Shown in pieces: positions 1-47,354 of a DNA stretch of 47,354 nucleotides. This DNA comes from Actinomycetes bacterium (GTDB lineage Bacteria > Actinomycetota > Acidimicrobiia > Acidimicrobiales > RAAP-2). The notes beneath the pieces were generated by a model, which had not been told where the DNA came from, did no database searches, and saw only the letters and a program-made list of their open reading frames with translations. Within the stretch, counting starts at the first letter, position 1; each line of letters begins with the position of its first letter. The position numbers were made by a program, and so were the translations under genes. The stretch lies in contig JAJZDI010000022.1 of assembly GCA_021806045.1 (NCBI GenBank), positions 1 to 47,354 of the forward strand, read 5' to 3'.

Positions 1-6
1 CCAGTT

Positions 7-83
7 GGGGCTATAGCTCAGTCGGTTAGAGCGCAGCACTGATAATGCTGAGGTCGCTGGTTCGATTCCAGCTAGCCCCACCA
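7..83 (+). tRNA. tRNA-Ile (anticodon GAT), CCA encoded
   Basis: The cloverleaf is complete. The acceptor stem GGGGCTA (7-13) pairs with TAGCCCC (73-79), the discriminator is A80, and CCA is encoded at 81-83. The anticodon stem CAGCA/TGCTG encloses the loop CTGATAA with anticodon GAT at 41-43. The T arm CTGGTTCGATTCCAG is intact. No 16S or 23S rRNA flanks it within the window, so whether it is a solitary tRNA or the edge of an rRNA operon cannot be told. Confidence 0.97.
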
Positions 84-171
84 GTTTCTGCAGGTCAGCG
101 AGCATGTGGTGATCACCGCCGGTGACCCCGGATGATCCCGGTTCACCATTCGGCGGGCGCGTCCGGCTCAC

Positions 172-513
172 GTGGCGGGAGCGCTCGACCCCGTGCGTGG
201 GAACGTCACCGAAGTGCAGCAGCGAGCGTGGTCGAGTTTCTGGACGCGGCGCAGAGGTCGCTGCCGGGGCCTGCGAGCATGCGCCCGGATTCTCGCTGCT
301 TCCCTCCCGGACGAAGACGAGCACGTGCGCTGCCTCGAGATCCTCGAAGGGGCGGCCAGCCTGGGCCCGTCCGACGCCGTGCTGGTCGATGTGGCGCTCC
401 GCCGGGGCTGGGCGCTGGCTTCCGCAGACCAGTCGTTCGACGACGTCGACGGTCTCCGTCGCCTCGACCCGTCGTCGCACACCTTCCTCGATGACCTCGG
501 CGCTGCCAGCTGA
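172..513 (+). pseudogene. Probable remnant of a PIN-domain (VapC-like) toxin gene
   Basis: The last ~55 codons read like the C-terminal half of a PIN ribonuclease: a SLGPSDAVLVDVALRRG helix carrying the conserved SD, then ALASADQSFDDVDGLRRLDP, which resembles the usual strand with the last acidic residues. The upstream half of this frame is Arg-rich and does not resemble a PIN N-terminus. The expected VDTS-type start is absent, and a VVEFLDAAQ stretch lies in another frame around 225-255. I infer a frameshifted or truncated VapC next to the tRNA gene. No VapB antitoxin was recognised. A divergent intact small protein remains possible. Confidence 0.4.
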
Positions 514-579
514 GCACGTGCTTGTCCTCCACGCGCAGCAGGTCCACGCGCACAGCAGGGGCCACCACCACCACCACCG

Positions 580-1206
580 TCACTGCCGCCGCTCGGACGC
601 GTCTGCCGCTTCGCTCTTCCGCGACCGCTGAGGGTGGATGGTCTCGCCCCGGGCGAGCATGGCGACGAGCTGTTCGATCCGGCGCTGCCGTGTCTCGGCC
701 CGCTTGGCCGTGGACACGCGGTAGAGCACCGAATAGCGGTTGGCCGAGTCCAGGCGGTCGAACATCGCCTGGGCGGGGGGAGTGGCGGACAGCGCGGCGG
801 CGAGATCGGGAGGGACGGTGATCGACGCCTGCCCCTCGTAGGCGTTGTCCCAGCTGCCGTCGGCCTTCGCCCGCTCGATCGCGCCGAGTCCGCCGGCCGT
901 CATCCGCCCCTCCTCGATCAGCCGGGCCGCCAGCGCGGTGTTGCGTTTGGACCACGCGCTGCCCTGGCGCCGCGGGGTGAACTTCCGCCGGAAGGTCTGC
1001 TCGTCACCCCTAGCCAGCTGCCCGTCGACCCAGCCGTGGCAGATCGCCTCCTCCAGTGCCGCGTCGTAGGTCAGTCTCGTCGGCGCGTCGGCGCCCTTCT
1101 TGGCCAGGATCAGCCACACGCCGGGCGAATCCCCACCGTGAGCACCCAGCCACCGGGACCAGGCCGATGCGTCGGCAACCGTCAGCTCCTCGAAGGCGTC
1201 GGCCAC
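580..1206 (-). CDS. YdeI/OmpD-associated family protein
   Basis: The 208-aa product has the family layout: N-terminal WSRWLGAHGGDSPGVWLILAK, the central AICHGWVDGQ motif, then FTPRRQGSAWSKRN, and a C-terminal helical region (FDRLDSANRYSVLYRVSTAKRAETRQRRI). Proteins of this family are small, soluble and linked by annotation to bacteriocin tolerance, but their biochemistry is not established. The start is a GTG at 1206. No strong Shine-Dalgarno sequence is visible and no in-frame alternative exists close by. The gene is convergent with the PIN remnant, and the upstream secreted esterase gene lies on the same strand 74 nt away. Confidence 0.85.
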   Translation of the reverse strand: MADAFEELTVADASAWSRWLGAHGGDSPGVWLILAKKGADAPTRLTYDAALEEAICHGWVDGQLARGDEQTFRRKFTPRRQGSAWSKRNTALAARLIEEGRMTAGGLGAIERAKADGSWDNAYEGQASITVPPDLAAALSATPPAQAMFDRLDSANRYSVLYRVSTAKRAETRQRRIEQLVAMLARGETIHPQRSRKSEAADASERRQ

Positions 1207-1280
1207 TCCGTCAGTGTGCCACCGGGCCGACCGCGGACCTGGCCTCGGAGGTTCCGTCTACCTGGGGGCCGTCTGACCGT

Positions 1281-4070
1281 TCACGCCGCGCCACCCACGA
1301 TCGGCTTGTTCAGCACGAGCGCCCCCGCTGATCCGTGGAAGGCGGCATCGCCGAAGGAGAACACCCCGCCGTCGGAGGCCACCAGCCAGTAGCCGCCCCC
1401 GTCAGGCGTGGCCGCTATGCCCACGATCGGCTTGTTCAGCACGAGCGCACCCGTCGACCCGTGGAAGGCGGCATCGCCGAAGGAGAACACCCCGCCGTCG
1501 GAGGCCACCAGCCAGTAGCCGCCCCCGTCGGGCGTGGCCGCTATGCCCACGATCGGCTTGTTCAGCACGAGCGCCCCCGTCGACCCGTGGAAGGCGGCAT
1601 CCCCGAAGGAGAACACCCCGCCGTCGGAGGCCACCAGCCAGTAGCCGCCCCCGTCAGGCGTGGCCGCCATGCCCACGATCGGCTTGTTCAGCACGAGCGC
1701 CCCCGTCGACCCGTGGAAGGCGGCATCGCCGAAGGAGAACACCCCGCCGTCGGAGGCCACCAGCCAGTAGCCACCCCCGTCGGGCGTGGCCGCCATGCCC
1801 ACGATCGGTGCGTTGAGGTGCAATGCACCCGTCGACCCGTGGAAGGCGGCATCGCCGAAGGAGAACACCCCGCCGTCGGAGGCCACCAGCCAGTAGCCGC
1901 CCCCGTCGGGCGTGGCCGCCATGCCGACGATCGGTGCGTTCAACGTGAGCGCACCTGTCGACCCGTGGAAGGCGGCATCGCCGAAGGAGAACACCCCGCC
2001 GTCGGAGGCCACCAGCCGGTAACCCTGGGGCAGGGTGAGACCCAGCTCCCGTGCCAGGAAGGCGGTGGTCGCCGGGAGCTCGGCCGGCGCGTAGGCGAAG
2101 GCGTGGGCGCACAGCGTGTTCGTGTCGAGCGTGGCCGGAACCCCGTCGACGGTGGCCCGGTCGACCACCTCCTCACCCTCGATGACCGGCACGATCTCGC
2201 AGGAGCCGGTGCCGGTGAAGTCGGTCGAGCCGGCGGCGAGGACGGCCGGCTCGGTTCCCGGTCCGGCCGGCGCCGGATCCTCGAGCAGCGCGGGCGACGC
2301 CTCCAGGTAGTCGGTCAGGCAGGCGTTGGACGACGGGTTCCACGTCGTGCTCTGCGGGTCGCTGCACCCCAGGTAGGTCGCCCACCCGGTGCTCGACACC
2401 TGGAAGCCCGGCTGCACCGCCTGGTACTGGTCGACCAGGGACAGCACGTCCGACGTGCCCGACCAGTCGGCCACCGCCGTCACCTTGGCGGCCGGGTCGA
2501 TCAGCGGGGCGGCGAACGCCGCAGACAGCGACAGGTTCCCTCCGGCCGATCCCCCGAACAGGGCGATCCGTGACGGGTCGACGCCGACCTGGGAGGCGTG
2601 GCTCCGCACCCATGCGACCGCATCCATGACGTCGTAGACGGGGTTGGGGAAGGTCGGCTGGGAAGCGGTGGCCAACGGGTAGTTGACGTTGAAGACGGCG
2701 AACCCGTCCTGGGCGAGGGCGACGGCCTGGGCCTGCAGGCCGCACTTGTCCCCCTTGACGTGGCCGCCGCCGTGGACCAGCACGACCGCCGGTACCGGCC
2801 CCGACGAGCTCTGCGGCCGGTAGACGTCGAGGAAGGTGGGATGGCCGAAGTCGCTGCCGTACACCTGGTTGGCCTGGTAGCTGACGCCGGCACCGGGAGC
2901 GGGAGGGCAGGTCGACGGTGTGGTGACGATCGAGCCGGTGGTGATGCGTGGGGGCAGGGGCGCAGGCGCGAGCGGCGGCGAGGGGGCGGCGAACTGGCCC
3001 TGGAGCCAGGCGATGGTGTTCTGCTCCATCGTGCCGGTTCCGGGAGGCGAGATGGGATCTCCGGCGTAGGCGAGTGCGTGGGCACAGGCCGACGTGGTCT
3101 CCACCGTGACGGGCACGCCGTGTTCCCGGTAGGACTGGGCGAGGGTGAGGGTGCTCTGGGGGTTGACCAGTTCGCAGCCGCTCACGTAGTCGGTGCTGGT
3201 GGCGAGCAGGGCCGGCGGGTCACCCCGGGCCACCCGGGCCAGCGGGTCGGCCGCCACCGCGGTGGCGAAGCACGAGGGGTCGTCGACGTTGCTGCAGCCG
3301 AGGAATTCGGTGCCGCCCTGGTACTCGGTGGGATTGGACACGGCGGTGAGGAAGGAGGCGGTGACCAGGTCGTACTGGCCGGACCACCCGACCACCGCGC
3401 TCACCCGGGCGGCCGGATCGCCGAGGACCGCGCCCTCGGCCGCGTCGACGGCGAGGGTGGCGCCGGCGGACTCGCCCCAGAGGGCCAGGCGGGCGGGATC
3501 GGTCCCCAGGTCGGCGGCGTACGTGCGCACCCATTGGACGGCCAGCTGCACGTCGGCGGGGGCCTCGACCGACGTGGCCGTGGTGCTGGTGGCCAGGGGG
3601 TAGTCGATGGAGAAGGCGGCTATCCCGGCCGCCGCCAGTGCGGGTGCCTCCGGGCTGAAGCTGCACTGGGCCCCGTGTACGAAGTCACCCCCGTGGACGA
3701 GGACGATGCCGGGCACGGGCCCGGTGACGTTGGTGGGGAGGTAGGCGGAGAGCACGAGCGTCTGGTGGAGGGCGTTGTCCGTGCCGTAGACGAGGTTGCC
3801 GGCGAAGCGCACGCCGGGCGTGGTCGAGGGGCAACAGCTCGGACCGTTGTTGCAGGTCCCCGGGGCCGGCAGCGCGGGTGCCGGACCGAGGGAGGGGGCG
3901 GGCAGCCCAGCGGCGTGCGCCACGTCCGGCGTGGTCGGGGTCGGGGCCGGGGTCGACAGCGCGGCTGCCCCGGCGCCACCGGCCAGCGCGAAGGGTGCGA
4001 GTGAAGCGAGCGCGATCACGGCTCCCGCGACCAGGTGCCGCACCACTCCTGCCGTCGCTGTTCTCCCCAT
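1281..4070 (-). CDS. Secreted protein: two tandem alpha/beta-hydrolase (esterase/lipase) domains plus six 42-aa repeats
   Basis: The product has 929 aa. The ATG at 4070 is preceded by GGAGGTGG, which fixes the start. Residues 1-36 form a signal peptide (basic start, hydrophobic Leu/Ala core, AxA). Two BD-FAE/HSL-like esterase domains follow. The first has an HGGD oxyanion motif at His126 and GESAG with nucleophile Ser201; the second has HGGG at His433 and GGSAGG with Ser508. Each also keeps a late Asp (STDY/STDF) and His ([16 protein letters not shown]), so both catalytic triads look intact. Residues 683-929 are six units of the type [18 protein letters not shown] infer an exported esterase with a beta-propeller-like C-terminus. 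The substrate is unknown. Confidence 0.88.
1284..2024 (-). repeat. Tandem 126-bp coding repeat, six units
   Basis: The 3' end of the esterase gene consists of six consecutive units of 126 bp (42 codons); the last one is slightly shorter. Units 3-6 are almost identical at the DNA level, and units 1-2 differ mainly in the LTLNA/LHLNA segment. The block gtggaaggcggcatc is present in every unit. The identity suggests recent duplication or gene conversion. The array is prone to slippage and to misassembly from short reads. Confidence 0.95.
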
Positions 4071-4120
4071 GGGACCACCTCCGTCTCGTTGCCCGGCCTG
4101 GACGTGCGTGGGCGATGTGC

Positions 4121-4147
4121 ACGGTACGACCCGGGAGCGAACGTTCG
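4121..4147 (-). promoter_or_regulatory. Putative promoter/operator of the secreted esterase
   Basis: On the minus strand a TACCGT hexamer (4126-4121, TANNNT type) lies ~50 nt upstream of the ATG. A perfect 10-bp palindrome CGAACGTTCG (4138-4147) sits 11 bp further upstream, where a -35 element and a repressor would bind. No good -35 match is present. The assignment is tentative. Confidence 0.35.
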
Positions 4148-4230
4148 GTGAGGTGCCTGTTAGGGAATTCGGTGGGGTGCGGACAGCGAACTGCGGGCAT
4201 CGCCGCCGGGAGCACCCGCTCCCGGCAGGT

Positions 4231-4256
4231 CTGTGCACACTGCAATACTGTGTACA
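4231..4256 (+). promoter_or_regulatory. Putative promoter region with two TGTGyACA sites, upstream of the CLC gene
   Basis: The 401-nt gap 4071-4471 contains no convincing gene. Within it are two copies of CTGTGyACA starting 17 nt apart (4231-4239 and 4248-4256). Their cores TGTGCACA and TGTGTACA are perfectly or nearly palindromic. A -10-like TACTGT (4246-4251) overlaps the second copy. A transcript starting here would have a ~210-nt leader before the CLC start at 4472. Confidence 0.35.
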
Positions 4257-4471
4257 TGCACGGAATATCCGAGGCCGCCGGGCCCGGCGGGTCCGACCAG
4301 CGCGCCCACTGCCACCACTGCCGCCCGGCTGGGCGCCTGCCGGCCCGGACGCCCTCTCCACCTGGTCCACCCGGCCGGGCTGCATGCCAGCCACAGGCGA
4401 GCGGCGCGACCGGGTCACGGCGCGCCCGCCTCTGCACCGTGCACGATGGGCGCGACCGATGAGGAGCAGCG

Positions 4472-6658
4472 ATGGCGATCGATGACGAGGGTGACGGGGC
4501 CGGCGCCGGTGCCGGGGGGACCCCGCCGGCGGTGCCCGTTGGAGGATCGGCAGGTCGGTGGCGCCGCCTGCGGTCGAGCCCACCGCAGTTCCGGCGGGTG
4601 GGGATCGCCCTGGGCGAGCGCATCAACGCCATGTCGTACCTGCCCAAGTGGCTGATCCTGGGCACGACCATCGGGATCGTCGCCGGGCTGGGCGCGGTGG
4701 TCTTCTATGAGGCGCTCTCCCTGGCGACGCACTTCTTCCTCTCGTACCTGGCCGGCTACCACGTGCCGACCCCGGCGGGCGAGGGCTACCACTTCGGCTC
4801 GGCCGGCTACTCCCGCCCGTGGGCCATCCCCCTGGTCGTCGTCCTCGGCGGCCTCCTCGCCGGGTTCATCGTCTTCACCTGGGCACCCGAGGCCGAGGGG
4901 CACGGGACCGACGCGGCCATCGACGCCGTCCACCACAACCCGCGCGGCATCCGCCTGCGGGCAGTCGTCGTGAAGATCGTCGCTTCGGCCCTCACCATCG
5001 GCTCCGGCGGCTCCGGCGGTCGGGAGGGGCCGACCGCCCAGATCAGCGCCGGGTTCGGATCGTTCATGGCCCGCCTCCTCGACCTGTCGCCGGAGGACGG
5101 CCGCATCGCCGTGTCCATCGGCATCGGCTCGGGCATCGGCGCCATCTTCTCGGCGCCCCTCGGCGGTGCCGTCCTGGCCGCCGACATCGTCTACCGGGAC
5201 GACTTCGAGTACGAGGCCCTCCTGCCCGGCGTCTTCGCCTCCGTCATCGCCTACGCCATCTTCGGTGCCTTCTTCGGCTACCACCCCCTCTTCGCCATCC
5301 ACGGCCTGCTCGTCTTCGACCACCCGGCACAGCTGCTGTGGTTCGCCCTCCTCGGCGTGATCGCCGGTGCTGTCGGCCTCCTCTATGCGGGCGCCTTCTA
5401 CGGCACCATCCGCCTCAACGCCAAGCTCCCCTTCACCCACAAGCTGCGCCCCGCCCTCGGGGCCCTGTTCGTGGGCCTCATGGCCCTCGGCGTGCCCCAG
5501 GTGCTCGGCACCGGGTACGGGTGGGTGCAGCGGAGCCTGGACAACCAGCTGGCCCACATCCCCCTCGCCGTCATCCTGCTGCTGCCCATCCTCCGGATCG
5601 TGGCCACCAGCCTGTCCATCGGCACCGGCGGCTCGGGTGGCGTGTTCGGCCCGGGCATGGTGATCGGCGCCTTCACCGGCTATGCCCTGTGGCGCCTCCT
5701 CGAGGGGGTCGCACCCGGGTTCGGCCACGACCCCGCGCCGTTCGTGGTGGTGGGGATGATGGCCGTCTTCGGCAGCATCTCCCGGGCACCGGTGGCGGTC
5801 ATGATCATGGTCGCCCAGATGACGGGCAACGTCTCGATGCTCGCTCCGGCCATGGTGGCGGTGTCCATCGCCTGGTTCATGGTCAGCCGCCTGGACAAGA
5901 GCATCTACGTGTCCCAGCTGAAGCGGCGGGCCGACTCCGCCTCCGGCCGGCTGCGCTTCGGCCTCCCCCAGGCGTCGTCACTGTCGGTGGCCGACGTGGC
6001 CACCCCACCGCGCCTCGTCCTCGGCGACCACGTCCTGGTGAGAGAGGCCCGGGAGGCACTGGACGTCGCCGGCGTCCCCGGTGCGCCGGTGACCGACGAG
6101 CAGGGAACCTACCTGGGGACGGTCGAGCACGACCCGCTGGCCATGTTGGAGAGCGAGGGGCGCGACAGCGAGCCGATCGGACCGGTGGTGGACGCGACCA
6201 CGCCGGCCATCGCCCAGGGGGAATCGCTCGACTCGGGCCTCGACGCGCTGCTCCACGCCGGAGGCGGATGGGTCCCCGTCACCGGCGGCGACCGGCGGGT
6301 GGTGGGCATCCTCGCCGTGGGCCAGCTCGTGCGCGGCTACCGCAGGGCGCTGGTCCGGGACCTGGACCGGGTGGCCGGCGTCCGATCCGGGTCGGTATCG
6401 GTCGAGGAGCGGATCGGACCGCACTCGGTCCTGGCCGGGCGGGCGATCCGCGACGTCGACTGGCCAGCCGGGTGCGTGGTGATGACGGTCCAGCACGACG
6501 AGCGGCTGACGTTCGCGGTGGGCGAGACGGAGCTGGCCGAAGGGGACGTGGTCAGCGCCCTCGTGCCCATCGGCGGCGTCGAGGGAGCCCGCCAGCTCAT
6601 CACGGGCGAGGAGTCAGGCGAGCGGGAGCCGGAGGAGGCCGACCAGCCGATGGTGTGA
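4472..6658 (+). CDS. CLC-family chloride channel with CBS pair and TrkA-C domain
   Basis: The product has 728 aa. GAGGAG lies just before the ATG. The membrane core (about residues 60-470) carries the CLC signatures GSGGSGG, GREGP with the gating Glu at about residue 185, and [12 protein letters not shown]. Two CBS-like segments follow (about residues 500-625), then a TrkA-C/RCK-C-like domain ([17 protein letters not shown]...[14 protein letters not shown]). By alignment to the FxY landmark, the position of the internal proton glutamate of CLC antiporters (E. coli E203) is Val240, as in CLC channels. I therefore infer a chloride channel rather than an antiporter, possibly ligand-gated through CBS/TrkA-C. 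The gene converges on the marR gene with an 11-nt gap. Confidence 0.93.
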
Positions 6659-6669
6659 GCCGCCGGCCG

Positions 6670-7161
6670 TCACAGCTCCCAATCCTCGACCAGCTGCCGG
6701 TCGGCGACCTCTCCAGCCGCGTCGGCGAGCGCGCCGAACAGCTCCACCATGCGGGCCTGGTCCTCGACCGGGATGCGGTCGAGCAACTGCGCGATCTCCG
6801 CCCGCCGCCGGTCGGCGACCTGGCTCACCAACTCCTGGCCGGCGGCGCTGAGGCTCACCCGCACCTCGCGACGGTCCTGGCGGGCGGCCCGCCGCCGGAT
6901 GAGCCCCTTGCGCTCGAGCCGGTCGCACATGCGGGTGGCGGTCGGTGGGGTGACGGCCAGCAGCTCGGCCAGTGACGCCACCCGTTGCGGGCCCCGCGAG
7001 GCCAGGACCACGAGGGCCCGGTACTGGGGGAGGGTCACGTCCTCGGCCACCTCGGCCAGCGACCGGGCGGCCACCGCCACCAGCACCCGGCTGGCGCCGA
7101 TCACCGCCTCGACCACCTCGCTCCGGCTGGGCGCCGTCCCCGTGAGGTCGTGGGCCTCCAT
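6670..7161 (-). CDS. MarR-family transcriptional regulator
   Basis: The product has 163 aa. The winged-helix core reads LPQYRALVVLASRGPQRVASLAELLAVTPPTATRMCDRLERKGLI, followed by the wing RRAARQDRREVRVSLSAAG, a classical MarR DNA-binding region with the conserved DxR. The open frame extends upstream, but a GATAAT hexamer ends 6 nt before the ATG at 7161. That fits a leaderless mRNA and supports this start. The target genes are not evident; the neighbours are a TetR gene upstream and the convergent CLC channel. Confidence 0.93.
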   Translation of the reverse strand: MEAHDLTGTAPSRSEVVEAVIGASRVLVAVAARSLAEVAEDVTLPQYRALVVLASRGPQRVASLAELLAVTPPTATRMCDRLERKGLIRRRAARQDRREVRVSLSAAGQELVSQVADRRRAEIAQLLDRIPVEDQARMVELFGALADAAGEVADRQLVEDWEL

Positions 7162-7167
7162 CGCCCA

Positions 7168-7173
7168 ATTATC
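7168..7173 (-). promoter_or_regulatory. -10 box of a leaderless promoter (marR)
   Basis: GATAAT reads on the minus strand, followed by exactly six bases (TGGGCG) and then the ATG. Transcription would start on the A of the start codon. No clear -35 is visible. Confidence 0.55.
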
Positions 7174-7219
7174 GCCGGTGCCCGGCGACGCCCGCTGGTC
7201 GAGGTCGGGCCACCCGTCC

Positions 7220-7813
7220 CTACCCCGCTGATGGCGCCATACCGGCCAGGCCGCGGTGGAGGAGATCGAGGGCGGCAGTGGCGGTGGCATCGGCGTCACC
7301 GCCGGCGTCCACCCGGGCCAGCGCCGCCTGGACGACCCCCCCGACCAGCGCGGTCACCAGGTCCGGTTCGGCCACCCCCAGATCGGCCACCGCGGCGGCC
7401 AGCGGCGCCGCCTGTGCCTGGTGGAGCTCCGCCAGCCGCTCCCGGCAGGGCTCGGGGAGGTCGCCCCCGGCCAGCGCCATGGCCAGCCGGTGGGCACCGG
7501 CCGCGCCCAACCGGAGGGTGGTGGTGACGTAGGCGTCGATCCGTCCGATGGGGTCGTCGATCCCCGCCAGCGCATCGGCAAGCTCGCGGTCGGCGGGTGG
7601 GAAGGCCTCCTCCACCACGGTGGCCACGATCTCGGCCACCGACCCGAAGTACTGGTAGACGCTCGACCGGGCCAGCCCGGCCCGCCGGCCGACGGCGGCA
7701 GGCGTCAGCGCGGGGAGCCCGCCGTCGCGGAGGATCTCCACCGCCGCGTCGAGGAGGGCCTGGCGCTGGCGGGCGTGGTGCTCGGCGACGGTGGCGGCGG
7801 AGATCTTGGGCAT
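7220..7813 (-). CDS. TetR-family transcriptional regulator
   Basis: The product has 197 aa. An N-terminal TetR HTH (RQALLDAAVEILRDGGLPALTPAAVGRRAGLARSSVYQYFGS) is followed by an all-helical ligand domain ending LDLLHRGLAGMAPSAG. The ATG at 7813 lies 32 nt after the stop of the DHA2 exporter gene on the same strand, so the two probably form an exporter-repressor operon. The likely operator is the palindrome on the exporter promoter at 9586-9601. No Shine-Dalgarno sequence is evident. Confidence 0.92.
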   Translation of the reverse strand: MPKISAATVAEHHARQRQALLDAAVEILRDGGLPALTPAAVGRRAGLARSSVYQYFGSVAEIVATVVEEAFPPADRELADALAGIDDPIGRIDAYVTTTLRLGAAGAHRLAMALAGGDLPEPCRERLAELHQAQAAPLAAAVADLGVAEPDLVTALVGGVVQAALARVDAGGDADATATAALDLLHRGLAGMAPSAG

Positions 7814-7845
7814 CGGTCGGGACGGCGGTGGCGTCCGTGACGACG

Positions 7846-9573
7846 CTACTGCCGCCGCTCGCCGGCCAGCGCGTCGGGAGCTGGGACGGCCGTGTCGACG
7901 GCGGCACCTGCCGAGCGGGGCAGGAGGAGGGTGCCCACCAGGCCCACGGCGATGAACGCGGCACCGACCAGGGAGACCACCCGGGTGGCATCGGCGACGG
8001 CGACGGACGCGGCCGACACCAGAGCGTGCCCGTCCGGGAGGGAGTGCAGCGAGGGGATGGCCGCCCCCCCGCTGGCCCGGACGATGGCTGCCGCCCGGTC
8101 GGCCAGTCCCGGTGCCAGCCCGGACAGGGTCCGGAGCGCGCCGCTCGTCCGGGAGGCGATCTCGGAGACGAAGATGGTGCCGAGGACGGCGATGCCGAAC
8201 GCCGAGCCGACCTGCCGGTTGGTGCTCTGGATCCCGGACGCCTGCCCGCTGGCGACCGGTGGCACCTCGGAGAGGATGACGCCGGGCAGCTGGGCGCTGG
8301 CCATGCCGAGCCCGACCCCGTAGGCGGCCAGCCAGGGCACCAGGGCCCACGCCCCGACGGTGGGCGACACCACCACGGCCAGGCCGACCAGGCCTACGGC
8401 TTCGAAGACGAGCCCCAGGCGTGCCACGCCCCGGGCACCGATCGACGAGGCCAGCTGGGGGGTGACGCCACCGGCCAGGAGGGTGCCCACCGCGATGGCG
8501 AGGATGACGACGCCGGTGTGCAGGGCCGAGTAGCCGAGGACCCCCTCGAGGAAGAGGGGCAGGACGAAGAGGATGCCGAACTCCCCCAGGGAGACCATGA
8601 GGATCGCAGCGAGGCCGGCGGAGAACGATCGGATCCGGAAGAGGGCGAGGTCGACGAGGACGGCGGCGCCCCGCCGGGCCCGGGCCGCCTCCAGGGCGAC
8701 GAAGGCGATCAGGCTGATCACCCCGATGGCGCAGATGACGGGGATGGGCGACGGCCATCCGGCCGGCCACCGGAGCCCGCCCAGCCGGAACGGGGTGACG
8801 GCCGACCACCACCCGTAGGTGCTGCCTTCGATGAGGGCGAAGACGACGCCCCCGAACCCGACCACGGCCAGGACGTTGCCGGGCACGTCGACACCGCGGC
8901 GGGCGGTGGGTTCCGCCGTCTCCGGGACGATCCCGATGATGCCGGCCACCACCACGGCTCCGATGACCAGGTTGACGAGGAAGGCCCACCGCCAGCTCAC
9001 GTCGGTGGTCAACAGCCCGCCGAACAGCGGTCCGAGCGCGCCGAACACGCCGATGGTCGAGCCCCAGATGGCGAAGGCGATGGCCCGTTCCCTGCCGGTG
9101 AAGAGCGCGTTCACGGTGGCCAGGGTGGCCGGGAGGATCATGGCGCCCCCCACTCCCTGGAGGGCGCGGCCGGCGATGAGCATGGCGCCGTCGACGGCGG
9201 TCGCCGACACCAGGCTGGCCGCCACGAAGACCACGGTGCCGAGCAGGAACAGGCGCCGCCGCCCCCACCGGTCCCCGCTGTGACCGAAGGTGATGAGAAG
9301 GGCGGCGAACACCAGCGAGTAGATGGAGTTGAGCCACTCGGCGCCCACCTCGGACACGTGGAGGTCCCGGATGATGACGGGCACGGCGACGTTCACGATG
9401 GTGGCGTCCACGATGATCATCGCCACGCCGATGGCGATGAAGGGCATGGCCGCCCATCGGCGTCGGGAGGGTTCAGAGGGGCTCGATGGGCCGGAGTCGG
9501 CGGCGTTCGGGCCGGGAGCCGATCCGGTCGTGCGGGGGGAGCCGTGTGCGTTCACGTCGCGGGTGCGTGCCAT
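7846..9573 (-). CDS. MFS transporter, DHA2 (EmrB/QacA-type) family
   Basis: The product has 575 aa, the usual length for 14-TM drug:proton antiporters. A cytoplasmic N-terminal tail is followed by TM1 (AAMPFIAIGVAMIIVDATIVN). The family motif DATIVNVAVP and motif A (GHSGDRWGRRRLF) are present. The inner-membrane protein probably exports hydrophobic or cationic compounds; the substrate is unknown. The ATG at 9573 follows TATCCT by 6 nt (leaderless). The downstream tetR gene and the palindrome inside the promoter suggest repression that substrate relieves. Confidence 0.92.
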   Translation of the reverse strand: MARTRDVNAHGSPRTTGSAPGPNAADSGPSSPSEPSRRRWAAMPFIAIGVAMIIVDATIVNVAVPVIIRDLHVSEVGAEWLNSIYSLVFAALLITFGHSGDRWGRRRLFLLGTVVFVAASLVSATAVDGAMLIAGRALQGVGGAMILPATLATVNALFTGRERAIAFAIWGSTIGVFGALGPLFGGLLTTDVSWRWAFLVNLVIGAVVVAGIIGIVPETAEPTARRGVDVPGNVLAVVGFGGVVFALIEGSTYGWWSAVTPFRLGGLRWPAGWPSPIPVICAIGVISLIAFVALEAARARRGAAVLVDLALFRIRSFSAGLAAILMVSLGEFGILFVLPLFLEGVLGYSALHTGVVILAIAVGTLLAGGVTPQLASSIGARGVARLGLVFEAVGLVGLAVVVSPTVGAWALVPWLAAYGVGLGMASAQLPGVILSEVPPVASGQASGIQSTNRQVGSAFGIAVLGTIFVSEIASRTSGALRTLSGLAPGLADRAAAIVRASGGAAIPSLHSLPDGHALVSAASVAVADATRVVSLVGAAFIAVGLVGTLLLPRSAGAAVDTAVPAPDALAGERRQ

Positions 9574-9579
9574 GCCCGC

Positions 9580-9601
9580 AGGATACCGACACTTGTGTCG
9601 G
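9580..9601 (-). promoter_or_regulatory. Leaderless promoter and TetR-type operator of the DHA2/tetR operon
   Basis: The -10 TATCCT (9585-9580 on the minus strand) ends 6 nt before the ATG at 9573. Immediately upstream is CCGACACTTGTGTCGG (9586-9601), two 7-nt arms around a 2-nt centre. It occupies the spacer between -10 and -35, an ideal position for a repressor. Confidence 0.65.
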
Positions 9602-9667
9602 GATCATGTCGCGCCCCCGGCTCTGTCCTGCGGGGAGGTCGCTCTCCCGGAGCTCGCCGGGCAGTGA

Positions 9668-10573
9668 TCAGCCGAGCGAGGTGAGTGCGGGGGCCAGCTC
9701 CCGCCACTGGTCCCGGGGCACGCCCCGGCGCTCGGCGGTGAGGGGCTGGATGCACACGTGGTCGGCGCCGGCGTCGAGGTGGGCGGCCACCCGGGCGGCG
9801 ATGTCGTCGACCGACCCCCAGGCCACCAGGGCGTCGACGAAGGCGTCGCTGCCCCCGTCGACCAGGTCCTCCTCGGCGAACCCCAGCCGCAGCATGTTGC
9901 GGACGTAGTTGGGCTGCGACAGGTAGAGGGAGGTGTAGATGCGCCCCACGTTGCGGGCGGTGGCCGGGTCCGTCTCGAGGAGCACGGCCTGCTCGGGGCA
10001 GAGCAGCGGGCCGGCACCCAGCACGGACCGGGCCGTCGCCGTGTGGTCGGGCGTGACGAAGTAGGGGTGGGCGCCGTCCGCCCGGGCCGCGGCCAGCTCC
10101 AGCATGCGGGGCCCGAGGGCAGCGAGGACGCGGTGCACGGGCGTGGTCGGACGCTCGGCCGTGTAGGGAGCGTCGTCGAGGGCCTGCAGGTAGCGCTCCA
10201 TGGCGGCCAGCGGGCGGTCGTAGGTGTGGCCCCGGAGGTCCTCCACCAGGTTCTTGTGGCTGACCCCCAGGCCGACGACCACCCGTTCGGGGAACGCCTC
10301 GGTCAGCCCCCGCATGGCGCCGGCCATCGTCACCGCGTCGCGGGCCCAGATGTTGGCGATGCCGGTGGCGCCCACCAGGCGGGTCGTCGACGACAGGACC
10401 AGGGTCAGCTGCACGAACACGTCGCGGCCGGCCACCTCAGGGATCCACACGGCGCCGTACCCGAGCGACTCGAGCTCCGCCGCCAGCTCGCCCACCGCGG
10501 CGGCGGGCACCATGTCGAGAGATCCGGTCCACAACCCGACGCGTCCGAGCGCGTCACGCAACGTCGGTGGCAT
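9668..10573 (-). CDS. LLM-class (luciferase-like, probably F420-dependent) oxidoreductase
   Basis: The product has 301 aa. It shows the bacterial luciferase-like TIM-barrel pattern: LGRVGLWTGSLD at the N-terminus, ELESLGYGAVWIPE, TRLVGATGIANIWARDAVTMAGAMRGL, FPERVVVGLGVSH, and a C-terminal GSVDDIAARVAAHLDAGADHVCIQ. In actinobacteria such proteins usually use coenzyme F420 rather than FMN; here that is inference. The substrate is unknown. The ATG at 10573 is preceded by TATCGT with a 6-nt gap, so the gene probably has its own leaderless promoter rather than being read from the fluoride module. Confidence 0.88.
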   Translation of the reverse strand: MPPTLRDALGRVGLWTGSLDMVPAAAVGELAAELESLGYGAVWIPEVAGRDVFVQLTLVLSSTTRLVGATGIANIWARDAVTMAGAMRGLTEAFPERVVVGLGVSHKNLVEDLRGHTYDRPLAAMERYLQALDDAPYTAERPTTPVHRVLAALGPRMLELAAARADGAHPYFVTPDHTATARSVLGAGPLLCPEQAVLLETDPATARNVGRIYTSLYLSQPNYVRNMLRLGFAEEDLVDGGSDAFVDALVAWGSVDDIAARVAAHLDAGADHVCIQPLTAERRGVPRDQWRELAPALTSLG

Positions 10574-10579
10574 GGCCCC

Positions 10580-10585
10580 ACGATA
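10580..10585 (-). promoter_or_regulatory. -10 box of a leaderless promoter (LLM oxidoreductase)
   Basis: TATCGT reads on the minus strand, then six bases (GGGGCC), then the ATG at 10573. Confidence 0.55.
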
Positions 10586-10660
10586 CGCGCGGCACTGTCG
10601 CCGGGGGACGGGGGCCGGGGGCCGGGGCGCAGGGAGCGCACCGGCGCACGCAACGGCTGG

Positions 10661-11038
10661 CTAGAGGGCCAGGCCGATCGCCAGGCCGGCGCCGGCGGCG
10701 GCGAGGCCCACCGCCACGCTGGCCAGGACGTTTCCGGCCGCTTCGAGGAGGCGACCGTCCTCCACCAGCCGCACCGTCTCGAAGGTGAACGTCGAGAACG
10801 TGGTGTACGCGCCGCAGAACCCGGTCGCCAGGAGGGCCTTGGCCACGTCGGGGAGGTGGCCGGTGGCGGCCAGGCCGGTCAGCAGGCCGAGGAGGAACGA
10901 GCCGGTCACGTTGATGGCGAACGTCCCCCACGGCAGGTCGGACTCGATCCGTCTGGTCACGGCCCGGTCGAGGAGGTAGCGGCTGGGGGCGCCGACGAAC
11001 CCTCCGGCGGCCACGGCGAGGTAGAGCCAGGGCGTCAC
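10661..11038 (-). CDS. crcB: Fluoride channel CrcB/Fluc, copy 1
   Basis: The product has 125 aa and four predicted membrane helices. The Fluc signatures are intact: a conserved Arg-Tyr (GAPSRYLL), WGTFAINVTGSFLLG with the pore Asn, and GFCGAYTTFSTFTFE, which carries the Phe ladder and the TTFSTF turn. Fluc dimers export F- across the membrane. The GTG start at 11038 lies 7 nt after the stop of the DUF190 gene. It is the third gene of a crcB-DUF190-crcB operon; two adjacent paralogues suggest an antiparallel heterodimer, as in other Gram-positive bacteria. Confidence 0.95.
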   Translation of the reverse strand: MTPWLYLAVAAGGFVGAPSRYLLDRAVTRRIESDLPWGTFAINVTGSFLLGLLTGLAATGHLPDVAKALLATGFCGAYTTFSTFTFETVRLVEDGRLLEAAGNVLASVAVGLAAAGAGLAIGLAL

Positions 11039-11045
11039 GGTGGTC

Positions 11046-11390
11046 TCACGACCCCCACTCGTCGAGCATCTCGACGTCGTCGACGGTGACCGCCACCCCG
11101 TCGAGGAGCGGTGCGATCGACTCGAGGAAGGCGTCGATCCGCTCCGGCCGGTCCACCAGGACGATGGCGAGCGGGCGGTCGTCGGAGATCACGTGTTCCC
11201 GGTGGACCCGCCCGGAGGTGCCGAAGCCCTCGACCCCCTCGAAGACGGTGGCACCGGCCAGCTTCGCCCTGCGGGCCCGCTTCAGCACCTCCAGCTGCAG
11301 GCTGGTGTGCCGCACGTGGTCGTGCACGCTCATGAGCAGCGTGAGCCGCTTGGCCGGTCGTCCCGGGAAATGCGACTGCGTCGACCTCAT
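11046..11390 (-). CDS. DUF190 protein associated with CrcB
   Basis: The product has 114 aa. The family core is clear: LQLEVLKRARRAKLAGATVFEGVEGFGTSGRVH, then LAIVLVDRPERIDAFLESIAPLLDG. DUF190 proteins are small and predicted to have a PII-like ferredoxin fold; their role beside crcB is not established. The start ATG overlaps the stop of the upstream crcB as ATGA (11390-11387), indicating coupled translation. A later Met (MSVHDHV) is an alternative start. Confidence 0.92.
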   Translation of the reverse strand: MRSTQSHFPGRPAKRLTLLMSVHDHVRHTSLQLEVLKRARRAKLAGATVFEGVEGFGTSGRVHREHVISDDRPLAIVLVDRPERIDAFLESIAPLLDGVAVTVDDVEMLDEWGS

Positions 11391-11968
11391 GGGAGCTCTC
11401 CGTGCATCCATCGCTCGACCCGGATGAGAAGCCGGGCGGCCGTCATCCCGACCCACACCCCGGCGATGCCGGCCACGACCGAGGCGGCCAGGTAGGCGAC
11501 GGCGACGCCTGCGTGGTGGGTCCGGATCAGGTCCGCGGCGTCCACCATGAACGTCGAGAACGTCGTGTAGGCGCCGAGGAACCCGGTGCCGAGCACGGGG
11601 CGGGCCAGGTGCCCCCGGGGGAACTGCTCGATCACGAGGACGAGCAGGAACCCGAGGGCCACGCTCCCGGTGACGTTGATGAGGAAGGTCCCCCACGGGA
11701 ACTGGCCCGTCGACGCGGGCACGGCGAGGGAGACCGCGTACCGGCTCACGGCGCCGGCGACCCCCCCGCAGGCGATGGCAAGGACGATCAACGCCTGGGC
11801 CCGCCGTCCACGCTGCCGGTGGCCGTCGGCGCCCTCGCCGTCCATGGGGCCGATGTCCACGTCCGGGTCCATCGGTTGGTGTGCCCCGCCGTCGCTCGGT
11901 GCCGTGTTCACGACGCCGAACCCCGTGCGGGTGCCGCCCCCCGTGCCGCCGGGAGCGTGGGACAGCAC
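11387..11968 (-). CDS. crcB: Fluoride channel CrcB/Fluc, copy 2, with N-terminal extension
   Basis: The Fluc core is complete: GGVAGAVSRYAV, WGTFLINVTGSVALG, and GFLGAYTTFSTFMVDAADLI. It is the first gene of the minus-strand crcB-DUF190-crcB operon. The longest frame (GTG at 11968) gives 193 aa, about 55 residues longer than usual. The extra residues are polar and unconserved in character, and ATGs at 11872 and 11845 are equally possible starts. None has a good ribosome site. No convincing fluoride riboswitch was found upstream. Confidence 0.92.
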   Translation of the reverse strand: MLSHAPGGTGGGTRTGFGVVNTAPSDGGAHQPMDPDVDIGPMDGEGADGHRQRGRRAQALIVLAIACGGVAGAVSRYAVSLAVPASTGQFPWGTFLINVTGSVALGFLLVLVIEQFPRGHLARPVLGTGFLGAYTTFSTFMVDAADLIRTHHAGVAVAYLAASVVAGIAGVWVGMTAARLLIRVERWMHGELP

Positions 11969-12090
11969 ATGGGCGGGACCGCTGTTCCCGATGGCACCGG
12001 ACCTCGGGCCGGAGCCGCTTGCGCCATGGCGGAGTCGGTAGTGTCGTGACCGGGAGGCGCCGCCAGTGGAGGCACTCCGGGAGGTGCGAC

Positions 12091-12435
12091 ATGCCGGCCA
12101 CCGAGGTCGCGACCAGGATCGTGATCTTCCTGAGTGAGGACGACCGGCGAGGTCGCCATGGGGTCCACGAGGTGATCCTCGACCGCGCCCGCCAGGCGGG
12201 AGTGGCGGGTGCCACCGTGTGGCGCGGCATCGAGGGCTTCGGCCGCTCCGGACACGTCCGCACGGCCCGGTTCCCCGACGCGGCCACGGGCATGCCTCTG
12301 GCCGTGGAGGTCGTGGACGTGCCGGAACGCGTCGACGCGTTCCTCCCGGTGGTCCGGGAGCTCGCCCCCCATTCGCTCATCACCCGCGAACAGGTCGAGG
12401 TGACGCGGTTCGGAGACGACGAACGGCCCACGTAG
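12091..12435 (+). CDS. Second DUF190 protein, divergent from the crcB operon
   Basis: The product has 114 aa and is a paralogue of the DUF190 protein at 11046-11390, with the same core (VILDRARQAGVAGATVWRGIEGFGRSGHVRTARF, then LAVEVVDVPERVDAFLPVVREL). The ATG at 12091 is preceded by GGGAGGTG. It is transcribed away from the crcB operon, so the module has two DUF190 genes and two channel genes. The function is unknown. Residues shared by both copies (GATVxxGxEGFGxSGxV) mark the likely functional loop. Confidence 0.9.
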   Translation: MPATEVATRIVIFLSEDDRRGRHGVHEVILDRARQAGVAGATVWRGIEGFGRSGHVRTARFPDAATGMPLAVEVVDVPERVDAFLPVVRELAPHSLITREQVEVTRFGDDERPT

Positions 12436-12668
12436 GACCGCTCCGGGCGGGGGTGCGACGACGCTCGAGCTCACCGGCATAGACCTCCACGCGATGCCAC
12501 GTCCACATCTGCATAGAGGCCATCAGCCCACATCGGGCGGTTCGGGCCGAAGCCCACCGGGGCATCATCCGGCGTGTGCTCCACGTTAGCGCGGCGGCCG
12601 TGCCGGTCGGCGTCCTGCAGTCCCCGGCTCCGGGCGTCTGCACCCCGCCCGCACCCCCCGACCGCCGG

Positions 12669-14018
12669 TCACACCCGGAGGACGACGGGCACCATGTAGA
12701 GGCCGAACCCCATGACGACCAGGCAGACCGCCGTGGCCATCACCCGGTAGGCGCCGCGCATCCGGTGGGCGGGCGGGAGCGCCTTCGCTTCGAGGACGAG
12801 CAGGAACCCGAGGACGATGGGGAGCAGCAGCGCGTTCATCACCTCGACGTCGACGGCCAGCGCCACCAGGTTCACGCTGGCGAGGACGATGACGGCGCCG
12901 ACCACGTGCACGAGGGCGTAGGCCGCGTAGAAGGCGGCGTTCCCCCTACCGACCCGTTCGTTCAGGCTGTGGCGCCAGCCGACCACGTCGGCGACGCCCC
13001 ACGTTCCGGCCAGGGAGACCACGAGGGCGGCGACCAGCGCCCCCCCGAGGACGGCCGCTCCGACCAGGGTGGTGGCGGGCACCGACCCGATGTACGGCCC
13101 GAGGGCGTGGGCCATCTGACCCACCGAGTCGAGTGGCGGGTGGGCACCGGAGCGGAAGAGCGTGGCGGCGAAGAGGACGACGACGACGATCATGATCAGC
13201 TGGGTCAGGACGGCGCCGATGGCCGTGTCACGTCGCTCAGCCCGGAGGTGCTCAGCCCGGAGGCCCTTGTCCACGATGGCGCTCTGTTGGTAGAAGATCA
13301 TCCACGGCATGACGACGGCGCCGACGTTGGCCGCCAGCAGGAACACGTACGAGCTCTGCCCGAGGGGAACCGTCCCGAGGGCGCGGACGAGCTGCCCGGG
13401 GTGGGGGTGGGCCAGGACCATGGCGGGGAGGAACGCCAGCTCGGCCAGCCCGACGGCGATCCCGACCCGCTCGACCCGCCGGTAGCTGCCGGCCAGCGCC
13501 AGGGCGACGAGGAACGTGGTGGCCACCGGGATCGTGATCCAGCGGGACACGCCGAAGAGCTCTCCCACGCCGGCCACGCCGGCGAGCTCGGTGAGGAGGG
13601 CGCCGATGGAGGAGACGACCAGCGTCCCCGCCGACACCAGACCCCAGCCCATCCCGAAGTGCTCGCGGATGAGCCGCCCGTGGCCCGCGCCGGTCACGGC
13701 ACCGAGCCGCACGACGATCTCCTGGACCATGAAGAGGACGGGGATGAGCGCGACCTGCGGCAGGACCATGGCGTAGCCCCACCGGGCCCCGGACTGCGCC
13801 GCGGTGATCATGCAGCCGGCGTCGGTGTCGGCCAGCATGACGATGAGGCCCGGGCCCCACACGGCGAGCAGTCCCAGCGCCAACCAGCGGCGCCGCCGGA
13901 CCCGCGGGGCCCCCGGTGCAACCGCCGGCCCCGGACCGGGCTCGCCGGGTGGCGGGCCGCCCCCGTCGGCAGGACGGGTGCGGACCCTCGGAGCCGGGCG
14001 GTACGCGAACGCCGTCAC
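12669..14018 (-). CDS. Nramp-superfamily divalent metal transporter with atypical metal site
   Basis: The product has 449 aa and about 11 membrane helices after a Pro-rich 40-residue cytoplasmic tail. The Nramp framework is visible, but the TM1 metal motif DPGN is DAGC here (D66-A67-G68-C69), and the TM6 motif MPH is MPW (Met237 kept, His replaced). The metal-binding Met and Asp remain, so transport of Mn, Fe or possibly Mg is plausible; specificity cannot be called. The GTG at 14018 lies just downstream of a DtxR/MntR-type palindrome, which suggests Mn/Fe-repressed expression. Confidence 0.85.
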   Translation of the reverse strand: MTAFAYRPAPRVRTRPADGGGPPPGEPGPGPAVAPGAPRVRRRRWLALGLLAVWGPGLIVMLADTDAGCMITAAQSGARWGYAMVLPQVALIPVLFMVQEIVVRLGAVTGAGHGRLIREHFGMGWGLVSAGTLVVSSIGALLTELAGVAGVGELFGVSRWITIPVATTFLVALALAGSYRRVERVGIAVGLAELAFLPAMVLAHPHPGQLVRALGTVPLGQSSYVFLLAANVGAVVMPWMIFYQQSAIVDKGLRAEHLRAERRDTAIGAVLTQLIMIVVVVLFAATLFRSGAHPPLDSVGQMAHALGPYIGSVPATTLVGAAVLGGALVAALVVSLAGTWGVADVVGWRHSLNERVGRGNAAFYAAYALVHVVGAVIVLASVNLVALAVDVEVMNALLLPIVLGFLLVLEAKALPPAHRMRGAYRVMATAVCLVVMGFGLYMVPVVLRV

Positions 14019-14023
14019 CGTGT

Positions 14024-14053
14024 CAGTTAGGCATACCTAAGAACAAAGATCAA
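14024..14053 (-). promoter_or_regulatory. Nramp promoter with DtxR/MntR-type box
   Basis: TTAGGCATACCTAA (14027-14040) is an inverted repeat of TTAGG/CCTAA half sites, like those of the DtxR/IdeR/MntR metal-repressor family, though shorter than the 19-bp iron box. On the minus strand a -35-like TTGATC (14053-14048) and a -10-like TAACTG (14029-14024) are 18 nt apart, so the box fills the spacer of the promoter for the transporter gene. The -10 match is weak. Confidence 0.65.
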
Positions 14054-14144
14054 GAGGGCCTAATACCCATACTCGGCTCCGGCTCCGGCGCCGGTTCCCC
14101 GGCGGGCCGATCCGGGCACCATCCGGTGCAGGATGACCGACGGG

Positions 14145-14175
14145 TTGCATGTCATGCAGACTGCATATAATGCAA
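14145..14175 (+). promoter_or_regulatory. 31-bp TGCAT palindrome and leaderless promoter of the tetR-MFS operon
   Basis: The architecture is TTGCAT-3-ATGCAG-1-CTGCAT-3-ATGCAA, so both the outer arms (14145-14150 with 14170-14175) and the inner arms (14154-14159 with 14161-14166) are perfect inverted repeats. A consensus TATAAT (14166-14171) lies inside the right half and ends 6 nt before the ATG at 14178. This is a textbook position for autorepression by the adjacent TetR protein. Confidence 0.85.
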
Positions 14176-14177
14176 AC

Positions 14178-16589
<2,412 letters not shown>

Positions 16590-16596
16590 CAGCGGT

Positions 16597-16618
16597 GGCC
16601 CCGGCTCCGGCCGGGGCT
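16597..16618. terminator. Hairpin between convergent genes, candidate bidirectional terminator
   Basis: GCCCCGGC (16598-16605), loop TCCG, GCCGGGGC (16610-16617), extendable by one G-U pair. It lacks a T-tract, so it would be a GC-rich hairpin of the kind common in actinobacteria. Confidence 0.5.
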
Positions 16619-16638
16619 GACGCCGGCCGGATGGCCGG

Positions 16639-17037
16639 TCAGGCGGCCAGGATCTTGGCCTTCTGCTGCTCGAACTCCTCGGCGCTCAACGCCCCCCGGT
16701 CACGCAGGTCGGCCAGCCGGGCCAGCTGGTCGGTGGTCGAGGCGCCGTCGCCGGCCACCTGGCGCACGTAGGTGCTGAACGCCTGCTCCTGTTCGGCCGC
16801 CTGGTGGGCGGCGTGCTCGGCCATGGTGCGCCCGTGGGCGATCAGGTAGATGAGCACGCCCACGAGCGGCAGGACGAGGACGAAGAGGAACCAGCCGGCC
16901 TTGGCCCAGCCGCCCATCTCCGGGCTGCGGAACAGGTCGACGAACACCGTGACCAGCAGCCAGATCCACATCACGAACCCGAAGAAGATCAGCAGGGACC
17001 AGAAGAGGTTCAACAGGGGGTAGGTGTAGGCGATCAT
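16639..17037 (-). CDS. Small membrane protein with SHOCT domain (PLDc_N-like N-terminus)
   Basis: The product has 132 aa. Two membrane segments (about residues 5-35 and 48-68) have the PLDc_N-like pattern with WAKAGWFLFVLVLPLVGVLIYLIAHGR. A polar linker and a C-terminal SHOCT motif follow (DQLARLADLRDRGALSAEEFEQQKAKILA). SHOCT tails are small helical oligomerisation modules; the function is unknown. The ATG at 17037 is chosen because GGGAGG lies 5 nt upstream, although the frame is open further. Confidence 0.88.
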   Translation of the reverse strand: MIAYTYPLLNLFWSLLIFFGFVMWIWLLVTVFVDLFRSPEMGGWAKAGWFLFVLVLPLVGVLIYLIAHGRTMAEHAAHQAAEQEQAFSTYVRQVAGDGASTTDQLARLADLRDRGALSAEEFEQQKAKILAA

Positions 17038-17190
17038 GGCGCCTCCCGTCTCTCGATGGGGCCGCCGCCATGGGCAGCCCTGACGCGGCACTGCCTGATC
17101 GAGTGTGACAGGCCCGTGGGCGCCCACCAGGGGAGAAGGTCATCGCCGCCCCCATCCCGTCCGACCTGCCACCCCGGGCACCGCCAGCGG

Positions 17191-18486
17191 TCAGCGGGTC
17201 CGGTGCACCCCCAGGCAGCAGTGCTTGTACTTGCGCCCGCTCCCGCACGGGCAGGGGTCGTTGCGGCCGGCCGCCCGCCACGGCGCCTCCAGGTCGGCCT
17301 CCTCCACCCGGAGCTGGTCGACGATGGTGGCGAGGGGGCGCCCCCGGCGGGCCAGCCCGTCGAGCCGGGCGAGGAGGGGCTCGGCGTGCTCGAAGAAGGC
17401 CCGGTAGCCGGCGCACAGCACATTGTGGCCCGGCTCCCCCTCGGGGGAGGTGCCGAACCGGTCCTTCGGGCAGCCGCCCCGGCACATGCGCAGGACGGGG
17501 CAGTCCAGGCAGGCAGCGGTCAGCCCGTCGCGCTTGGCTGCGCCGAAGGCCGCCTGTGGCGGGCTGTCGACCAGGGCGCCCAGCCCGTCGGTGGCCACGT
17601 CTCCCAGCCGGTGCCCGGCGTCGACGAAGTGGTCGCAGGCGTACACGCCGCCGTCGTGCTCGAGGGCCAGGGCCCGCCCGCACGTCTCGGCCATCACGCA
17701 CAGGGTGGGCGACCCCCCGGCCCAGGCCACCATGCCCTCCATGAACGTCTGGACGGCGATGGCGCCGACGTCGTGGCGGACCCACTCGTCGAACACGGTG
17801 CACAGGAAGGTGCCGAGCGCCTCGCCGGACACGCTGCGTCCGGACGTCCCGCCGCCGGGGGTCCGCTCCACGACGGGAAGGAACTGCAGCCAGCGCACCT
17901 GCTGCTCCAGGAAGAAGCGGTAGACGGCCAGGGGCTCGGCGGCGGACCGGGCCGTCACCGTGCACAGCACGTCCGGTTCGATCCCGTGGTCCCGCAGCAC
18001 GGCCAGTCCCCGCATGGTCCGGGCGTGGGTCGGCCGCTGCCGCCGGTCCGGCCGCCCGGCATCGTGGATGTGGGCGGGCCCGTCGAGGGACAGCCCGACG
18101 GCGAAGCGCTCGGTGGCGAGGAAGGCGCCCCACCGGTCGTCGAGGAGGGTGCCGTTCGTCTGCAGGCTGTTCACGCACCGCCAGCCGTCGGGCAGGACGG
18201 CGCGCTGGAGGTCGACCGCCCGCCGGTAGAAGTCCACGCCGGCAATGGTGGGCTCACCCCCGTGCCACACGAAGTGGACGAGGGGCCCGGGCGCCGCCTC
18301 GATCATCGACCGCACATACGCCTCGAGCACGTCAGGGGTCATCCGGGCCGGACCACCGACGGCCAGCGACGCCTTGGGCAGGTAGTAGCAGTACTCGCAG
18401 TCGAGGTTGCACACCGCCCCCACCGGCTTGGCCATCACGACGAACGGCTCGGTCGCCGGTGCCCCGCTCACGTCTGTGCCGCTCAC
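17191..18486 (-). CDS. Radical SAM protein, anaerobic sulfatase-maturase-like, with SEC-C tail
   Basis: The product has 431 aa. The radical SAM [4Fe-4S] site is C26-x3-C30-x2-C33 (CNLDCEYCYY). The N-terminal VMAKPVGAVCNLDC and the HFVWHGGEPTIAG motif match the anSME family, which converts Cys/Ser of sulfatases to formylglycine. The SPASM region with auxiliary-cluster cysteines is present (CGRALALEHDGGVYACDHFVD, CLDCPVLRMCRGGCPKDRF). A zinc-binding SEC-C motif (NDPCPCGSGRKYKHCC) ends the protein. No sulfatase is encoded in the window, so the client is unknown. The GTG at 18486 has only a weak ribosome site. Confidence 0.88.
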   Translation of the reverse strand: MSGTDVSGAPATEPFVVMAKPVGAVCNLDCEYCYYLPKASLAVGGPARMTPDVLEAYVRSMIEAAPGPLVHFVWHGGEPTIAGVDFYRRAVDLQRAVLPDGWRCVNSLQTNGTLLDDRWGAFLATERFAVGLSLDGPAHIHDAGRPDRRQRPTHARTMRGLAVLRDHGIEPDVLCTVTARSAAEPLAVYRFFLEQQVRWLQFLPVVERTPGGGTSGRSVSGEALGTFLCTVFDEWVRHDVGAIAVQTFMEGMVAWAGGSPTLCVMAETCGRALALEHDGGVYACDHFVDAGHRLGDVATDGLGALVDSPPQAAFGAAKRDGLTAACLDCPVLRMCRGGCPKDRFGTSPEGEPGHNVLCAGYRAFFEHAEPLLARLDGLARRGRPLATIVDQLRVEEADLEAPWRAAGRNDPCPCGSGRKYKHCCLGVHRTR

Positions 18487-18520
18487 ATCCGCCCCGCTAC
18501 CGCTGCTGCCGGGCCGGTGG

Positions 18521-19537
18521 TCAGCCGGCCGGCTCTGCGTCCGGCGCGGGACCGGCCAGCCGGGAGGCTGCCAACGCGAACACCAGGGTCACCAGCAGCG
18601 CCCACAGGAGTGAGGCGAAGGCCAGGTGCAGGTCCTGCCAGGCCGTCTGGGCCCGGGTCAGCGCGCTGCCGGCGCCGACGGAGGCGACCACGCCGAGGAG
18701 GACGAGAAGGGTGACGGCCCCGCGCCGCCACCACGTTCGGCCGGCGGTGCGATGCCACGAGGTGACGACGAAGACCACCATGGCCGCGCTGGCCAGGCCG
18801 ACCATGGTCCGGTGGGCCAGCTGGAGGATGACCAGGTGCATCGGGCCCGGGTGGGTGCAGAGCGGCCACGACGGGCACACCCTGGCCGCGCCGCCGTCGA
18901 CGACGACGCTGCCCGAGACCAGGATGAGGAGGGTGGCGCCCAGTGCCACCCACGCCCACCGCCCGGCTCTGGCGGCGGACACGGAGAACCGCTCGCCGCC
19001 GATCGCTGCGGCGATGAGGGTGACGACGGTGGCACCCAGGAAGACCAGGCCGGTGACCAGGTGGACGGCCACCGTCCACGGCGCGTTCTTGGCGAAGACG
19101 GTCAGGGCCCCCAGCCCGGCCTGGAACAGCACCAGGCCGAGGGTGATGAGGGCGGGCACGTACGCGGCACGCCTGGTAGGCGTGCGCCGGGCCACCCACG
19201 TGGTGGCCAGCACCGCCACCGTCACCAGCGAGGCCAGGTAGCGGTGGAACTCCTCCAGCCAGGCGTGGATGTTGCCCACCAGGCCCAGGTGGCCGTAGCA
19301 GAGGGGCCAGCTCGGGCAGCCCATGCCCGACTCGGTCACCCGGACGGTGCTGCCCAGCACGACCAGCGCGTAGGCGAGCACGACGCTGACGGCGGCCAGG
19401 ACGACGACCGACCGGCCATGTGCTCGCCGCCCGTCACGGCGCCGGCTCCCGGCCGGTGCTCGATCCGTACCGGTGCCGCGGGACAGGGTGGACGCCACGG
19501 CTCCTGATGCTTCCACCGCCACGTGGGCGGGGGCCAT
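18521..19537 (-). CDS. ctaA: Heme A synthase (CtaA/COX15)
   Basis: The product has 338 aa and eight predicted helices. It shows the internal duplication of the family: TESGMGCPSWPLCYGH in the first half and ARVCPSWPLCTHPG in the second, each with a conserved Cys pair, plus four heme-region His sites (EEFHRYLASLV, AVHLVTGL, LQLAHRTMVGL, WQDLHLAFASLL). The enzyme oxidises the C8 methyl of heme O to give heme A for aa3-type cytochrome oxidase. It implies aerobic respiration. No ctaB or oxidase genes are in the window. Confidence 0.95.
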   Translation of the reverse strand: MAPAHVAVEASGAVASTLSRGTGTDRAPAGSRRRDGRRAHGRSVVVLAAVSVVLAYALVVLGSTVRVTESGMGCPSWPLCYGHLGLVGNIHAWLEEFHRYLASLVTVAVLATTWVARRTPTRRAAYVPALITLGLVLFQAGLGALTVFAKNAPWTVAVHLVTGLVFLGATVVTLIAAAIGGERFSVSAARAGRWAWVALGATLLILVSGSVVVDGGAARVCPSWPLCTHPGPMHLVILQLAHRTMVGLASAAMVVFVVTSWHRTAGRTWWRRGAVTLLVLLGVVASVGAGSALTRAQTAWQDLHLAFASLLWALLVTLVFALAASRLAGPAPDAEPAG

Positions 19538-19576
19538 TCCGTGACCCGCCGTCAGTTCCCTTCCGGTCGGCGGCGC

Positions 19577-20797
19577 TCAGAAGCCGAGGTCGATCTCCTC
19601 CTCGGTGCCGTCCGGCAGGACGTGCACCAGGTGGACGGGCACACCACCGCCCGCTCCCCCGATGCCGAGCGCAGGCACGACCTCACCGGCGATGGCGAGC
19701 GCCTCGAGGGGACGCACCACCGCCTCGGGCGGGTGGACACCGGGCTCGGCCAGCAGGCCCCGGGCCACCAGCGACGCCCCGATGCCGGCCGGGATGCCCG
19801 TCCCCGCCCCGGCACCCTCGGTGTCGGACGAGATCGAGAACACATAGCGGTGGGTGGCGCCGTCCTTGTCGCCGCCGACGACGATCTTCAGGCACCCCTT
19901 CGGTCCCGCCACCCCGGCCTCGGCCAGCAGCCGGGCCCGGGCGGCCAGGATCTCCTCCGTCCACGCCTCCACCGGCAGCTGGTCGCGGGGGACGTCACCC
20001 GCCGTCGCCAGCCCCCGCCGGACGACGTCCATGGTGTGCTCGAAGTAGGAGAGGGGGAAGACGACGCCCCGGTTGGTGGCCCACGTGAGGCCGGGGATGT
20101 GGCGGGGCAGGGTGATCGTCTCCGGGTGGGGGTAGGGGAAGACGGGGTAGGTCCCCACGTCGCGGAAGTCGGTCTCCTCGACGAACCGCCGACCGCTCTC
20201 CTCGAGCAGGCGCACCTGCTCGAAGCGGCCGTCGACGAAGACGGGCACGTCGTTGACCATGGCGTGGATGCGGTGCTGGATGACGGCCGGCCCCTCCTCG
20301 GGCTCGCCCCCGTGGATGTGCATGATGTCGACGGAGCGGCAGGTGTCGAGGAGCTCGTCGGCCGCGAAGCGGACGAGAAGGTTGGCCAGCCCCGGGGAGT
20401 TCCCCAGCCCCACCACCGCGCACACCCCCGCCGCTTCGGCCTTCCCGTCCAGCTCGAGCTGGCGCTCGGTGGCGTCGAGGTCGTCGCACACGTCGATGAA
20501 GGGGACGCCGGCCTCGATGGCGGCGGTGAGGACGGGGACACCGAACCGGTAGAAGGGGCCGATGCAGCTGACGGCGACGTCGGCGCCGGCGAGCACCTCG
20601 GCCAGGCTGTCCGGCGAGGTGGCGTCGACAGCCACGCCGCGCGCTCCCGGGTGGCCGAGGGCGCCGGCGGCCGCGGCGGCCGCCTCGGCGCGCACGTCCG
20701 CCACCACGATGTCGTCGAAGTCGCCGCTGGCCGCGACGGTGCGGGCCGCCACCGTGCCGATGCCCCCGGCGCCCCCCAAGACCACAACTCGTGTCAT
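19577..20797 (-). CDS. Saccharopine dehydrogenase-like NAD(P)-binding protein
   Basis: The product has 406 aa. The N-terminal Rossmann motif is VVVLGGAGGIGTVAARTVA, followed by VVADVRAEAAAAAA, DVAVSCIGPFYRFGVPVLTAAIEAGVPFIDVCDD and VVGLGNSPGLANLLV, the pattern of saccharopine dehydrogenase family proteins (lysine pathway enzymes and many uncharacterised reductases). Lysine metabolism is not implied. The ATG at 20797 has GGAGGGACG before it and overlaps the FGGY kinase stop as ATGA, so the two proteins are made together and probably act in one pathway. Confidence 0.88.
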   Translation of the reverse strand: MTRVVVLGGAGGIGTVAARTVAASGDFDDIVVADVRAEAAAAAAGALGHPGARGVAVDATSPDSLAEVLAGADVAVSCIGPFYRFGVPVLTAAIEAGVPFIDVCDDLDATERQLELDGKAEAAGVCAVVGLGNSPGLANLLVRFAADELLDTCRSVDIMHIHGGEPEEGPAVIQHRIHAMVNDVPVFVDGRFEQVRLLEESGRRFVEETDFRDVGTYPVFPYPHPETITLPRHIPGLTWATNRGVVFPLSYFEHTMDVVRRGLATAGDVPRDQLPVEAWTEEILAARARLLAEAGVAGPKGCLKIVVGGDKDGATHRYVFSISSDTEGAGAGTGIPAGIGASLVARGLLAEPGVHPPEAVVRPLEALAIAGEVVPALGIGGAGGGVPVHLVHVLPDGTEEEIDLGF

Positions 20798-22404
20798 CGT
20801 CCCTCCGATCGGTCGAACGGCCCGCCGGGCCGGTTGAGTGCTGCGTACATGTGGCGCTGCTGGCGGTACAGGTTGTGGAAGTGCTCGTAGAGCTCGCGGT
20901 AGAGGGCGCCGTTCTCCGGCCGGGGCTCGAAGACCCGGGCGACGGTCGACGCCGCCGCGGCACCGGCCAGGTCGGTCTTCTCCAAGGCCAGCGCCGCGTA
21001 CAGGGCGGCACCCCGGACGTTGGCCAGGAGCGGCTGGGCGACCTGGTGCACGGGCCGCTCCATCACGTCCGCGTGGATCTGGCACCAGACGTCGGACGAC
21101 GCACCCCCACCGATGAAGCGGATGGGGCCGGTCGGGCGCTTGAGGAAGTGCTCGACCGCGTCCTGCATCCACCGTGCGTTCAGGGCCACCCCCTCGAACA
21201 GGGCCCGGAGCATGTGGTCGCGGGTGGTGGACAGCGACACGTTGAGGAAGGAGCCGCGCAGGGTGCGGTCGTCCACCGGGCAGCGCTCCCCGCCCAGCCA
21301 CGGTGCGAACAGGACCCCGCCGCTGCCCGGCTCGGTCGCCTCGACCACCTCGTCGAGCGCGGCGTACGACGGTGGCGGTGCCGCCGGTTCGCCTCCGGGC
21401 ACCGGTGCGAACATCGCGTCGCGGAACCACTCGAGGCAGATGCCGGCGGTGTCGTGGTTGTTGGCCACCAGGTAACGCCCGGGGCGCACCCCGGGCACCG
21501 TGGCCATCTGCCGGAACGGGTCCGTCTTCTTGAACGGCACGTGGCACGACAGCCACGACGTGGTCGAGATGGCCATGTGGAGCTCGTAGTCGTCCAGCGC
21601 GCCGGAGCCGGTGGTGGCCGACAGGAGGTCGGGGACGCCGGTGACCACCGGGATCCCCGCAGGCAGCCCGAGCTCGGCGGCCACATCGGCGGCGAGGCCG
21701 CCAGCCACCGATCCGGTGGGGACCAGCTCCGGCAGCTTGTCGGCGTCCCGGGTGGTGAGGCGGAGCAGGTCGGGCGAGTAGGCGGGCCGGGAGAGGTCGC
21801 GGATGTCGATCAGCCACGACAGGATCATCGACGCCGGGGTGGCCACCACCCGCCCGGTGAAGCGCAGGCCCAGGTAGTCGACGGGCTCGAGGAAGACCGA
21901 CGCGGCCCGGTAGATGTCGGGCTCCTCGTTGCGGAGGTAGAGGATGTGGCCGAGCGGGTCGTTGCCGGCCAGGGCGGGGGCACCCCCGCTGACGCGGATG
22001 AAGCGGAGCGCCTTGGTGGGGCCGTAGCCCTCCACCTCCACCGGCCCCTTCCCGCCCAGCACGGCCGGCGAGTACCGCCCTCCCCGGGCGTCCATCCACA
22101 GCAGGCAGGGGCCCACCGCCGTGCCGTCGGGGCCGACGGGCACGGTCGAGCCCCACTGGCCGGTGCAGGTGACGCCGACCACGTCGTCGGGGCGCACCGT
22201 CCCCGCCTCGACGAGGCGGCGGGCCGATCCCCGGATGGCGTCCCACCAGGCGTCGGGATCCTGGACGGCGCCGCCGCCGGGGAGGAGGGTGGTCGCCACC
22301 GGCACGAGCTCGTGTCCGAGGACGTCGCCGTCCACCGTCACGAACGCCGTCTTCGGCCCGCCCGTCCCCAGATCGATGGCCAGCACGGCCTCGTGTCGCC
22401 CCAC
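20794..22404 (-). CDS. FGGY-family carbohydrate kinase (xylulokinase-like)
   Basis: The product has 536 aa. The ATPase-fold phosphate 1 motif is AIDLGTGGPKTAFV; the N-terminal FGGY region includes VGVTCTGQWGSTVPV and LLWMDARGG. The C-terminal domain has GVLFAPWLGGERCPVDD and the adenosine motif IRFIGGGASSDVWCQIHADV. It phosphorylates a sugar or polyol with ATP; the substrate cannot be read from the sequence. The GTG at 22404 is preceded by TAACCT with a 6-nt gap (leaderless promoter). It is the first gene of a two-gene operon with the saccharopine-dehydrogenase-like gene. Confidence 0.92.
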   Translation of the reverse strand: MGRHEAVLAIDLGTGGPKTAFVTVDGDVLGHELVPVATTLLPGGGAVQDPDAWWDAIRGSARRLVEAGTVRPDDVVGVTCTGQWGSTVPVGPDGTAVGPCLLWMDARGGRYSPAVLGGKGPVEVEGYGPTKALRFIRVSGGAPALAGNDPLGHILYLRNEEPDIYRAASVFLEPVDYLGLRFTGRVVATPASMILSWLIDIRDLSRPAYSPDLLRLTTRDADKLPELVPTGSVAGGLAADVAAELGLPAGIPVVTGVPDLLSATTGSGALDDYELHMAISTTSWLSCHVPFKKTDPFRQMATVPGVRPGRYLVANNHDTAGICLEWFRDAMFAPVPGGEPAAPPPSYAALDEVVEATEPGSGGVLFAPWLGGERCPVDDRTLRGSFLNVSLSTTRDHMLRALFEGVALNARWMQDAVEHFLKRPTGPIRFIGGGASSDVWCQIHADVMERPVHQVAQPLLANVRGAALYAALALEKTDLAGAAAASTVARVFEPRPENGALYRELYEHFHNLYRQQRHMYAALNRPGGPFDRSEGR

Positions 22405-22410
22405 GGCGTG

Positions 22411-22416
22411 AGGTTA
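22411..22416 (-). promoter_or_regulatory. -10 box of a leaderless promoter (FGGY kinase operon)
   Basis: TAACCT reads on the minus strand, then CACGCC, then the GTG start at 22404. It supports this GTG as the true start. Confidence 0.55.
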
Positions 22417-22553
22417 CCCGCGCGTCACCTGCGGGGAGCTGACCGCGTCGGCTGTTCCCGGTGCGTTCCCCGGGTGCTGCCCGTCACGCGCCGCCGGGCC
22501 GGTGACGATGTGCGGCTACGACCGGAGGTGACGACCGGCGCCGACGCCACCGG

Positions 22554-23591
22554 TCACGAGGCGCCGGGTGCAGACTGGAACGTGTAGGTGAACGGCGCCT
22601 GCTTCGGCGCGACCTGTAGGCCGAGCTTGGTGCCGACGGAGACGCCCACCGCCACGGCAGCCGAACCGACCTGCACGGTGAGGCTGGAGGTGGCCTGGAA
22701 GGTCTTCCGCTGTCCGGCGGCCAGGACGGCCTGGAAGACGGGCGTCAGCGACGACGGATCGCTCACCTGCACCCAGCACCCGCCCGAGGGTGCGACGGTC
22801 ACCGCGAAGTTCCGGGCGCCGACGGTGTACGTGGCTCCCGCCGGGGTCGTCGACGCCAGGTGGACGAGCGGGGGCGGCGGTGTCGTGGTGTGGGTGACGT
22901 GCCGGGTGACCGGGATGGGCGCACCGCTCGGGCCGGTCACCCGGAGCACGTGCCAGTCGGCCAGCAGGCGGGGATGGGTGAGCGCCAGGTACTGGCCGGC
23001 ACCGGCCACCACGACCAGGAGCGCGATGACCCACGTCGACATCCGGAGCCACCGTGGTGCCCGGCTGCGGCGCCGGGCCCGCCGGGCGGCGCGCCTGGTC
23101 AGGCGGAGGTCCTCGGGCTCGAGGGCGGTGACGATCCCCGTCGGCATGCCCGTGTCGAACACGGCGCCGACGGCGGGGACCTGACCGGTCTGGGTGAAGG
23201 CGCGCAGGTGGTCGGGGCTGTCGACGGGTGCGCCGGCTCCCACGGCCACGGTGGCGGGCGCCACCGTCGGCCGGAAGGCGGTGGATGCGCCGGCCGCCGA
23301 CCACGCCTCCATCAGGTGCAGTGCCATGGCGTCGCCGTCGAGGGACAGGAACGCCGCGTAGCGCCGGAGCGTGCTCAGCGCACCTGCCTGGTCCGGGAGC
23401 TGGCGGAGGTCCCCCGCCTCGAGCGCCTCGATCTGGGTGATGGGCCGGCCGATGCGATCGTGGACGGTGAGGAGGTCGAGACCGACGGACTCGCGCGCTT
23501 GACGGAGCAGGCGGCCGATCTCGACCGGCGAGGTCGGCGTGGTGCGTATGTCACCCCGTCGCCCCCCCTGCGGTGCCCGGCGCCGCGTCAC
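22554..23591 (-). CDS. RodZ-like protein: N-terminal HTH, one membrane helix, C-terminal beta domain
   Basis: The product has 345 aa. The GTG at 23591 follows a strong GAAGGAGG. Residues ~22-90 form an Xre-type/HTH_25 domain (EIGRLLRQARESVGLDLLTVHDRIGRPITQIEALEAGDLRQLP). A basic stretch (RRAARRARRRSRAPRW) precedes a single membrane helix at about residues 185-205. The extracytoplasmic part has a Pro/Thr linker and a DUF4115-like domain (VGARNFAVTVAPSGGCWVQVSD...RKTFQATSSLTVQVGSAAVAV). This is RodZ architecture, linking the MreB-type cytoskeleton to cell-wall growth. MreB is not in the window, so the exact role is inferred. Confidence 0.87.
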   Translation of the reverse strand: MTRRRAPQGGRRGDIRTTPTSPVEIGRLLRQARESVGLDLLTVHDRIGRPITQIEALEAGDLRQLPDQAGALSTLRRYAAFLSLDGDAMALHLMEAWSAAGASTAFRPTVAPATVAVGAGAPVDSPDHLRAFTQTGQVPAVGAVFDTGMPTGIVTALEPEDLRLTRRAARRARRRSRAPRWLRMSTWVIALLVVVAGAGQYLALTHPRLLADWHVLRVTGPSGAPIPVTRHVTHTTTPPPPLVHLASTTPAGATYTVGARNFAVTVAPSGGCWVQVSDPSSLTPVFQAVLAAGQRKTFQATSSLTVQVGSAAVAVGVSVGTKLGLQVAPKQAPFTYTFQSAPGAS

Positions 23592-23677
23592 CTCGCCTCC
23601 TTCGTGGCCGTCCTTCGTGGCCGTCCTCGTGGCAGCGTAGTGCCCGGATGTGGTCGTCCCTGGTCAGGTTGCAGCGA

Positions 23678-24877
23678 TCAGCCCAGGCAGGAGCGCACCG
23701 CGTCGAGCAGGACCAGGGTGCGTTCGTCGCCGTTCAGGCCGACGCGCATCTGGTTCATGACGTAGGCGAGTGCCACACCCGAGCCGGGGTGGGCGAGGCC
23801 CACCGAGCCGCCCGCGCCGTAGTGCCCGAACCCGCCGGCGCCGAGGAACGGGCTGAAGGCCCCGTCGAGCATCACCCCGAGGCCGAAGCGGGTGTCCGCT
23901 CCGAGGACGAGGTCGGCGCCGTCGGAGCGGACAGCCGTGATGTCCGCCACGGTGGCCGGGTCGAGCAGTCGCACCCCGTCCACGTCGCCGATCACCGCCG
24001 CGTACATGCGGGCGAGCGAGCGGGCGTCGGTGATCCCGTTGGCCGCCGGCACTTCGGCGGCGTGGACGGCGCGGTCGTTGAAGGGTCCCCCCGCCTCCTC
24101 CAGCGAGCCGAACGCCCCCTCGAGGAACAGGGCGCGGGTGCCGAGGGCGTCGGGGCCGAACTGGCGGGCGAGGAGCTCCAGCTCGGCCGGGTCCAATTGG
24201 GTCAGGTGGTCGAAGGACGCGGTCAGGGGGGCGACGCGCGCCTCCTCCTCCTCGGGGAGGCCGATCCAGAAGTCGAGCCCGAGCGGCGAGGCGATCTCGT
24301 CCCGGAAGAACGTCCCGATGCTCCGGCCGCTGACCCGCCGGACGATCTCGCCCACCAGCCATCCGAAGGTGAGCGCGTGGTAGCCGTGGGCGGTGCCCGG
24401 TTCCCACAGGGGTGCCTGGGCGGCCAGTGCGTCGACGATCGGGTCCCATGCCAGGACCTGGTCGAGCGAGAGGGCGGTGTCGATGGCGGGGAGCCCGGCC
24501 TGGTGGTTGAGCAGCCAGGCGACCGGGAGCGTCCCCTTGCCGGCGGCGGCGAACTCGGGCCAGTACTCGGCCACGGGTGCGTCCACGTCGAGCTGACCCC
24601 GTTCGGCCAGGAGCGCCGCGCACAGGGCCACCGCGCCCTTGGTCGATGAGAAGATCAGCTGGAGGGTGTCACGGCCGTAGGGGCGTCCGGCCCGCTCGTC
24701 GGCGGTGCCGCCCCACAGGTCGACCACCGGCACCCCGTCCTTGTACACGCACAGGGAGGCGCCGAGGTCGTGGCGGACGCTGAAGTTCTCCTCGAAAGCG
24801 GTGCGCACGGCCTCCCAGCCGGGAGCGACCTCACCGGCAACGGCGGCGGAACCGCCCCTCACCCCGTTGTCCGTCAC
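23678..24877 (-). CDS. Serine hydrolase of the beta-lactamase/EstB family
   Basis: The product has 399 aa. The catalytic SxxK is S77-S-T-K80 (IFSSTKGAV), the region around WEPGTAHGYHALTFGWLVG supplies the Tyr motif, and HYGAGGSVGLAHP replaces the KTG triad. The lack of a signal peptide suggests a cytoplasmic esterase or peptidase rather than a secreted antibiotic-resistance enzyme. I chose the GTG at 24877, 5 nt after GAGGAGG, over a GTG 33 nt upstream that lacks a ribosome site. The gene is divergent from the pirin gene. Confidence 0.88.
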   Translation of the reverse strand: MTDNGVRGGSAAVAGEVAPGWEAVRTAFEENFSVRHDLGASLCVYKDGVPVVDLWGGTADERAGRPYGRDTLQLIFSSTKGAVALCAALLAERGQLDVDAPVAEYWPEFAAAGKGTLPVAWLLNHQAGLPAIDTALSLDQVLAWDPIVDALAAQAPLWEPGTAHGYHALTFGWLVGEIVRRVSGRSIGTFFRDEIASPLGLDFWIGLPEEEEARVAPLTASFDHLTQLDPAELELLARQFGPDALGTRALFLEGAFGSLEEAGGPFNDRAVHAAEVPAANGITDARSLARMYAAVIGDVDGVRLLDPATVADITAVRSDGADLVLGADTRFGLGVMLDGAFSPFLGAGGFGHYGAGGSVGLAHPGSGVALAYVMNQMRVGLNGDERTLVLLDAVRSCLG

Positions 24878-25067
24878 CGCACCCTCCTCGTCTCCGGAAC
24901 CGCTGCCCACGGCCCCTGTCGCGCCCCGGCGGGTGCGACCCTACCGGGAGTCGATCGTCCGTTGGGCAGGGGAGGCGAGCCGCGGCGTGCCCGGGAATGT
25001 TGTTTCCGCAACTACTGTTGGAGGACGTGCGGCCGCCACCGGCCGCAGGGTCCCCGAGGAGGCCGCC

Positions 25068-26027
25068 ATGCCCGCAGTCGACGTCGACGATCGCACCCAG
25101 CTCCCCCGCCTGGTTGTGGCGGGTGACGCCCGGCCGCGGCCCGTGCGTTCCGTGACCACCGCACCCGCCGGGTTCGAGGGAGAGGGCTTCCCGGTGCGGC
25201 GGGCGTTCGCCGGGGTGGCCATGGCCGACCTCGACCCCTTCGTCCACATGGACCAGATGGGCGAGGTCGAGTACGCGCCGGGAGAGCCCAAAGGCACGCC
25301 GTGGCACCCCCACCGCGGCTTCGAGACGGTCACTTACATGATCGACGGGACGTTCCGCCACCAGGACTCGATCGGCGGCGGCGGGCTCATCACCAACGGG
25401 GACACCCAGTGGATGACGGCCGGCGCTGGCATCCTCCACATCGAGGCACCGCCGGAGGAGCTGGTGGCCTCGGGCGGCCTGTTCCACGGGATCCAGCTGT
25501 GGGTCAACCTGCCCGGTCGGGACAAGTTCGTCACGCCCCGCTACCAGGACATCGGTGCCGGGCACGTGACCCTCGTCACCTCGGCCGACGGCGGCGCGCT
25601 GGTGCGGGTGATCGCCGGCGACCTCGGAGCCGTCCAGGGACCGGGCGTCACCCACACCCCCATCGCCATGCTCCACGCGTCGGTCAGCCCCGGGGCACGG
25701 TTGGTGCTCCCGTGGGACCCGTCCTTCTCGGCGCTGGCCTACGTGCTGGCCGGCTCGGGCACCGTGGGGGACGAACGGCGCCCGGTGGCGACCGGCCAGC
25801 TCGCCGTGTTCGGACCGGGAGGCACCATCGTGGTGGAGGCCGACGCGACCCAGGAGTCGCGCCACCCGGAGCTCGAGGTGCTGGTGCTCGGCGGCCGCCC
25901 GATCGGCGAGCCGGTGGTGGCCTACGGGCCCTTCGTCATGAACACCCGGGAGCAGATCGCCCAGGCGTTCGAGGACTACCAGGCGGGCCGGTTGGGCTCG
26001 GTGCCCGCCTCACACGTGGTGGCCTGA
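25068..26027 (+). CDS. Pirin family protein
   Basis: The product has 319 aa, a bicupin. The N-terminal cupin has the pirin metal motif (GTPWHPHRGFETVTYMIDG, then FRHQDSIGGGG and AGAGILHIEAPPEE) with the expected His/His/His/Glu ligands. The second cupin contains FSALAYVLAGSGTV. Pirins bind Fe or other metals; some are quercetinases or redox-sensing cofactors, and the role here is unknown. GAGGAGG precedes the ATG at 25068. A possible -10 TACTGT lies at 25013-25018. Confidence 0.93.
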   Translation: MPAVDVDDRTQLPRLVVAGDARPRPVRSVTTAPAGFEGEGFPVRRAFAGVAMADLDPFVHMDQMGEVEYAPGEPKGTPWHPHRGFETVTYMIDGTFRHQDSIGGGGLITNGDTQWMTAGAGILHIEAPPEELVASGGLFHGIQLWVNLPGRDKFVTPRYQDIGAGHVTLVTSADGGALVRVIAGDLGAVQGPGVTHTPIAMLHASVSPGARLVLPWDPSFSALAYVLAGSGTVGDERRPVATGQLAVFGPGGTIVVEADATQESRHPELEVLVLGGRPIGEPVVAYGPFVMNTREQIAQAFEDYQAGRLGSVPASHVVA

Positions 26028-26046
26028 CCCGGGGCGGCACCCCGGG
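26028..26046. terminator. GC hairpin between convergent pirin and DHA2 genes
   Basis: CCCGGGG (26028-26034), loop CGGCA, CCCCGGG (26040-26046): a perfect 7-bp stem directly after the pirin stop, in a 42-nt convergent gap. It has no T-tract. Confidence 0.6.
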
Positions 26047-26069
26047 CGGCATCCGACCTGCACGACGCC

Positions 26070-27569
26070 TCAGGCGGCAGCGGGGACGGCAGCCGCGCTC
26101 AGCTCGTGCAGGTCGTGGCGGCTGGCCCGCACGACACCGAGAACGGTGACCGTGGCGACGGCCAGGCAGCCGGCCGCGATCCAGAAGCCCACGGTGAAGC
26201 CGTGGACCTGGGCTGCCGCCACCGTGGCCGGTGACGCGACCCGGGTGGCCAGGTAGGCGGACGTCGCCGACGCCGCGACCGTGTTGAGGAGGGCGGTGCC
26301 GAGCGAGCCGCCCACCTGCTGGCTGGTGTTGACCAGGGCGCTGGCCACGCCGGCGTCGTGGTTGCCCACCCCGAGCAGTGCGGTCGATCCCATGGGCACG
26401 AAGGCGAAGCCGAGCCCCAGGCTGAGCATGGCCTCGGCCGGGAGGACGTGGGTCAGGTAGGACGTGTGCACCCCGACCTGGGTCAGCCAGGCCATGCCGG
26501 CGGCGGCCACGGCGAACCCGGCGGCCATCACCGGGCGGGGGCCCAGCTTGGGCATCACCCGGGAGGACACGGTGGCGGCCACGATGATCCCGGCGGAGAA
26601 GGGCAGGAAGGCGAAGCCGGACCGGAGGGCCGAGTAGCCCAGCGTCCCCTGGAAGTAGAAGGTGAGGAAGAGGAACATGCCCATCATCCCCGCGCCCACC
26701 AGGAACGACGCCAGGTACGCGCCGCCCCGGTTGCGGTCGAGCACGACCCGCAGGGGGAGGAGGGGGTTCGCCGTGCGCAGCTCGATGGAGACGAACGCCA
26801 CCAGGAGGACCACGGCGCCGGCCAGGAACGCGAGGGTGGTCGGCGAGCTCCATCCGTCCTGGGCGGCGGCGGTGAAGCCGTAGACGAGGGCGGCCAGGCC
26901 GGCCGTCACCGTGACGGTGCCGGGGATGTCGTAGCTGGTGTTGCCGGGGGCCCGGCTCTCGCGCACGATGGCCGAACCGGCGACGGCGGTGACGATGGCG
27001 ATGGGCACGTTGACGAGCAGGCACCACCGCCACGACGCGTACTCGGTCAGCACGCCGCCCATGACCAGCCCGATGGCCGCGCCCCCACCGGCGATGGCGC
27101 CGTAGACGCCGAACGCCTTGGCCCGCTCGTGCACCTCGGTGAAGGTGACGGTGATGAGCGACAGCGCGGCCGGCGCCAGGATGGCGGCGAACGTCCCCTG
27201 GAGGGCGCGGGAGGCGAACAGCATCGGGCCGTTCAGCGCGGCACCGCCGAGGGCGGAGGAGCCGGCGAAGCCGAGGAGCCCGATGATGAACATGCGCTTG
27301 CGCCCGACGTAGTCGGCGATCCGCCCGCCGAGCAGGAGGAACCCGCCGAAGGTCAGCGTGTAGGCGGTGATCACCCACTGGCGCTCGCTGGTCGAGATGT
27401 GCAGGGCCCGCTGGGCGGACGGCAGGGCGATGTTCACGATGGAGGCGTCGAGCACCACCATCAGCTGGGCGACGGCGATGACGGCGAGGGCCAGCCACCG
27501 CCGGGGATCGGGGCTCCCGGCGGCGATGGCGGGGGTGCCGTCGTCGGTGTGGTCGAGGAGGTCGGTCAC
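26070..27569 (-). CDS. MFS transporter, DHA2 (EmrB/QacA-type) family
   Basis: The product has 499 aa. The TM1 motif LMVVLDASIVNIALPSAQRAL, motif A (GGRIADYVGRKRMFI) and a motif C-like GLVMGGVLTEYASWRWCLLVNVP identify a drug-export DHA2 protein. The GTG at 27569 overlaps the stop of the upstream tetR gene as GTGA (27569-27566), so it is the second gene of a coupled repressor-exporter operon. Confidence 0.92.
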   Translation of the reverse strand: MTDLLDHTDDGTPAIAAGSPDPRRWLALAVIAVAQLMVVLDASIVNIALPSAQRALHISTSERQWVITAYTLTFGGFLLLGGRIADYVGRKRMFIIGLLGFAGSSALGGAALNGPMLFASRALQGTFAAILAPAALSLITVTFTEVHERAKAFGVYGAIAGGGAAIGLVMGGVLTEYASWRWCLLVNVPIAIVTAVAGSAIVRESRAPGNTSYDIPGTVTVTAGLAALVYGFTAAAQDGWSSPTTLAFLAGAVVLLVAFVSIELRTANPLLPLRVVLDRNRGGAYLASFLVGAGMMGMFLFLTFYFQGTLGYSALRSGFAFLPFSAGIIVAATVSSRVMPKLGPRPVMAAGFAVAAAGMAWLTQVGVHTSYLTHVLPAEAMLSLGLGFAFVPMGSTALLGVGNHDAGVASALVNTSQQVGGSLGTALLNTVAASATSAYLATRVASPATVAAAQVHGFTVGFWIAAGCLAVATVTVLGVVRASRHDLHELSAAAVPAAA

Positions 27570-28213
27570 GGGCGGTGCTCCTGGGTCGTCTGGTGGGTGA
27601 GAAGGGGGAGGAGGATGTCGTCGACCACGTGGTCGGCGAACGACCGGTCGGCAGGGAGGTCGAGGATCAGCAGGCGGGTGACGATCACCGCCGGCATGAC
27701 CTCGAGGGCGGCGTCGGCGCCGCCGGTGCCGGTCAGCTCGCCCCGGGCGACGGCCCGGTCGACGATCTCCTGGTAGGCGGCGTACTTGGACTCGAAGACC
27801 TGGGTCCGCAGCTGCTCGGCGAGCTCGGCGTCCGAGTGCATGGCTTGCATGACGCCGACCAGCAGCGCCCCGTCACGGGAGGTGAGGGCGTCCGTCATCC
27901 GCCCCACGGCAGCGATCAGGTCGCCCCGCAGGGAGCCGGTGTCGGGGAGGGGCTCCTGGTGGTCGGCGTGCCGCCGCCGCACCGCGTCGACGACCAGGGC
28001 GGCCTTGCCCGGCCACCGGCGGTAGATGGTGGCCTTGCCCGCGTGGGCCCGCTCGGCCAGGGCGTCGATGGAGAACCGGTCGTAGCCGACCTCCATCAGC
28101 AGCTCGAGGGCGGCGTCGAGGATGTCCCGCTCGCGCTGGTCGGCCTCGGCTGCCGTGGGGCGGCCGGTCCGGTGGGAGGCGGGCTCGTGGGAGGCGTGGT
28201 GCGTGTCGTGCAT
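27566..28213 (-). CDS. TetR-family regulator of the coupled DHA2 exporter
   Basis: The product has 215 aa. The TetR HTH is clear (RDILDAALELLMEVGYDRFSIDALAERAHAGKATIYRRWPGKAALV), followed by a TetR_C-like helical domain. I prefer the ATG at 28213 (MHDTHH...), because the ATG at 28267 would put the likely operator AACGGTACCGTT inside the gene. It is first in the operon and probably autoregulated. Confidence 0.93.
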   Translation of the reverse strand: MHDTHHASHEPASHRTGRPTAAEADQRERDILDAALELLMEVGYDRFSIDALAERAHAGKATIYRRWPGKAALVVDAVRRRHADHQEPLPDTGSLRGDLIAAVGRMTDALTSRDGALLVGVMQAMHSDAELAEQLRTQVFESKYAAYQEIVDRAVARGELTGTGGADAALEVMPAVIVTRLLILDLPADRSFADHVVDDILLPLLTHQTTQEHRP

Positions 28214-28249
28214 GGTGGCGGGCCGTCTCGCTCTCAGGGAATGAAACGA

Positions 28250-28261
28250 AACGGTACCGTT
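28250..28261 (-). promoter_or_regulatory. TetR-type operator AACGGTACCGTT
   Basis: A perfect 12-bp palindrome 36 nt upstream of the tetR start. On the minus strand its right half contains TACCGT, a possible TANNNT -10, so a bound repressor would block its own promoter. Confidence 0.7.
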
Positions 28262-28336
28262 CACCATACCGGGACGAGCGGGCGGGCCGTACGCGGAGGC
28301 AGATCTCCTGGTCGGCAGGCTGAAGGCCCGCCCGGG

Positions 28337-30418
28337 TCAGTAGACGGGGTTGGGAACGGGTGTCGTGGGGGTGGCGCCGGGGGCGCACGCACGCGGGTCC
28401 CATGGCCGCAGGCTCTGGGTGCTGGGCGACGGCGGCGTGATGTTGGCGGCGGCCGGGGATGTCGTGGTCGTGACGGGGGCGGCTGTCGTCGCCGTGGTGC
28501 TCGACGTGCCGCCGGCGCCGGTACCGGCCCCCGTGCCCGACGTGCCGCCCGGCGTCGACGCTGCCGGGGGAGCGTTCACCGTGAACTGGGTGCCGGTGAC
28601 GACGGTGACCATGGCGCCGTCGACCACGCGGGAGGGGTCGTAGGCCATGACGACCGACCCCGTCATCGACTGGACCACCGACTCGGCCGCCGCCTCGGCC
28701 GCGGGCGACCGGGAGCCGTAGTAGACGACGGTCTCGGCCAGGTCGCCCACCGGGGCGGCGTTGCCGACGCCGACGGTCTGATAACCGAGCGCGCCCAGCG
28801 CGCTGGCGGTGTCCGTGGCCTGGTTGTAGGCGCCCGTGCCGTTCAGCACCGACACGGTCACCGACGACGGCGCGGGCAGGGGCTGGCCGGTCATCGTGTC
28901 GGTGCCGGGACTGACGCCCAGCACCGTGTCGATGGCCGCCTGGTCCTGGGCCTGGGCGGTGAACTCGACGTCGCCGTAGCCATAGCCCTTGTAGATGTAC
29001 GAGCCGCCCGCGCCGTTCGGGTCGGAGACCACCGATACCGGCAGCGTGAGCTGGGGTGCCGAATTGATGTTGACCGAGTGGAAGTCGAGCACCAGGTTGA
29101 CCATGTCGCTCGTCGCCCAGCCCTGGTCGAAGGTCAGGTCGCCGCGTACGGAGTTCACCAGGCTGAGGTCGGTGAGGGGGTTGCCCAGGCCCTGCTTGGA
29201 CACCTGGGTGGCCAGCACGCGGAGGAACTCGTGGGTCCGGCGGATGCGGGCCAGGTCGCTCTGGACCTCCTGGGGCCAGTAGTGCGCGTACGGCGTGGTC
29301 GTCGAGGCGCTCTTGTACTGGAGGTGCCGGGCCCGGACCACCTGGAGGGCCTGGGTGCCGTTCAGGTGCACGCACGCCGCCGCCTGGACGTTCAGGCCGG
29401 ACTCGGCGTCGAAGACCGACATCGGGAACTGCATGTTCACGCCGTGGAGGGCGTCGACGACGTTGGCGAACTGGTCGAAGTTCAGCTCGACGTAGTGCTG
29501 GATGGGGATGCCGAAGTCCTCCTCGATGGCGGCCACCAGCTGGCTGGGTCCCTGGTACAGGCCGGCGTCGATCTTGTTCGCCCCGGTGGACCGGGCGTTC
29601 GGGACGAACAGGTCACGCGGGATCGAGAGGATGGCCAGCTTCCGGTGGGTCGGGTCCACGTGGAGGATCATGATGACGTCGCTGTTGACGCCGGTGACGC
29701 CCTGCGAGCACAGGCCGTAGGCCGGGTTCTGGACGGCCAGGGCGCACCGGGAGGTCGATCCGACCATGAGGATGTTCTCCGTGCCCGCCTCCTTCCCGGT
29801 GGTCAGCGCGCCGTTGAGGCCGTGGACGTTGATGCGGTGCAGGCTGTTCGCCAGGTAGTAGAGGTACCCGGCACCGCCACCCGCCACCAGGAGCAGCACG
29901 ACCAGCCCGAGGACCACACCCCGCTTGACGCGCCGCCGGCGCCGGCTGCGGGCGGCACTCCGGCGCCGCCCCCGCCGCCCGCCACCGGAGCGGGTCATCT
30001 CGTCGCCGAGGGCCCGGAGACCGGTCTCGTTCGCCACCGTCCCCGGCTGACCGTAGGGGTCACCCACGGCCGGGATCGACGCCATGCCGCCGGCCTGTGC
30101 CCAGGGCTCCTCCCTTGTGGCGCCCCCTGCCTGGCCCACCGCCTCCCCGCTCCAGGGGGGAGCACCCCCGTTCCCCGAAGCGCCGCCGGCACCTCCACCC
30201 TCCTGGGGGCCGAGGATGCGCCAGTCGTCGTGCCAGCCGGCGTCGTCGCCCACCGGCGCCGACGAGGCCGCAGGCGACGGAGCAGCCGGCGCTGCCGGAG
30301 TGCCACCCCTCGCCACCAGGTCCCCCAGGGCGCGCAGGCCGTCTTCGTTCGGGACGGAGCCACGGCGCGCCCGGCGGCCCGGAGCAGGGGCGCGATCGTC
30401 GGGGTCGCGGCCGCTCAT
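28337..30418 (-). CDS. LytR-CpsA-Psr (LCP) family cell-wall glycopolymer ligase
   Basis: The product has 693 aa. A ~160-residue cytoplasmic tail ends in a dense Arg patch before one membrane helix (GVVLGLVVLLLVAGGGAGYLYYL). The extracytoplasmic LCP domain shows NILMVGS, NSDVIMILHVD, KLAILSIPRDLFV, NKIDAGL and VVRARHLQYKS with catalytic-site Arg residues. A LytR_C domain follows (SVTVSVLNGTGAYNQATDTASALGALGYQ), then a Thr/Pro-rich C-terminus. LCP enzymes attach glycopolymers to peptidoglycan. The ATG at 30418 lies 8 nt after a TACCGT. Two copies of NE(D/T)GLRALGD occur in the cytoplasmic tail (residues 24-37 and 130-143). Confidence 0.93.
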   Translation of the reverse strand: MSGRDPDDRAPAPGRRARRGSVPNEDGLRALGDLVARGGTPAAPAAPSPAASSAPVGDDAGWHDDWRILGPQEGGGAGGASGNGGAPPWSGEAVGQAGGATREEPWAQAGGMASIPAVGDPYGQPGTVANETGLRALGDEMTRSGGGRRGRRRSAARSRRRRRVKRGVVLGLVVLLLVAGGGAGYLYYLANSLHRINVHGLNGALTTGKEAGTENILMVGSTSRCALAVQNPAYGLCSQGVTGVNSDVIMILHVDPTHRKLAILSIPRDLFVPNARSTGANKIDAGLYQGPSQLVAAIEEDFGIPIQHYVELNFDQFANVVDALHGVNMQFPMSVFDAESGLNVQAAACVHLNGTQALQVVRARHLQYKSASTTTPYAHYWPQEVQSDLARIRRTHEFLRVLATQVSKQGLGNPLTDLSLVNSVRGDLTFDQGWATSDMVNLVLDFHSVNINSAPQLTLPVSVVSDPNGAGGSYIYKGYGYGDVEFTAQAQDQAAIDTVLGVSPGTDTMTGQPLPAPSSVTVSVLNGTGAYNQATDTASALGALGYQTVGVGNAAPVGDLAETVVYYGSRSPAAEAAAESVVQSMTGSVVMAYDPSRVVDGAMVTVVTGTQFTVNAPPAASTPGGTSGTGAGTGAGGTSSTTATTAAPVTTTTSPAAANITPPSPSTQSLRPWDPRACAPGATPTTPVPNPVY

Positions 30419-30551
30419 GGCGCACCACGGTAACAACCCTGGGACCACCGTTGTCATCGCGGCGGACCGGAGCGCCTCCCGGCCGCCTCCGCCGGTCGGT
30501 GGGCGGGCCGCCCCCGGCGCCCGGGCCCGGGTGTTTGCCGTCCCGAGCGGA

Positions 30552-30566
30552 GGGCGGCCGCCGCCC
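30552..30566 (-). terminator. GC hairpin downstream of the ArsB-like gene
   Basis: GGGCGG, loop CCG, CCGCCC, located 14 nt after the stop codon. It has no T-tract, so it is only a candidate. Confidence 0.4.
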
Positions 30567-30580
30567 GGTTCTCCCGCCGG

Positions 30581-31627
30581 TCAGTGGATACCTCCGGCGA
30601 GGACGGCGGCCGTCACCGAGAGCGGGACCACCAGCACGCCCATGGCCGAGTAGCGGCGGATCGACGGGGCGGCCCCGTTGGCCCGGGCGATGCGGAGCCA
30701 CAGGATGGCGGAGAGCGAACCGGTCACGCACAGGTTGGGCCCGAGGTCGAGCCCGATCAACAGGGCGCGCCCGTGGGCGACGGCATGGGACGACAGCAGG
30801 GCGGCGGCAGGGAGGTTGTTCACCAGGCACGCGCCCACCACCCCGGCCCACGCGGTGGGCCACGGTCCGGCCGTCGCCACCAGGTGGCCGAGCACGCCGA
30901 CCTCCCGCCCGAGCACGCCCACCGCCACCGCCAGGGCGAACAGCCCGGCCAGGAGCGGCGGGTTTGCCGCCCGCCAGGCGGTCCGGAGTGGCAGGCGGCC
31001 CACGCCCGCCTGTAGCCCGGCGCTGACGACGCCGACGGCGAGGACCGGCACTGCGGGGCGGCTGGGCACGAGGACGGCGATCGTCGCCGCCACCACACCG
31101 GCCAACCCCACCCCCGCGCGCATCCGTGCCACGTCGTCGGGCCGGGGGGCGGCCGCCCGCAGGTCGGCCCGCCTCCACAGCGCCACCACCGCCACCGTGA
31201 CGACCACCGCCGCGCCCCAGGCGGGCGCCATCCGTGCCGCGAAGGTGGCGCCGGTGACCGGTGCGCCCCCGAGGACGAGCAGGTTCGTCAGGTTCGACCC
31301 GGGCAGCAGCAGCGACGACGCGTTGACGAGGAACACGGTCCCGTAGAGGAAGGCCACCTCGCCCACCTTCCGGTGCCGCACGGCGTGGAGGACCACGGGG
31401 GTGAGGAAGACCACCGCCGTGTCGAGGTTGAGGACGACGGTGACCGCGCAGACCAGGGCCATCGACGTGGCGAAGAGGACCGGGCCGCCGCCGGGGAGGC
31501 GGGCGATCCGGGAGCCGGCCGCCTCGAACAGCCGGTCGGAGGCGGCCACTGCCCCCACCAGGAGCAGGCCGGCGATCAGGACGAACGGCGGCCAGCTCTG
31601 GTCGACCGCCTGGCGCAGCGCGTTCAT
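30581..31627 (-). CDS. ArsB/NhaD (ion transporter superfamily) membrane protein
   Basis: The product has 348 aa and about 10 helices. The paired family motifs are NLDTAVVFLTPVVL in the first half with PGSNLTNLLVLGG, and VNNLPAAALLSSHA with LDLGPNLCVTGSLSAILW in the second, the inverted-repeat layout of arsenite/citrate/Na+ transporters. It is shorter than typical ArsB (~420 aa). No ars genes are near, so the substrate is open. The ATG at 31627 is inferred from the start of the hydrophobic core; no ribosome site is obvious and an upstream start cannot be excluded. It lies 67 nt downstream of the flavin monooxygenase gene. Confidence 0.85.
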   Translation of the reverse strand: MNALRQAVDQSWPPFVLIAGLLLVGAVAASDRLFEAAGSRIARLPGGGPVLFATSMALVCAVTVVLNLDTAVVFLTPVVLHAVRHRKVGEVAFLYGTVFLVNASSLLLPGSNLTNLLVLGGAPVTGATFAARMAPAWGAAVVVTVAVVALWRRADLRAAAPRPDDVARMRAGVGLAGVVAATIAVLVPSRPAVPVLAVGVVSAGLQAGVGRLPLRTAWRAANPPLLAGLFALAVAVGVLGREVGVLGHLVATAGPWPTAWAGVVGACLVNNLPAAALLSSHAVAHGRALLIGLDLGPNLCVTGSLSAILWLRIARANGAAPSIRRYSAMGVLVVPLSVTAAVLAGGIH

Positions 31628-31694
31628 CCGGGCGCGCAGGCGGTTCGCCGGTCGCTCCGGTGTCCATCCGTCGGACGGGCGCCGGCCGGCACCG

Positions 31695-33290
31695 TCAACC
31701 GGTGGCCATCTGGGGGTCGGGGGCGTCCTCGCGGTGCCGGTCGACGACGACCGCCTCGACGTCGAGGTCGCGCCGCCGCACGACGAGGGTGTCGAGCCAG
31801 TACCGCACCGTCCACGAGGGCCAATTGTTGGTGATCCGACCGGCGGTGTTCTTGTACCAGCTGGTGCACCCGGCCGCCCACGTGGTGCGGGCGGCCAGCC
31901 GCTGGGTCCAGCGGTCGTACCGGTCGGCCACGTCGTGGCGGACGCCCACGGTGGCCGTCGCGCCCGGCACACCCGCGGCCGCTGCCGCGCCGGCCCGCAC
32001 GGCCAGGGCCTGGAGGACCCAGTTCACCTGGCGTTCGACCATGAAGAGGATCGAGTTGTGACCGAGGTTGGTGTTGGGGCCGTAGAGGAGGAAGCAGTCG
32101 GGGAAGCCCGGCACGGTGATGCCCAGGTGGGCCCGGGCGCCGCCGCGCCACGCATCGGCAAGCGACACGCCGCCCACGCCGCGCACGGGCACGTGGGAGA
32201 GGAATGAGGTGGTCTCGAACCCCGTGCCGAAGATCAGCACGTCGACGGGGTGGCGTTCCCCGTCGCCGGTGACGACGGCGTCCTCCTCGACCCGGGTGAC
32301 GGGGGCGGTGACGACGTCGACGTCCGGCCGCAGTAGCGCCGGGTACCACTCGTTCGAGATGAGGATGCGCTTGCACCCCACCGGGTAGTCGGGGACGATG
32401 GCCGGCCCCGGAAGCCGTTCGGAGACGACGCCGGCCCGGAGCTTCCGCCGGAACGTCCGACCGAGCAGGCGGCCGGCAAGGCCGGGCCGCCGGAAGACGG
32501 GCCACCGCAGCTCCAGGCCCCAGTAGATGCACCACCGGTAGAGGAGCTCGTAGGGCCGGACCCCCTCGAGGAGCCGGCGCTCGACGCCCTGGTAGGCGCG
32601 GTCCCGCTTGGGGGCGACGTAGTTGGGCGTCCGCTGGAAGATCGTCACGTGGCCGGCCTCGGCCGCCACCCGGGGCACGAACTGGATGGCACTGGCCCCA
32701 CTGCCGATCACGCCGACCCGCGTGCCCGCCAGGTCGACGGTGTGGTCCCATCGGGCCGAGTGCCACGCCGGGCCGGTGAAGCCCTCCAGCCCGTCGAGGT
32801 CGGGGATGGCGGGCCGGTTGAGCTGACCGCAGGCCAGGACGAGCACGTCGGCCTCGAGCTCGCCCGGGCCGTCGGGCCCCTCGAAGTCGACCCGCCAGCG
32901 GGCACACTCGTCGTCGTAGTGGGCGCTGGTCACCGTGGTCGACAGCCGCAGCGACGCCCCGAGGTCGAACCGGTCCACCAGGGACTCGGCGTAGCCGAGG
33001 ATCTCGGGCTGGTCGGCGTACCGGCGGGACCAGTCGGACTTGCGGGCGAAGGAGAACGAGTAGAGGTGGGACGGAACGTCGCACCCGGCACCCGGATAGG
33101 TGTTGTCCCGCCACGTCCCCCCCACGCCGCCCGACCGCTCGAAGACGGTGACGCCTGTGACGCCGGACCGCCGCAGCTGGGCGGCCATGGCCAACCCGGA
33201 CAGCCCGCCGCCGACGATTACCACTGTCGGTGCCGTCCCCCCGGACGCGACGGCACGCTGCAGTCTCCGCCGCCCGAGTTCGATGGCCAT
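31695..33290 (-). CDS. Flavin-containing (Baeyer-Villiger-type) monooxygenase
   Basis: The product is about 531 aa. There are two Rossmann motifs: FAD site VVIVGGGLSGLAMAAQL (near residue 25) and NADPH site GTRVGVIGSGASAIQF. Between them is the Baeyer-Villiger fingerprint FTGPAWHSARWDH (FxGxxxHxxxW). VGGTWRDNTYPGAGCDVPSHLYSFSF is also typical of the class. It probably oxidises a ketone or aldehyde with NADPH and O2; the substrate is unknown. A GGGGGGAA sequence favours the ATG at 33290, and an ATG at 33308 is the alternative. Confidence 0.93.
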   Translation of the reverse strand: MAIELGRRRLQRAVASGGTAPTVVIVGGGLSGLAMAAQLRRSGVTGVTVFERSGGVGGTWRDNTYPGAGCDVPSHLYSFSFARKSDWSRRYADQPEILGYAESLVDRFDLGASLRLSTTVTSAHYDDECARWRVDFEGPDGPGELEADVLVLACGQLNRPAIPDLDGLEGFTGPAWHSARWDHTVDLAGTRVGVIGSGASAIQFVPRVAAEAGHVTIFQRTPNYVAPKRDRAYQGVERRLLEGVRPYELLYRWCIYWGLELRWPVFRRPGLAGRLLGRTFRRKLRAGVVSERLPGPAIVPDYPVGCKRILISNEWYPALLRPDVDVVTAPVTRVEEDAVVTGDGERHPVDVLIFGTGFETTSFLSHVPVRGVGGVSLADAWRGGARAHLGITVPGFPDCFLLYGPNTNLGHNSILFMVERQVNWVLQALAVRAGAAAAAGVPGATATVGVRHDVADRYDRWTQRLAARTTWAAGCTSWYKNTAGRITNNWPSWTVRYWLDTLVVRRRDLDVEAVVVDRHREDAPDPQMATG

Positions 33291-33432
33291 GGCGGTTCCC
33301 CCCGTCATCGTCGACCGGCCGGTGGGTGCGGTCGCGTGTGTCGCCCTTACGTTAGGCGCCCTCTTCCCGGCACCGCCCGCCAGCGGACCGACCGGGGGTC
33401 CCCGGCCCCTGCAGGACGGTCGCCCCCCGGCC

Positions 33433-33438
33433 TACCAT
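33433..33438 (+). promoter_or_regulatory. Putative -10 (TACCAT) of the propeller-protein operon
   Basis: TACCAT (TANNNT type) lies ~40 nt before the first start codon of the 33478-38233 gene run. No -35 was recognised. Confidence 0.35.
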
Positions 33439-33477
33439 CGCCCGGGCAGGCGACCCGGAGTCGGACCGAGGGGAGGG

Positions 33478-34638
33478 ATGGTGTCGTTGTCGACCATGCA
33501 GTCGTCGTCCGTACCGCTGCCACCCGGGACGGCGTCCGCCGGCGACGGCGGCGAGGCGCCCGCCGACGACCTCGAACTGCTGGCGTCGCCCGGCATGGCG
33601 GGGTGGCTGGTGGACAACCAGGTGAGCCTGGTGTTCGGCACGCCGCCGATGAAGCTGTGGCTGGTCGGCGTGGACGGGACGGGAGAGCTTGCCGTCTTCG
33701 ACCGCTCGCTCGACAAGGTGATGGGGATCGCAGCCGAAGGTGCGGAGCGGCTGTGGGTGGCGACGCGCTTCGAGCTGTGGCGGTTCGAGAACGTCCTGGG
33801 CCCAGGCGAGCGGACGGCGGACGGCCATGACCGCCTCTACGTTCCCCGGCAGATGCTGCCCGTCGGGGACGTGAACGTCCATGACGTCGGCATCGACGCC
33901 ACCGGGCGAGACCTGTGGGTGAACACGCGCTTCGGCTGCCTGGCCTCCACCTCGGAGTCGGTCAGCTTCGTGCCCCGGTGGTGGCCGCCGTTCCTCGACG
34001 GTCCCCGCCAGGGCGATCGGTGCCACCTCAACGGCCTGGCCATGCGGGACGGCCGTGCCGCCTTTGTCACGTGCGTCAGCCGCTCGACCGAGGTGGACGG
34101 TTGGCGTGACGGCCGCCGTGACCAGGGGTGCGTCCTCGACGTCGCCACCGGCGAGGTGGTGGTCACCGGGCTGTCGATGCCCCACTCCCCACGATGGCAC
34201 AGGGACGACCTGTGGGTGGCCAACGCGGGCACGGGCGAGCTGGGCCGCGTCGACGTCGACGGGGGGCGGTTCGAGCCGGTGGCCTTCGCGCCCGGGTTCC
34301 TGCGGGGCCTCTCACTCGTCGGGGACCGATTCGCCGTGGTGGGATCGTCGAAGCCGAGGCGGGGCGACATCTACTCGGGACTGCCTCTCGACGACGTCCT
34401 CGAGGAGCGCGGACTGGTGCCGCACCTCGGGATCTTCGTCATCGACCTGGAGCGGGGTGAGCCGGTCGAATGGCTGCTCATCGAAGGTCCCGTGCGCGAG
34501 CTCTTCGACGTGTGTGCGCTCACAGGAGCCAGGCGGCCCGCCGCCATCGGCCTGGTCACCGACGAGATCCGTCGGGAGATCACCTTCGACGCGACGTGGC
34601 CGGTCGTTGCACCGTTGGCCGGAGCGGGACGTGGCTGA
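33478..34638 (+). CDS. TIGR03032/DUF4915-like predicted beta-propeller protein
   Basis: The product has 386 aa with no signal peptide. It matches the pattern I know for TIGR03032: GRLWVATRFELWRFEN-type blades, DVNVHDVGIDATGRDLWVNTRFGCLA, RWWPPFLDG, DRCHLNGLAMRDG, GLSMPHSPRWHRDDLWVANAGTGELG and FEPVAFAPGFLRGLSLVGD. The biochemical function of this family is unknown. GGGGAGG abuts the ATG at 33478, so the in-frame GTG at 33481 or the ATG at 33496 may be the real start. It is first in a plus-strand run and overlaps the next gene by 8 nt. Confidence 0.85.
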   Translation: MVSLSTMQSSSVPLPPGTASAGDGGEAPADDLELLASPGMAGWLVDNQVSLVFGTPPMKLWLVGVDGTGELAVFDRSLDKVMGIAAEGAERLWVATRFELWRFENVLGPGERTADGHDRLYVPRQMLPVGDVNVHDVGIDATGRDLWVNTRFGCLASTSESVSFVPRWWPPFLDGPRQGDRCHLNGLAMRDGRAAFVTCVSRSTEVDGWRDGRRDQGCVLDVATGEVVVTGLSMPHSPRWHRDDLWVANAGTGELGRVDVDGGRFEPVAFAPGFLRGLSLVGDRFAVVGSSKPRRGDIYSGLPLDDVLEERGLVPHLGIFVIDLERGEPVEWLLIEGPVRELFDVCALTGARRPAAIGLVTDEIRREITFDATWPVVAPLAGAGRG

Positions 34639-35755
34639 CCCGACCACCGGAACGGTCGTCGGACTGGTCAGCGCCGACCTGGACGTCACCGGTGCGCTGT
34701 GGGAGTGCCTTGCCGGCATCCCCGCCGGTCTCCTTGTGTCGGCCAACGGGCGCCTGTGGGTGCTGGCACCTGACGACGGGAGCGGCGCGCCGGGCGTCGC
34801 CGAGCGCGGCCTCGGGGGGGCCGGTCCGCTGTGCCGGACGGCCACCGGAGTGGTGGCGGCGAACCCGTGGCAGGTGTGGACGTTCGTGGACGCGGCCGCC
34901 GGATCGGCCGGGGGGACCGGCGGGCGCGACATCCTCCTCGTGCCGCAGGCAGCGGCGACCGTGGGGTCGATCGGGGTGTGCGACATCGCCGCCGACGACG
35001 AGGGTGCTCTCATGGTGGTGGGCCGCTTCGACTGCCTGGCCAGGTTGGACCGCCGGCACAGCTTCCGGCCCGTATGGATGCCGCCGTGGGTCACGGGGTT
35101 CGGCCACGGCGACCTGGATGCAGTGGGCGGGACGAGCAACCTGGGAGGGGTGGCCCTGGCTCCTGACGGCCGAGTTGTGGTCAGCGCTGCGGGCCGGTCG
35201 CCGGAGCCGAACGGCTGGCGTGAGGGCGTCGTCGGTGGCGGCGTGGTGGTCTCCTCCAGCGGGGACGTCCTGGCCACCGACCTCACCCTGCCCCGCCAGG
35301 TCCGGGCGGACGGCGACGGCTACCTGGTGGTCGAATCGGGGACGGGTCGGCTGCTCCGGCTGGGGACCGACGGGGCGGTCGACGTGGTGATCGAAGTGCC
35401 GGCCGTCCTGACCGGGCTCGACCTGCAGGGGAGGATCGCCGTCGTCGGATGGATGGCCCCGGGCGACGGCCAGGCCGGGCTCCCGGTGGCGGACGGCCCT
35501 GCGTCGCGTGCGCCCGCCCGCTGGCAGGGTACCGGCGTGGCGGTCGTCGACATCGTCGACGGCACCTTGGTGGCAAGTGCCCGCTTCCTCGGGAAGGTCG
35601 ACCCCGTCGTCGACGCCGTCCTGGTGGGTGGCGGCCGCCGCGTCGATGTGCTGGCACCTCGGGGCGACGCCGCCAATCGGACCGTCGTGGTCGGTGCGGT
35701 CGAACGCCTCCCCGATGGCGGGACGGTCCCCGCGACGATCGGGACAGCGGGCTAG
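34631..35755 (+). CDS. Divergent TIGR03032-like paralogue
   Basis: The product has 374 aa. It shares landmarks with the preceding protein in the same order: FDCLARLDRRHSFRPVWMPPWVTG against FGCLASTSESVSFVPRWWPPFLDG, a GWR (NGWREG/DGWRDG), and ESGTGRLLRLG against NAGTGELGRVD. The family's HLNG is SNLGG here and the SMPHSPRW motif is TLPRQVRA, so any active site may be lost. The GTG at 34631, with GGAG upstream, overlaps the previous stop. It is probably a tandem duplicate that has specialised; the function is unknown. Confidence 0.75.
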   Translation: MADPTTGTVVGLVSADLDVTGALWECLAGIPAGLLVSANGRLWVLAPDDGSGAPGVAERGLGGAGPLCRTATGVVAANPWQVWTFVDAAAGSAGGTGGRDILLVPQAAATVGSIGVCDIAADDEGALMVVGRFDCLARLDRRHSFRPVWMPPWVTGFGHGDLDAVGGTSNLGGVALAPDGRVVVSAAGRSPEPNGWREGVVGGGVVVSSSGDVLATDLTLPRQVRADGDGYLVVESGTGRLLRLGTDGAVDVVIEVPAVLTGLDLQGRIAVVGWMAPGDGQAGLPVADGPASRAPARWQGTGVAVVDIVDGTLVASARFLGKVDPVVDAVLVGGGRRVDVLAPRGDAANRTVVVGAVERLPDGGTVPATIGTAG

Positions 35756-35827
35756 CCTGTAGTGGAACATTCCCCGCCGGGGCGTGCACGGCCGTGCCGC
35801 CGGGGGGAGGACGGGGAGGTTGGGGCC

Positions 35828-38233
35828 ATGGGGACACAGGTTGGAGGGCGTTCGGTGCCTGGCGCGTCGGTCGTCCTCGTCACGGACGGGCCGCCCGACC
35901 ACCGGGCCATCGAGGCATCGTTGGCGCTCGAGGCAGCCGGGCTGTGCGTGGTCGCCGTCGAACTGCCCTCCCGCTCTGGCCGGCGGAACGCGTCGTCCGC
36001 CATCGTGACCTCCGTCGAGAGCATCCGGGCGACCGGATCGATCGCACTTGTTGCAGGGATCGGCAGGGCGGCCGGCCTGGCCGCCGGTGCGGCCAGCTCC
36101 GCGGGCGCCGACGGCCTGGTGGCGGTGGACGGGTCATTGTGGACGCTGTGGTGGCGGCTCCCCCCGTCGGGCATCCCGTCACTCCTGGTGTCGTCACCTG
36201 GACGTGGCCTGGCAGGTCGGACGGGGACCCGGGTGGCCGGCGTCATCGGGGGGGCATCGGTGCGGGTGGCGAGGGCCGGGATGCTGGCCGGTGAGCTGGC
36301 GGCACTGCGCCGCGCCGCGCTTGCCGGCTCGTGGCCGGGGGGAGCGCCCCTGGTCCGGCGAGTGGCCGCCCCGGTGGCCGTCGCCATGCTGGCCGCTCCC
36401 GCTGCTGCCATGTTCGCCGCCACCCCGGTGGGCGCCGCGCAGCGCTCCGGCGACGTGTCCGTCGGGCACCGTGGCCTTGCCGGCAGGTTCGGCGCGAGGG
36501 CCGTGTCCGTCGGCCACCGCACCGGCGGTGGGCGCGCACATTCCCACCTGGGCGGGAAGAAGGTGCGGCATCGTGCCGGTGATCTGGGGGCCGGGACGAC
36601 GTCCCCGCATCCGCACGCCACATCCTCCACCTCCACCACGTCGACGACCACGTCGACGACCGGCACGGCCACCGCGGTCGACGGGGCCGGCATGAAGTGG
36701 CGGTTCTTCGCCGACAACCACTCGAGCACGTCGTGGGCCAGCGGCGCTCTCGACAACGGTGCCACCTTCGGCGGCAAGGTCGTGGCGTCCACCCTCCACG
36801 GTGCGCTCGCCTCCCAGACCATGCATCAGAGCCCGTTCGACGGCTACGGCGCGCTGCAGCTGTCGGTCAACGGTGCGAAAGCGGTGACCTACGACCCGGT
36901 GGTGAAGGAGACGAAGGACGCGTCGTGCCCGCCGGCGAGCGGGACCCAGTTCGATCTGGCCGTCCAGACCATCTCCGGGGTCGCCGTCTCGCGCCAGCTC
37001 TTCGTCCCGGCCAACGACCACTTCGCCAGGGTCGACCAGACCCTGACGAACACGACGTCGGCACCGGTGACGGTGGTGCTCTCGAACCCGTACAACAATC
37101 TGCGCTCGAACATCTCCCCGATCGTCTCGACGTCCACAGGAGCGGCGCCGTCGACGGCCGATCTGTGGATCGGCACCTTCAACGGCTTCGGCACCGGTAC
37201 GACCAGCACCCAGGCTCGCGTCGGCAACGTCGTCCAGGGTCCCAGGGCCCCGGTGCCCCTTGCCTCTCTGTCGATGCCAGGACCCCGCGGAGCGCCCGAG
37301 TGGACGTACTCGATAACGCTGGCCCCCGGCCAGACGAGGATCGTCGCCAATTACGTGGTAGCCGATCCGACCCTGGCCCAGCGCAACTTCGACTCCTTCC
37401 GCCTCGCCCAGACGGGGACGAACGCACTCGAGTGCCTGTCGCCGGCCCAGATCGGCGAGCTGGCCAACTTCGTCCCCGGCGGCCCCGGCTACCGCATGGT
37501 CGCAGCCGATGGCGGGGTGTTCACCTACGGTGCCGCCTCCTACGCCGGCTCGACGGGCGCCATCCACCTGAACGAGCCGATCGTCGGGTCGGCCGCCACC
37601 CCCACCGGCAACGGCTACTGGTTGGTGGCCGCCGACGGCGGCGTGTTCTCCTTCGGCGACGCGCAATTTCACGGGACGACCAGTGGCCACCATCTCAACA
37701 AGCCCGTGGTGGGCATGGCCGCCACCCCCGACGGCAAGGGCTACTGGCTCGTTGCCGCCGACGGCGGCGTGTTCGCTTTCGGTGACGCCACCTTCCACGG
37801 GTCGACCGGGGCGAAGCCGCCGACAGCGCCCGTGGTGGGCATGGCCGCCACCCCCGACGGCAAGGGCTACTGGCTGGTGACCTCCGCCGGTCAGGTCATC
37901 CCCTTCGGCGACGCCGCGAGCTACGGGTCGGTGGCCGGCGCGCTCAACGCTCCGATCGTGGGCATGGCTGCCACCCCCGACGGCAAGGGGTACTGGCTCG
38001 CTGCCGCCGACGGCGGCGTGTTCGCTTTCGGTGACGCCACCTTCCGCGGGTCGGCCGGCGCGCTCCATCTCAACAAGCCGATCGTGGGCATCGCCGCCTC
38101 GCCGTCAGGCCTCGGCTACCGGTTGGTCGCTTCCGACGGCGGCGTCTTCGACTACGGCGACGCCGGCTTCTACGGGTCAGCGGGCGGCCAGCACCTGAAC
38201 CAGCCGATCGTGGGCATCGCCAACATCGGCTGA
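35828..38233 (+). CDS. Membrane-anchored protein: degenerate hydrolase-like domain, beta domain, six C-terminal repeats
   Basis: The product has 801 aa; GGGAGG precedes the ATG at 35828. Residues 12-125 look like an alpha/beta-hydrolase or dienelactone-hydrolase core (SVVLVTDG, AGLCVVAVELP, ALVAGIGRAAG, ADGLVAVDG, IPSLLVSSPG), but the nucleophile elbow GxSxG is GIGRA (77-81), so catalysis is unlikely. A hydrophobic helix at ~179-203 and a Ser/Thr-rich linker (~255-285) follow. Residues ~289-550 form a beta-rich domain of unknown family, and 554-801 are six GYWLVAADGGVF-type repeats. The likely topology is pseudo-hydrolase inside and beta domain plus repeats outside. It probably belongs to the operon of the two preceding genes (72-nt gap). 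Confidence 0.8.
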   Translation: MGTQVGGRSVPGASVVLVTDGPPDHRAIEASLALEAAGLCVVAVELPSRSGRRNASSAIVTSVESIRATGSIALVAGIGRAAGLAAGAASSAGADGLVAVDGSLWTLWWRLPPSGIPSLLVSSPGRGLAGRTGTRVAGVIGGASVRVARAGMLAGELAALRRAALAGSWPGGAPLVRRVAAPVAVAMLAAPAAAMFAATPVGAAQRSGDVSVGHRGLAGRFGARAVSVGHRTGGGRAHSHLGGKKVRHRAGDLGAGTTSPHPHATSSTSTTSTTTSTTGTATAVDGAGMKWRFFADNHSSTSWASGALDNGATFGGKVVASTLHGALASQTMHQSPFDGYGALQLSVNGAKAVTYDPVVKETKDASCPPASGTQFDLAVQTISGVAVSRQLFVPANDHFARVDQTLTNTTSAPVTVVLSNPYNNLRSNISPIVSTSTGAAPSTADLWIGTFNGFGTGTTSTQARVGNVVQGPRAPVPLASLSMPGPRGAPEWTYSITLAPGQTRIVANYVVADPTLAQRNFDSFRLAQTGTNALECLSPAQIGELANFVPGGPGYRMVAADGGVFTYGAASYAGSTGAIHLNEPIVGSAATPTGNGYWLVAADGGVFSFGDAQFHGTTSGHHLNKPVVGMAATPDGKGYWLVAADGGVFAFGDATFHGSTGAKPPTAPVVGMAATPDGKGYWLVTSAGQVIPFGDAASYGSVAGALNAPIVGMAATPDGKGYWLAAADGGVFAFGDATFRGSAGALHLNKPIVGIAASPSGLGYRLVASDGGVFDYGDAGFYGSAGGQHLNQPIVGIANIG
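37487..38230 (+). repeat. Six diverged GYWLVAADGG repeat units (coding)
   Basis: There are six units of ~41-44 codons, with the conserved frame [42 protein letters not shown]. Unit 4 is the most diverged (TSAGQVIPFGDAASYGS). Unlike the esterase array at 1284-2024, the DNA of these units is clearly diverged, so this is an older array. Confidence 0.93.
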
Positions 38234-38258
38234 GGGGGAGCGCCCCCGAGGCGGCCTC
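38234..38258 (+). terminator. Two adjacent GC hairpins after the repeat-protein gene
   Basis: GGGGG-AGCG-CCCCC (38234-38247) starts right after the stop codon, followed at once by GAGG-CGG-CCTC (38248-38258). They separate this operon from the two-component genes. Confidence 0.55.
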
Positions 38259-38331
38259 TCAGCGGGCGCTCATCGGGCTCACGGCTGCCGCACATACTGG
38301 GGTGCCACTCTCGCCAGGGAGGTACACCGAC

Positions 38332-39060
38332 GTGACGGCCAGGGCAACGGGATCCGGAACGGTGCGGCGTGTCCTGGTGGTCGACGATGAGCCGTCGATC
38401 ACCGACGCCGTCGCCACCGCGCTCCGCTACGAGGGCTATGACGTCACCGTCGCCGCCGGTGGGTTCGCCGCGCTCACCGCCGTGGACGGCGCAGCGCCCG
38501 AGCTGGTCATCCTCGACGTGATGCTCCCGGACCTCGACGGCTTCGAGGTGACGCGCCGGATCCGGGCGGCCGGCAACGACGTCCCCGTCCTCTTCCTCAC
38601 GGCCCGGGACGGGCTCGAGGACACGGTGGCCGGGCTGGGGGCCGGGGGCGACGACTACGTGACCAAGCCGTTCGCGCTGGCGGAGATCGTCGCCCGCGTC
38701 GAGGCCATCCTCCGCCGGGCCCACCCCCCCACCGCAGCGGACGACGGCATCCTCCGGGTGGCCGACGTCGAGCTGGACGAACGTGCCCACGAGGTCCGCC
38801 GGGCCGGCCGGCCGGTGACCCTCACCGCCACCGAGTTCAAGCTCCTGGCCTACTTCATGCGCAATCCCGGCATCGTGCTCTCCAAGTCCCAGATCCTCGA
38901 CAACGTCTGGCACTACGACTTCGCCGGCGAATCGAACGTCGTCGAGACCTACGTCCGGTACCTGCGCAGGAAGCTCGAGGCGGACGGCCCTCCCCTCATC
39001 CACACCGTCCGGCTCGTCGGCTACGTGCTGCGCCCGCCGTCGGGCGACGCAGGGTCGTAG
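38332..39060 (+). CDS. OmpR/PhoB-family response regulator
   Basis: The product has 242 aa. The receiver domain reads VLVVDDEPS, phospho-acceptor Asp62 (LVILDVMLPDLDG), the Thr/Ser switch (LFLTARD) and the Lys of YVTKPF. A winged-helix output domain follows (LTATEFKLLAYFMRNPGIVLSKSQILDNVWHYDF...VETYVRYLRRKLE). The GTG at 38332 has AGGGAGG upstream. It is co-transcribed with the kinase gene 6 nt downstream. The regulon is unknown. Confidence 0.96.
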   Translation: MTARATGSGTVRRVLVVDDEPSITDAVATALRYEGYDVTVAAGGFAALTAVDGAAPELVILDVMLPDLDGFEVTRRIRAAGNDVPVLFLTARDGLEDTVAGLGAGGDDYVTKPFALAEIVARVEAILRRAHPPTAADDGILRVADVELDERAHEVRRAGRPVTLTATEFKLLAYFMRNPGIVLSKSQILDNVWHYDFAGESNVVETYVRYLRRKLEADGPPLIHTVRLVGYVLRPPSGDAGS

Positions 39061-39066
39061 GCGCGC

Positions 39067-40503
39067 ATGTCACTGCGCCTCCGGCTCGTCCTCGCCACCG
39101 GGGCGGTGGCCCTCGTCGGCCTGGTCGTCGCCGACGTCGCCACCTGGTCGGCGCTGCGGTCGTTCCTCGTGACCCGCATCGACCACACACTGGCCACCGT
39201 CCGGGCGCCGCTCGGCCAGGCGCCGCCGCTGGCCGGGGGCGGGTTGCTGGGTCCGCCCCGGGCCCCCGGCGGGGTGGGCGCGGACGCACCGGGCCAGTTC
39301 GTCGAGCTCCGGCAGGCGGACGGCACGGTCGTCTTCTCCCAGGCCGCCCACCTCCCCGGGGGCGAGCAGCTGACCCCCGTGCTCCCGGCACCGGGAGGCA
39401 CGGCCGGCTCCACCTACCTGACGGTGCCGTCCACCACGCCCGGCGGGCCGCCGTTCCGGCTGCTCGTCACCACCTATCCGGGGGCCAGCCAGCTCATCGT
39501 GGGCGCGCCGCTCGGCGACGTGGACGCCACGCTCGGCCGGCTGGTGGCCATCGAGGCGATCGTGACGGCCGCGGTGCTCGCCGCCGCCGTGGCCCTGGGG
39601 GCATGGTTGGTCCGGGTGGGGCTCCGCCCGCTGCGCGACGTCGAGGGGGTGGCCGAGGAGATCGCCGCCGGCCGGATGGACCGGCGCGTGCCGGGGAGCG
39701 ACCGGCCAACCGAGCTGGGCCGGCTGGCCCGGGTGCTCAACGCCATGCTCGAACGGATCCAGGGCGCCTTCGCCGAGCGCGACGCGACCGAGGCCCGGCT
39801 GCGGGCCTCCGAGGAGCGGATGCGGCAGTTCGTCGCCGACGCCTCCCACGAGCTGCGTACCCCGCTGGCCGCCGTGTCCGCCTACAGCGAGCTCTTCGAG
39901 CGGGGGGCGGCGACCCACCCGGAGGACCTGGAGCGGGCCATGCGCGGCATCCGCGCCGAGAGCGCCCGGATGGGCGACCTGGTGGCCGACCTCCTCCTCC
40001 TCGCCCGCCTGGATGACGGGCGGCCGCTCGACCGGGTCCCGGTGGATGCCACCGCCCTGGTGGCCGATGCGGCCCATGCCGCCGCGGCCGTCGGTCCGGA
40101 GTGGCCCGTGTCGCTCGAGGTGCCCGATGCCGTGACGGTGACGGGTGATCCGGTCCGCCTCCGCCAGGTGGTGGACAACCTGCTCGCCAACGTGCGGGCC
40201 CACACTCCCCCGGGCACCGCCACCGCCGTGTCGCTATGGCGGGCGGGTCCGGTCGTCCGCCTCGTCGTCGCCGATGCCGGGCCGGGCATGCCCCCCGAGG
40301 TGGCGGCGCGAGCCTTCGAGCGGTTCGCCCGGGCCGACGCGTCACGCTCGCGCTCGAGCGGCGGTGCCGGCCTCGGCCTCGCCATCGTCCGGGCCATCGT
40401 CACCGCCCACGGCGGAGCCATCGCGCTCGACGCGGTGGAGGGGCGCGGCACGACGGTGACGATCGACCTGCCGGCCGCCGGACCACCCGCGACCGGCTCC
40501 TGA
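39067..40503 (+). CDS. Sensor histidine kinase
   Basis: The product has 478 aa. TM1 (about 5-30), a ~130-residue Pro/Gly-rich extracytoplasmic sensor, and TM2 (about 160-183) precede a HAMP domain (LVRVGLRPLRDVEGVAEEIAAGRMDRRV). The phospho-acceptor is His261 in FVADASHELRTPL; N (VVDNLLANVRAHT), G1 (VADAGPGMPP), F and G2 (GAGLGLAIV) boxes are complete. It pairs with the preceding PhoB-like regulator (6-nt gap). The stimulus is unknown. Confidence 0.96.
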   Translation: MSLRLRLVLATGAVALVGLVVADVATWSALRSFLVTRIDHTLATVRAPLGQAPPLAGGGLLGPPRAPGGVGADAPGQFVELRQADGTVVFSQAAHLPGGEQLTPVLPAPGGTAGSTYLTVPSTTPGGPPFRLLVTTYPGASQLIVGAPLGDVDATLGRLVAIEAIVTAAVLAAAVALGAWLVRVGLRPLRDVEGVAEEIAAGRMDRRVPGSDRPTELGRLARVLNAMLERIQGAFAERDATEARLRASEERMRQFVADASHELRTPLAAVSAYSELFERGAATHPEDLERAMRGIRAESARMGDLVADLLLLARLDDGRPLDRVPVDATALVADAAHAAAAVGPEWPVSLEVPDAVTVTGDPVRLRQVVDNLLANVRAHTPPGTATAVSLWRAGPVVRLVVADAGPGMPPEVAARAFERFARADASRSRSSGGAGLGLAIVRAIVTAHGGAIALDAVEGRGTTVTIDLPAAGPPATGS

Positions 40504-40540
40504 CCGCGGCGCCCCCACGCCGGCGTGCCCCGGAGCCAGG

Positions 40541-41311
40541 TCAGCGCCGGCCCTGCATGCCGGACGTGATGGCCAGGACCCGATCGGCCAGCTCCGGACG
40601 GCAGACCACGAGGTCGGGGAGCCACGGGTCGCGTGCGCCGTAGCGGAGGGGCCGGCCGTCGAGCCGCGACGCATGGAGGCCGGCGGCCAGAGCGACGGCG
40701 ACGGGGGCGGCGGAGTCCCACTCGTACTGACCACCGGCGTGCACGTAGAGGTCGGCGTCCCCACGCACCACGGCGGCCACCTTGGCGCCGGCTGAGCCCA
40801 TGGGCACGACGGTGGCCCCGAGCTCGTGGGCGATGCGACGGATGATCATCGGCGGGTGGGAGCGGCTGACGGTCAGGCGGGGTGGGCCTGGTGCCGGTCC
40901 GGGCGGGACGGCCGTCGCGGTGTCGAGGACTTCCCCCAGGGCGGGGACGGCGACAGCTCCCGCCACCGGGACCCCGCCGTCGACAAGGGCGACGTGGACG
41001 GCCCACTCGGCGGAGCCGGGGACTTCGAATTCGTGGGTGCCGTCGAGAGGGTCGACGATCCACAGCCGGCCGTCTCCCCAGGCGTCGACGGCACCTTCCT
41101 CGGACCGGACGGCGTCGTCGGGGAACGCCTCGGTGATCATGCCGAGGATGAGCTCGTGTGCCAGGCGGTCGCCGGTCGAGCCGATCCACCAGTGCCCCCG
41201 CGCCCCCGCGTCGGATCGGAGGTCGAGGAGCGCCCGGCCGGCGGCCGCCGCCACCGCGGCGGCGAACCGGTGCTCGGGGGCCTCGGGCGGGGCGAGCGTC
41301 ACCGCACGCAC
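40541..41311 (-). CDS. Inositol monophosphatase/CysQ-type phosphatase
   Basis: The product has 256 aa. The Mg-dependent phosphatase motifs are all present: RSEEG, WIVDPLDGTHEFEVPG (WxxDPxDGTxxF) and GGQYEWDSAAPVAV (WDxAAP). The truncated, acidic style resembles CysQ (3'-phosphoadenosine 5'-phosphate phosphatase) more than true inositol phosphatases, but the substrate is not certain. The GTG at 41311 is the most upstream start, and another GTG three codons later is possible. It converges on the histidine kinase gene. Confidence 0.9.
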   Translation of the reverse strand: MRAVTLAPPEAPEHRFAAAVAAAAGRALLDLRSDAGARGHWWIGSTGDRLAHELILGMITEAFPDDAVRSEEGAVDAWGDGRLWIVDPLDGTHEFEVPGSAEWAVHVALVDGGVPVAGAVAVPALGEVLDTATAVPPGPAPGPPRLTVSRSHPPMIIRRIAHELGATVVPMGSAGAKVAAVVRGDADLYVHAGGQYEWDSAAPVAVALAAGLHASRLDGRPLRYGARDPWLPDLVVCRPELADRVLAITSGMQGRR

Positions 41312-41711
41312 GGTCCCGCCCCCGCCCCCGCTACCATGCGCCGGTGGCCACTCCCCGCCCGACGTGCGCCGAGCGTGCTCACAGCAGCGATATCCGTCTC
41401 AACTCCGGAAAAATTCTTCGGGCGGGCAGCACGGGATCGTGGCATGGGGGTCGGCTCCTCCGAGCCCCGGACCAGGGACTCGGCACCATTGTGGCGCCCC
41501 GGGCCGACGAGGGCGGCGTCGGGCACGTGCGATCCGCTCGCACCCGTTACCGGCTAGGTTCGGGTTCCCGGCCCCTGAGCGCGGTTCCCGCCACCTGCGC
41601 TCGGGGCCGGGACCTTTCCGCTCGCCGCGCTGCGGGGACCCGCGCCGGGAGCACGATCGCCCGCCCGCCCGTGGGGTTCCGGTGTGGGCGCGGACGCGGC
41701 CACGACCGGCG
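41312..41711. other. Intergenic region without recognisable gene
   Basis: This 400-nt stretch separates the divergent CysQ-like and HAD genes. No frame shows a recognisable protein. It contains an unusually AT-rich patch for this genome (aactccggaaaaattcttcg, 41400-41419) and a small hairpin GGCTC-ctcc-GAGCC near 41453-41466. A promoter or small RNA could lie here, but nothing is supported. Confidence 0.5.
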
Positions 41712-42344
41712 ATGCCGATGACCGTCCGGGCCGTGGTGTTCGACGTGGGAGGCGTGCTGACGTCGAGCCCCTTCGACGCGTTCGCCCGTTACGAGCGAGA
41801 GCGGGGGCTGCCCGACGGGTTCCTCCGCACGGTGAACGCCACCGACGCCGACACCAACGCGTGGGCGCGCCTGGAGCGCCGGGAGATCGACCTGGACGAC
41901 TTCGCCGAGCTCTTCGGGCGTGAGGCGGCGGCGCTCGGCCACCCGGTGGACGGCCGGGACGTGCTCGGGCTGCTGTCGGGCGACCTCCGGCCGGCGATGG
42001 TGGAGGCGGTGCGCCGGTGTGCGGCGCGCCTGTCGACCGCGTTGCTCACCAACAACTTCGTCGTCGATCCGTCGATGGAGCGGGCCGACCTGGTCGAGGT
42101 GTACGGCATCGTCGACGTGGTCCTCGAGTCGTCGAAGCTCGGCGTGCGCAAGCCCGACCCCCGCATCTACGAGCTCACCTGCCAGGTGCTCGACGTCGAG
42201 CCGGCCGACGTGGTGTTCCTCGACGACCTCGGGGTCAACCTCAAGCCGGCCCGGGCACTCGGCATGCACACGATCAAGGTGACCGACCCGGACGCCGCCC
42301 TCGAGGCGCTGGCCGAGGCGGTCGGGTTCCCCGTCAGCGGCTGA
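41712..42344 (+). CDS. HAD-superfamily hydrolase (subfamily IA-like)
   Basis: The product has 210 aa. Motif I is VVFDVGGVLT (nucleophile Asp, with the second Asp replaced by Gly as in DxGGV-type HADs), motif II LLTNNF, motif III GVRKPDPRIYEL and motif IV VVFLDDLGVNLKPARALGMHTIKV. A small helical cap lies between motifs I and II. It is probably a phosphatase, similar in layout to the N-terminal domain of soluble epoxide hydrolases; the substrate is unknown. The ATG at 41712 (or 41718) lacks a clear ribosome site. Confidence 0.9.
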   Translation: MPMTVRAVVFDVGGVLTSSPFDAFARYERERGLPDGFLRTVNATDADTNAWARLERREIDLDDFAELFGREAAALGHPVDGRDVLGLLSGDLRPAMVEAVRRCAARLSTALLTNNFVVDPSMERADLVEVYGIVDVVLESSKLGVRKPDPRIYELTCQVLDVEPADVVFLDDLGVNLKPARALGMHTIKVTDPDAALEALAEAVGFPVSG

Positions 42345-42387
42345 GCGCAGGAGCACGCGGTCGGCGCTCGCCGTGCGCTGCCCATTC

Positions 42388-42409
42388 GGCCGGCCCTCCC
42401 CGGGCGGCC
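42388..42409. terminator. GC hairpin between convergent HAD and DHA2 genes
   Basis: GGCC-(G)-GCCC, loop TCCCC, GGGC-GGCC: an 8-bp stem with a single bulged G, directly after the DHA2 stop and 44 nt after the HAD stop. Confidence 0.5.
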
Positions 42410-42410
42410 C

Positions 42411-43925
42411 TCAGGTGGCGAGCGGCTCGGTGGCGTTCTCGGCCAGCAGCAGGCGGCGCTCCTCGCCGTCGCCCGTGCCGTCCCGGACGGGGCGAGGCTC
42501 ACGCAACCAGCCGATGGCCACACCCAGGCCGACGAGCACGCTCATGGTGGCCAGTGCCAGGGCGAGGCGGGTCCCGCCCGTGAGTGCGGCGGCCGCTCCG
42601 TGCCCGGCCGCGGCCAGCGCGCGGGTGCGGCCGGCGGCGATCGTGCTCAGTGCGGCCAGCCCGAGAGCCGCCGTCACCTGCATCGACACGTTCACTACGC
42701 CCGAGCCGAGCCCGGCGTCGGCCACCGGCACGTCAGCCATGGCGATGGCCAGCAGGGGGACGAACGACGTCCCCGCTCCCAGGCCGATGAGCAGCATGCC
42801 GGGGAACAGGTCGGTCCAGTACGAGGCGTGCGCTCCCGCCGAGGCCAGGATGGCCAGGCCGGCCAGCGCGGCGGTCATCCCCGGCAGCAGGACCCGGCGG
42901 TTGCCGAACCGCTGGACCAGCCTGGCCGTGATGCCCGTCGAGAGGGCACCCATCGTGAGCGACAGCGGCAGGAACGCCATGCCCGTCCGCAGGGGGCTGT
43001 AGTGGAGCACGTGCTCGAGGAAGATGGCGCCGAGGAAGAAGGTGGCGAACATCCCCGTGTTGAGGAAGCCGCGCACCACGCTGGAGCGGACGAGCGACGG
43101 GATCCGCACGACGGCGAACGGCACGATGGGGTTGGGGTGGCGCCGCTCGACGGCCACGAAGCCGGCGGCCAGGGCGGCGGCCAGCGCGCACAGCCCGAGC
43201 GTCCGCAGCGACAGCCATCCGGCGCTGGTGGCGCCGACGATGGCGGTGATGGCCACCATGAGCGACGCGGTGACGAGAACGGATCCGGCGACGTCGACGC
43301 CGCCGGTGACCCCGAGGGGCTCGTGCTCGTCGATCAGCACCCGACCGAGCACGTAGGTGGCGATCCCCACCGGGACGTTGATGAAGAAGATCCAGTGCCA
43401 GTTGACGGCCTGGGTGAGCACACCGCCGACCAGCAGGCCGATCGACCCCCCACCCACGGCCACGAAGATGTAGGCGCTCATGGCCTTGGCCCGCTCCCCG
43501 GCGGCGGGGAACTCGGTGACGATGAGGGCGATGATCACCGACGACGACAGGGCACCGCCGATCCCCTGGACGAACCTGCCGACGACGAGCACGGCCTGGT
43601 CGGGAGCGACGCCGCAGGCGGCCGAGGCCAGGGTGAAGACGGCGATGCCGGCGAGGAAGACGCGCTTGCGCCCCACCAGGTCGCCCAGGCGACCGGCCAG
43701 CAGCAACAGGCTCCCGAAGGTGACCAGGTAGGCGTCGACCACCCAGGTGAGGCCGGCCTGGCTGAAGTGGAGGTCCCGCTGGATGGCCGGGAGGGCGACG
43801 TTCACGATGGAGCCGTCGAGGGCGTTCATGAACATCCCCAGGCACACGACCACCAGCGCGAGCCATCGGCGCCTGGCGGCCCGTGGTGCGTCGTCGGTGG
43901 TGGGGAGGGTGGTGGCGTCGGGCAC
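42411..43925 (-). CDS. MFS transporter, DHA2 (EmrB/QacA-type) family
   Basis: The product has 504 aa. The DHA2 motifs are MFMNALDGSIVNVALPAIQRDL, motif A (GRLGDLVGRKRVFL) and GLLVGGVLTQAVNWHWIFFINVPVG. Unlike the three other DHA2 genes in the window it has no regulator gene beside it. The GTG at 43925 is the only plausible start. A TAACCT hexamer 46 nt upstream (43976-43971) may be its -10. The substrate is unknown. Confidence 0.92.
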   Translation of the reverse strand: MPDATTLPTTDDAPRAARRRWLALVVVCLGMFMNALDGSIVNVALPAIQRDLHFSQAGLTWVVDAYLVTFGSLLLLAGRLGDLVGRKRVFLAGIAVFTLASAACGVAPDQAVLVVGRFVQGIGGALSSSVIIALIVTEFPAAGERAKAMSAYIFVAVGGGSIGLLVGGVLTQAVNWHWIFFINVPVGIATYVLGRVLIDEHEPLGVTGGVDVAGSVLVTASLMVAITAIVGATSAGWLSLRTLGLCALAAALAAGFVAVERRHPNPIVPFAVVRIPSLVRSSVVRGFLNTGMFATFFLGAIFLEHVLHYSPLRTGMAFLPLSLTMGALSTGITARLVQRFGNRRVLLPGMTAALAGLAILASAGAHASYWTDLFPGMLLIGLGAGTSFVPLLAIAMADVPVADAGLGSGVVNVSMQVTAALGLAALSTIAAGRTRALAAAGHGAAAALTGGTRLALALATMSVLVGLGVAIGWLREPRPVRDGTGDGEERRLLLAENATEPLAT

Positions 43926-44087
43926 GGTTCGTTCCGGCCGGTCGCACGTGCGGCGCCGCCGTGGGCGGCAGGTTACCGACCGGGAGCCGGAGGCCGATCA
44001 GGTCCGTTCTCGCCGTGCCGGACGTCGGCCGTTGCCACCCGGCGCACCGCGCTGGGCACCACCTGCCCGGTGCCCGGTGCCCGGTGC

Positions 44088-44840
44088 TCAGCGCTGGCGC
44101 GGCCCGGGTGCGTTGCGGAACCGGAACGGCTCGCTCTCCCGCCCGGGGATCACGAACCAGCACTCGCCGGTGCCGTCGCCGTCGACGATCGACACGAACG
44201 TGTCGACCACGTCGACCACGTCGAGGATGGGGAACTGCATCTCCTCCAGCATGGACCGGGCCTCGGCGATGATGGCCGTCTCCGCGAACGACGGGCACAG
44301 TGCGTTGATGCGGATGCCGGTCGCCGCGTACTCGGCGCCGAGTGAGCGGGTCAGGCCGACCACCGCGTGCTTGTTGGCCACGTACACGGGATCGAATGCG
44401 GGGGCGACGATGCCGGCCATGCTGGCGGTGGCCACGATCTGGCCGCCACCGCGTGCGGAGAGTGCGGGCAGGGCGGCGTGGACGCCGAAGACGACGCCGT
44501 CGAGGTTGACCCCCATGGCCCGCCGGTAGCGGTCGACGTCGAAGTCGTCGCCCAGGCCGCACCCGGTGGTGACGCCGGCGTTGAGGTGGGCGAGGTCGAG
44601 CCCGCCGTAGGTTGCGACGGCGTGGTCGACTGCCGCCTGGACCTCGTCGAGGGAACGGACGTCACAGTGGACGAACGAGGCGTCGATCGTCCCGGCCAGT
44701 TCCTGGCCGGCGTCGTCGTCGACGTCGGCCACGACGACCAGGGCGCCCGCCTCACGCAGCCGGGTCGCCACCCCCGCCCCGATCCCGTTGCTCCCCCCCG
44801 TGACGAGGGCCACCTTGTCGTGCATCGTTTCCAGAGCCAT
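44088..44840 (-). CDS. Short-chain dehydrogenase/reductase (SDR)
   Basis: The product has 250 aa, a classical SDR: cofactor motif ALVTGGSNGIGAGVA, VVVADVDDDAG with an acidic residue after strand 2 (suggesting NAD(H)), LNAG, catalytic Ser in TASMAGIVA and YxxxK in YVANKHAVVG. It ends with an unusual C-terminal segment (CWFVIPGRESEPFRFRNAPG). The substrate is unknown. The ATG at 44840 is chosen; a Met five codons later is possible. It is divergent from the AbiE-like operon and shares its intergenic region. Confidence 0.93.
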   Translation of the reverse strand: MALETMHDKVALVTGGSNGIGAGVATRLREAGALVVVADVDDDAGQELAGTIDASFVHCDVRSLDEVQAAVDHAVATYGGLDLAHLNAGVTTGCGLGDDFDVDRYRRAMGVNLDGVVFGVHAALPALSARGGGQIVATASMAGIVAPAFDPVYVANKHAVVGLTRSLGAEYAATGIRINALCPSFAETAIIAEARSMLEEMQFPILDVVDVVDTFVSIVDGDGTGECWFVIPGRESEPFRFRNAPGPRQR

Positions 44841-44881
44841 GCCGCACGATGCCAGGTTTGACCCGCCGTCGGCGAGTCGGA

Positions 44882-44916
44882 CCGCCACGACCGAGCGTGT
44901 TCGGTGTTCGTGGCGG
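44882..44916. promoter_or_regulatory. Nested inverted repeat between the SDR and AbiE-like genes
   Basis: A perfect 9-bp inverted repeat CCGCCACGA (44882-44890) / TCGTGGCGG (44908-44916) encloses a second one, CCGA (44891-44894) / TCGG (44901-44904). It lies 15 nt upstream of the -35 of the AbiE-like promoter and overlaps the first copy of a 25-bp direct repeat. It is a likely regulator site. Confidence 0.6.
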
Positions 44917-44986
44917 CACGTACGGGCCAATTGTGGGGATCGTCCCGGGCCGCTACGATGCGTTCGGTGTTCGTGACGCCACATAC
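44899..44986 (+). promoter_or_regulatory. Promoter of the AbiE-like operon flanked by a 25-bp direct repeat
   Basis: -35 TTGTGG (44931-44936), 17-nt spacer and -10 TACGAT (44954-44959) are followed by 7 nt and GTG at 44967. The two direct-repeat copies (44899-44923 and 44962-44986) share GTTCGGTGTTCGTG and match at 22 of 25 positions. Their starts are 63 bp apart, about six helical turns. The second copy covers the start codon. Confidence 0.65.
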
Positions 44987-45941
44987 CCAGGAACACGACG
45001 AGCTCGTCGATGAGCTCGTCGCCGCCCTCGCCGCGCTGGGCGTCACCGCCTCCTACGTCGACGACGCGCTGGTGGTCGACGGGGCCCGCCTGCCGGTGGG
45101 CATGGTGCACCGGGCCCATCCCACGCCGGCCGACCTTGCCCAGCTGGTGGCGGACGCCCCGGCTGACGTGCCGGCGGTGGTGGTGGCCGATCGCGTCAGC
45201 GAGCCGGGCCGGGCCGTGCTGCGCAAGGCGGGGTGGGGATGGCTGGACCGCCGGGGCCACGTGCGCATCTGGGCGCCGGGGGTGCGGATCGAGTCGCCCG
45301 TCGACGGCCAGGGCGGCGGCCGGCGCCGTGGCGGCAACCCGTGGACGACCGTCGGCCTCGAGACGGTCCTGGCCGTGCTGGTGGAACCGGACCTCCCGGC
45401 GACGGCCCGCCGGGTGGCACCCCTCATCGGCCGGAGCGTCGGGACCGTCCACGAGGTCATCGCCCGCCTGGCCGCCGAGGGGCTGGTGGGGCGGACGACG
45501 CATCGCCCCCTCCTGCCCGAGCTGTTCTGGGAGGCGGCCGCCCACTGGCCGGACGGCGGTTGGGTGGCCCTCGACGTCGACCTGGCCACGGTGGCGGAAC
45601 GGGCGGGGCCCGGTTCGGTCGTGCGCGTCGACGAGCGGGCGGCCACCTTGGGCGGCGCCCGGATCGCCGCAGCCGGCAGCTTCCCGGTGCGGGCCTACAT
45701 CGTGGGCGACAGCGCCTTCCGCAAGGCGAGATCGCTCGCCGGGGGCGACGGCCCGACCGCCTGCCTCGTCCGCCAGGCACCGGTCCGCTGGTTCCCACTG
45801 AACCCCGACTACCCCCCGGACGACGAACGGCCGTGGCGGGTGGGCCACCCGCTCGTCTGCGCCCTCCGCCTGGCCGCCGATCCGGCCCGGGGCCGGGAGA
45901 TCGTCGAGTCGTGGGGGATCGTGCCAGGGGGCGACCGGTGA
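44967..45941 (+). CDS. AbiEi-like regulator/antitoxin (type IV toxin-antitoxin-like)
   Basis: The product has 324 aa. The N-terminal ~110 residues include VVVADRVSEPGRAVLRKAGWGWLDRRGHVRIW, seen in long AbiEi-like proteins. A winged HTH follows (ATARRVAPLIGRSVGTVHEVIARLAAEGLVGR), then a C-terminal part with FPVRAYIVGD and CLVRQAPVRWFPLNP. In AbiE systems AbiEi represses the operon and counteracts the AbiEii nucleotidyltransferase toxin. I chose the GTG at 44967, 7 nt after the -10, over the ATG at 44958, which lies inside the -10. The stop overlaps the next start as GTGA. Confidence 0.7.
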   Translation: MFVTPHTQEHDELVDELVAALAALGVTASYVDDALVVDGARLPVGMVHRAHPTPADLAQLVADAPADVPAVVVADRVSEPGRAVLRKAGWGWLDRRGHVRIWAPGVRIESPVDGQGGGRRRGGNPWTTVGLETVLAVLVEPDLPATARRVAPLIGRSVGTVHEVIARLAAEGLVGRTTHRPLLPELFWEAAAHWPDGGWVALDVDLATVAERAGPGSVVRVDERAATLGGARIAAAGSFPVRAYIVGDSAFRKARSLAGGDGPTACLVRQAPVRWFPLNPDYPPDDERPWRVGHPLVCALRLAADPARGREIVESWGIVPGGDR

Positions 45942-46687
45942 TCGTCGTCCTGTCCGGCCGTGCCGGGGGCACCACCCACCGCTCGGTGGAGCTCCTCGCC
46001 ACCCTGCCGCCGGCCCTCCGCCTCATCGGGGGCATGGCCGTGCTGTGCCGGGTGGGCACACCCCACCGGGCGACCGTCGACCTCGACGCGGTGGCCCGCG
46101 ACCTGTCGCTCTATCACGATGTCCTGTCCCGCCTGGCGGTGACGGCCGAGGACGGGGGCCAGTACCGGTTCGCCGGCGACTTCGACCTGGACGTGATCGA
46201 CGTGGCCCCGATGGACAGCACCGCCCTCATCGCCCACCTCCTGACCTTCGACGAGCCGCCCGGCGACCTCGACCTGAACATGGTCGCCCACACCTGGGCG
46301 CACGACACGGCCACGCCCGTCGACCTGGTGGCGGTGGACGAGGGGACGGGAGCGGTGCTGGCCCGGGCGCCGGGGCGCCTGGTGGCCACCAGCGCCGGCC
46401 TGGTGGCCATGAAGGCCACCACCGTGCAGTTGCGTTCGTCCTCCAAGCCGGAGAAGCGGGCCTCCGACCTCTACGACCTGGGCCGCCTACTGGTCTCGGG
46501 CGGCGTCGAGGTCGAGGACATCGGTGGCATGCCCGAGCTGCTGGCCGAGGCGGTGGTGTCCCGGCTGGTGGCGTGGTTCGTCGCGCCGGGCGGGCGGGAC
46601 CGGACGTTCCGGGAGATCCGGCGCTTCGACGAGCCACCCGTCGACCTCGACGACGTGGCGGACGCCGTCGAGCGCATCGCCGGCTGA
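45938..46687 (+). CDS. AbiEii-like nucleotidyltransferase (putative toxin)
   Basis: The product has 249 aa. Motif I is LIGGMAVLCRVGTPHRATVDLD: Gly31-Gly32 and the metal-binding Asp48-x-Asp50 of the DNA polymerase beta-like nucleotidyltransferase fold. Motif IV is visible as KATTVQLRSSSKPEKRASDLYDLGRLL, matching the Lys...D(L/F)YDL of AbiEii proteins. These signatures support an active transferase; known relatives transfer nucleotides to tRNA or other targets. The GTG at 45938 overlaps the upstream stop, so it is coupled to the AbiEi-like gene. A sugar- or antibiotic-modifying nucleotidyltransferase is less likely given the pairing. Confidence 0.78.
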   Translation: MIVVLSGRAGGTTHRSVELLATLPPALRLIGGMAVLCRVGTPHRATVDLDAVARDLSLYHDVLSRLAVTAEDGGQYRFAGDFDLDVIDVAPMDSTALIAHLLTFDEPPGDLDLNMVAHTWAHDTATPVDLVAVDEGTGAVLARAPGRLVATSAGLVAMKATTVQLRSSSKPEKRASDLYDLGRLLVSGGVEVEDIGGMPELLAEAVVSRLVAWFVAPGGRDRTFREIRRFDEPPVDLDDVADAVERIAG

Positions 46688-46849
46688 CGAGGCCAGCGGG
46701 GCCTGCGCCGGGGTGGGGCCGGCCTGGCCCGGATCGCCGCAGCCTGGCGGGAGCTCCGACCCGCATGAGCCCCCGCCCCGTCTGGGGCATGCTGTGGGCG
46801 ACGTTCCGTGCTGGTCGAGGCGCCTGCCCGCGCCAGAGAGGTGGCCTCC

Positions 46850-47354
46850 ATGCCGACCTTCGTCCCCCCCGTCGACGACGAACGTGATGCCCTGCTCTCC
46901 TACCTGGCCCAGCAGCGTGACGCCATCCGCCTGGCCGCGCACGGGCTGACCGAGGCCCAGGCCGCGTCGGCGCCCACCCGGAGCCCGCTGTCCATCGCCG
47001 GCATCGTCGCCCACCTGATCGCCGTGGAGGACTACTGGATCGACCGGGTCCTCGGTGGGCGGGAGCTGGAGGTATCGGGCAGGATCCCCGACGGCTCCAC
47101 CGTCCCAGACGGCGACTCCCTCGAGACGCTGCTGGCCCGGTACGCGGACCGGGCGGCGGCCACGGAGTCGGCGGTGTCGCTGGTGGCCGACCTGGGCGAG
47201 CCCCTGCCGGTGCCGGACGAGATGCGCCGGCCGGCCAGGAACGCCGACACGTGGTCGGTCCGGTGGATCCTGCTCCACCTGTTGGAGGAGACGGCTCGCC
47301 ACGCGGGGCACGCCGACCTGATCCGCGAGCACATCGACGGGGCCCGTGCCACGT
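46850..47354 (+). CDS. DinB/DUF664-family protein, truncated by the window end
   Basis: 168 codons are visible, without a stop. The four-helix DinB pattern is clear: LLSYLAQQRDAIRLAAHGLTEAQAA, the first metal His in IAGIVAHLIAVEDYWIDRVLGG, and two more in LLHLLEETARHAGHADLIREHIDG. Actinobacterial members are often mycothiol-dependent thiol transferases or uncharacterised metalloproteins. The ATG at 46850 is preceded by GAGAGGTGG. Only a few residues are probably missing. Confidence 0.9.
   Translation, partial: MPTFVPPVDDERDALLSYLAQQRDAIRLAAHGLTEAQAASAPTRSPLSIAGIVAHLIAVEDYWIDRVLGGRELEVSGRIPDGSTVPDGDSLETLLARYADRAAATESAVSLVADLGEPLPVPDEMRRPARNADTWSVRWILLHLLEETARHAGHADLIREHIDGARAT

Follow-up and report, generated by a model that had tools for sequence, protein, structure and literature searches.

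The window analysed here, a 47,354-nucleotide stretch of an Actinomycetes bacterium of the Acidimicrobiales (contig JAJZDI010000022.1), contains three consecutive genes, here named A, B and C, in which two related proteins of the TIGR03032 type are followed by a putatively exported surface protein. The locus raises the question of whether these genes work together and, if so, what the pair does for its neighbour.

Organization of the locus and recurrence in other genomes

All features described are on the plus strand. Gene A (33478..34638) encodes a TIGR03032/DUF4915 protein of 386 aa, and gene B (34631..35755), a diverged tandem paralogue of A with a GTG start, encodes 374 aa. B starts ahead of the end of A, which closes with TGA, so that the two genes overlap by 8 nt (34631..34638). 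Gene C (35828..38233) follows after a gap of 72 nt and encodes a modular protein of 801 aa, predicted to be exported to the surface. Re-reading of the coordinates showed that the run, the overlap and the gap given in the preliminary description are real, and its statement that no such system has been described agrees with the literature searched, in which none was found. No sigma-70-like promoters were found at the locus, and the three terminator-like sites are all within the repeats of C, so that they are uninformative on transcripts.

The A-B-C set was found in eight genomes, namely the window, one congener (G021), three others of the class, an Acidimicrobiia MAG, Nocardioides furvisabuli (L094) and a Desulfocapsa MAG. 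This recurrence places the set beyond chance, and the A-B-C set is a real module; lack of conservation in relatives, by which the preliminary description expected its proposal to fail, is not what was observed. C is codirectional with A-B in the window, G021, L094, L095 and L096, and divergent from them in G006, G299 and G445, indicating that transcription of A-B-C as one unit does not hold for the set in general. G021 most likely has an insertion element between B and C. An overlap between A and B (4 or 8 nt, with B starts picked by the analyst) is present in seven of the eight loci.

In the window and in G021, C is followed on its own strand by genes for a response regulator and a histidine kinase; neither turned up in the examined flanks of the other six loci at E 1e-8. 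No glycosyltransferase, hydroxylase or sulfotransferase was detected by Pfam among 16 flank proteins of the window, nor was any seen by eye beside the other A-B-C loci.

Genes with a possible relation to sulfate were also observed. An inositol monophosphatase family gene, which we take to be CysQ-like, is located at 40541-41311 of the window and has relatives in G021 and G299, and CysD/CysN-like genes were seen by eye after C in G299. The inositol monophosphatase relatives are missing from the other five loci, and a sulfate link was dropped as support for the A-B-C set.

Gene A encodes a predicted propeller and gene B its diverged paralogue

A is a full member of the TIGR03032/DUF4915 family, scoring 361.9 bits against TIGR03032 (NCBI curated cut-off 251.5) and 347.6 bits against DUF4915 (PF16261; Pfam cut-off 35). 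No paper naming this family was found in the literature searched. B scored 119.4 bits against DUF4915, above the Pfam cut-off of 35, and 139.4 bits against TIGR03032, below the curated 251.5, which makes the earlier label "TIGR03032-like" correct for this protein.

The predicted structure of A is a six-bladed beta-propeller (pLDDT 87.9, pTM 0.86). Its best fold match was nidogen (1npe, Z 23.5, rmsd 2.9 over 238 residues), followed by megalin and LRP6, which are also YWTD propellers, with 10-14% identity among the top matches; luciferin-regenerating enzyme and virginiamycin B lyase were also among the Foldseek matches. A sequence search of the PDB with the A profile gave nothing meaningful (best E 0.26). 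The YWTD domains of the LDL-receptor type matched by A are extracellular and from animals, whereas A has no hydrophobic N-terminus by hydropathy. The earlier view of the locus as a set of propeller or beta-rich proteins thus stands for A, as a predicted propeller, and B is of the same family.

The statement that none of the proteins has an obvious active site is not supported for A. Across alignment A8, with its 45 sequences, A has a set of unchanging polar positions, among them D118, H135, D180, H183, N185, R210, R213, H236, R239, R276 and E341. Several of these map in the model to the first strand of one blade after another, or to the residues immediately preceding it, which is the usual location of the site in propellers. 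The alignment comprised the window and 44 of 80 family loci (30 were unpicked when the list was drawn up and the remaining ones are unlisted); L098, L106, L148, L162 and L171 were excluded for stop codons, and L095 contributes no second TIGR03032 row.

In most loci, B has lost most of this polar set, to varying degrees, the exception being the B of L095, which keeps nearly all the A-type residues. In the family tree the eight A copies form one side of a branch (support 89/97), and the eight B copies are grouped weakly (78/71) with long branches, the tandem pair with C being a side branch of the TIGR03032/DUF4915 family.

Gene C encodes a modular, putatively exported protein

The N-terminal domain of C (about residues 1-170; 35828..36337) had been described as hydrolase-like without its nucleophile, and this is supported through a single homologue. 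The window domain itself has no Pfam match and no meaningful PDB match; the domain profile gave only insignificant PDB matches (best E 0.11, a dehydrogenase), and hhalign detected no match between a five-row profile and the dienelactone hydrolases of relatives, nor between the domain and A. The corresponding domain of the L096 C protein matches dienelactone hydrolase 2o2g (E 7e-7), its GAGSS being aligned on the GASTG of 2o2g, which is presumably the nucleophile elbow, and the window domain aligns with that of L096 (29% identity, E 0.002). The elbow position in the window reads GIGRA in the multiple alignment or GRAAG in the pairwise one, with a serine in neither, so the GxSxG-type elbow of an active alpha/beta hydrolase is absent. 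A hydrolase ancestry with a lost nucleophile may therefore be proposed through the one bridge offered by L096, the window copy and the five-row profile giving no such match. Unlike dienelactone hydrolase, the domain lacks the serine and precedes a likely signal peptide in the same protein. It is present in five of the eight C proteins and absent from three whose loci retain A and B, and therefore it is not the required contact.

The hydrophobic stretch that follows (about residues 175-205; 36350..36442) has a basic start and an Ala-rich end, as judged by eye, and the C proteins of L094 and L095 begin near this point, which suggests that it is likely a signal peptide after an N-terminal extension rather than a permanent anchor, and less like the "membrane helix" first proposed. 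C would then be exported.

The linker beyond it carries two Gly-Asp motifs, RSGD (residues 206-209; 36443..36454) and RAGD (residues 249-252; 36572..36583), and includes a short Ser/Thr-rich part (about residues 262-282; 36611..36673). Motifs of the [VIRH][AQGS]GD type occur 14 times in the eight C linkers against a shuffle mean of 0.38, with none of 5000 shuffles as high, for a pattern and linker bounds chosen after the sequences were inspected. Each of the eight linkers has two GD. In three proteins distantly related to the middle domain, reading by eye gave no such motif before the domain for L178 and one near the signal for L180, while L179 is cut off. The motif may be regarded as a lead only.

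The middle beta domain (residues 283-552; 36674..37483) is common to all eight C proteins. Its profile had no PDB match up to E 1 and hhalign found no match to A. A search of 395 genomes of the class, which scored only a few candidates per genome and may have missed others, detected it in five. These comprise every one of the four genomes in which A and B lie side by side, and a fifth, G221, where the match is weak and covers only part of the domain (E 8e-8). Genomes without a TIGR03032 match yielded two distant, incomplete relatives of the domain. The domain was in none of eight stretches from elsewhere, re-read where a match to C runs upstream of the repeats.

The repeats at the end of C (37484..38224), six of about 41 residues as counted by eye, were correctly noticed before; they are, however, common in the bacterial family of the window and are not specific to this locus. 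They show a weak match to the S-layer YVTN propeller 1l0q (E 6e-4), and may form a small propeller. The model of the whole C protein was poor (mean pLDDT 37.2, four sequences). An LPXTG-like sorting tail is absent from the window C; tails read by eye are LPTTG in G299 (18.5 bits, under the Pfam cut-off of 20), LPATG in G445 and LAATG in G006.

Neighbours of the wider TIGR03032 family

At least 581 TIGR03032 relatives were confirmed and 80 loci were taken for study, with record names from seven bacterial phyla. The nearest genes were inspected in 77 other loci, with L094, L095 and L096 excluded from both neighbour sets. FG-GAP proteins were the nearest gene upstream in 13/72 and downstream in 18/75, and RTX proteins in 10/72 and 13/75, respectively; GT41 was found upstream in 7/72 and APS kinase downstream in 3/75. 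In a control of 100 genes at a distance of over 6 kb, all four are absent from the 25 families listed, so that each accounts for at most 1/100. The controls were 100 of 235 far genes, retaining a few from L094-L096, and are shorter (median 289 aa vs 489 and 442 for the neighbour sets); the genes of the neighbour sets come from a simple open-frame rule, which may give false frames in GC-rich DNA. Several of the 77 contigs stop near the TIGR03032 gene, and in one locus (L150) a further, incomplete TIGR03032 stretch is present. In L089, domains of an Asp/Asn beta-hydroxylase, a sulfotransferase and DUF4915 are fused in one protein. TIGR03032 genes often adjoin genes for secreted FG-GAP, RTX or cadherin proteins, and sometimes adjoin or are fused with protein-modifying enzymes. 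These ties to adhesin-like proteins and modifying enzymes make a family of no known role testable.

Possible function of the A-B-C module

Our tentative reading, to which we give somewhat less than an even chance, is that the cytosolic A-B pair modifies or escorts C before or during export, the three forming one module. In the cytosol A, a six-bladed propeller whose polar site is conserved, would chemically modify or tightly bind the C precursor. B would be a tandem paralogue with the site mostly lost, its synthesis probably kept in step with that of A by the gene overlap, and would hold or present the precursor. C would then leave through its signal peptide and be displayed on the surface. 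From the three-gene co-occurrence, the predicted fold of A, the residues kept in A and lost in B, and the secreted neighbours across the family, we infer an A-B complex with C as its client and a role in maturation, by modification or escort, rather than in signalling. Any chemistry would be A's own, since no modifying enzyme was seen beside A-B-C. Against modification by A, its best fold matches are protein-binding propellers and not enzymes; the near-complete site in the B of L095 and the middle-domain relatives in genomes without TIGR03032 also fit this reading poorly.

The same protein-binding folds would suit a role of A and B in the cytoplasm as sensors or binding partners, passing signals to C or receiving them from it via its N-terminal domain, close to what the preliminary description proposed, as would the regulator and kinase after C in the window and G021 and the length of the domain preceding the hydrophobic stretch. 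This seems quite unlikely, given that the flanks examined at the other six loci yielded neither regulator nor kinase and that three C proteins lack the domain with A and B still present beside them; the sorting-like tails of three C homologues would also argue for release of C from its N-terminus, and the neighbours in the wider family point more to the production of secreted proteins. If the invariant residues at the start of inner strands in several predicted blades, and the Foldseek matches to luciferin-regenerating enzyme and virginiamycin B lyase, are given more weight, A could be an enzyme whose substrate is a small molecule needed for the cell envelope, with B as a regulator and C merely co-regulated. 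We consider this unlikely, as it leaves unexplained both the co-occurrence with one particular surface domain and the secreted neighbours elsewhere. A passive linkage, in which transfer or drift keeps together genes of no shared function, is very unlikely: the set is rare and scattered (four of 395 genomes of the class) and the Desulfocapsa MAG case may be a transfer or misbinning, yet the set is unsplit despite changes of orientation and the B/C insertion, and the A copies branch together.

Maturation of C by A-B has a possible parallel in GtfA/GtfB and the serine-rich repeat adhesins, the likeness being two proteins that act on one exported adhesin, with C as the presumed client. In that complex GtfA is the glycosyltransferase and GtfB the acceptor chaperone (PMC6973325). 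In contrast, only DUF4915 is above cut-off in A and B, with no glycosyltransferase domain with DUF1975, and C has merely a short Ser/Thr linker. A-B would be unrelated to GtfA/GtfB and may work alike. As a compact system made up of two partners and a single presumed client, A-B-C lends itself to testing.

A broader proposal, which we regard as rather improbable, is that a bacterial protein-modification machinery for Asp-rich exported adhesins uses TIGR03032 propellers as its reading or catalytic heads, which would recognise Gly-Asp motifs, and that A-B-C is its smallest, client-dedicated form. The targets proposed are the doubled motif in the C linker and, elsewhere, the FG-GAP and RTX repeats of the partners, which are rich in GD; the fusion with a hydroxylase and a sulfotransferase in L089 hints at the chemistry of such a machinery.

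Recurrence of the A-B-C module

Three neighbouring forward-strand genes of the window form the module: A (33478-34638), a TIGR03032/DUF4915 gene; B (34631-35755), which has a GTG start and overlaps A by 8 nt; and C (35828-38233), a predicted surface protein gene beginning after a 72-nt gap. A scored 361.9 bits to TIGR03032 and 347.6 to DUF4915, above both curated cut-offs, while B passed the Pfam cut-off for DUF4915 (119.4 versus 35) and was below the NCBI cut-off for TIGR03032 (139.4 versus 251.5). A flavin-monooxygenase-like gene lies upstream on the opposite strand, and a response regulator and a histidine kinase come after C.

The A-B pair was found in the window's genome (G000), the congener G021 and G006 among 150 family genomes, and in G000, G006, G299 and G445 among 395 class genomes; C-like genes adjoin the pairs of G006, G299 and G445. 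In G021, A-B and C are on two contigs whose 127-base overlap falls, by eye, inside a transposase-like gene, so that an insertion element most likely separates B from C (fetched stretches L022 18960-19239 and L084 1-1300). A short repeat occurs several times near the ends of this likely element. In G021 the flanking genes, both upstream of A and downstream of C, match those of the window. The G445 module has secreted-looking, repeat-rich proteins on both flanks, by eye (L085 331-1926 and 6947-8590).

From a named collection, 80 of at least 581 confirmed TIGR03032 relatives were taken. The three best loci (L094-L096) all carry A-B-C, and belong to Nocardioides furvisabuli (L094, 60%), a Desulfocapsa MAG (54%) and an Acidimicrobiia MAG (56%); C was not found at E 1e-3 in the other 77. 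The A-B overlap is 8 nt in the window and G021 and 4 nt in G006, G299, G445, L094 and L096; in L095, 65 nt separate the two genes.

Anatomy of C

A beta-rich middle domain (residues 283-552) is common to all eight C proteins. It was detected in five of the 395 class genomes, namely the four with A-B and G221, where the match is weak and partial and the sole TIGR03032 gene is on another contig. In a phylum sample of 296 genomes it was matched in the window and, weakly, in two further genomes, neither of which had a TIGR03032 match.

The N-terminal domain (residues 1-170) is present in five of the eight proteins (window, G021, G006, G299 and L096). The L096 copy matched dienelactone hydrolase 2o2g (E 7e-7), carries another residue in place of the GASTG serine, and is 29% identical to the window copy (E 0.002). 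On the nucleophile elbow the window has GIGRA or GRAAG, in two alignments 2 residues apart, with no serine in either. The putative hydrolase ancestry passes through this single L096 bridge, since no hydrolase was matched by the window domain by itself or by a five-row profile. Next comes a hydrophobic stretch rich in Ala at its end. In L094 and L095, C begins near this stretch, which suggests a signal peptide behind an N-terminal extension. The linker between this putative signal peptide and the beta domain contains two Gly-Asp motifs in every C protein (window 36443-36454 and 36572-36583).

The C-terminal ends vary: six repeats of ~41 residues in the window and G021, RTX repeats in L094 and L096, Calx-beta with LPTTG in G299, LPATG in G445 and fibronectin III with LAATG in G006; L095 has none of these. 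The six-repeat module is common: C was matched in 77 of the 150 family genomes, with most listed matches within the repeats. The middle domain was absent from eight read-back places where the match extended upstream of the repeats, G221 being one more place. The same repeats are joined to a BD-FAE/alpha-beta hydrolase domain at window 1281-4583 (reverse strand). The predicted model of C was poor (pLDDT 37.2).

A compared with B

The predicted model of A (45 sequences) reached pLDDT 87.9 and pTM 0.86. Its top VIA-align ranks were six-bladed YWTD propellers (nidogen, Z 23.5, rmsd 2.9 over 238 residues), and further Foldseek matches were an S-layer YVTN propeller, luciferin-regenerating enzyme and virginiamycin B lyase. 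B probably shares this fold, judging from family membership.

In a tree of 61 rows, the eight A proteins fell on one side of a branch with support 89/97. The eight B proteins also lay on one side, weakly supported (78/71), and several of them were flagged for long branches. D118, H135, D180, H183, N185, W209, R210, R213, S233-R239, R276 and E341 (window A numbering) are kept in all eight A. Of the eight B proteins, one has N185, two have H135, and three each have H183 and H236; the B of L095 retains nearly all of the set. In the model, H135, H183/N185, H236/R239, R276 and E341 fall in successive blades, at the first strand or immediately ahead of it, the position where the site of a propeller usually sits, and the kept residues of A would thus cluster.

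Neighbours of the TIGR03032 family

Of the 80 loci, those with A-B-C included, 46 have within 6 kb an open frame that belongs to a single large, loosely connected cluster of surface-type proteins, mostly less than 400 bases from the TIGR03032 gene. Excluding L094-L096, the nearest upstream gene matched FG-GAP in 13/72, RTX in 10/72 and GT41 in 7/72, and the nearest downstream gene matched FG-GAP in 18/75, RTX in 13/75, Big_9 in 9/75, cadherin-like in 8/75 and APS kinase in 3/75. None of these families was among the 25 listed for the control (100 taken from 235 genes lying beyond 6 kb, shorter on median), so each is at most 1/100 there. TIGR03032 is thus associated with secreted proteins, many of them bearing RTX or FG-GAP, and more rarely with protein modification in the cytosol.

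FG-GAP (integrin-alpha-like) genes, some with RTX, often adjoin TIGR03032 of cyanobacteria, planctomycetes and proteobacteria (e.g. L116 11066-16111). TPR proteins with GT41, of the protein O-GlcNAc transferase type, directly adjoin it at L110 751-3912, L117 3024-5240 and L161 1054-3420. In the window's class, an Asp/Asn beta-hydroxylase, a sulfotransferase and DUF4915 are joined in one polypeptide at L089 9148-12066, which L087, L090 and L093 resemble by eye; beta-helix proteins are directly downstream in L089 and L090 and, in L091, lie upstream at a distance of some kilobases.

Possible role of A-B

A-B may be a cytosolic pair dedicated to C and acting before its export, the reading that we favour, though tentatively, at somewhat under an even chance. 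A would be the member with a kept site and B the one with a degenerate site, the overlapping genes would have them made together, and the pair would act on C ahead of export. In mode of action the closest parallel would be GtfA/GtfB, described as a transferase and a chaperone for an adhesin (PMC6973325). The likeness would be one of working and not of membership, as GtfA/GtfB has a transferase whereas A-B has no transferase domain. A sensor role of A-B appears quite improbable: the regulator and kinase after C also adjoin the module in the congener, but were not found at E 1e-8 in the flanks searched of the other six A-B-C loci. A metabolic role of A-B is likewise unlikely. No paper naming TIGR03032, DUF4915 or CHP03032 was found in a search mostly outside subscription journals.

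Near the module, CysD/CysN-like genes, recognised by eye, and an inositol-phosphatase-family gene were observed (L086 9305-12129 and 14296-15093; window 40541-41311).
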